Source: Adhaeribacter arboris (GTDB lineage Bacteria; Bacteroidota; Bacteroidia; Cytophagales; Hymenobacteraceae). Taken from it: a DNA stretch of 64,000 nucleotides. The stretch lies in NCBI RefSeq assembly GCF_003023845.1, contig NZ_PYFT01000001.1, positions 4,030,001 through 4,094,000 on the forward strand, read 5' to 3'. The notes beneath the pieces were generated by a model. The model was given only the letters and a program-made list of their open reading frames with translations, was not told the origin of the DNA and did not search any database. The translations under genes were made by a program, and so were the position numbers. Of this stretch, positions 1 through 64,000 are shown piece by piece. Numbering within the stretch: position 1 is the first letter of the stretch; each line of letters opens with the position of its first letter.

Positions 1-692
1 TGCGTTTTAATAATTTGTTCGGCTTGGTCGGCCGACAAGCCAAGCTGGATTCCCAAATAATTGGTAGTTACCGGTAAGAGCCAGTTTTTATAATAATTTA
101 AAAATTCAGCGGAGTTTTCGAGTAAGCCGTCCGGCTCTGGCTCTATATCAATATGAATGATTTTGCCAGTTTCCAATTTCAGTTGATATAGGCTTTCCAC
201 CAGCATGGCCAGGTGCATAGTGGCTTGCTCGAAAACTTCCCTGGTATGCGCCGGATCATTGCCCAGCCAAGGTTTATAAGATAAAGGCGACGTAGAAATA
301 CCACCATCCAAACCTTCCGGAACTAACTCTGCCAAAATACGGCTCAGCCGTTGCGTATATTCAAATCGAGCAACAGTGGTCCAGTCGGGGTGATGAACTG
401 CATCTTTCACTACTTGCCCGTGAAAACCGCCAAACGGAAAACCGTTCATGGTAAAAATATACAGACCATTCTGCCGGAGCCAGGTTTTAAACTCAGCCAG
501 GTAGTTTTGAGTGAGTAAATCTTTACTGGCCTGGTCCGAAAGGCGCAAACCTATTCCAAAAGGCTTATCCGGTGATAAATGCGCTTTTATGGGTAACACG
601 TAGGTTTGCAGACTTTCGAAAACTTCGGCCCAGGTTTCGCCGGGATGGATGTTGGTGCAATAGGTTAAATGGTAGCCTTGTCCGATATTCAT
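1..692 (-). CDS. eboE: EboE-type TIM-barrel protein, C-terminus cut by window edge
   Basis: Reading the minus strand from an ATG at 692 gives an open frame of about 230 codons that runs off the left edge. It begins MNIGQGYHLTYCTNIHPGE and continues with a histidine/acid-rich TIM-barrel pattern including HIDIEPEPDG. This matches the metabolite-traffic protein EboE, a sugar-isomerase/AP-endonuclease-like barrel encoded in ebo clusters. Those clusters are tied in cyanobacteria to export of the scytonemin precursor to the periplasm. Its substrate here is unknown. It sits about 7 kb from eboABCD and on the opposite strand, so the cluster is split. A partner eboF may lie beyond the left edge, which cannot be seen. 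Family recognition is from memory of the conserved N-terminus. Confidence 0.8.
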   Translation of the reverse strand, partial: MNIGQGYHLTYCTNIHPGETWAEVFESLQTYVLPIKAHLSPDKPFGIGLRLSDQASKDLLTQNYLAEFKTWLRQNGLYIFTMNGFPFGGFHGQVVKDAVHHPDWTTVARFEYTQRLSRILAELVPEGLDGGISTSPLSYKPWLGNDPAHTREVFEQATMHLAMLVESLYQLKLETGKIIHIDIEPEPDGLLENSAEFLNYYKNWLLPVTTNYLGIQLGLSADQAEQIIKT

Positions 693-1059
693 GAAGAATG
701 GGTTTGCTTAAATAGAGAACGGGAAAATTAACGGGAATAGGGCAAAAAAGTAAAAGGTTTTAGCAGTTATTTATGTAGATGGCCTCTGGCTGGATGATTA
801 AATTCGGAATGGAGAGGATTTTTCAAAAAATCCTTCGTTGAAAATAAACCACCCCCAGTTCCTCCTCATCTGAGGCGGGGAGCTTTTTAGTATTCTCATT
901 TATTAATTTTCATAATCGAATTACTTCATTCTGAAATAATAAAGCATAAGCCCGATAGTTTAAGATTCTAATACTTTGAAAATTTTATCTATTATCAAGC
1001 TTCATTCAAATAATAATCCGTGGAATCCGAATGATCCGCGCAAATCTAAGATTCGGACA
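693..1059. other. Intergenic region between eboE and the helicase gene
   Basis: This gap lies upstream of eboE and downstream of the helicase gene. It is AT-rich and holds a degenerate copy of a GC-rich dispersed repeat near 848-885. I see no RNA gene and no convincing coding frame. An open frame that starts at 976 on the plus strand is mostly the antisense of the helicase gene and is not believed. Confidence 0.6.
848..885 (-). repeat. Degenerate copy of GC-rich dispersed repeat R1
   Basis: On the minus strand this reads CTCCCCGCCTCAGATGAGG, then GAGGAACTGGGGGTGGTTT. The layout is the same as in copies at 51831, 58974 and 59608: a C-rich arm, a short spacer, a G-rich arm and a second G-rich block. 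It is the most diverged of the four. Such repeats are common between genes in Bacteroidota. Their function is unknown. Confidence 0.5.
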
Positions 1060-2418
1060 CTAAGATTTATTCCGGCGAAAACCGCGGATTTTAGTTGGTT
1101 TTTTCTCCTGGAATGGCTTACCGGTACGTTTGTCGATCACACCTTCGTGCAAGTGCTGTTTTTTCTCGTGAAAAGCTCCTTTAAAGTTAGGGTCCGCCCG
1201 GCGTTTTTGCTTGTCCATTTCCTTTGCCATCTCCTGACCTTCCGCAAATTTCGTTTTCGCTATTTCTACTTCGGGCGGTAGCGGCGCTTCCGGAATCGAC
1301 ATATTAATAATTTTTTCAATTTCCCGGATGTGGTGTATTTCGGCTTCGGTGGCAAAAGTAATGGAAGCACCTTCCTGTTCTGCCCGACCCGTCCGACCAA
1401 TACGATGCACGTAATCTTCGTAAATAATAGGCACGTCTACGTTTATCACGTGGCTCACGCCGGATATATCAATGCCCCGGGAAGCTACATCAGTAGCCAC
1501 TAAAAACCGGACTTCGCCGCTCCGGAAGGCATCCATGGCGTTAATGCGGGTATTCTGGCCTTTGTTGCCGTGAATTACGCGCACGGTGCCGCGGGCGCTA
1601 TCGTTTACAAATTCGGCAACTTGTTCGGCGTTGGTTTTGCTGCGGGTAAATAAAATTACGCGGGTAAAACTTTCTTCGTCTTTAAACAAGTAGCGCAGCA
1701 TATTTAATTTCGTCTGCATATTCGGAATCTGGTACAAGACCTGCGATACCGTTTCTACGGGCGTAGCGGAAGGCGTTACCTCAACTTTCATCGGAAATTC
1801 GAGAAACTCGGCGGTCAAATTTTCAAGGCGCGGGTGCATGGTTGCCGAGAACAATAGATTCTGGCGTTTGCGCGGTATTACTTCCAAAATACTCCGGATT
1901 TGCGGCATAAAGCCCATGTCCAGCATTTTGTCGGCTTCGTCGAGGACCAGAGTTTTTAATTCTTTTAAAACTAAATCACCTTTCAGGTAAATTTCCATTA
2001 AGCGCCCGGGAGTAGCCACTAAAATATCCAAGCCTTTTTTAATCTGTTCCATTTGGGTTTTAGGGCCAATGCCGCCGTATATGGCTAAAAACCGCAAATC
2101 GGTATATTTAGCTAATTGCCGGATACTTTCTTCAATTTGCATGGCCAGTTCGCGGGTAGGCGATAGTATAAGTGCCCGCGGATGTGTGCCTTGCGCATAT
2201 TTTACTTTCATAAGCAGCGGCAGTACGTAAGCTGCCGTTTTACCAGTCCCGGTTTGCGCAATTCCCATTACATCGTGCCCGGCGGTGATAAGCGGGATAG
2301 TTTGCTGTTGCACCGGCGTGGGGGTGGTATAACCCGCATCGGCTACCGCATTTAGTAATTGGCGGTTCAGTTTAAAATCCTCGAAGGTTACAATCGGGGC
2401 AGCTTCTTTCTCTTCCAT
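1060..2418 (-). CDS. DEAD-box ATP-dependent RNA helicase, RhlE-like
   Basis: This is a cytoplasmic RNA helicase that uses ATP to unwind RNA duplexes, probably in ribosome assembly or RNA turnover. Numbered from the ATG at 2418 (452 residues), it has AQTGTGKT near 54-61, PTREL near 87, TPGR near 136, DEAD at 160-163, SAT near 191, then TDVASRGID and HRIGRTGR in the second RecA domain. The C-terminal tail is lysine/arginine-rich and is likely to bind RNA. A longer frame opens at 2436, but that start lies inside a TACCTTTG minus-7 box (2436-2443), so the ATG at 2418 is preferred. Exact subfamily (RhlE, CsdA or other) is not decided by the motifs. Confidence 0.93.
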   Translation of the reverse strand: MEEKEAAPIVTFEDFKLNRQLLNAVADAGYTTPTPVQQQTIPLITAGHDVMGIAQTGTGKTAAYVLPLLMKVKYAQGTHPRALILSPTRELAMQIEESIRQLAKYTDLRFLAIYGGIGPKTQMEQIKKGLDILVATPGRLMEIYLKGDLVLKELKTLVLDEADKMLDMGFMPQIRSILEVIPRKRQNLLFSATMHPRLENLTAEFLEFPMKVEVTPSATPVETVSQVLYQIPNMQTKLNMLRYLFKDEESFTRVILFTRSKTNAEQVAEFVNDSARGTVRVIHGNKGQNTRINAMDAFRSGEVRFLVATDVASRGIDISGVSHVINVDVPIIYEDYVHRIGRTGRAEQEGASITFATEAEIHHIREIEKIINMSIPEAPLPPEVEIAKTKFAEGQEMAKEMDKQKRRADPNFKGAFHEKKQHLHEGVIDKRTGKPFQEKKPTKIRGFRRNKS

Positions 2419-2435
2419 CAAAGTAATATTTAGCA

Positions 2436-2443
2436 CAAAGGTA
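2436..2443 (-). promoter_or_regulatory. Minus-7 promoter box of the helicase gene
   Basis: TACCTTTG on the minus strand matches the Bacteroidota TAnnTTTG element. Transcription would start near 2430, twelve bases or so before the chosen ATG. No clear TTG minus-33 element is seen at the ideal distance. Confidence 0.55.
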
Positions 2444-2552
2444 AATTTTTCTCGTAGAATGATTTTTTCTTCTTACGAATGTCCGTTCAGATTAATCGCA
2501 AAACAGAATTAATTTCCGGATTTTTTCCTGTCTAAAACCATTTTTGAATTGC

Positions 2553-2560
2553 TAACTTCG
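2553..2560 (+). promoter_or_regulatory. Possible minus-7 box just before the dihydroorotase start
   Basis: TAACTTCG matches TAnnTTTG at all but one fixed position and ends only four bases before the ATG at 2565. That arrangement would give a leaderless or nearly leaderless message, like the one seen at 20072 and 58952. No minus-33 element was found, so this is weak. Confidence 0.35.
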
Positions 2561-2564
2561 CCGC

Positions 2565-3938
2565 ATGAAAACCTTTCTGATTAAAAATGCCCAGGTTGTC
2601 AACGAAGGTCAGATTTTTTCGGCCGATGTATTGATTCAAGAGGGTAGAATAGCCCGCATAGCTCCCGGTTTAAATGAACCAGCCGATGAAGTTATCGATG
2701 CTACCGGCCAGTATCTATTACCGGGAATAATCGATGACCAAGTGCATTTCCGTGACCCGGGCCTAACCCACAAAGGAGATATTTATACCGAATCGCGGGC
2801 AGCCGTAGCTGGTGGGGTTACGTCTTTCATGGAAATGCCCAATACGGTACCCAACACCATTACCCAGGAATTACTCGAAGAAAAGTATGCTTTAGCTGCT
2901 GAGAAATCATTGGCCAATTATTCATTTTTCATGGGCGCCACCAACGATAACCTGGCCGAAGTACTACTTACCAACCCCAATACGGTTTGTGGCATTAAAA
3001 TATTCATGGGCTCTTCTACGGGTAACATGCTGGTGGATGATACGAGTACTTTGGAGCAAATTTTTGAGAAGGCGCAGTTGTTAATTGCCGTACACTGCGA
3101 AGATGAGCAAACCATCCGGGATAATATGACTTTGTACGAAGAAAAATACGGCGATGCTATTCCAATAAGTTGCCACCCGGAAATCAGGAACGAGGCCGCT
3201 TGTTTTAAATCTTCGTATTTGGCTACCAAACTAGCTAAGAAGTACGGTACCCGGCTGCATATTTTGCATATCTCCACCGAAGAAGAACTGGCTTTATTTC
3301 AGAACCATGTTCCTTTAGCCGAAAAAAAAATAACCGCTGAAGTGTGCGTACATCATTTATACTTTGATAAAGCCGATTACGAGACTTTGGGTACGCAGAT
3401 TAAATGCAACCCGGCCGTAAAAGAAGCCCGCCACAAGCAAGCCTTATTCCAAGGTTTATTAGATAACCGTTTAGATATTATTGCCACCGACCACGCGCCG
3501 CATACCTGGGACGAGAAGCAAAATATTTATAAAAAATCGCCTTCGGGTGTGCCTCTGGTGCAACATTCCTTACCTACTATGCTGGAGTTTTACCACGAAG
3601 GTAAAATAAGTTTAGAACGTATTGTAGAAAAAATGTGCCACGCCCCGGCCATTTGTTTTCAGGTGCGGCACCGCGGCTATATCCGGGAAGGTTATTTTGC
3701 TGATTTAGTGTTGGTAGATTTAAACCAAACGCATACGGTAAGTAAAGAGAATATCTTTTACAAGTGCCAATGGTCGCCGTTCGAAGGAAAAACTTTTAGG
3801 TCGGTTATTACGCGTAGCTTTGTTTCGGGACATTTAGCTTACGCCAACGGGCAGTTTAATGAGACCAAATTCGGTGAGCGCTTATTGTTCGACCGGGAAA
3901 TTATGAAGAAAAATTTTTCTGAAACGTTGAATAATTAA
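2565..3938 (+). CDS. pyrC: Dihydroorotase (amidohydrolase family)
   Basis: Interconverts carbamoyl-aspartate and dihydroorotate, the third step of pyrimidine synthesis. The 457 residues have the usual length and amidohydrolase layout: IDDQVHFRDPG near 56-66, GIKIFMGSSTG near 147, HCEDE, HILHIST and ATDHAPH, the last three carrying metal ligands. The first motif reads D-D-Q-V-H where class I enzymes usually have D-x-H-x-H, so one metal-ligand histidine is glutamine. I recall the same DDQVHF motif in other Bacteroidota enzymes, so it is probably a lineage trait and not damage. A hydantoinase-like activity is less likely given the overall match. carB and upp lie elsewhere in the window, so pyrimidine genes are scattered. 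Confidence 0.9.
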   Translation: MKTFLIKNAQVVNEGQIFSADVLIQEGRIARIAPGLNEPADEVIDATGQYLLPGIIDDQVHFRDPGLTHKGDIYTESRAAVAGGVTSFMEMPNTVPNTITQELLEEKYALAAEKSLANYSFFMGATNDNLAEVLLTNPNTVCGIKIFMGSSTGNMLVDDTSTLEQIFEKAQLLIAVHCEDEQTIRDNMTLYEEKYGDAIPISCHPEIRNEAACFKSSYLATKLAKKYGTRLHILHISTEEELALFQNHVPLAEKKITAEVCVHHLYFDKADYETLGTQIKCNPAVKEARHKQALFQGLLDNRLDIIATDHAPHTWDEKQNIYKKSPSGVPLVQHSLPTMLEFYHEGKISLERIVEKMCHAPAICFQVRHRGYIREGYFADLVLVDLNQTHTVSKENIFYKCQWSPFEGKTFRSVITRSFVSGHLAYANGQFNETKFGERLLFDREIMKKNFSETLNN

Positions 3939-3957
3939 GGAAACTGCCTTACATTTG
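3927..3957 (+). promoter_or_regulatory. Promoter of tRNA-His
   Basis: TTG at 3927-3929 and TACATTTG at 3950-3957 are separated by 20 bases, a near-ideal Bacteroidota sigma-A promoter. The minus-7 box ends 16 bases before the tRNA. The minus-33 element lies inside the end of the dihydroorotase gene. Confidence 0.75.
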
Positions 3958-3973
3958 CAAACCAATATAAAAC

Positions 3974-4051
3974 GGTGGTTGTAGCTCAGTCGGTTAGAGC
4001 ACCAGATTGTGATTCTGGGGGTCGCGGGTTCGAGCCCCGTCTCCCACCCCA
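3974..4051 (+). tRNA. tRNA-His (anticodon GTG)
   Basis: The cloverleaf can be drawn by eye. The D arm starts with GCTC. The anticodon stem CCAGA/TCTGG encloses the loop TTGTGAT, so the anticodon is GTG. The variable loop has 5 bases and the T loop is TTCGAGC. G-1 is encoded at 3974 and the 3' CCA at 4049-4051. The acceptor stem appears to have two mismatches (positions 5-68 and 6-67, T opposite C and T opposite T). The gene has its own promoter and a terminator just downstream. Confidence 0.95.
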
Positions 4052-4055
4052 AAAG

Positions 4056-4081
4056 GCCTCTGCGAAAGCAGGGGCTTTTTT
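4056..4081 (+). terminator. Terminator after tRNA-His
   Basis: An 8-bp stem GCCTCTGC/GCAGGGGC with one G-T pair and a GAAA loop is followed by six T. It lies five bases after the tRNA CCA end. Confidence 0.85.
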
Positions 4082-4116
4082 GTTTTACCTTTTCCTTATT
4101 TCAAAAAGCAAACGCT

Positions 4117-4124
4117 TATATTTG
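4117..4124 (+). promoter_or_regulatory. Minus-7 promoter box of the PfkB-type kinase gene
   Basis: TATATTTG fits TAnnTTTG exactly. It follows the tRNA terminator and lies about 70 bases before the kinase ATG. The minus-33 region is T-rich without a clear TTG. Confidence 0.55.
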
Positions 4125-4195
4125 CCGCACTTAAAAAGTCGAATGGTGGAAAATATTCATGCTTTCGGCTTATCTAAAATTTCTAATTTAACTAG

Positions 4196-5110
4196 ATGAG
4201 TTTACTTGTTGTAGGTTCGGTAGCTTTTGATGCGCTGGAAACTCCGTTTGGAAAAACGGATAAAATATTGGGTGGAGCCGGAACGTTTATTGCCCTGGCT
4301 GCTTCTAACTACGTGAAACCAATAAACCTGGTGTCGGTAGTAGGGGGCGATTTTTTAAAATCGGATATTGCTATGTTCGAGGAGCATGGCATTAATACCG
4401 AAGGCTTGCAGATAAAAGAAAACGAAAAATCGTTCTTCTGGAAAGGCCGCTACTTCAACGACATGAACAGCCGCGAAACATTGGTTACCGAGCTAAACGT
4501 ACTCGGCGATTTCGACCCGATTGTTCCTGAAAGTTACCAAAATTGCTCTTATTTAATGCTGGGCAATCTGGCCCCGCAGGTACAACGCCAAGTTATTGAG
4601 CGGTTGCGTAACCGTCCGAAACTGATTGTAATGGATACCATGAATTTCTGGATGAACATTGCTTTGGACGATTTAATGCAAACCATTGCCTTAGTAGATG
4701 TGCTAAGCATTAACGACGAAGAAGCCCGCCAGTTATCCGGTGATTATTCGTTAAGAAAAGCAGCCAAGAAAATTATGGCGATGGGCCCAAAATACTTGAT
4801 TATTAAAAAAGGCGAACACGGAGCTTTATTATTTCACCAGGACCAAATGTTTTTCGCGCCGGCATTGCCGCTCGAAGATGTATTCGACCCAACGGGCGCC
4901 GGCGATACTTTTGCCGGCGGTTTTATTGGTTACCTGGCGAAAACAGATAATTATTCGTTCGAAAACATGAAGCGAGCCGTTATTCATGGTTCGGCTTTGG
5001 CTTCGTTCTGCGTGGAGAAGTTTGGTCCGGAACGTATTATTGGTTTAACCGAAACCGAAGTGCAAGAACGGGTACAGCAATTCGTAAACTTGGCCTCGTT
5101 TTCTGTATAG
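4196..5110 (+). CDS. PfkB-family carbohydrate/nucleoside kinase
   Basis: A 304-residue cytoplasmic kinase of the ribokinase/PfkB family that should phosphorylate a sugar or nucleoside with ATP. It shows the N-terminal glycine-rich GGAG segment (ILGGAGTFIALAA) and the C-terminal signature DPTGAGDTFAGGF near 231-244, whose aspartate is the catalytic base in this family. The substrate cannot be read from the sequence. It has its own promoter and terminator and no metabolic partner next to it. Length is normal for the family. Confidence 0.88.
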   Translation: MSLLVVGSVAFDALETPFGKTDKILGGAGTFIALAASNYVKPINLVSVVGGDFLKSDIAMFEEHGINTEGLQIKENEKSFFWKGRYFNDMNSRETLVTELNVLGDFDPIVPESYQNCSYLMLGNLAPQVQRQVIERLRNRPKLIVMDTMNFWMNIALDDLMQTIALVDVLSINDEEARQLSGDYSLRKAAKKIMAMGPKYLIIKKGEHGALLFHQDQMFFAPALPLEDVFDPTGAGDTFAGGFIGYLAKTDNYSFENMKRAVIHGSALASFCVEKFGPERIIGLTETEVQERVQQFVNLASFSV

Positions 5111-5171
5111 ATATTATATTAGACACTAGGCACTGGATATTAGACATAAGACTCTTAAATATTATCTTAAT

Positions 5172-5206
5172 AAAAGCCTCTGTTCAATTCGTACAGAGGC
5201 TTTTTA
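5172..5206 (+). terminator. Terminator after the PfkB-type kinase gene
   Basis: A 12-bp perfect stem (AAAAGCCTCTGT with ACAGAGGCTTTT), a 9-base loop and a T run. Confidence 0.88.
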
Positions 5207-5418
5207 CTTTAGACTTTTGTATCGTTCTAGAATCAATGGACAGCGCGAGCACTGTTGAATAAGCATGACAACTGAAGTTCCTCCGCATTTTGATTATTCT
5301 TATCTTGTCACTGCTTCCGCCATAAGCCCCTCAACTTAATGGAAATAAGGAGACGTATTTACAGATTCTAATACTTTTATTTTTATTTGGCAAATGCAGA
5401 GCTAAGGATAAACTTCAC

Positions 5419-5620
5419 CCGTTTGGCTTGTGAGCGTCTTGTAGACTTCCGGTGCCAAGGCACGAGGCATTCCGACGTAGGAGGAAAGGAGGGATACACC
5501 GCGCGAAGAAGCCAAACGAGTCCTGCCGGCTACGAGGCAAACAGCGACTTATCAAGCCGCATCAACACCAATGCATGGAGGCTTGAAAAGACTCCATGCA
5601 TTGGTGTTGATGCGGCTTGA
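5419..5620 (+). repeat. GC-rich structured element with 29-bp perfect hairpin; possible RNA or mobile repeat
   Basis: Between AT-rich flanks lies a 200-base GC-rich block with nested pairing. An outer stem CGTTTGGCTT (5420-5429) pairs with AAGCCAAACG (5509-5518). Inside are small hairpins GTCT-TGT-AGAC (5436-5446) and GTGC-CAAG-GCAC (5452-5463). Downstream, arms 5552-5580 and 5592-5620 are perfectly complementary over 29 bp with an 11-base loop GCTTGAAAAGA. No T run follows, so it is not a standard terminator. Part of it (GTTTGGCT...AGACTT) recurs in diverged form on the minus strand at 51905-51945. I do not recognise it as a known RNA family. A structured RNA, a retron-like or MITE-like remnant, or a protein-binding palindrome are all possible. 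Confidence 0.5.
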
Positions 5621-5710
5621 ATATTTCCAGCTAAGATTAATCATCTCTTACAATTTAGACCTAAAAAACCAGTACCTGGCAGATACGTACCCTAAGTAGC
5701 CCCTTTTACT

Positions 5711-6439
5711 ATGCTGCAAAACTTTATCAACCGTGCAATTCCTACCCCGGAGCTAATTAGGCAACTAGGGCCGTTTATTTTAGGTTACGTTTTAGTAGTG
5801 ACATTATTGGTTTCTTACCTAAAGAAGCAACACCAGGTACGTACCGCCTACACCCGCAAAATTTTTCACTTCCTGATTTTTTCTACCGCCAGTATTTTTC
5901 AATTAAAATACGGCCTACCTGCTGTAGTCTTGTTTGGCAGCATTGTAGGTTTATTCGTACTGTTTGCGATTTTAAAAGGAGATAACTATCCGTTTTACGA
6001 GGTAATGGCCCGCGAATCGGATCGCCCGTACCGGTCTTTGTTTATTTTGATTCCTTTGTTTACTACTGCTTTAGGGGGAGTTTTATCTAATATCTTTTTT
6101 ATGAAATTTGCTTATATCGGTTATTTGGTGGGGGGTTGGGGCGATGCCGTAGGCGAACCGGTAGGTTCACGGTGGGGTAAACACCGGTACCAAGTTCCTT
6201 CGTTGCTGGGTGTAAAAGCTACACGCAGTTTAGAAGGTTCAGCGGCAGTTGCCATTGTAAGCACCCTGGTGGCTTACTTTGGGTTCTACATGGCCGGCTA
6301 TCCTTCGGCAGAATGCATAAAAACAGCCGCAATATGCGGTTTAGGCGGAGCTGGAGTAGAAGCAATCAGTAATCATGGGCTCGATAATTTAACCATGCAG
6401 TTCACTGCCGCCGGTCTGGCTTACTGGTTATTGGCCTGA
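5711..6439 (+). CDS. Polyprenol/phytol/dolichol kinase-like membrane protein
   Basis: A 242-residue multi-pass membrane protein of the SEC59/VTE5/CdsA-like group. These use CTP or other nucleotides to phosphorylate isoprenoid alcohols or make CDP-diacylglycerol. The diagnostic stretch is WGDAVGEPVGSRWGKHRY near 143-160, followed by a conserved SLEGSAAV segment and a C-terminal SNHGLDNLTM motif. This order fits dolichol/phytol kinases better than phosphatidate cytidylyltransferase, which is usually longer. It lies upstream of eboABCD, whose EboC is a UbiA prenyltransferase. A role in supplying a prenyl phosphate to EboC is an inference from position only, since each has its own apparent transcription unit. 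Confidence 0.72.
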   Translation: MLQNFINRAIPTPELIRQLGPFILGYVLVVTLLVSYLKKQHQVRTAYTRKIFHFLIFSTASIFQLKYGLPAVVLFGSIVGLFVLFAILKGDNYPFYEVMARESDRPYRSLFILIPLFTTALGGVLSNIFFMKFAYIGYLVGGWGDAVGEPVGSRWGKHRYQVPSLLGVKATRSLEGSAAVAIVSTLVAYFGFYMAGYPSAECIKTAAICGLGGAGVEAISNHGLDNLTMQFTAAGLAYWLLA

Positions 6440-6747
6440 ACTTGCCTTATTACAAAATCCTTTTATGTTGCCTGCGCTTAGAAAACTGTAAAAAATCAGT
6501 ATAAAAAGCAGCTCCGCGCTTAAGTTTCCTAACGGAATAATTGCTATACTTGTACCGCTTGGCTACTTTTTAATCCTCACCTTTCTTTAATTATTTGCTT
6601 TACTCCTATCAGATAAGGAAAAAATAAATCTGGATGGTTAGTAAGACGGATAGAATGAAAGGCTAACTTATTGTTGATGATAATATCACCTATTTTTAAA
6701 ATTTTCTATTCTATACATCTATAAACAGCTACTTTAATTAAAAACTC
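6440..6747. other. Intergenic region, nothing recognised
   Basis: AT-rich spacer between the prenol kinase gene and the NIPSNAP lipoprotein gene. I see no terminator hairpin, exact TAnnTTTG box or coding frame that I can support. Confidence 0.5.
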
Positions 6748-7569
6748 ATGCGTAAACTGCATTACTTTCTGCTTTTAGCAATTTCATTCAGCATATTTCT
6801 TTCAGCTTGTAAATCTGGTACGGGCGCTCAAACATCTACTGCCAATGCTACAGCTGCCTCCGCTGCCCCGGCCTCCAAGGATACCCGAATTTTTGAAATG
6901 CGGGTTTATTATGCCCACCCGGGTAAATTAGCCGACCTGGAAAATCGTTTCCGGACCAATACTACCCGGATTTTTGAAAAACACGGCATGACCAATATTG
7001 GCTATTGGCTACCGCTGGAAAACCCGGACAATAAACTTATTTATATTTTGGCTTACCCTAACCGCGAAGCGCGGGATGCTTCCTGGCAAGCTTTCGGCTC
7101 GGACCCAGAATGGAAAGAGGTAGCCTCCAAATCCGAAGAAAACGGCAAACTGGTAGCCAAAGTAGACCAATTATTTATGGAAACTACCGATTACTCACCA
7201 GCCATTACGTTGAAAAAAGCTACGCCAGAGCGTACTTTCGAGTTACGCACGTATACTACTACTCCCAATAACTTAGTAAACCTGGATGCCCGTTTCCGGG
7301 ATCACACCATGGGATTATTTAGCAAATACGGTATGGAAAACATTGTTTACTTTCATCCGGTAGCGGGCCAGCCAGGAGCCGATAACACTTTGGTTTATAT
7401 CTTAGCGCATAAAAGCAAAGAGGCTGGCTTAGCCTCATTCGACGCCTTTCGGTTAGATCCAGAATGGGTAAAGGTAAAAGCAGCCTCCGAAGTAAAAGGG
7501 GGCGGATCTTTAACTACTAAAGTTGAATCGGTTTACATGAAACCTACCGATTACTCGCCTATTAAATAA
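6748..7569 (+). CDS. Lipoprotein with two NIPSNAP domains
   Basis: A 273-residue exported protein. It starts with a signal peptide and lipobox LSAC (cysteine 21), then an Ala/Ser/Thr-rich linker. Two related ferredoxin-like domains follow: DTRIFEMRVYYAHPGKL at about 45-150 and ERTFELRTYTTTPNNL at about 160-265. Each ends in a near-identical FMETTDYSP/YMKPTDYSP motif, so the two halves are an internal duplication. NIPSNAP domains occur in eukaryotic mitochondrial proteins and many bacterial proteins with poorly known roles. The lipid anchor points to the periplasmic face of a membrane. It precedes eboA but is separated by a strong terminator, so co-transcription is unlikely. Confidence 0.85.
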   Translation: MRKLHYFLLLAISFSIFLSACKSGTGAQTSTANATAASAAPASKDTRIFEMRVYYAHPGKLADLENRFRTNTTRIFEKHGMTNIGYWLPLENPDNKLIYILAYPNREARDASWQAFGSDPEWKEVASKSEENGKLVAKVDQLFMETTDYSPAITLKKATPERTFELRTYTTTPNNLVNLDARFRDHTMGLFSKYGMENIVYFHPVAGQPGADNTLVYILAHKSKEAGLASFDAFRLDPEWVKVKAASEVKGGGSLTTKVESVYMKPTDYSPIK

Positions 7570-7626
7570 TTTTCTCGGCATTTTACTACCTGGTTAGGGA
7601 AACCGCATCCAGAGGTAGATCTTTTC

Positions 7627-7660
7627 AGCACTTACCTTCTGTGGTAAGTGCTTTTGTTTT
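7627..7660 (+). terminator. Terminator after the NIPSNAP lipoprotein gene
   Basis: A 10-bp perfect stem AGCACTTACC/GGTAAGTGCT, a 6-base loop, then TTTGTTTT. Confidence 0.88.
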
Positions 7661-7825
7661 ATCTGGGCATGATGTTGATGATAGTGAAAACAGAAAAACA
7701 AACTGCTTCTGTTTGATGAAAAATTAAAAATTTAGAGGCTTATTTTATAAAAAGCTGTTCAATGATAAAAATTATTTCTAATATAAAAGAAATCTAATAT
7801 TTTATCGTTCCGAAGTAAATATTAT

Positions 7826-7833
7826 TACATTTG
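7826..7833 (+). promoter_or_regulatory. Minus-7 promoter box of the eboABCD operon
   Basis: TACATTTG matches TAnnTTTG exactly and is identical to the tRNA-His box. Transcription would begin near 7840. No sharp TTG is seen about 20 bases upstream. Confidence 0.6.
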
Positions 7834-7930
7834 AAGTGCTAAAGTAATTAAGCAGTACCTTTTGGTTCATAAAATGCGTATGCTTTTACCATTGAAAAGC
7901 TGCTTTCACTTAAAACTGTTCTTTTCTGCT

Positions 7931-8818
7931 ATGCCAATTGCTGACCAAGAATCTGTAAAAAACTTTTTAACGGAACTTCTTACCCGCGCCACTACGCCCC
8001 AAGGAATAACCTGGCTCGAAAAACAATTAGCCGAAGCGCAAACCGAGAGCAAATTTTTTCAGGCTTTTAGTATGGCGCCCCGTTTTATTGGAAAAAGAAA
8101 AATTGAAATTACCGAGGCCGATACTGCTGCTGCCAATGCTTTACGCACGGGTTTCAATCCACAAGGTTGGACCGCCGACCAGGCTGCCCGTACTTCATTA
8201 GCACTTTCGTTGCCGCATCAATCACCGGAAGAATATATAAAAATTCTGGATAAATTGTTTGCTACCGCCGACGTGAACGAACTGGTGGCTTTATATGCTG
8301 CCCTGCCTGTTTTACCATACCCGGAAAAACACATTCCTCGAATGGCCGAAGGTGTTCGGACCAATATGACTTTAGTTTTTGAAGCAGTAGCTCTGCAGAA
8401 TCCGTACCCGCATGATTACCTGCCCGAAGAAGCCTGGAACCAATTAGTATTAAAATCTATTTTCACCAGCCGGCCTTTGTACCGCATTTATGGTTTAGAA
8501 AACCGTCGTAATAAAAAGCTAGCGCAAACCCTTTCGGATTTTGCCCACGAACGCTGGGCGGCGGGTCGAACGCTTAGCCCGGAAGTATGGCGCAACGTGG
8601 GGCCATTCGTAGACGAAACTATTTGGCCGGATATTCAAAAATTATTTACGCAACCTAACGAACTGGAACAACAAGCGGCCGCGCTGGTCTGCGCCGAAAG
8701 TAATTATCCGGAAGCTAAAACCATGCTCGACACCGTGCCCGATTTAAAAGCTAAAATTGAAAACGGCGAGCTAACCTGGGATACTATTGGCGAAGATGTA
8801 GCTGCGCAAACCGTATAA
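7931..8818 (+). CDS. eboA: EboA domain-containing protein
   Basis: EboA is a mostly helical protein of unknown biochemistry found only with the other ebo genes. The preferred start is the ATG at 7931 (MPIADQESVKNFLTELL, 295 residues). An in-frame ATG at 7874 and a TTG at 7862 would add a hydrophobic stretch that could be read as a signal peptide. The conserved part seems to begin only after 7931. The sequence shows family-like segments such as FQAFSMAPRFIGKRKIEIT, GWTADQAARTSLAL and FNPQGW. It opens the eboABCD operon, 73 bases before eboB. In cyanobacteria the cluster is needed to move an indolic scytonemin precursor to the periplasm. No scytonemin genes are seen here, so the traffic substrate is unknown. 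Confidence 0.82.
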   Translation: MPIADQESVKNFLTELLTRATTPQGITWLEKQLAEAQTESKFFQAFSMAPRFIGKRKIEITEADTAAANALRTGFNPQGWTADQAARTSLALSLPHQSPEEYIKILDKLFATADVNELVALYAALPVLPYPEKHIPRMAEGVRTNMTLVFEAVALQNPYPHDYLPEEAWNQLVLKSIFTSRPLYRIYGLENRRNKKLAQTLSDFAHERWAAGRTLSPEVWRNVGPFVDETIWPDIQKLFTQPNELEQQAAALVCAESNYPEAKTMLDTVPDLKAKIENGELTWDTIGEDVAAQTV

Positions 8819-8891
8819 TTTTAAATTCAGGTATACTGTTTTTAAATTTTCCTGATACGTAATATAAAATTTAAATTCCTAATTAATTATC

Positions 8892-9821
8892 ATGGATACT
8901 TCGAACTCTTTTATGCTGATAGACCCGCACGTGCACATGACCTCGCGGACTACCGATGATTATGAAGCAATGCGCCGGGCAGGTATTGTGGCACTTATAG
9001 AACCTGCTTTCTGGATGGGGCAGCCGCGCACCGAAGCGGGAACCTTTAAAGATTATTACAGCCACTTAATTGGTTTTGAGCGTTTCCGGTCGAGCCAGTT
9101 TGGGATTAAACATTATTGCACCATTGGTTTAAATTCCAAAGAAGCCAATAACGAAGCATTAGCCGAGCAGGTAATGGAGTTGCTGCCTTTGTATGTATGC
9201 AAAGAAGGTGTAGTGGGCGTAGGCGAAATTGGTTACGATGACCAGACAGCTGCCGAAGATAAATATTACCGCCTACAACTCGAAATTGCCAAAGAAGTAA
9301 ACCTGCCCGTGCAAATCCATACACCTCACCGCGACAAGAAGAAAGGTACTTTACGCAGCATGGAAGTAGCGCTCGAACACGGATTAGATCCGGGCATGGT
9401 AATCGTAGATCATAACAACGAAGAAACCGTAAAAGACGTGCTGGATCGAGGATTTTGGGCCGCGTTTACCATTTATCCGCACACCAAAATGGGCAACGAG
9501 CGCATGGTAGAAATTGTGAAACAATACGGCCCGGAAAGAATCATGATTAATTCGGCGGCCGACTGGGGCATCAGCGATCCGCTGGCGGTGCCAAAAACGG
9601 TGGCTTTAATGCTGGAACGCGGGGTGCCGGAAGAGCATGTTCGTTTGGTAAGTTATAGTAACGCGCTAGCAGCTTTCGGCCAAAGCGGACAAATGCAGGA
9701 AAGCGACTGGCTCGAGGCGCAACCCATCGACCAAAGCCAGAAATTTTCGGGTAGTTCTATTTTACGCGGCGGCCAAACCCCTCGCATCGATGCCCCGGAA
9801 TCCAGCAATATTATCCGCTAA
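8892..9821 (+). CDS. eboB: EboB, TatD-type metal-dependent hydrolase
   Basis: A 309-residue TIM-barrel hydrolase of the TatD/amidohydrolase superfamily. Likely metal ligands are the HxH pair in IDPHVHMTS (H13, H15), the glutamate in GVGEIGYDD, the histidine in VQIHTPHRDK, the histidine in VIVDHNNEE and the aspartate of SAADWGISDP. All are present, so it should be active. TatD proteins are often nucleases, but the ebo-linked branch is thought to act on a small metabolite. The ATG at 8892 follows eboA in the same direction, and eboC starts 20 bases after its stop. Confidence 0.88.
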   Translation: MDTSNSFMLIDPHVHMTSRTTDDYEAMRRAGIVALIEPAFWMGQPRTEAGTFKDYYSHLIGFERFRSSQFGIKHYCTIGLNSKEANNEALAEQVMELLPLYVCKEGVVGVGEIGYDDQTAAEDKYYRLQLEIAKEVNLPVQIHTPHRDKKKGTLRSMEVALEHGLDPGMVIVDHNNEETVKDVLDRGFWAAFTIYPHTKMGNERMVEIVKQYGPERIMINSAADWGISDPLAVPKTVALMLERGVPEEHVRLVSYSNALAAFGQSGQMQESDWLEAQPIDQSQKFSGSSILRGGQTPRIDAPESSNIIR

Positions 9822-9841
9822 TTTTGTTTTAAAATTACTTC

Positions 9842-10762
9842 ATGAATAAATTCTTCGCCCACTTGGTACTCATGCGGCCGGCTAACATTATTACGGCCAT
9901 TGCCGATATCCTACTGGGCTTTGCGGCGGCCGGTGCCGTACAACAAATTCAGAGAGCCTCTGCTACTGCCTACGGGTACCTGGAGCACCCGCTGGCAGTA
10001 GATTTAGGCTGGCTAATTGCGGCAACCATTGGTTTGTACGGTGGTGGAGTAGTTTTTAACGATGTTTTAGATGCCGATTTAGATAAGATAGAACGCCCGG
10101 AACGTCCTATTCCCAGCGGGGCAGCTACGAAAACTAGCGCTACTATTTTAGGAGCTTTACTGCTTTTAGGTGGTATTCTGGCAGCTTTTAAGGTATCACA
10201 AATAAGTGGTGTTATTGCGGCGGTAATAGCCGGACTTGCCTTATTATACGATGCTTGGGGCAAACACCAGGGATTTATTGGTCCAATTAACATGGGAGCG
10301 TGCCGGGGCGGCAACTTACTTTTAGGAATGAGCGCCATACCTGCCAGCCTGGAGCATTATTGGTTTCTAGCCCTTATTCCGATTGTGTACATTGCCAACA
10401 TTACCGTTATTAGTCGGGGCGAAGTGCACGGGGGCAGCCGACCAATTTTACGGTTTGCCGTTGCCTTGTACCTTTTAGTATTTGTAAGTATTGTTGCTTT
10501 AACTTTCTTACCGCACTTTTCCATTATAACGGCCTTACCTTTTGGTTTACTTTTCGCTTACTTGATTTTTCCTCCTTTGTTAAAAGCGCTTAACACTCTA
10601 CAACCCAAAGAGATTCGGTTGGCGGTAAAAGCGGGGGTATTATCCTTAATAATTTTGGATGCTACTCTGGCGGCTGGTTTTGCTCATTGGGTGTACGGTT
10701 TACTGGTGTTATTACTTTTTCCACTTTCCCGTTTTCTGGCAAAGCAATTTGCTGTTACTTGA
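9842..10762 (+). CDS. eboC: EboC, UbiA-family prenyltransferase-like membrane protein
   Basis: A 306-residue integral membrane protein with about eight to nine hydrophobic segments. The first aspartate-rich motif of UbiA enzymes is present as NDVLDADLDKIERPERPIPSG near 72-92. The second region reads YDAWGKHQGFIGPINMGACRGG, where classical enzymes have a DxxD motif. It therefore keeps the prenyl-diphosphate/Mg site of the first motif but is modified in the second. UbiA enzymes transfer prenyl chains to aromatic or lipid acceptors. Within ebo clusters the donor and acceptor are not established. It follows eboB by 20 bases. Confidence 0.88.
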   Translation: MNKFFAHLVLMRPANIITAIADILLGFAAAGAVQQIQRASATAYGYLEHPLAVDLGWLIAATIGLYGGGVVFNDVLDADLDKIERPERPIPSGAATKTSATILGALLLLGGILAAFKVSQISGVIAAVIAGLALLYDAWGKHQGFIGPINMGACRGGNLLLGMSAIPASLEHYWFLALIPIVYIANITVISRGEVHGGSRPILRFAVALYLLVFVSIVALTFLPHFSIITALPFGLLFAYLIFPPLLKALNTLQPKEIRLAVKAGVLSLIILDATLAAGFAHWVYGLLVLLLFPLSRFLAKQFAVT

Positions 10763-10831
10763 TTTTAACAAGAAAGATCTTAGGCATTTTTTTTGCCAAC
10801 TTAATAGTACTTAAAACTACTTTTTTATCTT

Positions 10832-10839
10832 TAATTTTG
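10832..10839 (+). promoter_or_regulatory. Possible internal promoter before eboD
   Basis: TAATTTTG in the 133-base gap between eboC and eboD matches TAnnTTTG. The gap is larger than the others in the operon, so eboD may also be transcribed on its own. Confidence 0.4.
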
Positions 10840-10895
10840 TTATCTGTAAAATAGCTTTCTAAGTTAGGAAGTAATATTTTTTTAGATCTTTATTC

Positions 10896-12071
10896 ATGCA
10901 GATTTACCCAATCCAGCAAACGTTCCAGGTAACGTATAACTATACTGTTCATTTTACCGAAAACTTATTTTCACTCCGGAACCCCTTGCTTCGCGATGTA
11001 ATTGCAGCGGGTGGTGGCGATGGCCGGAAAGTTTTATTTGTATTAGACCACCACGTAGCCGAAGCAATTCCTTCGTTAATTACCGATATTAAAAACTACA
11101 CTTCGCACTACGCCGATGTTTTACAATTAGCCGCTGATCCTATGATTATTCCGGGTGGAGAACAATGTAAGAATGATCCGGCCTATACGGAACGGGTAAT
11201 TGATGCAATAAATGAAAAAGGCATTGATCGCCATTCGTACGTCTTGGCGGTAGGCGGTGGTGCTTTATTAGATATGGTTGGCTACGCTGCCGGTATTGCG
11301 CATCGGGGTATCCGCCACATTCGCATTCCTACTACGGTGTTGTCGCAGAACGACTCGGGAGTTGGGGTAAAGAACAGTATTAATGCCTACGGCAAAAAGA
11401 ACTTCCTGGGCACCTTTACTCCTCCCTTTGCTGTAATTAACGACTTCCATTTTCTGCGTACTTTAACGCACCGCGAATGGCGCGCCGGCATTGCTGAAGC
11501 CATTAAGGTTTCACTTATTAAAGACGCCGAATTTTTTAGGTTTATTCAGGAAAATACGCAGAAACTGGCCGAGCGTGATATGCCAGCCATGCAGTACCTG
11601 ATTCACCGGTGCGCCGAAATGCACGTGCAGCATATTGCCAGCGGTGATCCTTTTGAGAAAGGTTCTTCGCGGCCATTAGATTTTGGGCACTGGTCGGCGC
11701 ATAAACTAGAGCAGTTAAGTAATTACCGTATTCGCCACGGCGAAGCCGTAGCCATGGGCATTGCCCTGGATTCGACGTATTCCTACCTAAAAGGCATGCT
11801 TACTGAAGCCGAATTAAAGCAAATTCTGGAGGTAGTTACCGGTATTGGTTTTGAATTATTTGCTCCCGAAATGACTTCGCACCTGGAGGATGCCACCCAT
11901 CCGCAAAGTTTGCTGCGGGGTTTACAGGAATTCCGGGAACACCTAGGCGGACAATTAACTATTATGCTGCTGGCTAAAATTGGCAAAGGCGTAGAAGTAC
12001 ACGAGATAGATAACGAGTTAATGATTGCTGCCATCGAGCAACTTCGGCACCATTCCGAGGCTACTGTTTAG
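10896..12071 (+). CDS. eboD: EboD, 3-dehydroquinate synthase-like sugar-phosphate cyclase
   Basis: A 391-residue member of the sugar-phosphate cyclase superfamily, which uses NAD and a divalent metal to close carbocycles from heptulose phosphates. The NAD-binding stretch GGGALLDMVGYAAGIAHRGI is clear. The metal-binding set AEAIK, LDFGHWSAHKLE (near 261-272) and RHGEAVAMGIALD is kept. It differs from the usual DHQ synthase GHTFGHAIE motif, as expected for the separate EboD branch. It is unlikely to be the housekeeping AroB. It could make a cyclitol that the other Ebo proteins modify or carry. It ends the operon and is followed directly by a strong terminator. Confidence 0.88.
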   Translation: MQIYPIQQTFQVTYNYTVHFTENLFSLRNPLLRDVIAAGGGDGRKVLFVLDHHVAEAIPSLITDIKNYTSHYADVLQLAADPMIIPGGEQCKNDPAYTERVIDAINEKGIDRHSYVLAVGGGALLDMVGYAAGIAHRGIRHIRIPTTVLSQNDSGVGVKNSINAYGKKNFLGTFTPPFAVINDFHFLRTLTHREWRAGIAEAIKVSLIKDAEFFRFIQENTQKLAERDMPAMQYLIHRCAEMHVQHIASGDPFEKGSSRPLDFGHWSAHKLEQLSNYRIRHGEAVAMGIALDSTYSYLKGMLTEAELKQILEVVTGIGFELFAPEMTSHLEDATHPQSLLRGLQEFREHLGGQLTIMLLAKIGKGVEVHEIDNELMIAAIEQLRHHSEATV

Positions 12072-12094
12072 AAAGAAAACTTAGAAATTTTTGT

Positions 12095-12150
12095 AAGCTG
12101 GTTAAACATCGGTTGGAGACTGGGATGTTTAACCAGCTTCTTTGTTTTTT
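12095..12150 (+). terminator. Terminator closing the eboABCD operon
   Basis: A perfect 16-bp stem (12095-12110 with 12124-12139) and a 13-base loop, followed by a T-rich run. It shows that eboE and eboF are not cotranscribed downstream. Confidence 0.88.
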
Positions 12151-12242
12151 GAATAGCATCTTGGTTTGTCCGGGTAGAGGCCAACTGGTAGTAGAGGTCA
12201 ATTTAAGAAGCTTTATAATTTTTTATTGGCAAGAGATATTTT

Positions 12243-12698
12243 TTATTCTCCTGCTAATTTCAATAGCTCTTTTTCAAAGTTTTCCGCTATTCGGAAGTTG
12301 GTCATTTTGATTTGTACTAGAATCGGTTTAATAAGCTGAATTAAGCCAGCTTCTTTTGCTCCTAGCAGAAGTCCTAATGTGCCGATATAATTAACTCCTA
12401 ATCTATTTGCTGCTTTTCTGGCTTTATTATCATCTAAAATGAGCAAGCAATTTTGTTTTTCAATAGCTAAAGCAATAGCACTGGCTTCTCCTAAATCTAC
12501 CGTAGATTGAAGCATTACTTGATATACTTTATTCTGGACGCTCTCAGTTTTTATCTATTCTGGCAGTTGCTTACCATATTCCTTTCCAATCTCGGGAGTG
12601 ATTACTATTTCTTCAAAGAGTTCCTTTAAGATAAAAAGCAAGTGTAGTTTGTCCAACAGAATCAAACAACTGGTATCACTTACGATAATTTTTGACAT
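12243..12698 (-). pseudogene. PIN-like (DUF3368) toxin with premature stop
   Basis: Reading from the ATG at 12698 gives MSKIIVSDTSCLILLDKLHL, then an amber codon at 12555-12557 as codon 48 in the context LPE-stop-IKTES. The same frame continues without further damage to 12243, with LGEASAIALA and LILDDNKARKAA, typical of DUF3368 PIN-fold RNase toxins. Relatives have tryptophan at this place, so one TGG-to-TAG change explains the stop. Translation from the internal Met (12515) would lack the first catalytic aspartate in SDTS. The ATG overlaps the end of the antitoxin gene by 23 bases, the usual toxin-antitoxin arrangement. The toxin is most likely dead. Confidence 0.8.
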
Positions 12699-12915
12699 GC
12701 ATTAGCTCTTTTTCTAATTCACTTTCGTCGTAATTAAATAGGGATACATAATGACCGAGAACTTCCATAAAAGCCCGTTTAGAAAGCCCCGCAATTTCTG
12801 CCGCTTGCCCTAAAGATAGCTTACTTTTCTCGTAGAGCCTGGAAGCCAGAAACATGACCATTTCTCTATCTTCCAAATCAACTGAATCAGGTATATGTAT
12901 TGTGAGTGTTCTCAT
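12676..12915 (-). CDS. UPF0175 family antitoxin
   Basis: A 79-residue protein starting MRTLTIHIPDSVDLEDRE. It carries the family pattern KLSLGQAAEIAGLSKRAFMEVLGHY and ends in an acidic/basic tail. UPF0175 proteins are antitoxins of PIN/DUF3368 toxins. They have a helix-turn-helix-like segment and usually also bind their promoter. The toxin frame begins within its last 23 bases. It appears intact although its toxin is interrupted, so it may persist as a solitary antitoxin or regulator. Confidence 0.85.
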   Translation of the reverse strand: MRTLTIHIPDSVDLEDREMVMFLASRLYEKSKLSLGQAAEIAGLSKRAFMEVLGHYVSLFNYDESELEKELMHVKNYRK

Positions 12916-12994
12916 ATTATTATTATAATCATTTTTTAACTTTTTGTTTCTTTTGCTTACCGGCTAAAGGATTGAAAAACAGCATTATTATTTA

Positions 12995-13345
12995 TTACTG
13001 TTTTTTTGCTCCGGACTGGAATATTTTATCCATTAAAATCCATTTTTCGCCTTCTTTAGCCCAAGGCAAGGGAACCTGGTACTTCCACATGAGTTTTTCC
13101 CATTCCTGCACTTTCGGAACCGTGGCATCCAGAGCGGCTTTTTTCTCGAAACTAAAGTTATCGTCGGTATCCATAATCATAAACATGCGGTTACCGGTAC
13201 GGTAAATTTGCAGATTTATAATGCCGGCATCCAGGTCGTTTTTAGTTACTTCAGGCCAATCGTTACCGGGGCTATGGTAATTTTCGTACTCCTGGATTAA
13301 TTTCGGGTCATCTACTAAGTCAAGGGCAAAGCAAAATCGCTGCAT
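12995..13345 (-). CDS. L-rhamnose/L-fucose mutarotase family protein (RhaM-like)
   Basis: A 116-residue protein of the RhaM (DUF718) fold, which speeds anomer interconversion of 6-deoxy sugars. Recognisable features are MQRFCFALDL at the N-terminus, EYENYHS carrying the conserved histidine, WPEV, LDAGIINLQIYRTGNRMFMI and VQEWEKLMWKYQ. It is the last gene of a four-gene minus-strand operon with an aldo-keto reductase, a zinc dehydrogenase and a TIM-barrel isomerase-like protein. It starts 26 bases after the preceding gene. The operon context suggests L-fucose or L-galactose oxidation more than rhamnose isomerisation, but this is an inference. Confidence 0.82.
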   Translation of the reverse strand: MQRFCFALDLVDDPKLIQEYENYHSPGNDWPEVTKNDLDAGIINLQIYRTGNRMFMIMDTDDNFSFEKKAALDATVPKVQEWEKLMWKYQVPLPWAKEGEKWILMDKIFQSGAKKQ

Positions 13346-13371
13346 ATCTGGTTAAAAAGTTACATTCTTGG

Positions 13372-14190
13372 TTAATCTTTAAAAAATTCTCGAAAAGCCT
13401 TAATGGTTTGTTGGGCCGCTTCGTCTGGGTTAGGCCAGGGGAAAGCTTCGGCAGATACATACCCCTGGTAATTACTTTCCTGCAAAGCGGTTGCAATTTC
13501 GGCCATGGCGGTATGGCCAAAGCCAACGGGCCGCCGGTTACTGTCGGCAAAGTGAATGTGACCAATAGCCGGCCCAAAAGTTCGAATACTCTCCGGCAAA
13601 GAACTTTCTTCGATGTTCATGTGAAACAAATCCGCTAATAACTTGACGTTCCGGGTTTTTAAAAAATTTAGAAATTCAACTCCGCTGCTTAGATTGTTGA
13701 ATAAATTAGTTTCGTAGCGGTTCAGGGGTTCGTAAATCAGGGGTACTTTTTTTTCTTCCGCTACTTTTCCTAAAATATTTAATCCATCGGCCAGCCATTC
13801 CAGAGCCTGCTCGCGCTCCACTCCGGCAACTACGTTGCCCTGCATCGACCCAATAATGGCGGGTGCCTGAAACGGCGCCCCAAAAGCAATCATATCCGCG
13901 ACAAAAGCAATGGCTTGTTGCCGGATAGTCGGATTGGGATCGGTTAAAGTCAAGCCTTGTATAACTTTACCCGCGCCGGTGCCCACTGCAGCTAAGTTAA
14001 GGCCAGAATTTTGTAGTAAACCGGTTAGAACCGAAGGCTCAATGGCATTGGCAGAAGCCGTAAAAAGCTCTATGGCATTAAAACCCAGTTGAGCCGCTTT
14101 AGCAATACTGGCCTCCAAATCTTCCCAATATATCCAAGGACCCGTTTTTATTTGTGGAACCAGGGCAATAGTAACACAAGATTTTATCAT
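13372..14190 (-). CDS. Sugar phosphate isomerase/epimerase family TIM-barrel protein
   Basis: A 272-residue TIM barrel of the hydroxypyruvate-isomerase/xylose-isomerase-like superfamily. Signature segments are LGFNAIELFTA, PLIYEPLNRYETN, VKLLADLFHMNIEE, IGHIHFADSNRRPVGFG and GYVSAEAFPWPNPD. They supply the metal ligands, with glutamates in the YEPLN and SAEAF segments. It probably isomerises or epimerises a keto-sugar or its acid in the pathway served by the neighbouring dehydrogenases. The exact reaction is not readable. It lies 89 bases after the dehydrogenase gene. Confidence 0.85.
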   Translation of the reverse strand: MIKSCVTIALVPQIKTGPWIYWEDLEASIAKAAQLGFNAIELFTASANAIEPSVLTGLLQNSGLNLAAVGTGAGKVIQGLTLTDPNPTIRQQAIAFVADMIAFGAPFQAPAIIGSMQGNVVAGVEREQALEWLADGLNILGKVAEEKKVPLIYEPLNRYETNLFNNLSSGVEFLNFLKTRNVKLLADLFHMNIEESSLPESIRTFGPAIGHIHFADSNRRPVGFGHTAMAEIATALQESNYQGYVSAEAFPWPNPDEAAQQTIKAFREFFKD

Positions 14191-14279
14191 TTATTTCTAT
14201 TTAACTAAAGAAATGAGACCAACTAAAAATGCTGCGGTATTATTAAAATTTTGTCTAATATCTTAATACTTGTGTCTAT

Positions 14280-15299
14280 TTACCTATCAAAATCTACCAT
14301 TATTTTGGTGATAGGTCCCGGATTATCTGACCAAGCTGCAAGGGCCGCACCAGCCTCGTCAATTGAAACAACTTTCGAAATAACAGCATCCACCGGAAAT
14401 TTACCTGATTCCAGGTAACGGATGACTTCCGGAAATTCTCCCAAACAATTGCGGGAGCCCAGAATTTCAATTTCTTTTCGCACAAAAACGCCGGTATTAA
14501 ATTCAGCCGATTTTTTAGCGTAACCAATGCAAACTACTCTCCCGGTGTACGCCACTTCTTCTACGGCAGCCCGATAAGTTTGCGGACTTCCTACGGCTTC
14601 TATTATAACATCCGGACCATCTCCATCTGTAATTTCTGCTAAAGCTTCGTGTAAGTCTACTTTAGATGTATTAATCGTATGCGCAACACCTACTTTTTTA
14701 GCAATCTCCATTTTTGAATCATCGATATCAATGGCAATTACTTCGGCACCCCGGTTAACCGAGGCGGCAATAGCGCCCATTCCCACAATGCCGCAACCAA
14801 TTACGGCTACTTTATCCTTTTCGGAAACCCGGCCCCGGGCTGCAGCATGAAACCCTACGGTAAGAGGTTCTACTAAAGCCAACTCCTGGAGCGATAGCTT
14901 ATCCGAAGAAAATAGATTTTTCCAGTGAATAGTGATATAGTTGGTCATGGCACCAGGCCGGCGCACCCCCATGGTTTTATTATCCTGACAGGCATTGGGC
15001 CGGCCTTTCCGGCAAGAAACGCAAGTGCCACAATTTAGGTAAGGGTACACGGTAGCTCGCATGCCAGGCTTAAAATCAGGCGGAACCTGGCTTCCTACCT
15101 GCTCAATAGTAGCTCCTACTTCGTGCCCCAGAATATTAGGATATTCCTGCAATTCAAATAAACCCCGGTACCCATTTAAGTCGCCGCCACAGAAACCTAC
15201 CATACCAATCCGCAACAAAACTTCTTCAGGTCCGGGAGCAACTGGTTCTATTGTTCTAACTTCCGTTTTACCGGGTTCCACTAAAAATAAAGCCTTCAT
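14280..15299 (-). CDS. Zinc-binding medium-chain alcohol/polyol dehydrogenase
   Basis: A 339-residue medium-chain dehydrogenase. Motifs are GFCGGDLNGYRG for catalytic zinc, GHEVGATIE with the conserved GHE, four structural-zinc cysteines in LNCGTCVSCRKGRPNAC, and the NAD site VIGCGIVGMGAIAA. It should oxidise a sugar, polyol or sugar acid with NAD(P). Members next to an aldo-keto reductase and a mutarotase commonly act on L-fucose or L-galactonate-type substrates. Substrate assignment here is by context only. It is 15 bases downstream of the aldo-keto reductase gene, so they are almost surely cotranscribed. Confidence 0.9.
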   Translation of the reverse strand: MKALFLVEPGKTEVRTIEPVAPGPEEVLLRIGMVGFCGGDLNGYRGLFELQEYPNILGHEVGATIEQVGSQVPPDFKPGMRATVYPYLNCGTCVSCRKGRPNACQDNKTMGVRRPGAMTNYITIHWKNLFSSDKLSLQELALVEPLTVGFHAAARGRVSEKDKVAVIGCGIVGMGAIAASVNRGAEVIAIDIDDSKMEIAKKVGVAHTINTSKVDLHEALAEITDGDGPDVIIEAVGSPQTYRAAVEEVAYTGRVVCIGYAKKSAEFNTGVFVRKEIEILGSRNCLGEFPEVIRYLESGKFPVDAVISKVVSIDEAGAALAAWSDNPGPITKIMVDFDR

Positions 15300-15314
15300 A
15301 CGCCGTTTATTCGT

Positions 15315-16262
15315 TTATTTTTTAGGAATATTATTTTCTGGTCTGCCTTCAAACCACATCTGATTTTTTACGGGAGTTACTATTTTTAAAATTTCCTCCA
15401 TCAAGTCAGCCGGAATAGATAAATCCAGAGCTTTAATATTTTGCTGGACGTGCTTCACCTCCCACATACCCACAATGGTAGTAGCAATATCCGGGTGGTC
15501 AACGGCATACTTAATGGCAACATCACTTAGCCGCACCCCATAACTTTCGCACAATTGCAACAACTTGGGTTGCACATCTTTAACGGCCTGGGGCGAGCGG
15601 TGCCAATCGGGCAAAGGAGCATCGGATAATATTCTTTGCATCAGTGGTGCCGCATTCATTAAACCAAAACCTTTTTCTTTTGAAAGCGGCACCAACTCGT
15701 CGTCAATTTCGTCTTCGAGCAAATTATAGTGGGCCCACGAAAGCACAGTGTCGAGTTCAACCTGCCGGGCAATTTCAGCCAGATAACGCACCGGTAATCC
15801 AGTAATGCCTATAAAGCGGGCTTTACCTAATTCTTTAATTTTCTGAACGGCCGGAATCGCTTCGTTTAATACCTGGTGTTTATCGCCAAACTCAATATCA
15901 TGCAGTTGCAAAACATCTACGTAGTCCGTTTTAAGCCTTACTAGCGATTCGTCAATACTTCTCAGAATCCGGTTATACGAAAAATCAAAATCTTGTAAAC
16001 CATAACGGCCGCATTTGGTAGCCAAAAATATGTCTTTACGTTTACCTTCCAGCGCTTTGCCCAATCGTTCTTCGGCCAGAGTAAAACCATAGAAAGGAGA
16101 AACATCAAAAAAATTAATTCCTTGGTCAATGGCATAATGCACGGCTCTTACTCCTTCTTTCTCATCGGCTACATCAAACACGTTACCTAAGGGCGAAGCG
16201 CCAAAGCCAAGGACAGATACGTTCAGGTTGGTTTTGCCAAGTTTGCGATAATTCATAGGCAA
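15315..16262 (-). CDS. Aldo/keto reductase, L-galactose/L-fucose dehydrogenase-like
   Basis: A 315-residue aldo-keto reductase and the first gene of the sugar operon. The catalytic tetrad is visible: Asp in NFFDVSPFYG, Tyr in the same motif, Lys in LATKCGRYG and His in VLQLHDIEFG. The sequence resembles plant L-galactose dehydrogenase and bacterial L-fucose dehydrogenases, which oxidise the aldose at C1 to a lactone. The start could be the first ATG at 16262 or MNYRKLG six bases later. A region with paired half-sites lies upstream and no regulator gene is in the operon. Confidence 0.88.
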   Translation of the reverse strand: MPMNYRKLGKTNLNVSVLGFGASPLGNVFDVADEKEGVRAVHYAIDQGINFFDVSPFYGFTLAEERLGKALEGKRKDIFLATKCGRYGLQDFDFSYNRILRSIDESLVRLKTDYVDVLQLHDIEFGDKHQVLNEAIPAVQKIKELGKARFIGITGLPVRYLAEIARQVELDTVLSWAHYNLLEDEIDDELVPLSKEKGFGLMNAAPLMQRILSDAPLPDWHRSPQAVKDVQPKLLQLCESYGVRLSDVAIKYAVDHPDIATTIVGMWEVKHVQQNIKALDLSIPADLMEEILKIVTPVKNQMWFEGRPENNIPKK

Positions 16263-16340
16263 TTAAGCTGCAAGGTTATAAAGTTAAAAAGCACCAGATC
16301 CAGGTTAAAGCTCCCCAATTGTAGAAAATAAATAGATATA

Positions 16341-16432
16341 ATACCAGAAAATACCAGACTGTTTACCTGTCTTTTGGTAAAAAGAGCAAATCTCTTTAAA
16401 GAAAAAGCAGTTAACTTGGATTTTCTGGTAAT
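16341..16432. promoter_or_regulatory. Cluster of operator-like half-sites upstream of the sugar operon
   Basis: ATACCAGA occurs twice as a 10-base direct repeat (16341 and 16351). TTTACC-N8-GGTAAA forms an inverted repeat (16362-16381). TCTGGTAAT, the inverse of the first motif, lies at 16424-16432. One-helical-turn spacing and inverted half-sites suggest binding of a dimeric regulator, but none is encoded nearby. Confidence 0.35.
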
Positions 16433-16579
16433 ATTTAACAGGAAATAAACTTAAAAATAAATTTAAGCCATTCCCTTAATGCCGATATTAAATAATGGGG
16501 ACATAGATTTTGAAACGGAAAGGAAATACATTGTTCCAGGTGATTACTTAACTTTGGAGAAGGAAAATGTAAGACAAAA

Positions 16580-16614
16580 AAAACAGGTAAGAGTATTATT
16601 TTCTTACCTGTTTT
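16580..16614 (-). terminator. Terminator of the small membrane protein gene
   Basis: A 12-bp perfect stem AAAACAGGTAAG/CTTACCTGTTTT with an 11-base loop. On the minus strand it runs into a T run. Confidence 0.85.
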
Positions 16615-16633
16615 ACATTTTAAGTTATAAAGC

Positions 16634-17080
16634 CTATTTATGATGAAAAATTGGAATATTGAGATGACTTAACTCGTGTAGGGCAAAGGTAAAAGCAACT
16701 CCCCAGAAAATAGCGCTCCAAAGCATATGTAATAAAATATGACGTTGACTGGCTCCTAAAACCGTAGCCATAATAGTGCCGATTACCGGACTAAAAATAA
16801 CCGGCGTTAGAAAAGCAATACCTTTAATTCCGAACTTTTGCCAGATCTGCACAATTTTCCGGCTCTTTTTGGTAAAAATGGGCTTATTCTTTGCCCGGTG
16901 CTTTTCTACGTACCATCGCGAAACGAGCATGCCTACCTGCGAAAAAATAAAGACACTCGTCATCATGCCGGTTACGCTTAACAGTAAGGTCATCCAAAAA
17001 GATAAGCCCATGGATACCCCCGCTAGCGGTCCGCCAAAAAACTTAACCATACTTAGAAGGTAAACAGATAAATATTTCAT
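16634..17080 (-). CDS. Small multi-pass membrane protein of unknown function
   Basis: The frame opens at 17104, but the ATG at 17080 (MKYLSVYLLSMVKFFGGPLAG) gives a cleaner start directly before the first hydrophobic segment and about 148 residues. It has about four membrane spans, a basic cytoplasmic loop RAKNKPIFTKKSRK and a conserved-looking FLTPVIFSPVIGTIMATVLGA stretch, ending in a histidine-rich tail. It resembles the small multidrug export/SNARE-like membrane proteins in length and loop pattern, but I cannot place it firmly. It has its own terminator. Confidence 0.7.
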   Translation of the reverse strand: MKYLSVYLLSMVKFFGGPLAGVSMGLSFWMTLLLSVTGMMTSVFIFSQVGMLVSRWYVEKHRAKNKPIFTKKSRKIVQIWQKFGIKGIAFLTPVIFSPVIGTIMATVLGASQRHILLHMLWSAIFWGVAFTFALHELSHLNIPIFHHK

Positions 17081-17229
17081 TATTTCAGCGGCCAAGTGAT
17101 GCACTAGTTTATTGTATTAAGTTCGCAGTAAGTTATTATATAACGTAAGACATACGTCGGAAAATTGTAATACGGATCTTTATACAAGAAAAGTACCAGA
17201 CTTTTAATAAAATACAAATATTGCTATTT

Positions 17230-17886
17230 TTAGATTTTCGACCCGAAAGCTAGATCGCCGGCATCACCTAAGCCAGGTACAATGTAAGCTCGTTCATTCA
17301 GGTGATTATCTAAAGCTCCTAACCAAATCATGGCTTGGGGTAGTTCTCGTTGAATATGGCTTACTCCTTCAGGGCTGGCAATAGCCGCCGCAATGTGCAC
17401 TTGGCTAGGCGTACCAAACCGCAGCATAGCCTTATACGTAAGCGCCAATGAGGTACCCGTAGCCAGCATAGGGTCCACGAGTAATAATACGCGCCTTTCT
17501 AGGGAAGGCCCCGCTAAGTAATCAACGTTTACGGCTATTTCCGAAGTGGCTTCTAACCGGTAAGCGGCTACGAAAGCGCTCGGCGATTTATCGAAATAAT
17601 TTAAAAAGCCATGGTGAAAAGGTAAGCCGGCCCGCAAAACTGTGGCTAGTACGGGATAATCTACCAAGTGCTGCTGTTCGCAGGCAGCTAAGGGAGTTTG
17701 AATTTGCTGCGGCGCATAAGTTAACCGGGTAGAAATTTTATAAGCCAGCACTTCTCCTAACCGTTCCAGATTGCGCCGAAAACGCATACTGTCGCGCTGC
17801 ACCTGCACATTTCGCAGTTCAGAAATAAATTGGCTAGCCACCGATGGCTCCTGGGTAAGAATATAAATAGAATCTGACGGCTTCAT
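17230..17886 (-). CDS. upp: Uracil phosphoribosyltransferase
   Basis: Converts uracil and PRPP to UMP in pyrimidine salvage. The 218 residues have normal length. The PRPP loop reads LLVDPMLATGTSLALTY, where most Upp proteins have MLATGGS. The uracil-binding C-terminus YIVPGLGDAGDLAFG is intact. The N-terminal half is rather divergent from classical Upp. A TACTTTTG box lies about 50 bases upstream. It is transcribed divergently from the outer-membrane protein gene at 18125. Confidence 0.9.
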   Translation of the reverse strand: MKPSDSIYILTQEPSVASQFISELRNVQVQRDSMRFRRNLERLGEVLAYKISTRLTYAPQQIQTPLAACEQQHLVDYPVLATVLRAGLPFHHGFLNYFDKSPSAFVAAYRLEATSEIAVNVDYLAGPSLERRVLLLVDPMLATGTSLALTYKAMLRFGTPSQVHIAAAIASPEGVSHIQRELPQAMIWLGALDNHLNERAYIVPGLGDAGDLAFGSKI

Positions 17887-17938
17887 AAATAAGAAAAGTT
17901 CTTGAGGTGAAAAGAAACGTTTAGAAATATGCTCGGCT

Positions 17939-17946
17939 CAAAAGTA
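17939..17946 (-). promoter_or_regulatory. Minus-7 promoter box of upp
   Basis: TACTTTTG on the minus strand matches TAnnTTTG and implies a leader of about 45 bases. No TTG element was identified. Confidence 0.45.
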
Positions 17947-18124
17947 ATTCGTTTAAGAGTGGATACGTTAATTTATTCTGGAATGAATTAAACTATGGAT
18001 CCTATTTTATAGTATATCCTTATCTTCAAATTAATATCTTTTGCTTTTGTCTTGTAAAACACAGAAGTGCATAAGAGCAAATTCTGGATTGTAAAACTTT
18101 GGTTGTTACCTTTTCACCTTCTCT

Positions 18125-19804
18125 ATGAGATTATCAATTACGTTGTTTTGCTTATTGTTTTTTCTAGTTAATGCAGGTTTTGCTCAAAGCACCTACGTAC
18201 CACTCGACCCGGATACGTATCATAAAATAGAACGTTTCCAGATTAAATTCAGTAAACAGGTGCCTAATTTCCACACCGGTATTAAGCCGTACTTCCGGAA
18301 GGAAGTTGCCGACCTGGCCCAGGAAGTATTTCGGAAAAACGATTCGCTTTCGCACTCCGACCAGTTTAACGCAACTTATTTACTAAATGATAACTGGAAT
18401 TATACCGACCGGGTAAATCAGACTAACTTTAATAAACCGTTTCTGCGCTATTTTTTCCGCCAGCCCGCCGACTTATATTCCGTAGACATACCCAATTTTA
18501 CCTTACGGATTAATCCGGTAATTCACTTTGAAGGCGGTTTGGACTCGGATGTAGATGGATTGCGCTACATTAATACTCGGGGCATTCAGTTAGAAGGGCA
18601 ACTCGATGAAAAATTAGGTTTTTATACGTTTATAACCGATAATCAGGCTCGGTTTCCGGAATACGTAAACGACCGGATTGTACGGGATACCATTTTACCG
18701 CACGAAGGCTACTTCAAACCTTTCCGGAGCGTGGGTTACGACAAAACGGCGGGTTACGATTTTACTACTGCCCGGGGCTACCTTAATTACGCGGCTTCTA
18801 AACACGTAAGTGTACAACTTGGCCACGACAAAAATTTTATTGGCAACGGCTACCGCTCCTTAGTGCTTTCGGATTATGCTCCCGCTTATTTTTTCTTAAA
18901 ATTTAACGTGAACGTCTGGAAGTTGCAGTACACCAATTTGTTCACCGAAATGAACGCCGATTACGATTTTAGGGACCAGTTGCTGCCCAAGAAATACTTT
19001 GCCTACCATCATCTAGGCATTAATTTTACGCCTAATTTTAACGTTGGCGTGTTTGAATCGGTGGTGTACGCCCGCGACAAAGGCCATTTTGAATTAGAAT
19101 ACCTCAATCCTATCATTTTTTACCGGAGCGTGGAGCTTATGCTAGGGAGTAACGATAACGCGCTGTTAGGCTTGGATTTTAAAGTTAATTTATTTCAAAC
19201 GGCCCAGGTATACGGCCAAGTAATGCTCGATGAATTTTCGTTGACAAACGTGCGAGCCCGTAACGGTTGGTGGGGTAATAAACAAGCTTTTCAGTTGGGA
19301 GCCAAATACATAGATGTGGCGGGTATTGCCAATCTGGATGCACAAGGTGAGTTTAATTTTATCCGGCCGTACACGTATCAGCACGAAAATAAATTTACTA
19401 ATTATCAGCATTATCAACAGCCACTCGCGCATCCTATGGGGGCTAACTTGTACGAATGGATTGGCATTCTGCGCTACCAACCGCTAGGCCGCTTAAACTT
19501 AACTGCTAAAGCTATCTACACCCATTACGGCGCTGATACCGATACCCTGAATTACGGAAACAATGTTTTATTGCCTTATACAACCCGGGCGCAGGAATTT
19601 AACAACAAAGTTGGTCAGGGAGTTACTACTGATCAATTGCACGTAGATGTAACCGCTTCGTGGCAATTACGGCACAACCTATTTCTGGATGTAAAACAGA
19701 TTCTCCGGAAAGTAGACAGTCAATTGGCGGCCCGTTCTAACAATACGGCTTATACCACGCTGGCTTTTCGCTGGAACATTCCCCAACGACTACATGAGTT
19801 TTAA
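18125..19804 (+). CDS. Outer-membrane beta-barrel protein, capsule assembly Wzi / gliding RemB-like
   Basis: A 559-residue exported protein with signal peptide MRLSITLFCLLFFLVNAGFA. A long array of alternating aromatic beta-strands follows, typical of outer-membrane barrels (for example YFFLKFNVNVWKLQY and LGINFTPNFNVGVFESVVY). The GHDKNFIGNGYRSLVLSDYAPAYFF segment resembles the Wzi-like barrel family, some members of which are annotated RemB in gliding Bacteroidota. It may anchor capsule or act in surface motility. No capsule genes flank it, so the role is not settled. It stands alone as a transcription unit. Confidence 0.65.
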   Translation: MRLSITLFCLLFFLVNAGFAQSTYVPLDPDTYHKIERFQIKFSKQVPNFHTGIKPYFRKEVADLAQEVFRKNDSLSHSDQFNATYLLNDNWNYTDRVNQTNFNKPFLRYFFRQPADLYSVDIPNFTLRINPVIHFEGGLDSDVDGLRYINTRGIQLEGQLDEKLGFYTFITDNQARFPEYVNDRIVRDTILPHEGYFKPFRSVGYDKTAGYDFTTARGYLNYAASKHVSVQLGHDKNFIGNGYRSLVLSDYAPAYFFLKFNVNVWKLQYTNLFTEMNADYDFRDQLLPKKYFAYHHLGINFTPNFNVGVFESVVYARDKGHFELEYLNPIIFYRSVELMLGSNDNALLGLDFKVNLFQTAQVYGQVMLDEFSLTNVRARNGWWGNKQAFQLGAKYIDVAGIANLDAQGEFNFIRPYTYQHENKFTNYQHYQQPLAHPMGANLYEWIGILRYQPLGRLNLTAKAIYTHYGADTDTLNYGNNVLLPYTTRAQEFNNKVGQGVTTDQLHVDVTASWQLRHNLFLDVKQILRKVDSQLAARSNNTAYTTLAFRWNIPQRLHEF

Positions 19805-20084
19805 CTTAGTGTTTAGTCCACAGTCCGTAGGCGATAGCCGTGATTGTAATTAGTTTATTAGATGATTTAAGGTTTATCAACCCGCAAACTTATAATTAAC
19901 TTAACGCTAGAAATAACTAAAGTACTCTTTTTTGATATGAACGCTGAACACTCTGATAAGCCATATGATTATCCGTTCAGAAAATAAGTGCACTTAAATT
20001 AAACCTTACTTTCCATAGGCTCTGGTCTGCCATCCGTGGACTATCGACTATTGACTATGGACTAATTCTACTACCTTTGCCAAC
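19805..20084. repeat. Intergenic region with degenerate GACTATGG-type repeats (family R3)
   Basis: Just after the barrel gene lies AGTCCACAGTCCGTAGGCGA. Before the ABC exporter lies CTCTGGTCTGCCATCCGTGG, followed by ACTATCGACTATTGACTATG. AGTCCAC (19815-19821) and GTGGACT (20036-20042) are inverted to each other. A related arrangement flanks the gap at 24951-25115. The right part also supplies the TTG of the exporter promoter. Confidence 0.5.
20051..20079 (+). promoter_or_regulatory. Promoter of the ABC exporter, nearly leaderless
   Basis: TTG at 20051-20053, an 18-base spacer and TACCTTTG at 20072-20079. The ATG follows five bases after the box, so the message should begin at or very near the start codon. 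The TTG lies inside an R3 repeat. Confidence 0.65.
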
Positions 20085-21932
20085 ATGAAAACCTATTGGC
20101 GCATTCTGCAGTTTGCCCGGCCTTTCGGCGGGTTTGTGCCGCAGTACTTTATATTTACCTTTCTAGGCATTGTTTTCGGATTATTTAACTTTGCCTTACT
20201 TATTCCTTTGCTCGAAGTTCTTTTTGGCACGGTAGATACTTCGAAGGCTCAAACTATTCTTCAAAAACCGGCGTTTTCCCTGAGCCTTGATTTCGCTAAA
20301 GAATATTTTAATTATTATTTTGGACAGATAATCCGGGAAAACGGAAAAAGTGGTGCCTTGCAATTTGTTTGTATTTTAATTTTAATATCCAACTTACTGG
20401 CCAACTTATTCCGGTACCTGAGCCTACGCCTCGACGGGGCCATTCGAGCCAAAGTAGTACGTAATTTACGCTTGGCCGTTTACGAACGCCTTACGCAACT
20501 ACAGTTGGGCTTTTTCTCCAATGAACGCCGGGGCGATATTATGACCCGTCTGACTACCGATGTGCAGGAAATCGAGAATTCTGTTATCAGTACTTTAAAC
20601 GTAGTATCGCGCGAGCCGCTTACCATTGTGGGTTTATTCGCGATGCTATTTGCCATGTCGGTAAAGCTCACCTTATTTACGGTGTTGGTAATGCCCATTT
20701 CAGGCTATATTATTTCTGCTATTTCTAAAAAACTAAAGCAACGCGCTGTAGAAGGGCACGAGTCGCTGGGCACTATCCTGAGCATTATCGACGAAACCTT
20801 AGGCGGCATGCGCGTGATTAAAGCCTTTAACGCGCAGGAATATGTCATTGATAAGTTCAGTCAGCACAATAACCGGTATGCCCGCATTATTACCTCTATC
20901 ACCAACAAACGAAGTTTAGCTTCCCCTATTTCCGAATTTATGGGTGTAGCCGCGGTGGCAGGCATTTTATTTTACGGCGGATCGTTGGTTCTCAATCAGC
21001 AATCTGATTTAACCGCTAGTGAGTTTATTACCTACATCGTGCTTTTCTCGCAGGTACTGGTTCCCGCAAAGGCTATTTCCACCGCCTTCAGCAATATTCA
21101 GCGGGGTTTGGTGTCCGGCGATAAGATTCTGGCTATTATAGATACCCAGCCGCAAATTCGGGATCTACCCACCGCTAAAATATTACCTGCTTTTACCGAG
21201 TCCATTACTTTTCAGGATGTTTCTTTCGCTTACGGCACCGAACCGGTATTGCAGCATATTAATCTTACTATTCCGAAAGGTAAAACCATTGCCCTGGTAG
21301 GTCCTTCGGGCGGCGGTAAATCTACTTTGGCCGATTTACTGCCGCGTTTTTATGACCCCACCTCCGGAATTATTACCATTGATGGCATGGATATTAAAAC
21401 CTGCACCCTGCACTCTCTGCGCGACCAATTGGGGGTAGTTACCCAGGAGTCTATTTTATTTAACGATACCATTTTTAATAACATTGCTTTTAATAAAACC
21501 GAAGCCACCGAAGCCGAAGTAATAGCCGCTGCTAAAATTGCCAACGCTCACGACTTTATCTTACAAACCCCCAATGGTTACCAGACCACCATTGGCGATA
21601 GAGGTGGTAAATTATCGGGTGGGCAACGACAACGGATTAGTATTGCCCGGGCAATTTTAAAAAATCCGCCTATTTTAATTATGGATGAGGCTACTTCTGC
21701 ATTAGATACCGAATCGGAGAAATTAGTACAAGAAGCCTTGATTAATTTAATGAAAAACCGTACCTCGCTGGTAATTGCACACCGGCTAAGTACTATTCAG
21801 CACGCTGACGAGATTATTGTGCTGCAAAAAGGTAAAATCCGGGAGCGCGGTACCCACGAACAATTGCTGCGGCAAAATGGGTTATACGCCCGGCTTAATC
21901 AAATGCAGATTACCACTAGCGTAGTTTCCTGA
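20085..21932 (+). CDS. ABC exporter with fused permease and ATPase, MsbA-like
   Basis: A 615-residue half-transporter that should work as a homodimer in the inner membrane. Residues 1 to about 335 hold the six-span type IV exporter domain. The ATPase has Walker A GPSGGGKST near 406-414, signature LSGGQRQR near 510, Walker B ILIMDEATSALD near 533 and a switch histidine in VIAHRLSTI. Sequence and layout fit the MsbA/lipid-exporter group, so lipid A-core or other lipid flipping is plausible. Drug export cannot be excluded. Confidence 0.9.
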   Translation: MKTYWRILQFARPFGGFVPQYFIFTFLGIVFGLFNFALLIPLLEVLFGTVDTSKAQTILQKPAFSLSLDFAKEYFNYYFGQIIRENGKSGALQFVCILILISNLLANLFRYLSLRLDGAIRAKVVRNLRLAVYERLTQLQLGFFSNERRGDIMTRLTTDVQEIENSVISTLNVVSREPLTIVGLFAMLFAMSVKLTLFTVLVMPISGYIISAISKKLKQRAVEGHESLGTILSIIDETLGGMRVIKAFNAQEYVIDKFSQHNNRYARIITSITNKRSLASPISEFMGVAAVAGILFYGGSLVLNQQSDLTASEFITYIVLFSQVLVPAKAISTAFSNIQRGLVSGDKILAIIDTQPQIRDLPTAKILPAFTESITFQDVSFAYGTEPVLQHINLTIPKGKTIALVGPSGGGKSTLADLLPRFYDPTSGIITIDGMDIKTCTLHSLRDQLGVVTQESILFNDTIFNNIAFNKTEATEAEVIAAAKIANAHDFILQTPNGYQTTIGDRGGKLSGGQRQRISIARAILKNPPILIMDEATSALDTESEKLVQEALINLMKNRTSLVIAHRLSTIQHADEIIVLQKGKIRERGTHEQLLRQNGLYARLNQMQITTSVVS

Positions 21933-22120
21933 ACAATTAATTACACATCCTGGAAGCTTGATATAAGAATACTTTAGGATAGTTTAGATATTGTTCTTTC
22001 ATCTGATTAACAATGATTTAAGTTTAAAAAGTAAGGTTAAATCCTTAAAGTAGAAATTATTATCCCAAGCTGGACATTTACGTATTATAACTGAAGCGTC
22101 ACGCATTAAGTAAAATTCTT

Positions 22121-22546
22121 ATGGAAGCGATAAAGAAATTTGTAAACGTATTGGTTATACTGTACTTAGTAGCAGCTACCCTTATTTATCTGGATGTATT
22201 GAAGGTTGGTCAAGATGCTAACCCTAATTTTAATACTACTTTTTACGTGGTGGGTGGCGTTATTTTGCTACTCGAATTGCTCGTAGAAAATTTGTATATT
22301 GCTACCCTAAAACGCGGTCAGGTTCATACGCAACGCAAAATAAACGAATTAAAAGCCTTGCTCTACGACCAGAAACAAGAAATGCAGCAGTACCGAAGCA
22401 ACCGCACTCCCGAGACTAATACTAGCACGTCTCCGTTAAATTCTTCCGCTCCTGTTTATGATCGCAACACTATTATTGTAAAACCTGGTTTTTCATCCGG
22501 TCAGGACCCCAATCGATCATCGCCTAAAAACTCTGACCCTATTTAA
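22121..22546 (+). CDS. Small membrane protein with C-terminal coiled coil
   Basis: A 141-residue protein I do not recognise. It has two membrane spans (about 8-24 and 41-60). A charged amphipathic helix [20 protein letters not shown] is likely to be a coiled coil. A low-complexity Ser/Thr/Asn/Pro tail follows. It ends four bases before the gmhA-like gene and is probably cotranscribed with it. The arrangement suggests an envelope-associated role, but function is unknown. Confidence 0.72.
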
Positions 22547-22550
22547 TGGC

Positions 22551-23138
22551 ATGTCTACTATTTCTGATACAATATTGGCCGAACTGAATGAGGCCCAAAA
22601 TTTATTAAATTCTTTTATTGCTCTGCCAGAAACTACGGCAAAAATAGAGGCAGCGGCTCAGATCATGAGCCAGGCCATTAAAAATAAAGGCAAAATCTTA
22701 TCCTGCGGTAATGGTGGATCTATGTGCGATGCCATGCACTTTGCCGAAGAATTATCGGGCCGGTACCGCCACGACCGGCAGGCCTTACCCGCTATTTCTA
22801 TTTCAGATTCCAGTCACCTGAGTTGCGTGAGTAATGATTACGGTTACGATTCTGTTTTTTCGCGCTACCTGGAAGCTTTAGGAAACCCCGGCGATGTTTT
22901 ACTCGCCATTAGTACTAGCGGTAATTCTGGCAACGTATTAAAAGCAGCTGAAACTGCGCGCGAAAAAGGATTAAAAGTAGTTAGCCTTACTGGTAAAGAT
23001 GGTGGTAAACTCGCACCGCTTAGCGACGTAGAAATCCGGGTTCCCCATTTTGGCTACGCCGATCGCATCCAGGAAATTCACATTAAAGTTATTCATATCC
23101 TGATTTTACTGATTGAACAAAGCGTAATAGGTAAATAG
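22551..23138 (+). CDS. gmhA: Phosphoheptose isomerase-like SIS-domain protein
   Basis: A 195-residue SIS-domain isomerase that converts sedoheptulose 7-phosphate to manno-heptose 7-phosphate, the entry to heptose of the LPS inner core. It has the glycine/serine-rich phosphate site [33 protein letters not shown] and the C-terminal [14 protein letters not shown] helix with catalytic histidines. Length matches GmhA, so a DiaA-like regulator is less likely. The gene follows the small membrane protein gene by four bases. No other heptose genes are in the window. Confidence 0.88.
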
Positions 23139-23176
23139 CTTGTCTGTATCCTACCGAGTTAAAATTTATTAACGGT

Positions 23177-23214
23177 GCCTGTGCTGTAACGCGCATTCAC
23201 CTTTTAGCACAGGC
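23177..23214 (+). terminator. Weak hairpin after the gmhA-like gene
   Basis: GCCTGTGCT (23177-23185) and AGCACAGGC (23206-23214) can pair across a 20-base loop. No T run follows directly, so termination is uncertain. Confidence 0.3.
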
Positions 23215-23413
23215 TTGCAATAAGTTTGTGCTTTTGCTTTTTAAAGGGTTCTTAATTAAGTAAGTGTACCAATAGCTTCAAGTAAAATTTAGCTTTAGCT
23301 ATATTTAATTAAATACTTCTTCGGAAATCAAAATCCTGGAATTTATTTGCTGGCTTTCCTGTTCCGCTTCCAATTATACCTTATTCTCTATATTTTAATT
23401 TATACCCGATTTC

Positions 23414-24952
23414 ATGCTCATAAAAACGTTTGGTAGTGCGGTACAAGGCGTAAATGCCTACACTATTACCATGGAAGTAAATGTTACTCCTGGCACCAAG
23501 TATTATATGGTTGGATTGCCCGATAATGCCATTAAAGAAAGTGAGCAACGCATTGAATCGGCCTTAAAGTTTAATGGCTACCGCATGCCCCGCCAGAAAG
23601 TGGTCATAAATATGGCTCCGGCAGGTATCCGAAAAGAAGGTTCCGCTTACGACTTACCCATTGCGCTGGGTATTCTGGCGGCCTCCGACCAAATGCGCGG
23701 CGAACGTTTAGGCGAGTACATTATTATGGGCGAGCTCTCGCTCGACGGTACTTTACGTCCGGTAAAAGGTATTCTGCCCATTGCTATTCAGGCCCGTAAG
23801 GAAGGTTTCAAAGGGTTTGTACTCCCAATTCAAAATGCTCAAGAAGCCGCTATTGTAAATAAATTAGATATTATCGGGGTTGAAAATATCAAACAGGCCA
23901 TTGATTTTTTTGATGGTAAAGTAGATATTACTCCTTTGGTGATAGATACCCGCGATATTTTTCAAGCTACGGTTAACCAATACGAAGCAGATTTTGCGCA
24001 TGTGCAAGGTCAGGAAAACATCAAAAGAGCGTTGGAAATTGCGGCGGCTGGTGGTCATAATGCCATTATGATCGGTCCTCCCGGAGCCGGTAAAACTATG
24101 TTGGCGAAACGTTTGCCTTCTATTTTACCGCCGCTTACCATGCACGAAGCTTTAGAAACCACCAAAATTCATTCGGTGGCTGGTAAATTGGGCGAATCGG
24201 CTTCTTTGCTATCTACGCGGCCATTTCGGGCACCGCATCATACCATTTCGGACGTAGCTTTAGTAGGTGGCGGTGGTGTGCCGCAGCCCGGCGAAATTTC
24301 TCTTTCGCACAACGGAGTACTTTTTATGGATGAATTGCCGGAGTTTAAACGCACTGTATTGGAAGTAATGCGCCAGCCCCTCGAAGAGCGACGTGTTTCT
24401 ATCTCCCGGGCCAAAATGACCATTGATTTTCCGGCTAACTTTATGCTCATTGCCAGCATGAATCCGTGCCCGTGTGGCTACTACAATCATCCGGATAAGG
24501 ATTGCGTGTGCGGACCAGGAGTGGTACAACGGTATTTGAACAAAGTAAGTGGCCCGCTCTTAGACCGGATTGATTTGCACGTAGAAGTAACTCCCGTAAC
24601 CTTCGACCAGATGACTGAATCGCGCAAGGCGGAAAGCAGCGAAGCCATTCGGGAGCGGGTAGTAAAAGCTAGGCAAATTCAGGAGGAACGGTTTAAAGAA
24701 TTTCCGAATATTCATTCTAACGCCATGATGCCTTCGCAAATGGTAAAAGAAATTTGCGAAATAAACGCCGGCGGCAAAGCTTTATTGAAAACTGCCATGG
24801 AACGCTTAGGTTTATCGGCGCGCGCTTACGATCGTATTCTAAAGGTAAGCCGTACCATTGCCGATTTGGCTGATTCCCCAGAGATCCGCATCGAACATTT
24901 AGCGGAAGCTATTCAATATCGCAGCCTCGATCGGGAAGGTTGGGCTGGATAG
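23414..24952 (+). CDS. YifB/ComM-family Mg-chelatase-like AAA+ ATPase
   Basis: A 512-residue protein. The N-terminal ChlI-like/Lon-like fold covers about 1-170. The AAA+ core has Walker A GPPGAGKTM near 221, the pre-sensor HHTISDVALVGGG and Walker B GVLFMDELPEF. A conserved cysteine cluster CPCGYYNHPDKDCVC precedes the Mg-chelatase C-terminal domain ending LAEAIQYRSLDR. In naturally competent bacteria ComM promotes branch migration during transformation, and in others the role is open. It is complete and has no competence genes nearby. Confidence 0.92.
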   Translation: MLIKTFGSAVQGVNAYTITMEVNVTPGTKYYMVGLPDNAIKESEQRIESALKFNGYRMPRQKVVINMAPAGIRKEGSAYDLPIALGILAASDQMRGERLGEYIIMGELSLDGTLRPVKGILPIAIQARKEGFKGFVLPIQNAQEAAIVNKLDIIGVENIKQAIDFFDGKVDITPLVIDTRDIFQATVNQYEADFAHVQGQENIKRALEIAAAGGHNAIMIGPPGAGKTMLAKRLPSILPPLTMHEALETTKIHSVAGKLGESASLLSTRPFRAPHHTISDVALVGGGGVPQPGEISLSHNGVLFMDELPEFKRTVLEVMRQPLEERRVSISRAKMTIDFPANFMLIASMNPCPCGYYNHPDKDCVCGPGVVQRYLNKVSGPLLDRIDLHVEVTPVTFDQMTESRKAESSEAIRERVVKARQIQEERFKEFPNIHSNAMMPSQMVKEICEINAGGKALLKTAMERLGLSARAYDRILKVSRTIADLADSPEIRIEHLAEAIQYRSLDREGWAG

Positions 24953-25115
24953 ACGATAGTCGATGGTCGATAGTCTACAGACCACGGTTGATTGGAAACA
25001 ACAATAGTATAAAGGATTATTTATAATTACTCCATAAATTTTATTAATTTACTGAAGTCTATGGCCCATTGACTATTCACCATAGTCTGTGGTCTGCCGA
25101 CTATCGTCTATGGTC
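24951..25115. repeat. Inverted pair of GACTATCG-type repeats (family R3) between convergent genes
   Basis: AGACGATAGTCG (24951-24962) is perfectly inverted by CGACTATCGTCT (25098-25109), and CAGACCAC (24978-24985) by GTGGTCTG (25089-25096). The segment can form a long imperfect cruciform. It begins inside the stop codon of the ATPase gene and reaches into the end of the deacylase gene on the other strand, so it probably also serves as a two-way terminator. Confidence 0.6.
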
Positions 25116-26226
25116 TATTTTTCCTCCAAAACCGAAATCCTAACCGGTATTCAATAATATCGGCTTTAATCAGATCGTGTAATTTTAAGCCAGCTGCCAG
25201 GTAAATATTTCGGGTAAGCGGATACCGTGTTTCCAGTCGCTGGTAAAACGGGGCATCTGATTTATACGGCCGGTAGGCATACCAGCCCACATACGTACCA
25301 AAGCCCAGTTTACCAAGGGCTAACTCATGGCCAAAGTTTAGCGCCACTCTTTTTATATCCGGCGAAGTACCTGGTTTTACCCGCGGGTCCCAATTCCGCC
25401 GTGGAAGGAGCGATGGATCATAAAACCCTTCCAACCCCACCAGTAAGGTGCTTTTCGGGTTTAACTGTTGCATAGCCGAAAGAGCTATCGACTTAACGGT
25501 GTAAGTAAGCGTATCAAAATCGTTACGCTGTTTTATGCCGGCGCTGCTGCTAATAGTAAAAGAAAGTTTATTTTCGGGAGGTGGCCACGCTTGTATTAAT
25601 GGCTCAAAGGAACGATGGCTATAGTAGTTTAAGCCTAGGCTAAGCGTGCCAATATTTATTCCCAAATTAGGTTTCGCATTGCCTCCGTTTGAATAATGGT
25701 TAATTCCGGCTGCCAACACGAGCGAAAACTTCTGACTAAGCATTCGTTCGTACTCCGCTCTAAATTGAATAACTGCATTTAAGGGAGCACTAATAACATT
25801 ATTGGTCGCATTTACTCGCCAGTCGAAATGGTTGCTAAAATACGCTAGCCCACTGCCTAATCGCACACTTAATTGATCCTGAACCCGATGGTAAACAAAT
25901 TTATTAATGTAAATACTGGCTGCAACGGATTTACCTAAAATAGGCTCCTGGTAATCGAAGGCAATAAATGAAATGCCGATGCGGGGATACTTGTATAGCT
26001 GGTGCCAGAATTTAGTACCTGTAGTTTGGTATTGTAAATTTATTTCGACTCCATTGGGCTTTACGCCTTGTAAGTGCCTTATTTTTGGGCTATGTACCAG
26101 CACGGAGCCCGCTTGATAGGCTACTCCTATAATAAGTGGAGTACGTTCTTGCGCGTAAGCCGCCAGGCAGCTAAAATAACCTAAAACAATAAAATACCAC
26201 CTAAATATTAGGCGCTTTTTACTCAT
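25108..26226 (-). CDS. Acyloxyacyl hydrolase / PagL-like lipid A deacylase
   Basis: The chosen start is the ATG at 26226 (MSKKRLIFRWYFIVLGYFS), which opens a signal peptide ending near AYAQ. A longer frame from 26256 would put extra residues ahead of it. The product of about 372 residues is an outer-membrane barrel. The motif INHYSNGGNAKPNLGIN matches the PagL HxSNxG active-site pattern, which together with a downstream acid removes the 3-O-acyl chain of lipid A. It is about twice the length of classical PagL, as usual for Bacteroidota versions. Its last codons overlap an R3 repeat. Confidence 0.8.
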   Translation of the reverse strand: MSKKRLIFRWYFIVLGYFSCLAAYAQERTPLIIGVAYQAGSVLVHSPKIRHLQGVKPNGVEINLQYQTTGTKFWHQLYKYPRIGISFIAFDYQEPILGKSVAASIYINKFVYHRVQDQLSVRLGSGLAYFSNHFDWRVNATNNVISAPLNAVIQFRAEYERMLSQKFSLVLAAGINHYSNGGNAKPNLGINIGTLSLGLNYYSHRSFEPLIQAWPPPENKLSFTISSSAGIKQRNDFDTLTYTVKSIALSAMQQLNPKSTLLVGLEGFYDPSLLPRRNWDPRVKPGTSPDIKRVALNFGHELALGKLGFGTYVGWYAYRPYKSDAPFYQRLETRYPLTRNIYLAAGLKLHDLIKADIIEYRLGFRFWRKNRP

Positions 26227-26320
26227 CTCTATTTCTTGGCATAAAATTGGCAGCAAAATAGGGAAAATATCTCTCCTTTTTAATTACGCTTGCTGATTCA
26301 GCAAATTGTTCAGATACTTA

Positions 26321-26351
26321 TTGTACTTAAGCGTAAATTGCTTAAGTACAA
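26321..26351. promoter_or_regulatory. Perfect 12-bp inverted repeat
   Basis: TTGTACTTAAGC (26321-26332) and GCTTAAGTACAA (26340-26351) with a 7-base spacer. It has no T run and sits between divergent envelope genes, so an operator is more likely than a terminator. Confidence 0.45.
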
Positions 26352-26390
26352 ATTACGTAATTCCATCATAACCATTTTTTTACTAAAAAA

Positions 26391-26430
26391 ACATTTTATT
26401 TAAATAAAATGCAACATTTTATTTAAATAA
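26391..26430. promoter_or_regulatory. Tandem AT palindromes upstream of the beta-barrel gene
   Basis: ACATTTTATTTAAATAA occurs at 26391-26407 and again at 26414-26430, a 23-base period. The first copy contains the perfect 18-base palindrome at 26393-26410. Two helical turns of spacing would suit binding of two repressor dimers on one DNA face. Confidence 0.4.
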
Positions 26431-26520
26431 CGTATACCTACCATAAAACATATTATGAGTTTAATACAATATTTATTTACAAGTAACACCAATTAACCGA
26501 TTAACTTAAATTTTATTATT

Positions 26521-27186
26521 ATGAAAAAGATTGCTTTTTTACTATTTACTGCACTTACTGTTTCTTTTGCTTCGCATGCCCAAATTGGAATTAAATTAGG
26601 AGCGAACTTATCTAACTTAGCGGGTGATTTAAAACACGAAGATTTAAATAAAAATAAGATTGGCTTCGTAGGCGGACTTAGCTATAATATTCCCTTGTCC
26701 GGCGATAATTTTATTTCCCTGCAGCCAGAGTTACTATACTCCATGAAAGGATATAAATATGCGGATATTACTGTAACCGAAATTGATCCGGTAACCAGCC
26801 AGAGTAACCAGGTTACTTACGAAGGCAAAGTAAATTATAGCTATTTAGACTTACCTATCTTATTAAAAGTAAATGCCGGTCCGATATTCTTTGAAGCTGG
26901 ACCTCAATTATCTTATTTATTAGGTATTCAAGATAACACCGAAAAAACCATAAACGGCGTTGATTTTGAAAGCTATCAGAAAATTGATAAGGATAATTTA
27001 GCTGAACTAGAAATAGGTTATGCCGCAGGTGTAGGTTTTCAGGCACCCATGGGTATTACCGTTGGATTACGTTACAATGGCAGCATTAGTCATTTAGCTA
27101 AAAACGATAATGGCGACGAGTTAGCCAATGCCCGTAATTCTTTATACCAAGCAACTGTTGGTTTTAGATTGCCAACTGGTAAGTAA
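26521..27186 (+). CDS. Outer-membrane beta-barrel (porin family) protein
   Basis: A 221-residue exported protein. The signal peptide is MKKIAFLLFTALTVSFASHA, followed by QIGIKLGANLSNLAGD and about eight beta-strands ending in ATVGFRLPTGK. This is the small outer-membrane barrel family (OmpX/OmpW-like, PF13568 type) abundant in Bacteroidota. Ligand and role are unknown. The upstream region carries tandem AT palindromes and the gene ends in a strong two-way terminator. Confidence 0.85.
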   Translation: MKKIAFLLFTALTVSFASHAQIGIKLGANLSNLAGDLKHEDLNKNKIGFVGGLSYNIPLSGDNFISLQPELLYSMKGYKYADITVTEIDPVTSQSNQVTYEGKVNYSYLDLPILLKVNAGPIFFEAGPQLSYLLGIQDNTEKTINGVDFESYQKIDKDNLAELEIGYAAGVGFQAPMGITVGLRYNGSISHLAKNDNGDELANARNSLYQATVGFRLPTGK

Positions 27187-27206
27187 TACTTTCTCTGATT
27201 TAGTAT

Positions 27207-27244
27207 AAAAGAAGGCTGGTACATTTACCAGCCTTCTTTTTGTT
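27207..27244. terminator. Bidirectional terminator
   Basis: A 14-bp perfect stem (27207-27220 with 27227-27240), a 6-base loop, and A/T runs on both sides. It separates the convergent barrel and M20 peptidase genes. Confidence 0.9.
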
Positions 27245-27331
27245 TATTAAAAATATAAAGTTGACGCCAAGCTACTGTAAATAATTTTACTTCTTTTAAC
27301 TTATTACAACTTAAAACTTGCTATTTACAAC

Positions 27332-28705
27332 TCAACCTTTACTCATTGCGGCGTAATATTTATAAAAATACGGGATAGTTTCGATTCCTTTTAAAAAGTT
27401 AAAAATCCCGAAATGTTCGTTAGGCGAATGAATAGCATCGGAGTCAAGACCGAAACCCATTAGTACTGTATCTAAGCCTAGTTCTGTCTTAAACATGGCC
27501 ACAATAGGAATACTGCCGCCGCTTCGGACGGGAACAGGCTTTTTACCAAAAGTTTGCTCAAAAGCTTTGCTGGCTGCCTGGTAGGCCACCGAGTTAGTAG
27601 GCGTTACTACCGGCTCACCCCCGTGGTGTGGTTTTACCGCTACCTTTACACTTTTAGGGGCAATTGAGGTAAAATGCTTTTGAAATTTCTCCGTTATTTC
27701 TTCAGAAGATTGGTTAGGCACCAGGCGCATTGAAATTTTTGCCGAAGCTTTGGAGGCTATAACTGTTTTAGCGCCCTCGCCGGTATAGCCGCCCCAAATA
27801 CCATTTACGTCCAGCGTTGGTCGAATAGAATTCCGTTCCATAGTAGAGTAGCCCACTTCACCGTAAATATCTCCTAAATTTAGGGCAGCTTTGTATTCTT
27901 CTACATCAAAAGGCGCTTTAGCCATTTCCGTTCGCTCCTCAGTGGTTAATTCCTGTACATTGTCGTAAAAACCCGGAATGGTAACGCGGTTGTTTTCATC
28001 GTGCAACGAGGCTATCATTTTACATAAAATATTAATTGGGTTAGCCACCGCACCACCGTACAAACCAGAATGTAAATCGCGGCTAGGCCCTACAACTTCT
28101 ACTTCCACGTAACTCATTCCGCGTAGTCCCGAAGTAATAGATGGAATGTCGTTGGCAATTATACCCGTGTCTGAAATTAAAATAACATCGGCCCGAAGGC
28201 GCTCTTTGTTCTGCTGCACAAAAGTATTCAGGTTATTGGAGCCTACTTCTTCTTCTCCTTCAATCATAAATTTAACGTTGCAAGGCAGTTGATTCTGCTG
28301 CATCATTATTTCGAAGGCTTTAAGGTGCATGTATAATTGACCTTTATCGTCGCAGGCGCCCCGGGCATAAATTTTATCGTCTTTTATAACCGGCTCAAAT
28401 GGCGGCGAATTCCAGAGTTCGTAGGGGTCGGCGGGTTGAACATCGTAGTGCCCGTACATTAAAACAGTGGGCAAATCAGGATCAATAATTTTCTCGCCGT
28501 ATACAATCGGGTAACCAGCGGTAGGGCAAATTTCTACTTTATCGGCACCGGCTTCACGTAGTTTTTGGGATAGAAAATCAGCCGCCCGTAGTACATCGCC
28601 GCGAAAGGCCGGATCAGCGCTTACCGAAGGAATGCGGAGTAAATCTATTAATTCGGAAATAAAACGATTCTTGTTAGCTTCAATATAAGCAGCAGTAGAA
28701 TTCAT
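27332..28705 (-). CDS. M20-family dipeptidase
   Basis: A 457-residue zinc peptidase of the M20 family (carnosinase/CNDP-like). Zinc ligands and catalytic residues are in YGHYDVQPAD, ARGACDDKG, EGEEEVGS, LISDTGI and the C-terminal AIHSPNEHFG. The lid domain lies in the middle, with the GLRGMSYVEVEV and DLHSG motifs, and should mediate dimerisation. It is likely to be cytoplasmic, since no signal peptide is seen, and to cleave dipeptides. It is a single-gene unit. Confidence 0.92.
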   Translation of the reverse strand: MNSTAAYIEANKNRFISELIDLLRIPSVSADPAFRGDVLRAADFLSQKLREAGADKVEICPTAGYPIVYGEKIIDPDLPTVLMYGHYDVQPADPYELWNSPPFEPVIKDDKIYARGACDDKGQLYMHLKAFEIMMQQNQLPCNVKFMIEGEEEVGSNNLNTFVQQNKERLRADVILISDTGIIANDIPSITSGLRGMSYVEVEVVGPSRDLHSGLYGGAVANPINILCKMIASLHDENNRVTIPGFYDNVQELTTEERTEMAKAPFDVEEYKAALNLGDIYGEVGYSTMERNSIRPTLDVNGIWGGYTGEGAKTVIASKASAKISMRLVPNQSSEEITEKFQKHFTSIAPKSVKVAVKPHHGGEPVVTPTNSVAYQAASKAFEQTFGKKPVPVRSGGSIPIVAMFKTELGLDTVLMGFGLDSDAIHSPNEHFGIFNFLKGIETIPYFYKYYAAMSKG

Positions 28706-28922
28706 AAGTTATAAAGTGAGGCGCTTTAAAAATTACTTTAAAATTAGAGTTATAAATATCGGTATAAGCAAGTCGATAAAGTGCTTTTTAATAGATTATG
28801 GATTTACGTTATCTTTTCTCTATTACCAACTAAAAAGAAACAGCTGTTAAAAGTCTAAAAATTAAATTATGGCGGCTGATAGATATTAATCTTAAAATTC
28901 CAGGTTTTCTAAAAATCTTAAA

Positions 28923-29573
28923 TCAGGAACGTTTGCCAAAGAGAGAGATAGGCACTTTGCTTTCAACACCGTTTACCAGGCGGTTAATGTTTTTACGGTG
29001 CGTGTATACGACCAAACCGGCTAGTAAAAAAGCAAAAATGGTTAGAACCGGTTTGTCCGGGTGAAATTCGGGAATTAAAAGTAATAACAATGGAAAAGCC
29101 AAAGCCCCAATCATAGAACCCAGCGACACGTATTTAAAAAGCAACAGCACCACCACGAATATCCCAATACAAATAAGCGCGGCCTGCGGCTGAATAGCCA
29201 GCACCATTCCTAACAAAGTGGCCACACCCTTACCGCCTTTAAAACCAACGTATACGGGGAATACGTGCCCAACTACCGCTAAAATACCCAAAGCCAATTG
29301 GTAATAAATAAGGTTATCCGGCGAAATGGCGTGAATCTGTACCAATATGTGCGCCAATGAGGTAGCTGCCCAGCCCTTTAGTACATCGAACAGCAGCACA
29401 AATGTACCTGGCTTTTTACCCAGCACCCGAAAAGTATTAGTAGCACCCCCATTTTTACTGCCGTATTCGCGGACATCTATTCCGTAAAAGCGCTTACTTA
29501 CCCATACAGCAGTGGCAATAGAACCTATTAAGTAAGCGGCGAGCAAAATCCCAATTATATAAAGTATTTCCAT
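28923..29573 (-). CDS. plsY: Glycerol-3-phosphate acyltransferase PlsY
   Basis: Transfers the acyl chain from acyl-phosphate to glycerol-3-phosphate, the first step of phospholipid synthesis, in the inner membrane. The 216-residue protein has about six membrane spans. Three conserved motifs are present: GSIATAVWVSKRFYGIDVRE with SKNGGATN, VGHVFPVYVGFKGGKGVAT, and the C-terminal VYTHRKNINRL. PlsX is not in the window. Confidence 0.92.
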   Translation of the reverse strand: MEILYIIGILLAAYLIGSIATAVWVSKRFYGIDVREYGSKNGGATNTFRVLGKKPGTFVLLFDVLKGWAATSLAHILVQIHAISPDNLIYYQLALGILAVVGHVFPVYVGFKGGKGVATLLGMVLAIQPQAALICIGIFVVVLLLFKYVSLGSMIGALAFPLLLLLIPEFHPDKPVLTIFAFLLAGLVVYTHRKNINRLVNGVESKVPISLFGKRS

Positions 29574-29873
29574 AGTTTATGAAAGAAGCATTTAATTCCT
29601 TTTACGGTAACCAGTTTCCGGAAGCTAATAAAAGACTAAAAACCAGTAGCAGTTTGATAAAATTTTAGCTTCAAGTTAGTGATTATCCTACATGACTAGC
29701 AAAATTTTTAAGTTCTATTAAACGAATAACAGGTATTTACAATTGTTCGAGAGAGTTCAAGAATCTATATTACTAATCCTTTTAGATAGATGATTGCCTT
29801 GTTAAATAACAAATTAAATAAAAAAGGCAGTAAGTTTACTGCCTTTTTTATTCTGCCATAAATAGTTAGCTCG
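29574..29873. other. Intergenic region upstream of plsY
   Basis: About 300 bases of AT-rich spacer. It holds a terminator for the following minus-strand gene at 29819-29849. Nothing else is recognised. Confidence 0.55.
29819..29849 (-). terminator. Terminator of the giant envelope protein gene
   Basis: GGCAGTA/TACTGCC stem with flanking A and T runs. It lies 25 bases after the stop at 29874. Confidence 0.85.
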
Positions 29874-32800
29874 TTATTCAATATCAGGTAAAGCATCATT
29901 TTCCGTACTTTTTGCTTTTTTCTTTTTCTTAGGTTTCTCTTCCGGAGCTTCCGCCGGTAAATCGGATTCCTCTTTAGCCGGAGCTACCTTTTCTTTTTCT
30001 TTGGTATTCTTTTTAGCTGGTTTTTCTTCGGCCGGAGCGGCTTCTATATCCGTGTTGGGTTCATCAGCTGGTTCAGCGGCTGCTTTTTTACCTTTGCGGC
30101 CTTTTTTAGGAGCGGCTTCCCCTTGCTCCATAAAATCATCCGCTGGAACTCCTCCTGGAGCTACTTCATCGGCAGCTATTGGCGGTAAACCCAAGTAGTT
30201 TTTCCGGAAATAGTTAACAAACTCGGTTTTCTCCATGCCTTCGCCAGCAGCTAAACTACCCGAACTTTTGGAAGATATAATGCCATTTACTTTATCATCC
30301 GCCGAAGCGATTGTTAGCATATTATCCGCGTAACTGATGTAATACCACAACGATGGAATTGGCTCCAGGTAAATGGTTACAATATCGCTTTCAGGTCCGC
30401 GTTTGATTTCGATATAACCCGGTATTTGCGCATTAACATCTTTTTTTAGAATGTTGGATAATGCTAATTTTCCTTTACTGTACCAGGCTTGGGTAGTGTC
30501 CGACCAATGTAATTGTACATTATTGAATACCAGGCTGTGTACCAGTTTCGGCGAAATAGACGGTAGCGGCACGTGACCCGATGCGGTTTTAGCAATATAA
30601 TCCTGTACACCTTTGTTGCCAATAAACTCCGCCAATTTAAAATGCAGGTCAGCGCTACCGGCATCTACTGCTTCGGGAGCGCCGCCATTATTATCCGTTA
30701 TAGCGGTAGCCATTGTGGCTAACGCCGACTCGGGCATTGCTACATCAAACGCCATAAAAGCATCAAAATGGTATTGGTTCTGATTTGTTTTGGCTTTGAT
30801 ATTTCCGGAAGTTGTTAAGCCCAGCGTTTTAGTAGATTGAATTAAATTAAATTTACCTTCGTACCGGGCTTCGGAAGTAGCATCGTTAAAAGTCATCAGG
30901 TTGCCTTCGTAAGCCTCGGCATTGGCCTGCTTGGCTTTGCCCAATTTATACTGATGGTTAGCTTTATCAAACGATAGCACGCCATCAATGGTAAATACGT
31001 CCAAATCCGCCTCATCTACTTTTTTTGAACCAAAAGTAGGGTACAGCTTACCGGAAGTGCTGGAAATATGTAACCCAGTAATGGTTGCTCCTTCTTCGTT
31101 GCCTTTACTGTTATCAATATTTATTTTAACTTCTTTTGGATTTACGTTTGAAGCAATATAAGGCATCCATTCCGAAGCTCCGGCTTCTTTCGCAAAACCC
31201 AACTTAATAAACCCGTTAAAATCAAGGTGCTCTTTATTCGAGTTCATGGTAGCGTTACCTTTAAACTGTACGTTTGGCGCCAGAAAGAATTGGTCCGATT
31301 CCTCAATAGTTGCTACTGCCGAGGTATACGGGCTGGTATCAAAAGTTGGAGCCTTTCGTTTTTTTCTGCTGGATACTCTTACTGGTTCAGCACTTGCCAG
31401 TAAATTACTGGAACTGCTATCGGCTGAAGCAGTTACTATTTCTTTTTGGGCATGTTTTTCGGCTTTTACTTGTTTGCGCGATTTTTTAGGTGCGGCTTGG
31501 GCAATAGCTTCTTTAGTTGGTTCAGTAGCTAAAGAATCTGTGAGTGCTAGTTTTGTTTCCGTTGATGGTGTGCTTGCTTTTTTAGTTTTACTTAAACCTA
31601 TTTTTTGCAGCAAACTCTTTTTAACCACCGGTGCTGGTACTTTTGGATTTTCGGCTGCATTTGCCGCCGCAATTAACTCAGAAGCCGAGTATTTTCGGGG
31701 CTGTACTTCCGGTTTTACTTCTTCGGCTTTCATGTGATGCATGGCAAAGTTCCCGAATTGAAGTTTAAAGGTTTGGGCGTCAGCATTAGCATAATCAAAG
31801 AAAGCTTTCCCCCGGTACTCTGTCCGGGAAATTACATCAATCTCTCCCTGATAAAGTTTGTGGTATTTATTTACCGTATCAATAACAGTAGCGTGTTTAA
31901 AAGGCCTTAAGTCAGATTTCTCATTAACAAACACCTGACCGCTATCTGGCACAATGTGCGCATCGGCCGAGGCAATGTACGGTACGCCGCCAATTTCCAG
32001 GGTTTGTTTGGCAATGTCGTAAGTACCCGAAGAAGCACTGAATTTAAGATTACCGTGGTCGGGGTTGGTGGAAACAAAATAAGCTTTGTCGGCAGTGGCC
32101 CCTTTCGGTTGGTTTAAGGTTACTATTTTTTTCTTAAAATCGTATTTACCCCCGCTCAACGACGTTTTAAATTGCGCAAACGGGAAGGCTGTACTGGCAA
32201 AGCCGGCTTTTTCCGGGGAGAAAGTAGCGTATAAATCATTTAAGTCAAACTCCAGTTTTACATCCGTAGCCCGAACTACTGGTTTATTCGGAGTTTTTGA
32301 TTTTGCTTCGAAAGTGGCATGTTTACCGGTAAACCTGGTTTTACTAAAATTTAATACTGGCGAGCTGATGATGGCATCGGTACTTTGTAATTCACCATCG
32401 CCGGCAAACCCTTTAGGCGTAACAATAACAATGCCCTGGTACTTAAACTTGTTGCCGTACATGGCAATAGGTTCGGTAGTGGTACTGATATTCATGGTAT
32501 CACGTTTAGGTAACCATTCCAGGGCGTATTGTTTAAAATCGGCTTGCATAAAATAAGCATCTCCCATATTGCCTTCGGCCACCGTTGCCTTAGTACCTAG
32601 CGTTAAAGTTTTGTCCTGGTAAAAAGTAAAAGCATTCGATTGCAGTGTGGTGGTTAAATATTTTAACTCGCCGCTGCCCTGCAAACCTTTAAAGCTCATC
32701 GTTAACTTATTATAAAATTTGCCTTTACCGCCGTAGGCTTCGAACCCGTTTTTAGGAATCTGGTACTCAAACCCCAGTGATTGATCGGGCATAATGCCGA

Positions 32801-35306
32801 GGGTGGTATTAAAATCCGGGAAAATGCCCCCGGAATGGAAACGGCCTTTAAAACTTACAGTATTGGGCTTGGAACTGTTCAGACTATCCATTTTAAAAGG
32901 CGGAATAGCAAAATAAACCGTGGTATCGTACACTCCTCCCAAGATTTCCGGCTTATCAAAATAAACATACGACGGCGACAAAGCATTGAAGGAAGGATAG
33001 CCGGGCGTTTTCTTTTTGCCCGATTTATTATCGGGTCGGTTCAGGTATAATTTTCCGCTTGATTTATTAGAATGATTCGCCAGATATTGTTCCCGCACTT
33101 TGTCATCGCCTTTCATGCTTTTTACTTTCCCGCGCGTAGCAAAAGCAATGGTATCAATCTTGGCCATATCCACCAGAAAATCCTTGTAATCAAAGGTGAA
33201 TTGTTTCCCGACGAAACGGAAATAAGAAGCGTATACTTTGCCGTTAAACAAAATATTCCGGTTTTGTAGAATCCGCACCTGGTTACTATCCGGCACGGCA
33301 TACACAGCTCCTGAGTCGCCGGTAAAGTAAAATTTCTCGACGCCACGCACGAGCAGTTCATTTTTGTTTAAATCAATGGTCGCGTTTTTGCCGCTAGGTG
33401 CCAACGAACTTAACGTAATATAATCGTAATCTTTCTTTTCGCGCGAGGAGCTTACATAATGCCAGGCTTTAGGCTTTATGGTTACTAAGCCAGTGCCGCC
33501 ATTATAATCGATAAAACCTTGCTTCTGAAGCGTACTCATAGCCCCCCGAATGATTGGTTCCTTAATTTGCACATCGCGGGCCAGATCCGAGGTGTAAAAC
33601 TGATTTGTTTTTTGCCGGGCGGCAAAACTTACGGCTACTTTTAAGGGGTGAAAATCAGCGGTACCCTGGATAGCCAGCCATCTATCCAAAGTAAAATACT
33701 CTTTAGAATCGAAGCGGGCGGGTACTTGATTTTTGGCGTTAATAATGGAGAAATTTATCTGCGATTTGGTTATATTCCAGGTCAGCATTTCCGCCGATAT
33801 CTCCATCTGGTGATAAGAATCAAAGAACAAAGATTTTTTAAAACTGCCCGCATCGCTGATGAGCGTTAATAAGTGCCTGGGTTTAGAATACTTGAGGCGC
33901 ATAGCGGGGTGGCTAATTGAATCTTTACCCCGATACAATACCACCGAGGCAACCTCGGCGGAAATTAGAGAATCGGAAAGCGCATAACTGGCCGCTGAGG
34001 CTTTAAAACGAGGTTTACCTTCGTATTCTACTATAATATTCGATAAACTTTTATCCAACGCACCCGTCATTATTTTTTTGCCCGCCATGGAAATGCCACC
34101 CACATAGGTAATGCCCTGCCCAATACTTTTTAAGCGGGCATTATTGGTGTAGGAAATAAATTTTGGATAGCTGCTTTCCCCACCTTTAGCGGCTTTAACG
34201 CTGCGGTATTCCCATACTCCTTCCACTGGTTTTTCGAGTACGGTTGGGTGGGTAAGCGTTACTTTTTCGGCTTTCAGCCCCGGTTTGGTAATATCAAAAT
34301 GGAAGCCACTGAAAGTTGCGGTAGCAGTATTGCCACCTTCGTTCCACTCGTAACGGCCTTTTGAACCTACTAAAGTTTGGCGGGTAAGCAAGATGGCGCC
34401 ACTAACCTCTTTTAACAGCAGCGAATCGTGGGGAGTTGAAAATTTTAAATCGGCGTTTTGCAAAACCAGCACGGCCCCGGTAACCGGAACAGTATAGGCT
34501 GGCTCCATTACGGCTGGTTTTTGTTTGGCTGGTTCTTCTGTTTTCTTAGCTACGGAAGCTTTTTTTACAAATGTTTTAGCGCCACCTTTTGTAGGGACAG
34601 TTGCTTTTTTGGCCGGTGCTTTTTTAACTGGTTTTGAGGCTTTACTCCAGAAATCATCTTCAGCGCTTGTAGAAGCCGGAATAGAAGTGGGTGTTTCTGG
34701 AATGGGCGGTAAATCATTGGCTACTACTGGGGCAGCCGTAACAGGCATAATATCGGGCAAAGCGGCCTGAATTTCTTTCTGAGACACTTGGGCACCCGGA
34801 CGGTATTCAAAGGAAAAAGAACCAGTTTGGGCCTGCAGTTTATTATAACCTGATTTATAAATTAATTTGTTATTTAGGAACGAATAAGAAGTAACCAGAA
34901 AGTTCTCAAAGCCTTTTACATCGTCTTTATCCAACGACTCGCCGGTAACATTCAGAAATTCGTCGAGTTTGCTCCCGCTTAGTTTTTGTACGTTTATGCC
35001 ACTTACCAGCGCCCCAAAAAAGTTTTCAAAATAAGGCCGAGCCTTCATTTTTTTTAACTGCATTTTCTGAGCAATATCCATTACCTTGGCTTGCTGCGTA
35101 CTGGTAAGCGCATTCGCCGACCATACCTGCTCTAACTGAGTGGCGACTTTAATGGCGTTTTCATTGCGCGTAGGCGCCATTAAGGCTTTTACCTGCGGTA
35201 TAAACTGGGCCGGGTCCTGAAAAGATTTAGCTGTCTGTGTTTGGGCCAGTACTGACCCGCTGGCAGCAAGCATTAAAAAATTGAGAAATAGTAAAAAATG
35301 TTTCAT
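29874..35306 (-). CDS. Giant (1810-residue) exported protein of unknown function
   Basis: The signal peptide MKHFLLFLNFLMLAASGSVLA is followed by a helical N-terminal region. A proline/lysine/alanine-rich segment with repeated AKKA/APKK motifs spans about 205-270. More than 1000 residues of regularly spaced short beta-strands follow, alternating with phrases such as FSGFHFDI, YNGGTGLVTIKP and FDYKDFLVD. A second low-complexity part is near 1240-1330, and the last 90 residues are Lys/Glu/Pro/Ala-rich. The long beta-rich array recalls lipid-transport (AsmA/LptD-like) or beta-helix proteins, but I recognise no named domain. It starts 16 bases after prmA and is likely cotranscribed with it. Confidence 0.75.
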   Translation of the reverse strand: MKHFLLFLNFLMLAASGSVLAQTQTAKSFQDPAQFIPQVKALMAPTRNENAIKVATQLEQVWSANALTSTQQAKVMDIAQKMQLKKMKARPYFENFFGALVSGINVQKLSGSKLDEFLNVTGESLDKDDVKGFENFLVTSYSFLNNKLIYKSGYNKLQAQTGSFSFEYRPGAQVSQKEIQAALPDIMPVTAAPVVANDLPPIPETPTSIPASTSAEDDFWSKASKPVKKAPAKKATVPTKGGAKTFVKKASVAKKTEEPAKQKPAVMEPAYTVPVTGAVLVLQNADLKFSTPHDSLLLKEVSGAILLTRQTLVGSKGRYEWNEGGNTATATFSGFHFDITKPGLKAEKVTLTHPTVLEKPVEGVWEYRSVKAAKGGESSYPKFISYTNNARLKSIGQGITYVGGISMAGKKIMTGALDKSLSNIIVEYEGKPRFKASAASYALSDSLISAEVASVVLYRGKDSISHPAMRLKYSKPRHLLTLISDAGSFKKSLFFDSYHQMEISAEMLTWNITKSQINFSIINAKNQVPARFDSKEYFTLDRWLAIQGTADFHPLKVAVSFAARQKTNQFYTSDLARDVQIKEPIIRGAMSTLQKQGFIDYNGGTGLVTIKPKAWHYVSSSREKKDYDYITLSSLAPSGKNATIDLNKNELLVRGVEKFYFTGDSGAVYAVPDSNQVRILQNRNILFNGKVYASYFRFVGKQFTFDYKDFLVDMAKIDTIAFATRGKVKSMKGDDKVREQYLANHSNKSSGKLYLNRPDNKSGKKKTPGYPSFNALSPSYVYFDKPEILGGVYDTTVYFAIPPFKMDSLNSSKPNTVSFKGRFHSGGIFPDFNTTLGIMPDQSLGFEYQIPKNGFEAYGGKGKFYNKLTMSFKGLQGSGELKYLTTTLQSNAFTFYQDKTLTLGTKATVAEGNMGDAYFMQADFKQYALEWLPKRDTMNISTTTEPIAMYGNKFKYQGIVIVTPKGFAGDGELQSTDAIISSPVLNFSKTRFTGKHATFEAKSKTPNKPVVRATDVKLEFDLNDLYATFSPEKAGFASTAFPFAQFKTSLSGGKYDFKKKIVTLNQPKGATADKAYFVSTNPDHGNLKFSASSGTYDIAKQTLEIGGVPYIASADAHIVPDSGQVFVNEKSDLRPFKHATVIDTVNKYHKLYQGEIDVISRTEYRGKAFFDYANADAQTFKLQFGNFAMHHMKAEEVKPEVQPRKYSASELIAAANAAENPKVPAPVVKKSLLQKIGLSKTKKASTPSTETKLALTDSLATEPTKEAIAQAAPKKSRKQVKAEKHAQKEIVTASADSSSSNLLASAEPVRVSSRKKRKAPTFDTSPYTSAVATIEESDQFFLAPNVQFKGNATMNSNKEHLDFNGFIKLGFAKEAGASEWMPYIASNVNPKEVKINIDNSKGNEEGATITGLHISSTSGKLYPTFGSKKVDEADLDVFTIDGVLSFDKANHQYKLGKAKQANAEAYEGNLMTFNDATSEARYEGKFNLIQSTKTLGLTTSGNIKAKTNQNQYHFDAFMAFDVAMPESALATMATAITDNNGGAPEAVDAGSADLHFKLAEFIGNKGVQDYIAKTASGHVPLPSISPKLVHSLVFNNVQLHWSDTTQAWYSKGKLALSNILKKDVNAQIPGYIEIKRGPESDIVTIYLEPIPSLWYYISYADNMLTIASADDKVNGIISSKSSGSLAAGEGMEKTEFVNYFRKNYLGLPPIAADEVAPGGVPADDFMEQGEAAPKKGRKGKKAAAEPADEPNTDIEAAPAEEKPAKKNTKEKEKVAPAKEESDLPAEAPEEKPKKKKKAKSTENDALPDIE

Positions 35307-35322
35307 ACAATCAATAAGTTGG

Positions 35323-36156
35323 TCAGGGCTGTTTGGTAAATACCGCCGATACCCAGTTGTTTTTAGTGCGAATAGAAGTAAAAGTTAAATCAGAATGTAA
35401 AGCCTTTTCTTTAATTAAGTCCAGGTCTTCGGTGTAAAACCCACTTACTACTAAAGCTCCTCCAGGAAGTATTTTAGTCGCATAAGCAGGAATATCATCG
35501 AGCAAAACGTTACGGTTTATATTAGCTAAAACAATATTATAAGGCACATCGGCCGCAATTTGTTGCACATCGCCTAATCGCACTTCTATAGCGGTACATT
35601 CATTAACCGCGGCATTCTCGCGGGCGTTTTCTACGGTCCAGTCTTCAATATCAACAGCTACAATATTGGCTGCTCCTAATTTACAAGCCATAATGGCCAG
35701 AATACCCGTGCCACAACCCATATCCAATACTCTTTTGTTTTGGTGATCAATGGTAAGTTGGTTTTCGATCATGAGGGTAGTGGTTTCGTGGTGACCGGTA
35801 CCAAACGACATTTTGGGATTAATAATAATATCGTATTGTACCTGCTCCGGCTTAGGATGAAAAGAGGCGCGCACCGAACATACATTGCCAATAAGTAAAG
35901 GTTCAAAGTTTTTTTCCCACTCTTCGTTCCAGTTTTGTTTTTCAATTTTCTGGGTATTATAGGCAATGCGGCCATTTTGGTTATAGCGCTCCAATACGGC
36001 AACTACGTCGTCCTCCGAAAAAATATCTTCGGTAGTGTAAGCATCTAGTCCCTCGTCGGTTTCCATGAAGGTATCGTAGCCATACTGACTTAATTCGGCG
36101 GTAAGAATGTCTACTAATTCGGGCGGAGCGGTAATGGAAACTTGTATAAAATCCAT
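35323..36156 (-). CDS. prmA: Ribosomal protein L11 methyltransferase
   Basis: Methylates lysines and the N-terminus of ribosomal protein L11 using S-adenosylmethionine, in the cytoplasm. The 277 residues show the PrmA N-terminal domain. The SAM site is VLDMGCGTGILAIMACKLGA, preceded by NPKMSFGTGHHETT, with LANINRNVL as the catalytic NxN motif. It is followed at 16 bases by the giant envelope protein gene. Confidence 0.94.
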   Translation of the reverse strand: MDFIQVSITAPPELVDILTAELSQYGYDTFMETDEGLDAYTTEDIFSEDDVVAVLERYNQNGRIAYNTQKIEKQNWNEEWEKNFEPLLIGNVCSVRASFHPKPEQVQYDIIINPKMSFGTGHHETTTLMIENQLTIDHQNKRVLDMGCGTGILAIMACKLGAANIVAVDIEDWTVENARENAAVNECTAIEVRLGDVQQIAADVPYNIVLANINRNVLLDDIPAYATKILPGGALVVSGFYTEDLDLIKEKALHSDLTFTSIRTKNNWVSAVFTKQP

Positions 36157-36268
36157 GAGAAGAAGGTTAGGCGCAATATTTTAAGTTGTAGATAATGAAC
36201 TGGTAACTGTTGATCCTAAAATCTTAAAACGCGTATTTTAGGCAAACTAAGATATGGATGGGCGTATT

Positions 36269-36658
36269 TTATTCCCGGCAACCGGCAAAGGAACGCGACT
36301 TAGTGTAAAAAACCGAGAAATCAGCGAAAGCCCGGTTGGTGGTTACAAATAAAACATGGTCGGCAAAATCGTGTGCCGGAGCGGGATACCACAAACCGGG
36401 CTTATCGGCAAATAGCTTATTTTCTTCTTTAAAAACTACCAGGTTAGCAAAAGCTTCTTCCGTTTCCAGGTAAACCACATAATGAGCCAGGCTTTTATAT
36501 TTTGGATCAGATGTTAGAAACACGGAGCCATAGATGCGGCAAAAATCCGGTTCCCTATTTAATTCCGTAGTATTTTCTTTAGGAATATATCTAGATGAAA
36601 CTGCTACGGAAGGAGGTAATACCAAAAACAAAATGGACAACAATAAACTCACCAACAT
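36269..36658 (-). CDS. DUF6150-like exported protein
   Basis: A 129-residue protein with an N-terminal hydrophobic signal MLVSLLLSILFLVLPPSVAV. It then has CRIYGSVFLTSDP and three repeats of a pattern with FA(N/D)xxVF and FAD, as in LFADKPGLWY and FADFSVFYTKS, ending SFAGCR. This matches a Bacteroidota-specific family (DUF6150) of unknown role. The two cysteines at the ends could form a disulfide in the periplasm. It lies between tpiA and prmA on the same strand. Confidence 0.75.
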   Translation of the reverse strand: MLVSLLLSILFLVLPPSVAVSSRYIPKENTTELNREPDFCRIYGSVFLTSDPKYKSLAHYVVYLETEEAFANLVVFKEENKLFADKPGLWYPAPAHDFADHVLFVTTNRAFADFSVFYTKSRSFAGCRE

Positions 36659-36691
36659 AGCTCTAAATTAGAAAGAAGTACCCTTTAAACC

Positions 36692-36722
36692 AAAAAAAAT
36701 ACCCGGACGTTCATGCCCGGGC
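36692..36722 (-). terminator. Terminator of tpiA
   Basis: A 7-bp GC-rich stem with two G-T pairs (36701-36707 with 36716-36722) that on the minus strand ends in a T run of eight. Confidence 0.8.
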
Positions 36723-36761
36723 GCTAGTATTGCCAAAAATATACCAATTGTATTATTTGTA

Positions 36762-37523
36762 TCAGAAGGATTTTACGATATCGGTAAAATCGCGGGATTT
36801 TAAAGAAGCTCCGCCAATTAAACCACCGTCTACATCTAGTTGCGAAAATAACTCACGGGCATTACTTGGGTTAGCGCTGCCGCCGTACAAAATGGTAGTA
36901 TCCAGCGCGGCCTGCGCATCGTAATGGCGGGCAATTTGTTCCCGGATAAAAGCATGTACTTCCTGAGCCTGCGCACTGGTGGCGGTTCTGCCGGTACCAA
37001 TCGCCCAAACTGGTTCGTACGCAATGACAACATTTGCAAATTCTTCGTTACTTAAATGAAAAAGGCCTTCTTTTAGTTGCGTTTGAATAATTTGAAAAGT
37101 TAAATCCTGCTCCCGTTGTTCTAACGATTCGCCGACGCAAAAAATAGGTTTAAGGCCTTGTTTTAAAGCAGTTTTAACTTTGGCTTCTAATAATTGGTTA
37201 TCTTCCAGAAAATACTGGCGGCGCTCGCTATGGCCCAGAATAACGTATTCCACTCCCACTGATTTCAGCATAGCCGCCGATACTTCACCGGTATAAGCGC
37301 CGCTTTCGTTTTGATGACAATTTTGGGCCCCCAGTTTTACTTTGTCGTTGCCTGCCAGAGCTTTCCCGATACCAGCCAAAAAAGGAAATGGTGGACAAAC
37401 TACTACGATTGCATCATTATTTACTTCGTCTTGCACCATATTGGTGATTTCGGATACCAGCGATAGACCTTCGTCGTAGGTCTTGTTCATTTTCCAGTTA
37501 CCAGCCACTATTTTCTTTCTCAT
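36762..37523 (-). CDS. tpiA: Triosephosphate isomerase
   Basis: Interconverts dihydroxyacetone phosphate and glyceraldehyde 3-phosphate in glycolysis. The 253 residues contain the catalytic lysine in NWKMN, the histidine in VILGHSERR, the glutamate in VIAYEPVWAIGTG and the phosphate loop LYGGSANPSN followed by GGLIGGASL. All catalytic residues are in place. It is a monocistronic gene with its own terminator. Confidence 0.97.
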   Translation of the reverse strand: MRKKIVAGNWKMNKTYDEGLSLVSEITNMVQDEVNNDAIVVVCPPFPFLAGIGKALAGNDKVKLGAQNCHQNESGAYTGEVSAAMLKSVGVEYVILGHSERRQYFLEDNQLLEAKVKTALKQGLKPIFCVGESLEQREQDLTFQIIQTQLKEGLFHLSNEEFANVVIAYEPVWAIGTGRTATSAQAQEVHAFIREQIARHYDAQAALDTTILYGGSANPSNARELFSQLDVDGGLIGGASLKSRDFTDIVKSF

Positions 37524-37659
37524 GTCTTGGTTTCGTTGTTAGTTGCTCGTTATAAGTTGTTCGATTCGCGCGTAAGATTACGGATTTTACGGGAAATTTC
37601 TAAAACTAGCAGCCCGATTCTCTAAACAGCTGCGAAAAAATATGGCTCGGAGGCCTGCT

Positions 37660-38358
37660 TTAGATAAGGATGAATCCAACTTTAAAACCTAATCCTAAAT
37701 GTATCCGGCTAAAGGTACCTTCCCGCTTATCTACCGGCTCAATATAAAAATCAACGGGCGGGTCGTACTCGCGCAATTCTGCCTTAAAGGTATGATGGTC
37801 TATTTTAATCCGCCGCAAGCCGGGCCCGACAAAAACATCCAGCAATAATCTACGGAGAACCGTATATTCTAAACCTACTTTTAAACAAACTCCCTGCATT
37901 TTCCGGGTTACATCCGAGTATTCATAATGATAGGCATCTTCGTCTTTTAAGAGCCAATCATCCTTTTTCCGGTATTTTTCCGGACCAAAAAAGATTTCGC
38001 TGCTAAAATAAGGTCTGGATTTTTCGTTGGCTTTAACCCAAGCGGGCGGCATAAAATACTTTACTTCGGCTCTGATTCTATGGTACTCGTGCTGCTCCGA
38101 TTGAAGATCCGGGTTGGTATAAATTTGCTCAGCCAGCTTTTTATAGGGCAAACCATAATCCACGGAAAAGCCCAGCCGGTTTTTAATATTTGCTTGTACG
38201 CCTAACTGGATGGTAGCCGCTCTTGGGTCTAGTAAACTCAAGGGGGAAACCCGAAATTGGAAACCAATATTTTTTTGCTCCTGGGCCGCAGTTAAACGGC
38301 AAAGCAGCATTAAAAGAAAAGAAAAATAGCTTACAAGATATATTTTTTTCATTGTCAA
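37660..38358 (-). CDS. DUF3575-like outer-membrane barrel protein
   Basis: A 232-residue exported protein with a signal peptide (MKKIYLVSYFSFLLMLLCRL, cleaved near AAQ). It has the strand pattern of small outer-membrane barrels, with SPLSLLDPRAATIQLGVQ, VGLEYTVLRRLLLDVFVGPG and a terminal IHLGLGFKVGFIL strand. The family, DUF3575-like, is my best guess. Function unknown. It is the last ordinary-composition gene before the AT-rich island. Confidence 0.65.
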   Translation of the reverse strand: MTMKKIYLVSYFSFLLMLLCRLTAAQEQKNIGFQFRVSPLSLLDPRAATIQLGVQANIKNRLGFSVDYGLPYKKLAEQIYTNPDLQSEQHEYHRIRAEVKYFMPPAWVKANEKSRPYFSSEIFFGPEKYRKKDDWLLKDEDAYHYEYSDVTRKMQGVCLKVGLEYTVLRRLLLDVFVGPGLRRIKIDHHTFKAELREYDPPVDFYIEPVDKREGTFSRIHLGLGFKVGFILI

Positions 38359-38714
38359 AGGCTTAGGAACAAACCTAAATTCTTAACTTCAGTAAAAAGA
38401 GATTTGATTAAAATTTAATCATCTGAATCAGTATCTTCCTATAAAAATTGCTTTTGATCCAACTTCCAGTTTTATCGACCATTATTTTCTTTCTCATACT
38501 TTACTGAAGTTGTTAGATACTTATTATCAATAGTTTTGTGAATCAGTTTACGGATTTTACCCAGGAATGCCTAGAAGTTTGTTGAAGAAACTATAATAAT
38601 GGATTCAATAAAATATACAATTATAATATTAGTAACTCTTTGGAAAAAACTACACTAGAGTGCTAATTGAAATTATTAGATCAAGCTATAATAATTAACT
38701 TATTTGATAATAGT
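38359..38714. other. AT-rich region upstream of the SIR2 gene
   Basis: Marks a sharp fall in GC. AACTTCAGTAAA (38385-38396) and TTTACTGAAGTT (38500-38511) form a 12-bp inverted repeat 103 bases apart, and GATTAAA-A-TTTAATC lies between them. No coding frame and no exact promoter box are seen. Confidence 0.5.
38385..38511. repeat. Segment bounded by 12-bp inverted repeats
   Basis: Perfect 12-bp arms (38385-38396 and 38500-38511) enclose 103 bases. It could be a small inverted-repeat element or a remnant at the edge of the acquired island. No target duplication was recognised. Confidence 0.4.
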
Positions 38715-40616
38715 ATGAATTCAGCACATTTGTCTGCCTTATTCAATAAAATAAGAAATGAAGATGTTACTTTCTGGGTTGGAGCTGGCTTTTCTTTATA
38801 CGCAGGATATAAATCCGGGATTGCCTTAAAAGAATATTTGTTTGATAACTTAAGCAAAGAAGAACAGCTATATATTAATCTTAACTTAGAATTTACTCAA
38901 TTTATGGAAAAATATATAGAATTAAAAGGTAGCAAAAATTCTTTAATTGAAAGTCTAAAAACTTTATATTTAGAACAGTCTCCTAAAAGTATTGTTTACC
39001 ATAAAAAGTTAGCAAACGTACCTCACGTAAAGGATATTATTACAACTAATTATGATCGGCTTTTTGAACTTGCTTATGTAGATAAGTTAGAAGTAATTTA
39101 TAAACAAGAACAAATTCCATTGATAAACAAGAACAAAAAAAGACTTTTTAAAATTCACGGAGATTTAGCCGACCCGCTATCAATTATAATTTCAGAAACA
39201 GATTATAAGAGAGCTGCGAGTGAACAAAGAACAAATCTTATATGGCCCATTATTCAAGAAAGTATAATAACTAAATCAATTGTCTTCATTGGTTATAATT
39301 TAGAAGATTCAGATATAAATAAACTATTTAATAATATTCGAAAGCAATTGAAAAACTTAAAAAAAGAACAGTTTTTTATTGCTCCAAATATATCAACTTC
39401 AAAAATAAAAAATTTAAAGGAGTATGGAATTAAATACATAAACCTTAAAGGTGAAGATTTTATTGACGAGTTAATTAAGAATATAAATCATAATCTAATA
39501 TCTGATTATGACAAAGAGAGAATAAGTGAGAAGACTCTTAAAGATTACCTACAGCCTCATCAGCTTGAACCATCCTTGATTGTTGAAAATAATAAATACA
39601 GAATTAGTGGACTTAAAAATAAAAACCCTCAAGCTAATTTATTAAATGTTAAATTAGACTTAAATGAGATGGTTTCAAATAAGTTCAATGATTTTATACA
39701 TGGAAAATCTTCAAACAATATTAGGATTTCAAATAAAGATGTAAAAGACATTCAAGCATTTATAGGTGACATAAGAATAATAGATGGAACCGATTTTTCA
39801 TTTTTAGAATTAAAAATTCATCCAAATTTTGAATCAAAAGTAGCTTTTTTATTTCTAGAGACAGATACAGAACTTGAAGATATTCCATTAAAGGTCTATT
39901 ATTCTGAAAATAATGTTAAGTGCATGATTGAGTTTTCAAAGTCAAAGCTAACTATTTTTTTAAGTAATATTAGACCTGACTCATCATATATAAACTTTAA
40001 ATTTGACAATAGTGATGGATATTCTACTACTAGAGAAGAATTAAGAATTTATACGTTGCTTTATAATATATCTAAAGGTCAAAGGTTTAAAGCTATATTT
40101 CCCGAAGGGCAATCATTTGAAGGTGTAATTTCAGGAAATAAAAAAGTATTTGACGAAGCAAATTATTTAAAAGATTACTTTACCAAATTAAAAATAATTG
40201 AAAATAATTTTGGTTTTAGATTTGAGTTTATTGATGCTATTTCTGAGTCTACCTACAATTTAGTCAATAATTTAGTTAAAGTTATAGAGGATGGATATTT
40301 TGTGTATACAATAGATAAAGAACTTACTCTTGAGTTCAAAACAAAAACAAAATTCAATTGGAATCAAATTAGTATAAAAACCATTAAAATAACATTCACC
40401 TCAGAACCGATATCTATAAATCTAAATAATAAAAAAATCGAATTGGGTTATAAAATATACACTATAACTAACCCAGTTGTAGTTCACGATAACCAGACGA
40501 AATATGATCGGGTAAAAGTTAAAAATTTCCCTATTGGAATACATGTAAGCTTTAAATCTTCTTTAAATGAAATAGAAAAAGCAAATCGACCTTTTTTACT
40601 TACTATTGAAGATTAA
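38715..40616 (+). CDS. SIR2-domain protein with unknown C-terminal domain, candidate phage-defence effector
   Basis: The ATG at 38715 gives 633 residues. A TTG at 38667 could add 16. Residues 1 to about 255 are a SIR2-like NAD-binding domain: FWVGAGFS (20-27), DIITTNYDRLFE (107-118), KIHGD (146-150, likely catalytic His148) and IVFIGYNLEDSD (189-200). SIR2 domains in phage-defence proteins such as ThsA and the DSR proteins destroy NAD. Residues about 285-633 look rich in beta-strands and match nothing I know; they could sense a phage product. Codon and base use are far more AT-rich than either neighbour, and the gene stands alone, so recent transfer is likely. Defence is inferred from domain and context. 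Confidence 0.85.
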   Translation: MNSAHLSALFNKIRNEDVTFWVGAGFSLYAGYKSGIALKEYLFDNLSKEEQLYINLNLEFTQFMEKYIELKGSKNSLIESLKTLYLEQSPKSIVYHKKLANVPHVKDIITTNYDRLFELAYVDKLEVIYKQEQIPLINKNKKRLFKIHGDLADPLSIIISETDYKRAASEQRTNLIWPIIQESIITKSIVFIGYNLEDSDINKLFNNIRKQLKNLKKEQFFIAPNISTSKIKNLKEYGIKYINLKGEDFIDELIKNINHNLISDYDKERISEKTLKDYLQPHQLEPSLIVENNKYRISGLKNKNPQANLLNVKLDLNEMVSNKFNDFIHGKSSNNIRISNKDVKDIQAFIGDIRIIDGTDFSFLELKIHPNFESKVAFLFLETDTELEDIPLKVYYSENNVKCMIEFSKSKLTIFLSNIRPDSSYINFKFDNSDGYSTTREELRIYTLLYNISKGQRFKAIFPEGQSFEGVISGNKKVFDEANYLKDYFTKLKIIENNFGFRFEFIDAISESTYNLVNNLVKVIEDGYFVYTIDKELTLEFKTKTKFNWNQISIKTIKITFTSEPISINLNNKKIELGYKIYTITNPVVVHDNQTKYDRVKVKNFPIGIHVSFKSSLNEIEKANRPFLLTIED

Positions 40617-40663
40617 ATAATTTATTTTATTAATAACTTCAGATGTAAACTTAACTTGTTAAT

Positions 40664-43477
40664 CTAAACGAGCTTTTCCCGCAAATAATCGGCGGTGGCG
40701 TTACCTTCTAATTTTACCATTTCTTCGGGAGTACCTTCAAATAATAAATGACCACCATTGGTGCCACCTTCCGGGCCCATATCAATAATCCAGTCGGCGC
40801 ATTTAATAATATCCATGTTGTGCTCAATAATAACCACGGAATTTCCTTTATCAATGAGCGCGTTAATGGCGGTTAGCAGTTTGTTGATATCGTGAAAGTG
40901 CAGTCCGGTGGAAGGTTCGTCGAAAATAAACAAAATGCCTTCGGAATGAGCGGTGGCTCCTTTCGTTAAAAAAGAAGCCAATTTTACCCGTTGTGCTTCG
41001 CCGCCGGAAAGCGTATTAGAAGATTGCCCCAATCGGATATATCCCAAACCTACGTCATCGAGCGGCTTTAATTTCTCAATGATTTTCGGCTGTTCTTTAA
41101 AGAACTGGATGCTGTCGGCAATCGTCATGTCAAGCACCTCGGCTATGTTTTTATCGTGGTACTTAATTTCGAGAATGTCTTGTTTGAATTTCTGCCCGTG
41201 ACAGGCCTCGCAGGTAAGGTAAATATCGGCCATAAACTGCATTTCAATTTTCACCTGGCCTTCCCCCTGGCACACTTCGCAGCGGCCACCCTCAATGTTA
41301 AACGAAAAATGCGACGGCTTTAAGCCCCGGGCTTTGGCCAGCGGCTGGTCGGCAAATAAGGAGCGGATAGCGTCGTACGCTTTTACGTAGGTAACCGGGT
41401 TAGAACGCGATGACTTGCCGATTGGATTCTGGTCCACGAACTCTACGTGCGAAATTTTACTGTAGCTGCCCTGAATTTTATCGAATTTACCGGTGGCATC
41501 GGAGTGACCGCCAAGTACTTTTGCCAAGGCCGGATGCAGAATACGTTTAATAAGCGTAGACTTACCCGAACCACTCACGCCGGTTATAACGGTCATTACA
41601 TCCAGCGGAAATTTTACGGTAATATTCTTGAGATTATTCTCGCGGGCACCCACAATCTCAATGGTGTTACGCCACTGGCGGCGCTTTACCGGCACTTCTA
41701 CCTGGCGTTTGCCGTTTAAATATTGCGCCGTATACGTTTCGGTAGATTTTAGCATTTCCGGATAAGTGCCTTGAAACATAAGATTACCGCCACCCGAACC
41801 CGCTTCCGGACCAATATCAATAATCTGGTCAGCAATTTCCATCATTTTTTCTTCGTGCTCTACCACAATTACGGTATTACCAATTTTCTGGAGTGAGCGC
41901 AAAACGCCAATTAACTGCTCGGCATCGCGCGGGTGCAGACCAATACTGGGCTCGTCCAGAATATACATAGAACCTACCAAGGCACTACCCAAAGAAGTTG
42001 CCAGGTTAATACGCTGCGACTCTCCACCGGATAAAGTAGACGATAAACGATTTAAAGTAAGATATCCTAAACCTACCCGCACCAAATAGCTTAAGCGGTT
42101 GGTAATTTCTATTACTAAGCGGTCGGCTACCTGCAATTCGTGTTCGGTTAACTGGATGTTTTGGAAAAATTCCAGAACGCCGGTAATTGGTTTTAAAAGT
42201 AAATCGGTAATGCTGGTACCGTTAATTTTTACGTAGCTCGCATCTTTACGCAAGCGCGTTCCCCGGCAATCGGGGCAGGTGGTGCGGCCCCGGTAGCGGC
42301 TGAGCATTACGCGGTATTGTATTTTATGCGTTTGCGCCTGCACGTGCGCAAAAAAAGCATCCAACCCATCAAAGTACTGATTACCCGTCCAGAGCAGCTG
42401 CCTTTGTTCTTCGGTAAGTTCGTTGTAAGGCCGGTGAATGGGAAAATCGAAACGAATGCCGTTTTTAATTAAAGGAACCTGCCATTCGCTCATTTTTTCG
42501 GTCCGCCAGGGCGCAATGGCTCCCTCGTACACGCTTAGGGTTTTATCCGGAATAACTAAATCTTCATCAATACCTAATACATTACCAAAACCTTCGCAAC
42601 GCTGGCAGGCCCCGTAAGGATTATTAAACGAGAAAAAATTAACCGATGGCTCTTCAAAAGTCATTCCGTCGAGTTCAAATTTATTGGAGAAAACGCGTTT
42701 TTGGTCGCCGTATAGAACGTGGCATTCGCCGTGGCCTTCGAAAAAAGCGGTTTGTACCGAATCGGAAATCCGGAATTGTAGATCTTCGTCGTCTTTACGC
42801 AATACGGCCCGGTCTACCAGTACATACACGTCGCCGGTTATATCGGCGGCATCGGCACTAATAACATCTTCAATAAATAAAACCTGGTCGTTATTGTAAA
42901 TCCGGGAGTACCCTTTTTGCAGAAGTAAGTCAAGCTCTTTGGTCAGTTTTCGGTCGGGCTGTACTTGTAGGGGGGCTAGAATTACTATCCGGCTGCCATC
43001 TTCTAAATTAAAAATAAAGTCAACCACATCGGCTACATTATCTTTGCGTACCTGGTTTCCGGAAATTGGCGAAATAGTTTTTCCAATGCGGGCATATAAC
43101 AGCTTAAGATAATCGTAGATTTCGGTGCTGGTACCTACCGTAGAGCGGTTATTTTTAATACTTACTTTTTGTTCAATGGCAATCGCCGGACTAATGCCGC
43201 GAATATAATCTACGTCGGGTTTGTCCATGCGGCCCAAAAACTGGCGGGCGTAGGAGCTGAGGCTTTCCACGTACATCCGCTGCCCTTCGGCGTATAAGGT
43301 ATCGAAGGCTAACGACGATTTACCTGAGCCGGATAACCCAGTTACCACAATAAACTGGTTACGCGGCAAGGCTACGCTTAAGTTTTTAAGATTGTGTACG
43401 CGTGCGCCTTTAATTATAATGAATTCCTTCGGGTCAAGGGTATCTATATCGGTTTGATGGATAGTTGCTGTTGTCAT
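40664..43477 (-). CDS. uvrA: Excinuclease ABC subunit A
   Basis: Damage-recognition ATPase of nucleotide excision repair. The 937 residues have the normal two-ABC layout: Walker [10 protein letters not shown] near the N-terminus and GVSGSGKST in the second half. Zinc-finger cysteine pairs are CQRC/CPDC and [20 protein letters not shown], with two LSGGE signatures ([10 protein letters not shown] and [10 protein letters not shown]). It is complete and no other uvr gene is in the window. Confidence 0.97.
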
Positions 43478-43559
43478 AGAATTGGGAAGGCCGCTACGAG
43501 TAAGTACGGCTACAGAAGAAACAAAAGAATGCCGTAAAAAATTACCTGGCTTTAAAACG

Positions 43560-43567
43560 CAAAATTA
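43560..43567 (-). promoter_or_regulatory. Minus-7 promoter box of uvrA
   Basis: TAATTTTG on the minus strand, about 80 bases upstream of the uvrA ATG. No clear TTG at the expected distance. Confidence 0.45.
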
Positions 43568-43648
43568 CAAATACGCAGGCAGATTAAGAAGGGTCGCTTC
43601 ATTATTCTTAAGAGTAGTTTTGTAGAACGTATTGGGTATAACAAGTAC

Positions 43649-43679
43649 TTGCTTCTATTTTTCAGTTTAGGTAATTTTG
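43649..43679 (+). promoter_or_regulatory. Promoter of the bTHX gene
   Basis: TTG (43649-43651), a 20-base spacer and TAATTTTG (43672-43679), the same geometry as the tRNA-His promoter. It predicts a leader of about 55 bases. Confidence 0.7.
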
Positions 43680-43741
43680 CAACTACTGTTTGCTTTTAAC
43701 GTAAATTTTATTTCGTTCATCATCTAACACAAACTACCATA

Positions 43742-43897
43742 ATGGGAAAAGGAGATATAAAATCCAAAAAAGGCAAAATTACGAAAGGCAGTTTTGGCAA
43801 TAGCCGTCCGCACAAAGTAAAAAAGAACACCGCACCTAAAAAAGAAACCGGCATTGTAGGCAAAATTGTAGAAAAGGTAAAGGATATAATTAAGTAG
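43742..43897 (+). CDS. Small ribosomal subunit protein bTHX
   Basis: A 51-residue, strongly basic protein, MGKGDIKSKKGKITKGSFGN followed by SRPHKVKKNTAPKK and a short C-terminal helix. The MGKGDxK(S/T)KxGKIxxGSxGxxRPxK pattern is that of the Bacteroidota bTHX (Thx) family, which binds the head of the 30S subunit. The C-terminal KETGIVGKIVEKVKDIIK extension is longer than in the Thermus protein. It has a strong promoter and a strong terminator, as expected for a ribosomal protein gene. Confidence 0.88.
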   Translation: MGKGDIKSKKGKITKGSFGNSRPHKVKKNTAPKKETGIVGKIVEKVKDIIK

Positions 43898-43962
43898 AAT
43901 CACGGATTACCGCCGATTACTCGGATTTTATTTATAATTCCGTAGCTTTTATTTGCCATTTT

Positions 43963-43997
43963 AAAGAGCCACCCTGAGAAAATCAGGGTGGCTCTTT
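43963..43997. terminator. Bidirectional terminator between bTHX and the MFS gene
   Basis: A perfect 15-bp stem (43963-43977 with 43983-43997) and a 5-base loop GAAAA between convergent genes. Confidence 0.92.
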
Positions 43998-44099
43998 TGA
44001 TTTTTTGAAATTTTATCTTTACGGGAATATTCTATTTAATTTATTTACGAGAGTAGAACTTGAATCCAGGTAATCTGTGAAGCCCGTTTAATCCGCAAT

Positions 44100-45350
44100 T
44101 CAGAGATTCAGTTTTCTTAGTTTATCGGCTTTAAAAGCAGTAATGCCTACTACCAGCAATGTCATGCAGCCGCCAAAAACTACCGAAGAAACAACCCCCA
44201 TCAGTTTTGCCACCGCACCCGACTCGAAAGAGCCAATTTCGTTGGAAGAACCCACAAAGATATTATTGACTGATGATACCCGGCCTTTCATGTGTTCGGG
44301 AGTTAAGGTTTGCATGAGCGTAGACCGGATAATCACACTAATAGAATCGAACACCCCGCTTAAGCCTAATAATAACAGCGAAAAGTAAAAATTAGTAGAT
44401 AAGCCAAACAAAATCATACATACTCCAAAACCCGCCACGCACAATAACATTTTTTTGCCGGCATCTATTTTTATGGGATGATGGGTAATATAAACCGCCA
44501 TGGCCACCGAACCCAAAGCCGGAGCGGCCCGCAAAAAACCTAAGCCTTGGGGACCCGTGTGCAAAATTTCGGAAGCAAAAATAGGCAATAAAGCCACCGC
44601 CCCACCAAACAAAACCGCAAATAAATCCAAGGAGATAGCGCTTAAAATAACCTGATTATTAAACACAAACCGGATTCCGGAAAGCAGACTTTCTTTAATG
44701 GGCAAACGTTGGGTATTTTCGGGCAAAGGCTTGGCAGCAATTAAAAAGAAAAATAATAAAGCCATCAGCGTTAACCCTACATCGGCACTGTACGACGCCT
44801 GAACGCCAAAGAATCCGTAGAGTAAGCCGCCAATGGCCGGGCCAGCCACAGAGGCTCCCTGCCAGGTTGTGCTCGACCAGCTAACCGCATTTATATACCA
44901 GGTTTTATCAGGCAATAATTGCGGCATAAACGAGAAAGTAGCTGGTCCGAAAAACCCCCGGGCAATTCCGCTTAGAAATATAACCGAGTAAATAGGAATG
45001 GTGCCCAAAACTGCCATGCTCTGGTGAATATTAAAAGAATATACCAGCAAAGCCGAAGAACATACCAGCAATACCAACACACACGTAATAATAATTTTTT
45101 TCCGGCTGGTGCTATCGGCTACGTGGCCGGCGTATAGCGCTACTATTATAGAAGGGATTGCTTCGGCTAAACCAATTAAACCTAAAGCCAAAGGGTCTTG
45201 GGTTAGATCATAAATTTGCCAACCTACTATTACCGATTGAATTTGTAAGGCCAGCGTTAAACTTAAGCGAGCCAAAACAAACAACCGAAACTCCGGTATT
45301 TTTAAAACCGCGTAGGGGTCGTGTTTTACGGCACTTTTTTCTATTCCCAT
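44100..45350 (-). CDS. MFS transporter, EntS-like (MFS_3) exporter
   Basis: A 416-residue inner-membrane protein with about twelve spans. It has the RLSLTLALQIQSVIVGWQIYDLT start and an AGHVADSTSRKKIII motif A between spans 2 and 3, typical of the MFS_3 group that includes the enterobactin exporter EntS. It probably exports a small molecule using the proton gradient. No siderophore genes are nearby, so the substrate is unknown. A hairpin (45369-45402) lies just upstream of its start. Confidence 0.88.
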   Translation of the reverse strand: MGIEKSAVKHDPYAVLKIPEFRLFVLARLSLTLALQIQSVIVGWQIYDLTQDPLALGLIGLAEAIPSIIVALYAGHVADSTSRKKIIITCVLVLLVCSSALLVYSFNIHQSMAVLGTIPIYSVIFLSGIARGFFGPATFSFMPQLLPDKTWYINAVSWSSTTWQGASVAGPAIGGLLYGFFGVQASYSADVGLTLMALLFFFLIAAKPLPENTQRLPIKESLLSGIRFVFNNQVILSAISLDLFAVLFGGAVALLPIFASEILHTGPQGLGFLRAAPALGSVAMAVYITHHPIKIDAGKKMLLCVAGFGVCMILFGLSTNFYFSLLLLGLSGVFDSISVIIRSTLMQTLTPEHMKGRVSSVNNIFVGSSNEIGSFESGAVAKLMGVVSSVVFGGCMTLLVVGITAFKADKLRKLNL

Positions 45351-45368
45351 GTAACTTATTTTAACATG

Positions 45369-45402
45369 TACCGGGTGCGTTTTGCTCTAAACGTACCCGG
45401 TA
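45369..45402. promoter_or_regulatory. 14-bp hairpin upstream of the MFS gene
   Basis: TACCGGGTGCGTTT (45369-45382) pairs with AAACGTACCCGGTA (45389-45402) with one G-T pair and a 6-base loop. Lying 18 bases before the MFS start, it could be an operator or a 5' leader structure. Confidence 0.4.
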
Positions 45403-45434
45403 AAATACAGACTAACTAAAAAAATGCAGGCATG

Positions 45435-45462
45435 GTTGCTTTTTTTATTTTTAAAAAGCAAC
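45435..45462. repeat. 10-bp AT-rich inverted repeat
   Basis: GTTGCTTTTT and AAAAAGCAAC with an 8-base spacer. It could be a weak two-way terminator or operator. Nothing more can be said. Confidence 0.3.
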
Positions 45463-45682
45463 TCGTTGCTGATTAATGCCAACTTGTTTTCAGGAATTCT
45501 TAGATAATCCGGAATATTTTTCTGCAATAATTGTAATACATAAATTTTATTGTAATACTTCTTTTATTTAAAAAGTTAGAAGCGTTTACGGAATTATTTG
45601 CTAAATTTTAAACTAAAAATCAGTTTCACTTAAACTAATTATTTAAAAATCTTACCTTTATCTCCTAATAATTTTATTGCTC

Positions 45683-46606
45683 GTGAAACTTAGAAATTAC
45701 TATTCGGCCGGCATTTTTGCTTTTATCATCTGGGGATTTATTGTTTTTCCGCTTCGGGCGGTAGCTGCTTTCCCGAGTGGGCAGATTTTATATTTCCGGG
45801 TATTATTTGCCATGCTGGGCTTAGGGGTAATCACCTTTTTATTCCGGCGCGATAGTTTGAAGCAAACCTGGCAGGCTTACCAGTCGGAGACCTTGCGTAA
45901 TAAACGCCGTTTTGTAATTTTTACCGTGCTGGGTGGTTTGTTGCTGATGGTAAACTGGCTGGTATTCATCTATGTTATCAACCATATCGATATTCAGACG
46001 GGTTCTTTTTCGTATTTGCTTTGCCCTATTCTAACGGCATTATTAGGTTTTCTGCTTTTGAAAGAAGAGCTGCGTTCTAATCAGTGGTTAGCCATTGGCA
46101 TTAGTATTATAAGTTGTTGCTTGATTGGCACGGGAGCACTTACCAATTTATTTTATTCTTTGGTGGTGGCCTTGAGTTATGCCTTTTTCTTAATTACCCA
46201 ACGGGTTTTAAAACAATACGATAAACTGGTTTTGCTCACGTTGCAACTAATTATTGTATTTGCCTGCATTGGCCCGTTTTACTCGTTTTTTAAAGGTACT
46301 GATGCTAGCCATGCCCCCGACTTTTCGTTCTACGGAGCCATAATAGTAATAAGCTTTTTATTTACGATTTTGCCTTTGTTCCTGAACATGTACGCCTTGA
46401 AAGAATTAACATCCGGCACCATTGGCATTTTAATGTATATCAACCCGATTATTAATTTCCTGATTGCTTTTTTGTACTTTCAGGAAAAAACCAGCCCGGA
46501 AAAGGCCATTGCTTACGGGTTGATATTTTTATCAGTAGTAATTTATAATTTGCCGGCCCGGAAAAAAACAGCACCTAAAAGAATGGCGGTACCCGCCATA
46601 AAATAA
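45683..46606 (+). CDS. rarD: RarD-type EamA family transporter
   Basis: A 308-residue inner-membrane protein with ten predicted spans in two EamA repeats. It begins MKLRNYYSAGIFAFIIWGFI if the GTG at 45683 is used. A TTG six bases earlier would add two residues. The segment FPSGQILYFRVLFAMLGLG and the late YINPIINFLIAFLYF motif fit the RarD branch of drug/metabolite transporters. Substrate is unknown. Confidence 0.85.
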   Translation: MKLRNYYSAGIFAFIIWGFIVFPLRAVAAFPSGQILYFRVLFAMLGLGVITFLFRRDSLKQTWQAYQSETLRNKRRFVIFTVLGGLLLMVNWLVFIYVINHIDIQTGSFSYLLCPILTALLGFLLLKEELRSNQWLAIGISIISCCLIGTGALTNLFYSLVVALSYAFFLITQRVLKQYDKLVLLTLQLIIVFACIGPFYSFFKGTDASHAPDFSFYGAIIVISFLFTILPLFLNMYALKELTSGTIGILMYINPIINFLIAFLYFQEKTSPEKAIAYGLIFLSVVIYNLPARKKTAPKRMAVPAIK

Positions 46607-46648
46607 AGTGTACCTTAAAATTTATAGGCAACAAAATTTCCTGAAAGT

Positions 46649-47092
46649 ATGCAAAAGCAGATAGCTGATAGAATAATCTTTTTGTGTGATGTATTGCCGG
46701 ACAAATTCCGGCAAATTCCGGCAGCGGATTTTCAAACCTGGCCTCAACCAACTAAATGGTCGCAGCAGGAAATTTTGGGGCATTTAATTGATTCGGCGGC
46801 TAATAACCACCAACGGTTTGTTCGCGGCCAGATCGAAGATACGCCTACTGTATTTTACCAGCAAGACCAGTGGGTGAATATTCAGGCTTACCAACAGGAA
46901 AATAAAGATATTCTGATTTCGCTTTGGGAAAGCTACAACCGGCACCTAGCGCACGTAATTACCCAGGTTGCCAACGAAAATTTAGAAAAAGAATGCCGGG
47001 GCAAGGATGGAAGTACCGTTACCTTGGCCTTTTTAATAGAAGATTATCTCCGGCATTTAGAACATCACCTGCATCAAATTATTGTCTATTAG
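46649..47092 (+). CDS. DinB family protein
   Basis: A 147-residue four-helix protein of the DinB/DUF664 (YfiT-like) superfamily. The metal-binding histidines appear as GHLIDSAANNHQRF and in the terminal RHLEHHLHQI. These proteins bind a divalent metal and may transfer thiols or modify small molecules. Some respond to DNA damage. The reaction here is unknown. It lies 42 bases after the RarD-like gene and may share its transcript. Confidence 0.85.
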   Translation: MQKQIADRIIFLCDVLPDKFRQIPAADFQTWPQPTKWSQQEILGHLIDSAANNHQRFVRGQIEDTPTVFYQQDQWVNIQAYQQENKDILISLWESYNRHLAHVITQVANENLEKECRGKDGSTVTLAFLIEDYLRHLEHHLHQIIVY

Positions 47093-47167
47093 AACGCTTG
47101 CTTGCAACCTTTTCGGGTTATTCTGGCTCTTATAAGTAAAATAGAGGCTGTTTTAATCTGAAATATT

Positions 47168-47644
47168 ATGAAAACAATACTGGCTCCATTACTGGCTGTT
47201 TTTATATTTGCTCGCTGCGCGAAAGAAGAATTACCCGCCACCGGACGCGCCCATTTGAACCAAGACGTTACTATTGCTTTAAACGAAACTTTGGAATTAT
47301 CTAAAAGTGGGGATGATAATGATACAAATAAAGTACGGGTACACCTCGCCGAACTAAACGAAAGCCGTTGCCCGATGAATGTAAATTGTATTCGCTACGG
47401 CAATGCCATCGTTCGTTTATGGTTAGAAAAGGGCCAGGAGCGTTCCGATACGGCCGAACTGGTAATTGGCGAAGCTCTACCTACCGATACCCGTAAATTA
47501 CGTCTTCGCTCGGCAGATACTACGTTAGTTACTGTAGCCAATACTCAATACCAGGTAATTTTAAAAAGTGTGTTACCTTATCCCTGCACTAACTGCCCCG
47601 ACCAGGGAGAGCCCCACGCCAATATTGTAGTTACGCCTCAATAA
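47168..47644 (+). CDS. Putative lipoprotein of unknown function
   Basis: A 158-residue exported protein with a signal peptide and lipobox-like FARC (cysteine 17). A beta-rich domain follows with four cysteines (RCPMNVNC and PCTNCPD), likely disulfide-bonded in the periplasm. I do not recognise the family. It ends next to a minus-strand lipoprotein gene whose terminator it partly overlaps. Confidence 0.68.
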   Translation: MKTILAPLLAVFIFARCAKEELPATGRAHLNQDVTIALNETLELSKSGDDNDTNKVRVHLAELNESRCPMNVNCIRYGNAIVRLWLEKGQERSDTAELVIGEALPTDTRKLRLRSADTTLVTVANTQYQVILKSVLPYPCTNCPDQGEPHANIVVTPQ

Positions 47645-47671
47645 AATAAAAAAGCCTGAATTATTTCAGGC
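47645..47671 (-). terminator. Terminator overlapping the stop codon of the 91-residue lipoprotein gene
   Basis: GCCTGAA (47654-47660) and TTCAGGC (47665-47671) enclose a 4-base loop TTAT. On the minus strand a T run follows. The TAA stop of the gene (47661-47663) lies in the loop itself. Confidence 0.8.
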
Positions 47672-47936
47672 CCCGGGCAGCAGAATCAACGTTTTCTACG
47701 TTTGTTTCACCTAGTTGGTCCGCTTGTTCTTTCGTTTTAGCCGTATCGCCGATAGGCGCCGGCCGCGGTTCAGCTAAATTAGCAGAGTCACCCACAATCG
47801 CTTCGGCAGTTCCATTTTCGCCCGCGGGATAATCTTCCCGTGGGTTCTTTTTATCGGAAGAGCAGCTTATTAGTAAAGCCAAAGCTCCAGCTATCAACAA
47901 GTTATGTGCGTTATTAAAATTAAAAGGCATTTTCAT
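47661..47936 (-). CDS. Small lipoprotein of unknown function
   Basis: A 91-residue protein with a signal sequence and lipobox LISC, followed by a disordered tail rich in Asp, Glu, Ala and Pro. Small disordered lipoproteins of this sort are common in Bacteroidota and carry no recognised domain. It converges on the lipoprotein gene to its left, and its stop codon is in the loop of its terminator. Confidence 0.62.
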   Translation of the reverse strand: MKMPFNFNNAHNLLIAGALALLISCSSDKKNPREDYPAGENGTAEAIVGDSANLAEPRPAPIGDTAKTKEQADQLGETNVENVDSAARGLK

Positions 47937-48091
47937 AGTTTTATTCTGACCAATGGTTTGCCCTTAATAACGAGTAAGCCGGTAAAAGGTTAAGTTGGAT
48001 ATTTTTAGATTTTGCCTCTGCTTTTTTAGGGTTAATTGCTTGCCCGGAATAAGTGAAAGTTAAATTAATTTTTCCTTGGGTTGAATTTTCT

Positions 48092-50683
48092 TTAAAACCC
48101 AAAGCCGAGCCGCAAGCCCGAACCTACTTTCTCCCGGCTCTGGAAACCAGTAAAGAAATCGACCCGCACTATTTTAAAAATATGTTCTACCCCTACCCCT
48201 AATTCCAGATAATGTTTGGTCTGTTGGGTGTGTAAATAATTAGCCGTTACTACTTCCTGCCATTTTAACCGCCGGAACAGCGGTATTTTATTAAAAATAA
48301 ATCCGTTAAAATCGTGCGTAAAATGAGCTTCCAAATAACTCATGCGGGTACTGTAACGGTAATAATCGAGTAGCTGAAAACCACCGAAGCCACCAGCGTA
48401 TAACACCCGGTTACCCGCAAAATGCTTGTAATCCATTAGCCAAAGCTGCTTGCTATTTAAAAAAGTACCTACTTGCGCCGAATAGTTGGTGGTTCCAACT
48501 AAGCCCAAATCTAATTCGTCGCTCACGTTCAACGATACCCTATCAAAGTTAACATCGCTGCCCAGAATCTTAGAAAAACCTTTTGTGTAATTCAACCGGA
48601 AAGTGGGATATTTTGAACCAAGCACCCATTTTTCATCGGGCCGGTTAATGTATTTCTGGCCGGGCCGTAATTGTAAGGTTACACTGCCCACCAAAGCCTG
48701 GTTGCGGGTAAAAGAGGCATCGGGCAGTTCGGCGTTTACGGGAATGTTAGAGGTAAATTGTTTATTCGTGTAATCTTTAAAAGTAAAATCCGTAGCATTT
48801 TGTAATTGGCGGCGGTCGGCATACTCTAAAGCTCCAACAAGGTAAACGCCGTTCCGGATTTCGGAGCGATGGGTGACGCTTAGGTTTGTTCTCTGGTAAA
48901 TTTTAAGGTAATTCTGTTCGTAAAGTAAAGTATATAGGGCATTCCAGAAAGGAGCAATGGGTTCAGCAGCATTGTACTGCGCTACAAACTGCCCGCCTTC
49001 TAACGCCAAATGCGCAAACCGGTGCGGATTGTAATTATACTGAACCTGTAATTTACCGTATAATTTTTCACTCGCGAAACCGTAGCGGATAGTTGGGGTA
49101 ATAGTTAAATCTTTCTCGGGGTTTTCAGCTTTCCATTTACGGTACTGCACGCCTACATTTAATACGGTTCCTTCTACGGTGTTGTATTGCAACACCGAAT
49201 TACGATTAAGCACCGCTAGCAAAGGGTCCACGGAAATGCTATAGCGTTTAAACGAGTGGCGATAACGAAAACCTGACAGAAATAAATTACCTACTTCAAA
49301 CTTATTCGCGCGTTTATCCACCGAGTCCTGGTACGGTTTCGATTCCTGAACTTTTTGTAAACTGTCTTTATGGATGTAATCTTTTTGTTCTTCTAAAGTA
49401 AGCGGTATGGGCCGAATATCGCTCCAATAAGTGGTGTCGCGTTTATTTGCATTCGGTTCTACGCGCATTAGTTCGTTGGCTGGCATTTTAGTATCGACCG
49501 GAAGCGTCGCCAGTTTCTTTTTCGCTAATTTTCGGAGTTGTTTTTTCTTCGGCAAAGGTGGCTCTGGTTGCGTAACTGCAATTGGGGAAGTAGCGGTAAC
49601 AGGAGCGGGTGCCGCCGGTGGTTTTTGGTAAGCAGGTACTACGTTGTACTTCGAATAAACCGTAGTAAAATAGCCATTGCCTTTAAAACCAAATGAATCG
49701 AACTGTACCGTTAATTTCTGCGAAAATAACATCCAGACATCCTCCTGAACCGGGCCAAATACCTGGTCTATTCGTAAGGTATCAGCGTACTCAATTTGTG
49801 ATTTCTGGGTTAATTTTAAACTGGTACTGTGCAGGCGGTAGCTGTTATCTAAAATGTAAATATACCCGCTAAAAGCCGGGTCGTTCTGGCGGATAGGGGT
49901 TACTTTAATTTTATTCACCATTTGTCCGTTATCAACCGAAGTACCCATTAATTTGTACCGGTAAAAAAGGAGGGCATTGTTGGCAATCGGCGAGATAAAT
50001 GCCCGCTCGCTTAAGCCCGGAATGCGCAGTAAGTTATCGTAAAAATTAAAATTTACCCTTGATGCCCGGTTAAAAGAAAACCCTTTGGTATCGCCACTTA
50101 CCTTACTGGATAGCATGCGCTCGTGGGTTTTGTTCGGTTGCCGGAAATTTACTTCGGATACCGTTTCAGATAAGTACACAATGCCGGGCTTCACCTCGTC
50201 TACTTTAATACCCATAACCCGGTTAGGCACCTTTAACAAACGGCCAAGTCCTTTGGTGTATACCCGGCAACTATAAGCAGCTACCTCGTTCCGGTAATAT
50301 CTTCGGCGGGCAATGGCTTCGCGGATAATGGCGTAGGCCGGGTCTTTTTCGTTTGCCCGCACTACTACTTCGTTCAGGCTATACACATCGGGTTGCAAGG
50401 TTACGTTGTGCTCTATCGGCTCCGACGTAATTTCTACGGTATCTACCCGGGCTTTGTAGCCCACGTATTGGTAAACAACCGGATAGACGCCAGGAGTTAG
50501 ATTTAGTTGGTAATATCCTTGTTCGTTAGTAGCCGTGCCAAGGGTAGAATTTTTTATATATACATTCGCGTACGCTAGCCCGGCACCCTGCGGATCGGTA
50601 ACTCGGCCTTTAAATATACCGGCAACGGCTAATGGGCAGGTTAAACAGAAAAAAATTAAAAATAAAGTCTTTTGAAGCCGCAT
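48092..50683 (-). CDS. DUF5686 outer-membrane protein with carboxypeptidase-like regulatory domain
   Basis: An 863-residue outer-membrane protein. After the signal peptide (ending near AVAG) comes a carboxypeptidase-regulatory-like beta-sandwich (about 22-100), with FKGRVTDPQGAGLAYANVYI and TNEQGYYQLNL. A periplasmic part and a long C-terminal barrel (DUF5686) ending in GLRLGFGF follow. A proline-rich linker is near 355-390. The architecture resembles TonB-linked receptors but lacks a plug domain. The role is unknown. Confidence 0.85.
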   Translation of the reverse strand: MRLQKTLFLIFFCLTCPLAVAGIFKGRVTDPQGAGLAYANVYIKNSTLGTATNEQGYYQLNLTPGVYPVVYQYVGYKARVDTVEITSEPIEHNVTLQPDVYSLNEVVVRANEKDPAYAIIREAIARRRYYRNEVAAYSCRVYTKGLGRLLKVPNRVMGIKVDEVKPGIVYLSETVSEVNFRQPNKTHERMLSSKVSGDTKGFSFNRASRVNFNFYDNLLRIPGLSERAFISPIANNALLFYRYKLMGTSVDNGQMVNKIKVTPIRQNDPAFSGYIYILDNSYRLHSTSLKLTQKSQIEYADTLRIDQVFGPVQEDVWMLFSQKLTVQFDSFGFKGNGYFTTVYSKYNVVPAYQKPPAAPAPVTATSPIAVTQPEPPLPKKKQLRKLAKKKLATLPVDTKMPANELMRVEPNANKRDTTYWSDIRPIPLTLEEQKDYIHKDSLQKVQESKPYQDSVDKRANKFEVGNLFLSGFRYRHSFKRYSISVDPLLAVLNRNSVLQYNTVEGTVLNVGVQYRKWKAENPEKDLTITPTIRYGFASEKLYGKLQVQYNYNPHRFAHLALEGGQFVAQYNAAEPIAPFWNALYTLLYEQNYLKIYQRTNLSVTHRSEIRNGVYLVGALEYADRRQLQNATDFTFKDYTNKQFTSNIPVNAELPDASFTRNQALVGSVTLQLRPGQKYINRPDEKWVLGSKYPTFRLNYTKGFSKILGSDVNFDRVSLNVSDELDLGLVGTTNYSAQVGTFLNSKQLWLMDYKHFAGNRVLYAGGFGGFQLLDYYRYSTRMSYLEAHFTHDFNGFIFNKIPLFRRLKWQEVVTANYLHTQQTKHYLELGVGVEHIFKIVRVDFFTGFQSREKVGSGLRLGFGF

Positions 50684-50859
50684 GCACTTAAAAGTATGGA
50701 ATACGGGTTATTTAAAAATACAGATGATTATTTGATGGTTACCGTTGCCCGGCATACTTTTTTGTTTCGAAAGGCATACCGCTTACCTTTACCCGCTGCA
50801 TTTTGCGTAGCCGTTTTTTTTATTTCGGCTAAAATAGCTCGTAATTGAATTAAGTTTAC

Positions 50860-51795
50860 GTGGATTTATCTGTCATTATACCTGTTTACAACGAAGCCGC
50901 TAATGTATTAGTGCTTTACCAGCGCTTATTACAGGCTATTCAACCTATAGGTATTCGCTATGAACTGCTATTTGTAAACGATGGTAGTACCGACCAATCT
51001 TTGGCCATTATAAAGGAGCTGGCTGCGCGGGATATCACAGTCCGGTACATAGATTTTACCCGCAATTTTGGTCAGCAAATAGCTATTAGTGCCGGTCTGG
51101 ATAAAGCAATGGGGCAGGCCATTGCTATTTTGGATGGAGATTTACAAGACCCTCCCGAGTTAATTCCGGAACTTTACGCCCGCTACCAGCAGGGGCACCC
51201 CGTTGTATACGCCCGGCGCCGGACGCGGGTCGGCGAAAGTGCGACCAAGTTAGCTACTGCCCGCCTGTTTTACCGTTTACTTACCCGCATTACCCATGTT
51301 TCCATTCCGGTCGATGCCGGCGATTTTAGAATTATTAATCGTAAAGTAACGGATACCTTAAAACAGATGCCGGAGCGGCAAAAATTTATCCGGGGCCAGA
51401 TTTCCTGGATTGGTTTTCCCCAAACTTTCCTGGAGTACGACCGCCCCGAACGCAACCAAGGCCGGAGTGGCTATTCTTACTCGAAAATGATTCGGCTCGC
51501 GCTGGATGGCATTACGTCTTATTCCAACCTGCCTTTAAAAATGGCTACGGTGAGTGGTTTTGTGGTGTCGGGTATTGCCTTTTTGGTGATGCTGTACACG
51601 TTGTACTCGCGGTTTATCAGCCGGGATTACGTTCCGGGGTGGTCCTCGCTGATGATGAGCATTTTATTTCTGGGGGGAGTGCAGTTAATTGCCATTGGTA
51701 TTATTGGGGAATATATCAGTCGCTTGAGTGAAAACGTCCGTAATCGCCCGCTTTATATTATTAATGAAACAAATATTCCGGAGGAATCCGGTTAA
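50860..51795 (+). CDS. Polyprenyl-phosphate glycosyltransferase (GT2, DPM1/GtrB-like)
   Basis: A 311-residue membrane glycosyltransferase starting at GTG 50860 (MDLSVIIPVYNEAANVLVLY). The GT-A domain has VNDGSTD and the metal-binding ILDGDLQDPPE. Two C-terminal membrane helices follow the YSKMIRLALDGI segment. Family members move a sugar from a nucleotide donor to undecaprenyl- or dolichyl-phosphate, making a lipid-linked donor for cell-surface modification. Sugar identity is not readable. It is transcribed divergently from the DUF5686 gene. Confidence 0.88.
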   Translation: MDLSVIIPVYNEAANVLVLYQRLLQAIQPIGIRYELLFVNDGSTDQSLAIIKELAARDITVRYIDFTRNFGQQIAISAGLDKAMGQAIAILDGDLQDPPELIPELYARYQQGHPVVYARRRTRVGESATKLATARLFYRLLTRITHVSIPVDAGDFRIINRKVTDTLKQMPERQKFIRGQISWIGFPQTFLEYDRPERNQGRSGYSYSKMIRLALDGITSYSNLPLKMATVSGFVVSGIAFLVMLYTLYSRFISRDYVPGWSSLMMSILFLGGVQLIAIGIIGEYISRLSENVRNRPLYIINETNIPEESG

Positions 51796-51830
51796 TAATA
51801 CTAAGTCATATATAATCTTAAATTAGAATA

Positions 51831-51869
51831 CTCCTCCCCTTGGATAGGGAGGGGTTAGGGGCGGTTGAC
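51831..51869 (+). repeat. Dispersed repeat R1
   Basis: CTCCTCCCCTTGGATAGGGA continued by GGGGTTAGGGGCGGTTGAC. It has the C-rich arm, short spacer and two G-rich blocks shared with the copies at 848, 58974 and 59608. Confidence 0.6.
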
Positions 51870-51904
51870 TTTTCGTGAAAGATGTTTAGTAATTACTTCT
51901 ACTA

Positions 51905-51945
51905 CTTGGAGCCTTTTCAAGTCTCCAAGGCCCTCTAGAGCCAAA
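51905..51945 (-). repeat. Diverged partial copy of the structured element at 5419
   Basis: On the minus strand GTTTGGCTCTAGAGGGCCTT then GGAGACTT matches the 5421-5448 stretch at 22 of 28 positions by eye. Directly after it comes a hairpin CTTGGAG-ACTTGAAAAGG-CTCCAAG. Its 11-base loop is nearly the same as the loop of the 29-bp hairpin (GCTTGAAAAGA), and both close with GGAG/CTCC. Confidence 0.5.
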
Positions 51946-52170
51946 CTGGTGTCAGTTGCTAATGGCTTCTGCTCATTACTCATTCTACCGAACTATTTGA
52001 AGAATTTAGGTTGAATTTTTGAATTTATAAATTAATTGGGGTGGTATTTTATTCATCGACTTTTCCCTCTTACTGCTAAACTGTTTACTGGCAAAATCTG
52101 TTAAATAGTAAGCTTGGCCCTACATATTAATATTTGACTTTATCGAAGAAGTAGAGCAACTTTTCTTTGA

Positions 52171-52704
52171 TTGTACTTAGATTCAGAATCTCAAATCAAA
52201 TTCAAAAATACTTTGCAGGAACCCCGAAAAAAGAAAACCTATACGGTGAAAGAAGCTTTAATTAAAGCGGCGGCATATTGTGCCTACCAGGAACGAACGC
52301 AGCAGGAAGTCCGCAACAAATTGTATTCGTATGGTTTGGATTTTGAAGAAGTAGAAGAAACGATTATCCGGTTGTGTGCTGAAAAACTTATCGACGAAGA
52401 GCGGTTCGCCAAGGCTTATGTACGCGGAAAATATAGTTTAAAGCGTTGGGGGCGCCGTAAAATTCTGCTGGGCCTGAAAGCACACCAAATTTCTGATTAT
52501 TGCATTCGCCAGGGAATGAAGGAAATTGATCTGGATACTTACTGGCAAAATCTCTTGTATCTCACCGAAAAGAAAAACCGCACGGAAAAGGAAAGCAACC
52601 CAGCCATACGCAAACACAAACTCACGCAGTTCTTACTTAGCAAAGGCTACGAAAACGACTTAATTCAGGATGCGCTGCAGGAAGTATCAAAAGAAAAGCA
52701 ATAA
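52171..52704 (+). CDS. recX: Regulatory protein RecX
   Basis: A 177-residue RecA modulator. Three-helix repeats typical of RecX are visible: AAYCAYQERTQQEVRNKL, LIDEERFAKAYVRGKYSLKRWGRRKI and QFLLSKGYENDLIQDAL. The listed start is a TTG at 52171 and no better ATG is seen before the conserved region. recA is not in the window. Confidence 0.85.
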   Translation: MYLDSESQIKFKNTLQEPRKKKTYTVKEALIKAAAYCAYQERTQQEVRNKLYSYGLDFEEVEETIIRLCAEKLIDEERFAKAYVRGKYSLKRWGRRKILLGLKAHQISDYCIRQGMKEIDLDTYWQNLLYLTEKKNRTEKESNPAIRKHKLTQFLLSKGYENDLIQDALQEVSKEKQ

Positions 52705-52785
52705 ACTCAAATGGCTCTATTTGCAATAATTTCTTAGATGAGAATGTTAGGGCTTTAAAATTATCCGGTTTGTAAAAACCTCTGA

Positions 52786-53322
52786 TTAGATAAAGCTTTT
52801 CTTTTTAAAATTTTGATTAAACCAAGCCATAGGTATATCGGCTTCCAACTCTCCGTTTCGTGAATCAATCCGATTGGCCATTCTGCCTTCTATGACAAAG
52901 CCTAAACTTTGGTAAAACGCAATAGCTTTCTGATTACTCTCCCGGACAATTAACTCTACCCGGTAAATATCCGGCCGATTATTTCTAATTTCCTGCAACA
53001 ATTGCATAAAAAGTATTTTACCTAAACCTTTTCCCTGAAATTCGGGATGAACCACAATGGTTAAATCTGACAAAACGTGCGCGAATACACTTGGTTCTGG
53101 TTGGTAGCAATGAATCTCAGCTACTAGCTCTTCTTTATTTTCTGGGTTTTCTATGACGTATTCTATTCCTCTTTGCTCTGATTTAGAAATAAAGTGCGTT
53201 ACGTACTCTTCGGTAATCTCACTTTCAACTCGGGCAATTCCACCCATTACGGCCGCCACTTTCTTATACAAAGCTTGTATCATTTCTTTATCTGCTAATG
53301 TCGCCGGCCGGATGGTATTCAT
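52786..53322 (-). CDS. GNAT family N-acetyltransferase
   Basis: A 178-residue acetyltransferase. The acetyl-CoA pyrophosphate loop is VVHPEFQGKGLGKILF, preceded by a beta-strand DLTIVV and followed by RESNQKAIAFYQSLGFVIEG, the standard GNAT C-terminus. It begins MNTIRPATLADKEMI. Its substrate may be an amine, amino acid or protein N-terminus. No context helps. Confidence 0.9.
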   Translation of the reverse strand: MNTIRPATLADKEMIQALYKKVAAVMGGIARVESEITEEYVTHFISKSEQRGIEYVIENPENKEELVAEIHCYQPEPSVFAHVLSDLTIVVHPEFQGKGLGKILFMQLLQEIRNNRPDIYRVELIVRESNQKAIAFYQSLGFVIEGRMANRIDSRNGELEADIPMAWFNQNFKKKSFI

Positions 53323-53466
53323 GAATTTAGGAGTTTTACTCTTTATTTTTTAGAATTACAATTTACTTAACTCTTAATGGACTTAATTTATGAGGTTAAA
53401 GGAAGTAATCTGTCAGAGTCTTAAGACCTTTACTAAGGTTAGTAATTTTATTTCCCTCTTGTTGTC

Positions 53467-54087
53467 CTACCGTTTTGGTAAAACCGGCGGGGCTTTGGTG
53501 GTATGCTTGTGCTCTAAAATAACTTGTTTACCCGTGAGGCTTTCCAGTAAGGGTTTCAGAATTTTATCAGCGTTTACGGCGGTTTGCTGCAAAATACCCG
53601 AATTTAAGGCTGATTGCCGGATGTGTTTTTCGGCAAATTTATAACCTTCGTCTACCAATTCGGCATCCTGGAAATAGGTGTTCTGCATGGCAAATACTTT
53701 AGACTTATTATGGTCTACTTTAAAATAGCAGATTTGGGGTTCGGGCAATTTTACCGTAATCACCGAATCATTGGTAAACACAATATCCTGAGCGGTAACC
53801 TGGCGCAAGTCGATGCAACCCACCGCTTCGCCGGCTACTATTAACACACTCTTGGAATTGGGTAACCACTCCGAAAACTCTTTCTCGTACTCTACCACAT
53901 CTTTGAAATTATAGCGCACCAGTTCCAGATTGCCTAAATCATCAATTTTATCCAGAATGGTATTATACGTTATTTTTACTGTCTCTTTACCAGAAGTAAA
54001 ATACGATTCTAATTTTCGCCAGACGAAAAAGCCAATTATTAGTATTAAAATCCAAGGAACTAAGCGCTTAAGCAGGTAAGTAAGCAT
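53467..54087 (-). CDS. DUF4230 domain-containing membrane-anchored protein
   Basis: A 206-residue protein with one N-terminal membrane span (about 8-26). A DUF4230 domain follows, including the ELVRYNFKDVVEYEKE segment and VAGEAVGCIDL. Function is unknown in any organism that I recall. It is likely to be a periplasmic domain anchored to the inner membrane. Confidence 0.82.
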   Translation of the reverse strand: MLTYLLKRLVPWILILIIGFFVWRKLESYFTSGKETVKITYNTILDKIDDLGNLELVRYNFKDVVEYEKEFSEWLPNSKSVLIVAGEAVGCIDLRQVTAQDIVFTNDSVITVKLPEPQICYFKVDHNKSKVFAMQNTYFQDAELVDEGYKFAEKHIRQSALNSGILQQTAVNADKILKPLLESLTGKQVILEHKHTTKAPPVLPKR

Positions 54088-54280
54088 TAATGGTTGTCTT
54101 TATAAATAAGGGTTCAGATTACAACTTAAACGAACAAAATAAGAATAACATCATTTTAAAGCTGGCAGTATTTTTTGGATGCTAAAATTATCCGCTTATG
54201 ATTATTAAAGATATTAAACAAGATATGCTTAAAATGCTTCACCTGCCGGTATCAATAGGCCTTCCTCCTTATACTTAATT

Positions 54281-55279
54281 TTATAACGCTAACCCGAAAC
54301 GCTCGGCAAAACCAGCTAGCCCTTGCAAGCCTCCGGTATGAATAGCTATTATAGTATTTCCGGCCTTAAAGAAGTCTTGGCGAATTAAATCGTAAATGCC
54401 ATACATCATTTTACCCGTGTAAATGGTTTCTAATGGAATGTGGTGGTTTTCTTTGAAAGCTTGCATAAAAGCGATCAACTCCGGTTTTACTTTGGCGTAA
54501 CCACCAAAATGATAATCCGTTTGTAATTGCCAGTTGTCGTACTCCTGGCCGTTGTACTCTTTTACTAAGGCTGCAATATCCGCTTCTAAAAATTTTCCAC
54601 CTTTCAAGGCTGAAAAGCCTAAAACCTGAGCTTTTCCTTGCAAACCAGCAATAATCCCCGCCAGCGTTCCCCCGGTACCCGCCGCGCAGCAGATATAATC
54701 CACTGGAATGTTTATATCGTGGATGATTTCGGTGCAGCCTTTTACAGCCAATACATTAGTGCCTCCTTCAGGCAGCAAATAAGCATGGGGGTATTTGGAT
54801 ATTAACTGTTCTTGAAAATCGGGCTCTTGTTTTTGCCGGTAAGTGGTCCGGTCAAGGTAATGTAATTGCATACCGCAATTTTGCGCAAACTGGAGAGTAG
54901 AGTTAAGCGGTACATGTGGTTCGCCGCGAATAAAGCCAATGGTTTTAAAATTAAATTCTTGCCCCGTGGCGGACACTGCGGCAATGTGGTTAGAATAAGC
55001 GCCGCCAAAAGTAAGTAAAGTATCTTTTCCCTGATTTTTTGCCTCCGCTAAATTATACTTCAGTTTACGCCACTTATTACCCGAAATATATGGGTGCAGC
55101 AAATCCTCTCTTTTCAGGTACAAAGTAAGTGCTTTCTCCTGCAAGAGCGGTTCCGAAATAAGTTGGAGAGAAGCAGAGGCAGGTGTCACGGTACTTAGCT
55201 TGAAAGATTTTACAAGTTGGTTGTATTTCTGGATACAGTTAAATATACTGTCCTTCCGTAACAACCTTTGAAGCTGCAC
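54281..55279 (-). CDS. PLP-dependent ACC deaminase/D-cysteine desulfhydrase-like enzyme
   Basis: A 332-residue fold-type II PLP enzyme. The PLP lysine is in YISGNKWRKLKYNL near 70, followed by TFGGAYSNHIAAVSATG. The phosphate-binding loop is CCAAGTGGTLAGII. The N-terminal 20-25 residues of the listed frame are encoded by an inverted-repeat segment (55242-55317) and look unconserved. A GTG (VTPASAS) downstream is an alternative start. The family includes ACC deaminase, which breaks the ethylene precursor, and D-cysteine desulfhydrase. Either activity fits. Confidence 0.85.
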   Translation of the reverse strand: MQLQRLLRKDSIFNCIQKYNQLVKSFKLSTVTPASASLQLISEPLLQEKALTLYLKREDLLHPYISGNKWRKLKYNLAEAKNQGKDTLLTFGGAYSNHIAAVSATGQEFNFKTIGFIRGEPHVPLNSTLQFAQNCGMQLHYLDRTTYRQKQEPDFQEQLISKYPHAYLLPEGGTNVLAVKGCTEIIHDINIPVDYICCAAGTGGTLAGIIAGLQGKAQVLGFSALKGGKFLEADIAALVKEYNGQEYDNWQLQTDYHFGGYAKVKPELIAFMQAFKENHHIPLETIYTGKMMYGIYDLIRQDFFKAGNTIIAIHTGGLQGLAGFAERFGLAL

Positions 55280-55317
55280 AGCAACTCAAAGAAGTTCTTC
55301 CGGAAGGACAGTATATT
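55242..55317. repeat. 76-base element with perfect 17-bp inverted ends
   Basis: AATATACTGTCCTTCCG (55242-55258) is exactly inverted by CGGAAGGACAGTATATT (55301-55317) across 42 bases that hold a smaller CTTTGA/TCAAAG repeat. It lies between the YfhO and ACC-deaminase-like genes and reaches into the annotated start of the latter. It resembles a MITE or a large transcript hairpin. No clear target duplication is seen. Confidence 0.5.
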
Positions 55318-55338
55318 CAGATTAAAGTTGTAAGCCTT

Positions 55339-57843
55339 TTACCTGGCTGATTCTTTCAATTCCTCTTTTTTCTCGGATTTTACGGCGTACACCACACCGC
55401 CAATAATGATTAAGAGCATAAGAATGGAAGAAATAAGGGAGCCGGTGTTGCCTAAGCTGTACGAAGCCGGTTCAAATTTAAATTCTACGGTATGTTTACC
55501 GGCTGGTATTTGCATGGCTCGCAGCACGTAGTTCGCCCGGATATGTTCTACTGGTTTGCCATCGAGGTAAGCTTGCCAACCTTCGGGATAATAAATTTCC
55601 GAAAAAACTACCAGACCGTCTTGCGACGCATTTACATTGTAAACCAAATCGTTTGGTTCGTAGTTGGTAAGCGTTACCGTAGAACCGGCGGCACTAAACT
55701 GGGTTTGCTTTACCGGAAACTTAGAAATATCTACTACCGCTTCGGTGACCGGATCAAAATCTTTTAAGGCGGCTAATTCCTCGTCGGGGCTGTTTACGGT
55801 TCTTATTTTCTGCACGAACCAGGCATTACCTAAAGCTTGTGGGTTTCGCTGCACGGGTTGTTGCTGATTACCGGTTATTAAATACCGGGTATTGAGCATA
55901 TTTAAAACCTTAATATTATTTTGGGCAATGTGCTGTTCAATAATATCGGCGTAGCGCCGCAATTTAGCTCCGTGATACCCGCCAATGGATTTATGGAAAT
56001 AAGAAGTACGCGCTTCGTTAAACGGATCTCCCAGGTTCAGTACCCGGTAACTTAAATCTTTATCCTGCAAAATGGACTGATCAGCCGGAGTCGGTTCAAA
56101 ATGCGTTTCGGTTAAATTAGTTTGAAAATCGTCGTTGTTCAGGTAACGTTTATCTACGGACCAAAGGTCAATCAGAATTAAAAACGCTATTATTAATACC
56201 GTCGAAGTAACCGCCAATTTATTCCGCAAATAGAAATACAAGGCGCCAGCCGCTAAGGCAATAAAGATAAGAGAACGAATAGCATCGCCGCGCATCATAC
56301 CCGCCCGATCAGCACGGACGGCGTTGATTAACCAGGCTTGCTGTAAAGTTTGCTCATCACTCGGGTTGGCGAAGCTGGCCATACCGGCAAATAAAAATAC
56401 TAATAAACAAATACCACCCGTAATGCCGGCAGCGTACCATAATTTTTTCTGCGAATCTTTTACATCGCCCTTATACAAAAAGCGATACAGCGCAAAAATT
56501 CCTAAAAGGGGCATGGTAATCTGGGCAATTACTAAGGTCATGGATACGGCCCGGAACTTATTATACGCCGGGAAGTAATCGAACATGAAATAATTAAATG
56601 CCGGAAAGTTTTTACCCCAGGATAACAGAATAGATAAAATAGTGCCCGCTAATAACCAGTAGCGCAGGCGCTTTTCTACTACAAATAGTCCCAACACAAA
56701 TAAAAAGCATACGATGGCACCCACATAGACCGGGCCGCTCGTGCCCGGCTGATCGCCCCAGTACAAGGGAAAACTTTTTAAATATTCTTCTACCTGCGCT
56801 TCCGGAATACCGTTCTGCAGCATAGCTTTGGCCGTTTCCGAACTTTTGCTTAACGAACCTACACTGGCCCCGCCGTAAAAATTAGGAACCAGCAAGGTCA
56901 TGGTTTCGCCTACGCCGTAGCTCCAGTTAAACGCATAATCCCGGTCTAGCCCCGTTGATTGATTCGTGCCACTGTTAGGGGCTTTTAGTTCTGATTTTCC
57001 GCGAATAGAATATTTGGTGTACTCGGCAGTAGTATATAGCCGGCCAAAACTTACCCCGGCAGCAATAATCGCGCAGATACCCAACACTACTACCCGCTTC
57101 AGAAAATCGGGTAGCCATTTATTTTTAATGGCATCAATAAACTGCACAATACCAAAAATTACCACCAGCAGCAACAGATAATAGGTAATCTGCATGTGGT
57201 TGGAGCGGATGTGCATGGCTAAACCAAAAGTAAATAAAGCTGCCCCTAACCATAAATGCCGATTGCTTTTCCGGAAGGCGTACAATAACCCGGCAAGTGC
57301 CAGCGGAATGTAAGCAATGGCTATAGATTTGGTGTTATGCCCAGCGGCCAGAATAACCAGGTTATACGACGTAAAAGTCATAGCGAAGGAACCGGCAATG
57401 GCCAACCAGGTACTCATGCCCATTACCACAAATAGAATATAGGCACAAACCAGGGTTAAGAAAATATTGGCCGCAACGGCTGGTAAACCCAGCGTCAAAG
57501 CATTATGAAAAATATAGGAAAGATCACCGGGAAAACGGGTGGTAATTAGGTAGGCCGGCATACCACTAAACATAGAATTCGTCCAAAGGGGTTCTTTGCC
57601 GTATTTATCGCGGTAATCCTGGATTTCTTTGGAGCCGCCCTTGGATTGCAGAATATCATTTTGCACCAAACTTTTATTATCGAATAAAATGGGCGAAACG
57701 TAAGCAGCCGTTATTGCCAGAAATAAAATCACGGCGAGTACGTGCGGCAATATGTCTCTTTTTAAATCAAACGAACGCCGCCGGTTAACCGGGCTCGTTA
57801 AGGTGGTTTGCTTTTCGTTTTTCGAAACGGCTGTATTTTTCAT
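55339..57843 (-). CDS. YfhO family membrane protein
   Basis: An 834-residue integral membrane protein. About twelve to fourteen spans are followed by a C-terminal periplasmic beta domain (last 150 residues, including VVFSEIYYPEGWQAYLDGKPV) and a final span. In Gram-positives YfhO glycosylates lipoteichoic acids using a lipid-linked donor. In Bacteroidota its role is less clear, but it belongs to the GT-C group of polyprenyl-phosphate-dependent glycosyltransferases. Basic residues precede the first membrane span. It follows the DUF4834 gene on the same strand. Confidence 0.88.
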   Translation of the reverse strand: MKNTAVSKNEKQTTLTSPVNRRRSFDLKRDILPHVLAVILFLAITAAYVSPILFDNKSLVQNDILQSKGGSKEIQDYRDKYGKEPLWTNSMFSGMPAYLITTRFPGDLSYIFHNALTLGLPAVAANIFLTLVCAYILFVVMGMSTWLAIAGSFAMTFTSYNLVILAAGHNTKSIAIAYIPLALAGLLYAFRKSNRHLWLGAALFTFGLAMHIRSNHMQITYYLLLLVVIFGIVQFIDAIKNKWLPDFLKRVVVLGICAIIAAGVSFGRLYTTAEYTKYSIRGKSELKAPNSGTNQSTGLDRDYAFNWSYGVGETMTLLVPNFYGGASVGSLSKSSETAKAMLQNGIPEAQVEEYLKSFPLYWGDQPGTSGPVYVGAIVCFLFVLGLFVVEKRLRYWLLAGTILSILLSWGKNFPAFNYFMFDYFPAYNKFRAVSMTLVIAQITMPLLGIFALYRFLYKGDVKDSQKKLWYAAGITGGICLLVFLFAGMASFANPSDEQTLQQAWLINAVRADRAGMMRGDAIRSLIFIALAAGALYFYLRNKLAVTSTVLIIAFLILIDLWSVDKRYLNNDDFQTNLTETHFEPTPADQSILQDKDLSYRVLNLGDPFNEARTSYFHKSIGGYHGAKLRRYADIIEQHIAQNNIKVLNMLNTRYLITGNQQQPVQRNPQALGNAWFVQKIRTVNSPDEELAALKDFDPVTEAVVDISKFPVKQTQFSAAGSTVTLTNYEPNDLVYNVNASQDGLVVFSEIYYPEGWQAYLDGKPVEHIRANYVLRAMQIPAGKHTVEFKFEPASYSLGNTGSLISSILMLLIIIGGVVYAVKSEKKEELKESAR

Positions 57844-57909
57844 TTTTATTTTCTGTTTTCAGGTAACAGCACCTTACTCAAATTTTATTTTAAAAAGAAA
57901 GGTAAGTAA

Positions 57910-58197
57910 TTATTTTACTTCTTCATAGTCGACGTATTCGCCGCCTTTAAAATCACCGCCGTTGGATTTTGCTTTGTCCCCATCCGGCACGTAATCAATA
58001 TTAACTTTGCCTTCCTGGGTCCGTTGCTGTTGTTGTTGAAAAGGCTCTTGTTGAAAAGGAGGCTGGCCAAAGGTACCCGTAAACCCGCCTTTGCGCAGGG
58101 TACGTTTCACAAATGCTTGCAATACCCATCGGATAATGTACGGCATTAAAAGCCGCAATAGAAAAAATAGTATTAATAAGGTTATGAAAAATTTCAT
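57910..58197 (-). CDS. DUF4834 family protein
   Basis: A 95-residue protein with one N-terminal hydrophobic helix (MKFFITLLILFFLLRLLMPY). A glutamine-rich linker and the conserved acidic C-terminus KVNIDYVPDGDKAKSNGGD ending in VDYEEV follow. This fits the Bacteroidota DUF4834 family of unknown function. Its start overlaps the stop of the methyltransferase gene by four bases (ATGA), so the two are translationally coupled. Confidence 0.82.
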   Translation of the reverse strand: MKFFITLLILFFLLRLLMPYIIRWVLQAFVKRTLRKGGFTGTFGQPPFQQEPFQQQQQRTQEGKVNIDYVPDGDKAKSNGGDFKGGEYVDYEEVK

Positions 58198-58946
58198 GTT
58201 GCTAAAGAATGTTTAAAATAAAAATCGCCTTGATGATGCGCCCGTTGTGGAGCATCGGCACACAGGACTAACGTTTGAGTGGAGGATAAAATATACGGTT
58301 GGTAGCCTAAATTCTGCAATAAAGTAATTACGCCTTCGCGGTTTTCCGTACCATTTAACTCCGTTTGGATCAAAGGCCTGAATTTTCGCAAAGTTTCTTG
58401 GAGATGGCTGAAAACGGGATATTCAAATCCTTCTACATCGCATTTAACAAAATCAAGCCGGTTTAAGTTGCGGAATAATTCATCGGGCACTTTCATTTGT
58501 ACCTCGTAGAGGCGGGCGTACTTTTCGTCGGCCGAAGAGGTAACTTTGGTCATGCCGTGGTGCAGCAAACCGTCGCGCTCGGGCGTCCCCATCTGGATGC
58601 GGGTATTTTCGCCGCCTAGGGCGTAAGGCAATAATTCTAAGTTTGGCACTCCGCTGGCTTTTACGTTGTCGCGCCAGATTTGCTGGAACATGGGTATCGG
58701 CTCCACGGCTAACACTTTACCCTTTGAACCGGCCAATTTTGATAAAAAAGTAGAGTAATAACCCAGGTTCGCGCCAATATCGAGGCAGTAAAAACCGGGT
58801 TGAATAATTTTTTTAAGAAAAAACAGTTCCGGATATTTTTTAGCTAGCCACCCAGCGCCTACTAATTGCAGATAGACTTTACTTACCAGCCGGATATAGC
58901 CCTCAAAGCCGAGCAGTTTTACTAACAGTTTGCGAATTGCTTTCAC
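58194..58946 (-). CDS. FkbM family methyltransferase
   Basis: A SAM-dependent methyltransferase of about 250 residues. The SAM loop is FYCLDIGANLGYYSTFLSKLAG, followed by VLAVEPIPM, FVKCDVEGFEYPVF and a terminal LSSTQTLVLCADA segment. FkbM members methylate polyketides, sugars or lipids. A frame from ATG 59015 would add 23 residues, but its first 14 codons are dispersed repeat R1. A TACCTTTG box at 58952-58959 ends just before a GTG at 58946, which I take as the start. It overlaps the DUF4834 gene by four bases. Confidence 0.82.
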   Translation of the reverse strand: MKAIRKLLVKLLGFEGYIRLVSKVYLQLVGAGWLAKKYPELFFLKKIIQPGFYCLDIGANLGYYSTFLSKLAGSKGKVLAVEPIPMFQQIWRDNVKASGVPNLELLPYALGGENTRIQMGTPERDGLLHHGMTKVTSSADEKYARLYEVQMKVPDELFRNLNRLDFVKCDVEGFEYPVFSHLQETLRKFRPLIQTELNGTENREGVITLLQNLGYQPYILSSTQTLVLCADAPQRAHHQGDFYFKHSLAT

Positions 58947-58951
58947 GGCGG

Positions 58952-58959
58952 CAAAGGTA
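58952..58959 (-). promoter_or_regulatory. Minus-7 box of the FkbM methyltransferase gene, leaderless geometry
   Basis: TACCTTTG on the minus strand followed by CCGCC and the GTG at 58946. This repeats the layout at 20072, where TACCTTTG is followed by CCAAC and ATG. Confidence 0.6.
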
Positions 58960-58973
58960 TGAAAAAAAATAAA

Positions 58974-59011
58974 CCTTCCGCCTGCGGCACCTTCCCTAAA
59001 AACAGGGAAGG
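58974..59011 (-). repeat. Dispersed repeat R1
   Basis: On the minus strand CCTTCCCTGTTTTTAGGGAA, then GGTGCCGCAGGCGGAAGG. It is nearly identical to the copy at 59608 and forms the first codons of an over-long methyltransferase reading frame. Confidence 0.7.
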
Positions 59012-59108
59012 ACAAGCCGTTGATGCTGCGTAGTTAATGATTTATCTTATGAATACAACGCCGATAAATTTATCCGGTAATAAATATTACTTCGGCTTTA
59101 GATTTAGA

Positions 59109-59274
59109 TTATGGAATGGCTAAACCTTCTTCTTTCAATCCTTCCAGATAAAAGTAATAGCTTCGTAAATATTAGTTTCAATCTCAAACTTGGTGTTACC
59201 AACAGCGATACATCCTGGCACGTAAGCACTATAACCTGTATCCGTTTTTTCTATAATTATCAAAATTTTCTCAT
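59109..59274 (-). pseudogene. Decayed HicB antitoxin gene
   Basis: From ATG 59274 the frame reads MRKF then stops. Inserting one base restores ILIIEKTDTGYSAYVPGCIA followed by VGNTKFEIETNIYEAITF. A second missing base then separates this from HLEGLKEEGLAIP, which ends at TAA 59109-59111. The whole is clearly HicB-like but has two single-base deletions. It also lacks residues in the usual VPDLPGC segment. It starts four bases from the hicA stop, as in intact hicAB operons. Confidence 0.72.
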
Positions 59275-59277
59275 TGT

Positions 59278-59470
59278 TCAGCTTTTTAAACCTGCTTGTT
59301 TTAAAATACTATTTAATGTACCTGCTGCTAAATCATCTGAAAGCCTATGTACTGAAACTATTACTAAACCAGATTTAATTTCGGGCTTATACTGTTTATG
59401 CTTCCTTTTTGCCGCACTACATACCAACTATTCATTTTTAATAATTTAATATCTCCGAAAACCTTCCTAA
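59278..59470 (-). pseudogene. Decayed HicA toxin gene
   Basis: The minus strand reads DIKLLKMNSWYVVRQKGS, then a missing base near 59400, then HKQYKPEIKSGLVIVSVHRL, SDDLAAGTLNSILKQAGLKS and TGA at 59278-59280. This matches the HicA mRNA interferase fold, with catalytic histidine in GSHKQ. The usual start codon is not found upstream, so the left boundary is approximate. The frameshift falls at the catalytic motif and the toxin is dead. An apparent plus-strand frame at 59111-59449 is only the antisense of this locus. Confidence 0.72.
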
Positions 59471-59607
59471 AATATAGTTTAAATCAAGCAATGTCTTATT
59501 TCATTAATTATTTTAAAATCTTGTTTTGCACTGATATAAAGTAAAAATTCCAGCCTCATACCCGAAACTGGAATTTTAAAATCTACCTCACACAACTTTA
59601 CCGGCAT

Positions 59608-59650
59608 CTCCTCCCCTGTTTTAAGGGGAGGTGCCGCAGGTGGAGGGGTT
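59608..59650 (+). repeat. Dispersed repeat R1 abutting the carB stop codon
   Basis: CTCCTCCCCTGTTTTAAGGG continued by GAGGTGCCGCAGGTGGAGGGGTT. Its last two bases are part of the carB TAA (59649-59651 on the minus strand). The arms TCCCC/GGGGA can form a hairpin and may help end the carB transcript. Confidence 0.7.
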
Positions 59651-62462
59651 ATTTACTCAGATACAAATTCCGCTCTGAGTAGACATTAATAAAGTAATCA
59701 TCCTGTAAATCATCGATAAAGTAGATGGCTTCGCCGGTAGATTTCATTTCGGGACCGAGTTCTTTGTTTACTTCCGGGAACTTACTGTGCGAGAATATTG
59801 GTACCTTAATGGCGTATCCTTTTTTAACCGGGTTAAAAGTAAAGTCTTTCACCTTTTTTTCGCCCAGCATTATTTTGGTAGCGTAGTTCACGTAAGGCTC
59901 CTGGTAAGCTTTCGCAATAAACGGTACTGTACGGCTCGCGCGAGGATTCGCTTCAATTACGTATACCGTTTCATTCTTAATGGCAAACTGAATATTGATT
60001 AAACCAACTGTTCGTAGGGCCAAGGCGATTTTTTTAGTATGCTCCTCAATCTGACGAATAACGTTTTCGCTTAAATCAAATGGCGGCAACACTGCGTAAG
60101 AATCGCCGGAGTGAATGCCTGCGGGTTCAATGTGTTCCATAATCCCGATAATGTACACTTCTTCGCCGTCGCAAATAGCATCCGCTTCGGCTTCAATGGC
60201 CCGGTCGAGGAAATGGTCGAGAAGTACCTTGTTGCCCGGATTATCTTTTACAATATCTACTACCTGGGCTTCGAGTTCTTTCTCATTAATGACAATTTTC
60301 ATGCTTTGTCCACCCAACACGTAACTTGGCCGAACCAGCAGCGGGAATTTTAAATCTTTGCAAACCACCAGGGCTTCATCGGCGCTTTGCACGGACGCAA
60401 ACGGCGGATACGGAATATTATTTTCTTTTAGTAAAGTAGAGAAAGCGCCGCGGTCTTCGGCTAAATCCAGAGCCTCGAATGAAGTACCTATAATTTTAAT
60501 GCCGTACCGGTCGAGCTTTTCGGCTAGTTTCAAAGCGGTCTGGCCACCCAACTGCACGATGACACCCTCTGGTTTTTCATGAAGAATAATATCGTAAATA
60601 TGCTCCCAAAACACCGGCTCAAAGTATAGTTTATCGGAAATGTCAAAATCCGTGGAAACCGTTTCGGGGTTGCAGTTAATCATGATGGTTTCGTAGCCGC
60701 ACTCTTTAGCCGCTAATACCCCGTGTACGCACGAATAATCAAACTCTATTCCTTGCCCAATACGGTTAGGACCAGAACCTAATACTACTATTTTCTTCCG
60801 GTTGCTTACCACACTTTCGTTTTCGCCCTCGAAAGTAGAGTAGTAATAAGGCGTTTTCGCTTCAAATTCGGCGGCGCAGGTATCTACCAGTTTAAATACC
60901 CGATTAATGCCCAACTCGGTACGTTTGGCGTGCACTTCGCTTTCCAAACAGTTGAGTAAATAGGCAATCTGCCGATCTGCATAGCCTTGTTGTTTGGCTT
61001 TCCGGAAAAGATCCACCGGCAAGGTATCCAGGGTATATTTGCGCAGTAATTTTTCTACGGCATCCAGTTCTTCTATCTGGTGCAAAAACCAAGGGTCTAT
61101 TTTAGTTATTTTCTGGATAGTGGAAGTAGGAATACCGAACCGCATGGCATCTTTCACGCTAAACAAGCGGTTCCAGCTGGCATTGGTAAGACTATCAATC
61201 AGCTGATCGTAATTAGTCATTTCTTTGCCGTCGGCGCCAATTCCGTTTCGCTTAATCTCTAAACTCTGACACGCTTTCTGCAAGGCTTCCTGAAAAGTAC
61301 GCCCGATGCCCATTACCTCACCCACCGATTTCATCTGCAGGCCCAATCGTTTGTCGGCGCCTTTAAATTTATCGAAATTCCAACGCGGTATTTTTACAAT
61401 CACGTAATCCAGGGCCGGCTCAAAGAAAGCCGAGGTCGTTTTGGTAATCGCGTTCTTTAATTCGTCGAGGTTGTAGCCAATGGCTAATTTTGCGGCAATT
61501 TTGGCAATGGGGTAACCCGTAGCTTTAGAAGCCAGCGCCGAAGAACGGCTCACCCGCGGATTAATTTCAATCGCAATAATATCGTCGTTCTCCGGGTTTA
61601 CCGCAAACTGCACGTTACAACCACCGGCAAACTGACCAATCCCGTTCATCATTTTAATGGCTAAATCGCGCATCCTCTGATAAACCGTATCAGGTAAAGT
61701 CATAGCGGGTGCTACGGTAATGGAATCGCCGGTGTGAATGCCCATGGGATCGAAGTTTTCGATGGAGCAGATAATAATAATGTTCTGGTTGTTATCGCGG
61801 AGTAATTCCAGTTCGTATTCTTTCCAGCCCACAATACTTTGCTCGACCAGCACTTCGTGGATAGGCGAAGCGTGCAAGCCGCGGTTCAAAGCTTTATCAA
61901 ATTCAGTGGGGTCGTTCACAAAGCCCCCACCGGTTCCGCCTAAGGTAAAAGAGGGCCGAATTACCAATGGAAACCCAATTTCCTGGGCAATTTCTTTTCC
62001 TTCCAGGAAGGAGGTAGCTGTATTGCCTTTACACACGTTAACGCCCAGATCGAGCATTTTCAGCCGGAATTTTTCCCGGTCTTCGGTGGTTTCAATGGCT
62101 TTAATATCCACACCAATTATCCGTACCCCGTACTTTTTCCAGATACCAGCGTTTTCGCAGTCAATCGCCAGATTCAACGCTGTTTGACCGCCCATGGTAG
62201 GCAGCACCGCATCAATCTTATGTTTTTGCAGAATCTCAACAATGTACTTTTTCTCCAGGGGTTTCAGGTAAATATTATCGGCGGTAACACTATCCGTCAT
62301 AATGGTAGCCGGATTAGAATTAATGAGTGTTACTTCGATGCCTTCTTCGCGGAGGGAGCGGGCGGCCTGGGTACCGGAGTAATCAAATTCGGCGGCCTGA
62401 CCAATGACTATGGGACCGCTACCAATAATCAAAATGGATTTAATGCTGGTATCTCGGGGCAT
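59649..62462 (-). CDS. carB: Carbamoyl-phosphate synthase large subunit, short form
   Basis: Makes carbamoyl phosphate from bicarbonate, ammonia (from CarA) and two ATP for pyrimidine and arginine synthesis. The 937 residues contain both ATP-grasp halves: the first begins IKSILIIGSGPIVIGQAAEFD and the second KIVVLGSGPNRIGQGIEFDY. They end after IYFIDDLQDDYFINVYSERN. The E. coli enzyme is about 1073 residues and has a C-terminal allosteric (MGS-like) domain, which is absent here. Bacteroidota CarB proteins are often about this length, so it is a lineage trait more than damage. Control by UMP or ornithine through that domain is therefore not expected. Confidence 0.95.
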   Translation of the reverse strand: MPRDTSIKSILIIGSGPIVIGQAAEFDYSGTQAARSLREEGIEVTLINSNPATIMTDSVTADNIYLKPLEKKYIVEILQKHKIDAVLPTMGGQTALNLAIDCENAGIWKKYGVRIIGVDIKAIETTEDREKFRLKMLDLGVNVCKGNTATSFLEGKEIAQEIGFPLVIRPSFTLGGTGGGFVNDPTEFDKALNRGLHASPIHEVLVEQSIVGWKEYELELLRDNNQNIIIICSIENFDPMGIHTGDSITVAPAMTLPDTVYQRMRDLAIKMMNGIGQFAGGCNVQFAVNPENDDIIAIEINPRVSRSSALASKATGYPIAKIAAKLAIGYNLDELKNAITKTTSAFFEPALDYVIVKIPRWNFDKFKGADKRLGLQMKSVGEVMGIGRTFQEALQKACQSLEIKRNGIGADGKEMTNYDQLIDSLTNASWNRLFSVKDAMRFGIPTSTIQKITKIDPWFLHQIEELDAVEKLLRKYTLDTLPVDLFRKAKQQGYADRQIAYLLNCLESEVHAKRTELGINRVFKLVDTCAAEFEAKTPYYYSTFEGENESVVSNRKKIVVLGSGPNRIGQGIEFDYSCVHGVLAAKECGYETIMINCNPETVSTDFDISDKLYFEPVFWEHIYDIILHEKPEGVIVQLGGQTALKLAEKLDRYGIKIIGTSFEALDLAEDRGAFSTLLKENNIPYPPFASVQSADEALVVCKDLKFPLLVRPSYVLGGQSMKIVINEKELEAQVVDIVKDNPGNKVLLDHFLDRAIEAEADAICDGEEVYIIGIMEHIEPAGIHSGDSYAVLPPFDLSENVIRQIEEHTKKIALALRTVGLINIQFAIKNETVYVIEANPRASRTVPFIAKAYQEPYVNYATKIMLGEKKVKDFTFNPVKKGYAIKVPIFSHSKFPEVNKELGPEMKSTGEAIYFIDDLQDDYFINVYSERNLYLSK

Positions 62463-62484
62463 GTTGCTGTAAGTATAAATTGCG

Positions 62485-62492
62485 CAAAGGTA
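62485..62492 (-). promoter_or_regulatory. Minus-7 promoter box of carB
   Basis: TACCTTTG on the minus strand, giving a leader of about 15 bases before the ATG at 62462. A possible TTG lies 24 bases upstream, a little far. Confidence 0.55.
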
Positions 62493-62743
62493 GACAAAAA
62501 CTTAAAAGTTGAAAGGCAATTTTTTAACTAATACCCCAGATTCGTTAATAAATAGAAAAGCTTCAGCCATTCGAAGGTTTACCGGAAGATTTTTAGAAAA
62601 TTTTAAAAATTATGTTTTTGTCTTGGATAATTGCTATCAGAAAGAGGTAGTTGATTCTTTTGAATACCAAAAATGGCTGGTCATAATTGGCTACATAATA
62701 AATTATCCTGAAAAGATTAAACCAAAATCAATAGAATAAATTT

Positions 62744-62760
62744 TTAAGTTCGAAACTTAA
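62744..62760. promoter_or_regulatory. 17-base palindrome upstream of the SDR gene
   Basis: TTAAGTT-CGA-AACTTAA is perfectly symmetrical about CGA. It lies 130 bases before the SDR start and could be an operator. Confidence 0.3.
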
Positions 62761-62889
62761 AGACTGCACCTTGTTTTAAGAGAATTGTTGAGGCAAAACT
62801 CATCTTTCCGTTATTGTTCGCGTAGAAATGTTACCCCGGTAAACATAGGGCTTAATTTTTTATTTATTAACGATACGCCTTCTAAAATT

Positions 62890-63906
62890 ATGACAACAAA
62901 AAATAATCCTTGGCTTTGGGCTACGGCCGGTATAGGAGCAATAATAGCCGTTCGGGCCTTGGCGCGGCAGCAAAATAAATACTCTTTTCAGAATAAAGTA
63001 GTTGTTATTACCGGTGGCTCAAGAGGTTTAGGTTTGGTGCTGGCCCGCCAGTTGGCTGCTGAAGGCGCTTTATTAGCCATCTGCGCCCGCACCGAAGAGC
63101 AACTAAAAAAGGCTGAACAGGAATTAACGGAACGGGGCGGGGAAGTTTTAGCGATTCCCGGCGATGTAACCAACCGGGTGCAGGCAGAGCAATTCATTCA
63201 GCGCGTAATAAAATACTACGGGCGCATTGACGTGCTTATAAACAATGCTGGTATTATTCAGGCTGGTCCGCTCGCTGATATGACTCTAGCTGATTTCGAA
63301 GAAGCTATTAATACGCATTTTTGGGCCCCGCTTTATACAATGTGGACTACCATCCCGCACATGAAAGAACGCGGTCAAGGGCGCATTATAAATATTGCTT
63401 CGGTAGGTGGTAAAGTAAGTATTCCGCACTTGGTACCTTACAGTGCGAGCAAATTTGCCTTAGTAGGATTATCGAATGGTTTCCGGCAAGAGTTAAAAAA
63501 AGATGGCATTTTAGTAACCACCGTTAATCCCGGTTTAACCCGCACCGGTAGCAACCGCAATATCAAAGTAAAGGGCCAGTCCGAAAAAGAATATGCCTGG
63601 TTTACAACAGTAGGAGCGAGTTTGCTCATTTCCTCGGCGGTAGAAAAAACCGCTCGCAAAATAATTGATGCCTGCCGGTACGGCGAAGCCGAAGTATTAA
63701 CAAATTTTCCGGCTAAGATTCTGGCATTAGCAAATAATGTACTTCCCGAACTAACCTCAGATATGCTTAGCTTAACCAACAAAATTTTACCGGAAGAAAA
63801 TGGGAATGAAATTAATTCGCGCGGTTACGAAAACGAATCTGACTTGATTCCGGATTATTTGCAAAATCGAGCTAGCCGGGCGGCTCAAGAAAATAATGAA
63901 ATATGA
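62890..63906 (+). CDS. SDR family oxidoreductase
   Basis: The ATG at 62890 (MTTKNNPWLWATAGIGAIIA) gives 338 residues. A TTG at 62785 would add a non-conserved stretch. An N-terminal hydrophobic segment suggests membrane attachment. The Rossmann site TGGSRGLGLV, the NNAGII segment and the YSASK catalytic motif near 183-187 identify a classical short-chain dehydrogenase. The substrate is unknown. The last 80 residues form an extension beyond the SDR core. The gene is followed by a very strong hairpin. Confidence 0.88.
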   Translation: MTTKNNPWLWATAGIGAIIAVRALARQQNKYSFQNKVVVITGGSRGLGLVLARQLAAEGALLAICARTEEQLKKAEQELTERGGEVLAIPGDVTNRVQAEQFIQRVIKYYGRIDVLINNAGIIQAGPLADMTLADFEEAINTHFWAPLYTMWTTIPHMKERGQGRIINIASVGGKVSIPHLVPYSASKFALVGLSNGFRQELKKDGILVTTVNPGLTRTGSNRNIKVKGQSEKEYAWFTTVGASLLISSAVEKTARKIIDACRYGEAEVLTNFPAKILALANNVLPELTSDMLSLTNKILPEENGNEINSRGYENESDLIPDYLQNRASRAAQENNEI

Positions 63907-63922
63907 GTAAAGAAGGCTGAAT

Positions 63923-63984
63923 AAAACAAGGATGACCTTGGCAACTGTTATTTTAAAACAGTTTGCCAAGGTCATCCTTGTTTT
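63923..63984 (+). terminator. Very long hairpin after the SDR gene
   Basis: A perfect 22-bp stem (63923-63944 with 63963-63984) continues inward as CTGTT/AACAG with one bulged T and ends in TTTTC. The 3' arm ends in TTTT but without a long T run. It is a likely terminator, unusually long. Confidence 0.75.
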
Positions 63985-64000
63985 CAATAAAAAATTTAAA

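Follow-up and report, generated by a model that had tools for sequence, protein, structure and literature searches.

The question raised by this locus is what a lone gene with a SIR2 domain at one end and an unfamiliar half at the other does in an AT-rich island of a Bacteroidota chromosome. Bacterial immune systems repeatedly turn to SIR2 NADases as their killing device, and they differ in how infection is sensed. The gene lies in a 64,000-nucleotide stretch of the Adhaeribacter arboris genome (contig NZ_PYFT01000001.1, positions 4,030,001 to 4,094,000), here called the window, and all positions below are counted from its first base. A preliminary description of the window had suggested that the gene could be an undescribed single-gene defence system.

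The gene and its composition

The gene and its two neighbours are the following.

38715..40616, + strand: SIR2-family gene, 633 residues, with the stop codon counted within the coordinates
37660..38352, - strand: barrel gene of normal composition flanking the SIR2 gene, which adjoins tpiA also in genomes G004 and G007
40664..43477, - strand: uvrA (named from its sequence), flanking the SIR2 gene on the other side and found in 8/8 genomes of the genus

The reading frame is unbroken over 633 codons. It is open from a TTG at 38667, and the ATG at 38715, where the alignment of the family begins, is preferred as the start. The AT-rich segment at 38359-40663 (2.3 kb) has a GC content of 0.258, against a mean of 0.425 elsewhere in the window (sd 0.020, minimum 0.374; 571 windows of 2305 bp at a step of 100, all outside the segment), and the GC3 of the gene is 0.19, compared with 0.41-0.49 in four neighbouring genes. 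The open reading frame, the motifs, and the break in composition that had been reported at first are as described. No promoter-like or terminator-like site around the gene scored above shuffled sequence, and Rfam gave no match up to E 1 within 38300-40720.

An insertion at a changeable site

The gene order at the site is tpiA, barrel gene, SIR2 gene, and uvrA, where tpiA and uvrA are names that we presume from the sequences of these flanking genes. Both flanking proteins are present in all eight genomes of the genus, the host's own included, and in the other seven the sequence read from tpiA to uvrA does not show the SIR2 gene. Two features describe the interval.

38353..40646, no strand: extra stretch, replaced by 148 bp in genus mate G004 (L180)
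38408..38497, - strand: decayed duplicate of the start of tpiA and of the region upstream of it, at the left edge of the extra stretch, 101 columns at 69% against 37492-37590, within a short ORF

Similarity between G004 and the window stops at 38352 and restarts at 40647, with 148 bp between, and in G007 the gap from the barrel gene to uvrA is about 170 bp. The same flanking genes standing only 150-170 bp apart in two genus mates indicate that a lone gene was inserted. The contents of the tpiA-uvrA interval vary further: L183, L184, and L186 each carry a gene of 263-264 residues, L185 carries several other genes, and a recognisable barrel gene was not seen in the interval of L182, L185, or L186. 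The site is a changeable place carrying a lone-gene insertion. Tandem duplication is probably part of the history of the interval as well, since the left edge carries the decayed tpiA duplicate and G001 has two barrel genes in the same interval. Because the left part holds this decayed copy, the extra stretch is not all obviously foreign. An imperfect direct repeat at 38379-38392 and 40629-40642 (12/14 bases) is too short in AT-rich DNA to be accepted as a target-site duplication. In genome G003 (L182, G003:C1:6089013-6089477), tpiA is broken into two pieces that overlap, and one of these contains in-frame stops: a frameshift or an assembly error.

The SIR2 half

The N-terminal half can be assigned with the help of several searches that agree, and its features are listed here.

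38715..39512, + strand: N-terminal SIR2 domain, residues 1-266 (PADLOC ThsA model over 7-266; fold matches to KomC, ThsA, and DSR2)
38781..38795, + strand: GAGFS motif, residues 23-27, with G23, G25, and S27 invariant in 28/28 sequences
39048..39050, + strand: codon of Asn112 in TTNYD (residues 110-114), proposed catalytic residue by analogy with DSR2 N133, invariant in 28/28
39156..39158, + strand: codon of His148 in KIHGD (residues 146-150), proposed catalytic residue aligning with KomC H146, invariant in 28/28

Pfam places SIR2_2 at residues 108-242 (E 4e-26), and the best PADLOC model for this half is that of ThsA, spanning residues 7-266 at E 6.4e-25. Profile matches to PDB sequences are to ThsA, KomC, and DSR2, and the fold matches are to the same proteins, led for the full-length model by KomC (E 4.3e-16, target TM 0.79). 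Ten residues are invariant across the 28 family sequences described below (G23, G25, S27, N112, Y113, D114, K146, H148, Y194, and D198), and the Asp of KIHGD is retained in 22/28. An alanine change of N133 or H171 reduces the NADase activity of DSR2 (PMC10981675). By motif, N112 and H148 would be the counterparts of these two residues, and by alignment H148 would correspond to H146 of KomC. A SIR2 fold that keeps its Asn and His, as a SIR2 defence NADase domain should, is thus found here, and by analogy this half is likely to hydrolyse NAD+.

The same genome has a second SIR2 gene (L002; G000:C1:5374094-5374633, - strand), which encodes a SIR2-only protein of 257 residues with 30% identity over residues 71-249. 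Its neighbours look from their sequences like a transposase and a Fic-type protein, which is what we take them to be.

The C-terminal half

39522..40613, + strand: C-terminal half, residues 270-633, beta-rich, with no known relative; proposed sensor

The last 350 residues had been said to match no recognised domain, and this held. No Pfam family reached its cut-off in the C-terminal half of the protein from the window, whose matches to DUF2584 and ThiI both fell under the respective cut-offs, none of the 28 members matches Pfam in this half at E<=0.01, and a profile of the half against PDB sequences gave nothing credible (best E 0.44). AlphaFold2 modelled the half alone with a pLDDT of 83.3 and a pTM of 0.74, and the full protein with 84.6 and 0.69. 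The predicted fold consists mainly of beta strands, with helices placed at about residues 439-453, 476-499, and 511-526. Foldseek returned no match of this model to the PDB at E<=0.001. Among the 50 PDB matches listed, structures of the sliding clamp DnaN form the majority. This recurrence is worth recording, but a clamp reading was rejected, as these matches reach no better than E 0.018, with probability <=0.18 and TM <=0.13. The sole match to a viral structure under 1e-3, VP5 of a crab reovirus, has a TM of 0.14 and was treated as chance. The profile and structure searches that the preliminary description had called for therefore uncovered nothing known, and in particular no close non-defence family.

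A rare two-part family

A search of a named genome collection with a four-row profile returned 29 loci. Full-length relatives (617-644 residues as used) came from 27 of them and form, with the window protein, alignment A3 of 28 sequences; L034 and L035 match only the SIR2 part and were left out of the family alignments. Of these relatives, 26 are from Bacteroidota and one is from Clostridium gasigenes, and the C-terminal half is common to all. Further members are L006, L037, L039, L040, and L042. The family is rare: with the host's own genome counted each time, it occurs in 4/204 genomes of the host's taxonomic family and in 5/390, 1/395, and 6/395 (two of the six strong) in the other counts. 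The gene tree leaves the window protein unplaced, on a long branch outside every starred group.

Within the genome searches made, the C-terminal domain never appeared by itself or joined to a different effector. For every C-terminal match below E 1e-7, the reading frame is 563-675 residues long and includes the SIR2 part, and four weak matches have E values of 6.6e-4 to 0.009 over 47 to 94 positions. Among plasmids, the C-terminal half from the window found no match, and a search with L009 as query gave one record covered to >=80%. The member on the Hymenobacter plasmid pHA is annotated as a SIR2 family protein, and a recombinase gene lies next downstream. A first scan of viral contigs gave no match; a second gave 72 loci, one of which, L047, matches over most of the length. 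It is a contig listed as viral in IMG/VR, with the same genes as the Dysgonomonas locus L015. Phage records gave seven matches, all to the SIR2 part only. A resolvase-type recombinase gene, at L022:9379-9936 (Pfam PF00239) and at L027:9378-9935, stands directly upstream of the Chryseobacterium members.

The two halves of the protein diverge at different rates. Mean pair identity over the 28 sequences is 21.0% in the C-terminal half and 42.5% in the SIR2 half, and the C-terminal half is the less conserved in 376/378 pairs. The best allelic pair is from Flavobacterium, where L018 and L033 are diverged alleles at one genomic site with shared flanks: the upstream flank DNA is 84-85% identical and the SIR2 halves 85%, against 53% for the C-terminal halves. 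In this pair, dS too is raised in the C-terminal half (1.49, with 0.65 in the SIR2 half), so the pattern suggests segment exchange no less than selection. In L021, L023, and L029 the C-terminal dN is about twice that of the SIR2 half at a similar or lower dS, and in three close Chryseobacterium members the halves do not differ in dN. The C-terminal half changes faster than the SIR2 half, which does not imply positive selection, as no pair computed has dN/dS above 1.

Neighbouring genes of the relatives

Neighbour families were built from ORFs of >=80 residues at the 27 loci, with 10 kb flanks where the contig allowed. Besides the SIR2 protein itself, no neighbour family occurs at more than 4/27 loci. 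By this measure there is no conserved partner gene, as is expected of a single-gene system.

For defence genes, up to six nearest genes per locus were compared with PADLOC models (146 proteins). The controls were 17 arbitrary stretches of related genomes (17 of 20 chosen existed), each at one arbitrary coordinate and not matched for mobile DNA; they listed 140 proteins, of which three large ones were dropped for size, leaving 137. At E<=1e-5 the whole neighbour set matched 320 PADLOC families, including mad3 at 2e-76 in the tally, and the control set matched 12, with a best E of 3.8e-16. Strong matches (E<1e-20) were found for at least 14/146 proteins at no fewer than 9/27 loci, compared with 0/137 proteins and 0/17 loci among these unmatched controls. 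The corresponding Fisher p is 0.007 by locus, 0.011 with the related loci L021 and L029 merged, and 7e-5 by protein. The count of 14 is a lower bound because only 30 of the 146 proteins, chosen by eye, were scanned singly; the control set was scanned whole. The strong neighbours are as follows, where PADLOC PDC models stand for candidate defence systems only.

L010: PDC-S15
L014: DdmD-like
L015: ATPase-Toprim type
L017: dGTPase and dCTPase
L021: HsdS, HsdR, and PDC-M65B
L023: type IIG restriction and dCTPase
L026: MkoC
L029: HsdS and HsdR
L032: PDC-M62A

In L021 and L029 the SIR2 gene lies between type I HsdS and HsdR genes. The other 18/27 loci have no strong defence match among the proteins scanned singly. 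The window gene has, by eye, no recognisable defence neighbour, and its recognisable nearest genes are housekeeping genes. The check on whether homologs sit in defence islands, called for at the outset, thus spoke for the defence reading: at least nine of the 27 loci show the association, against 0/17 controls.

Some neighbours deserve mention in their own right. Related proteins of 335-336 residues directly precede the SIR2 gene, between HsdS and HsdR, in two Flavobacteriia (L021:8979-9986 and L029:8976-9980), and the L021 copy, which was the one scanned, matched nothing in PADLOC or Pfam. Proteins of 726 and 538 residues (L015:6105-8282 and L015:8362-9975, also in L047) lie between the ATPase-Toprim-type gene and the SIR2 gene. 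Neither has a Pfam or PADLOC match, and the two could form an undescribed defence operon.

Proposed function and alternatives

The proposal that we consider probable is that the gene is an undescribed single-gene abortive-infection system that resembles DSR2 in its mode of action, stands outside the DSR2 family, and would protect against phage. We infer an oligomer that hydrolyses NAD+, sensing by the C-terminal half, a phage product as the trigger, and arrest or death of the cell as the outcome. In the uninfected cell the SIR2 domain would be idle. On infection the beta-rich C-terminal domain would bind a phage product, and this change would reach the SIR2 domain, probably within an oligomer like that of DSR2. 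NAD+ would then be hydrolysed at the active site, which contains Asn112 and His148, and the cell would stop or die before phage is released.

This defence reading is favoured because the SIR2 half finds its best matches, by sequence and by fold, among defence NADases (KomC, ThsA, and DSR2), N112 and H148 are invariant, no partner is conserved, defence genes lie near relatives, the C-terminal half is variable, and the gene is a lone insertion with empty sites. The plasmid member beside a recombinase gene and L047 on an IMG/VR contig also favour it. Against it stand the window gene without a recognisable defence neighbour and the 18/27 relatives with none in single scans, together with the Chryseobacterium halves that are alike in rate, the absence of dN/dS >1, the raised dS of L018/L033, and controls that were not matched for mobile DNA. 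The results support the defence hypothesis rather than prove it. The initial suggestion of a single-gene system gains from relatives that keep the two-part protein, share no common partner of >=80 residues, and include one on a plasmid and one on an IMG/VR contig. A bolder form, to which we give an even chance, is that the last 360 residues form a new fold for direct recognition of a phage component, and that the family is a third kind of single-protein defence-associated sirtuin, moving as one-gene cargo mainly through Bacteroidota, its sensor diversifying more rapidly than its NADase.

Other explanations share part of this evidence. The protein could be the effector of a signalling pathway, with a C-terminal domain that binds a small molecule from a protein encoded elsewhere, like ThsA with cyclic ADP-ribose isomers. 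The SIR2 half is indeed closest to ThsA in profile searches, and ThsA is activated by a signal (PMC11204291). However, a SLOG-like fold was not found in the C-terminal model, the 27 loci have no conserved neighbour able to make a signal, and the rapid variation of this domain fits less well with a small ligand that stays fixed, which leaves this explanation unlikely. Decidedly unlikely is a role against plasmids or other mobile DNA, or in guarding a different mobile element, where the NADase mechanism would be unchanged and the trigger would be something other than a phage product. Members beside recombinase genes and on a plasmid would fit, as would the DdmD-like gene adjoining the L014 member, but the strong neighbours are for the most part restriction or nucleotide-depletion genes, familiar from phage defence.

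Deacylases occur among SIR2 proteins, and with housekeeping genes around the window gene a cellular deacylase or metabolic regulator without a defence role can be imagined. We think this very improbable in view of the patchy presence (4/204 genomes of the family, own included), the lone AT-rich insertion with empty sites, the defence-gene neighbours of relatives, and best matches that are NADases. The least probable explanation is that the gene is foreign AT-rich cargo, with little or no expression in this host and no present function. A composition far from that of the genome and the lack of promoter or terminator signal above shuffles point that way, but the frame is intact over 633 codons and all invariant SIR2 residues are kept.

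Comparison with known systems

DSR1 and DSR2, the defence-associated sirtuins, are likewise single proteins in which a SIR2 domain at the N-terminus is followed by a large C-terminal part. The C-terminal domain of DSR2 senses the phage tail tube protein, and NAD+ hydrolysis follows (PMC10981675). The window protein is much smaller, at 633 residues compared with about 1005 for DSR2 and 1263 positions for the Dsr1 model, and the matches of the family to DSR1/DSR2 are confined to the SIR2 part (residues 12-237 only for DSR2 in the PDB). The PADLOC Dsr1 and Dsr2 models match 11/28 and 7/28 members, none shown full-length. Membership was rejected with an NCBIfam Dsr1 score of 12.6 bits against a cut-off of 1400 and no full-length match found.

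ThsA, whose PADLOC model is the best for the SIR2 half, is a protein of about 480 residues with a SLOG C-terminal domain that is activated by a signal (PMC11204291). The ThsA match ends at residue 266, with no PDB fold at E<=0.001 for the C-terminal half, so that a SLOG domain after SIR2 was not found. ThsA also has a partner, ThsB, whereas the window family has no conserved one at 27 loci; no adjacent thsB with a TIR domain was found, and the neighbours in the window are by eye other genes. KomC is the top fold match, and its His146 aligns with His148. It is a SIR2 domain of 264 residues that has KomB as partner in solved complexes, and it was set aside as the family because it lacks the C-terminal half of the window protein.

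The SIR2-APAZ protein of SPARSA is similar in having SIR2 followed by a C-terminal part of comparable size. No APAZ was found, as hhalign of the C-terminal half against the C-terminal parts of three PADLOC SIR2-PNTD proteins gave a probability of 0.05%, and among the 27 loci no conserved neighbour corresponds to the adjacent short Argonaute of SPARSA or to the adjacent herA of SIR2-HerA (GAO_19). The PADLOC candidate PDC-S25 is a single SIR2 protein of similar size, and for two of its models the SIR2 part is matched in 28/28 and 27/28 members. The match in the window protein is confined to residues 55-218, and the C-terminal part of the family has no relation to that of PDC-S25 (hhalign probability 0.10% with L145).

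The related literature found consists mostly of papers and reviews on DSR2, Thoeris, and short Argonautes. No description of SIR2 joined to this C-terminal half was found in the openly readable literature, including the available parts of PMC11514479, PMC10952713, PMC10981675, and PMC9519451; the PADLOC version is from 2023, and a later name is possible. The main text of DefensePredictor (PMC13092281) contains none of the terms SIR2, sirtuin, or NADase. Compared with these systems, a compact protein of 633 residues seems to unite sensor and killer without a partner, and its C-terminal domain is well modelled yet matches no solved fold in the search made. The trigger of this domain, once found, would add a mode of sensing to those already known for SIR2 immunity.
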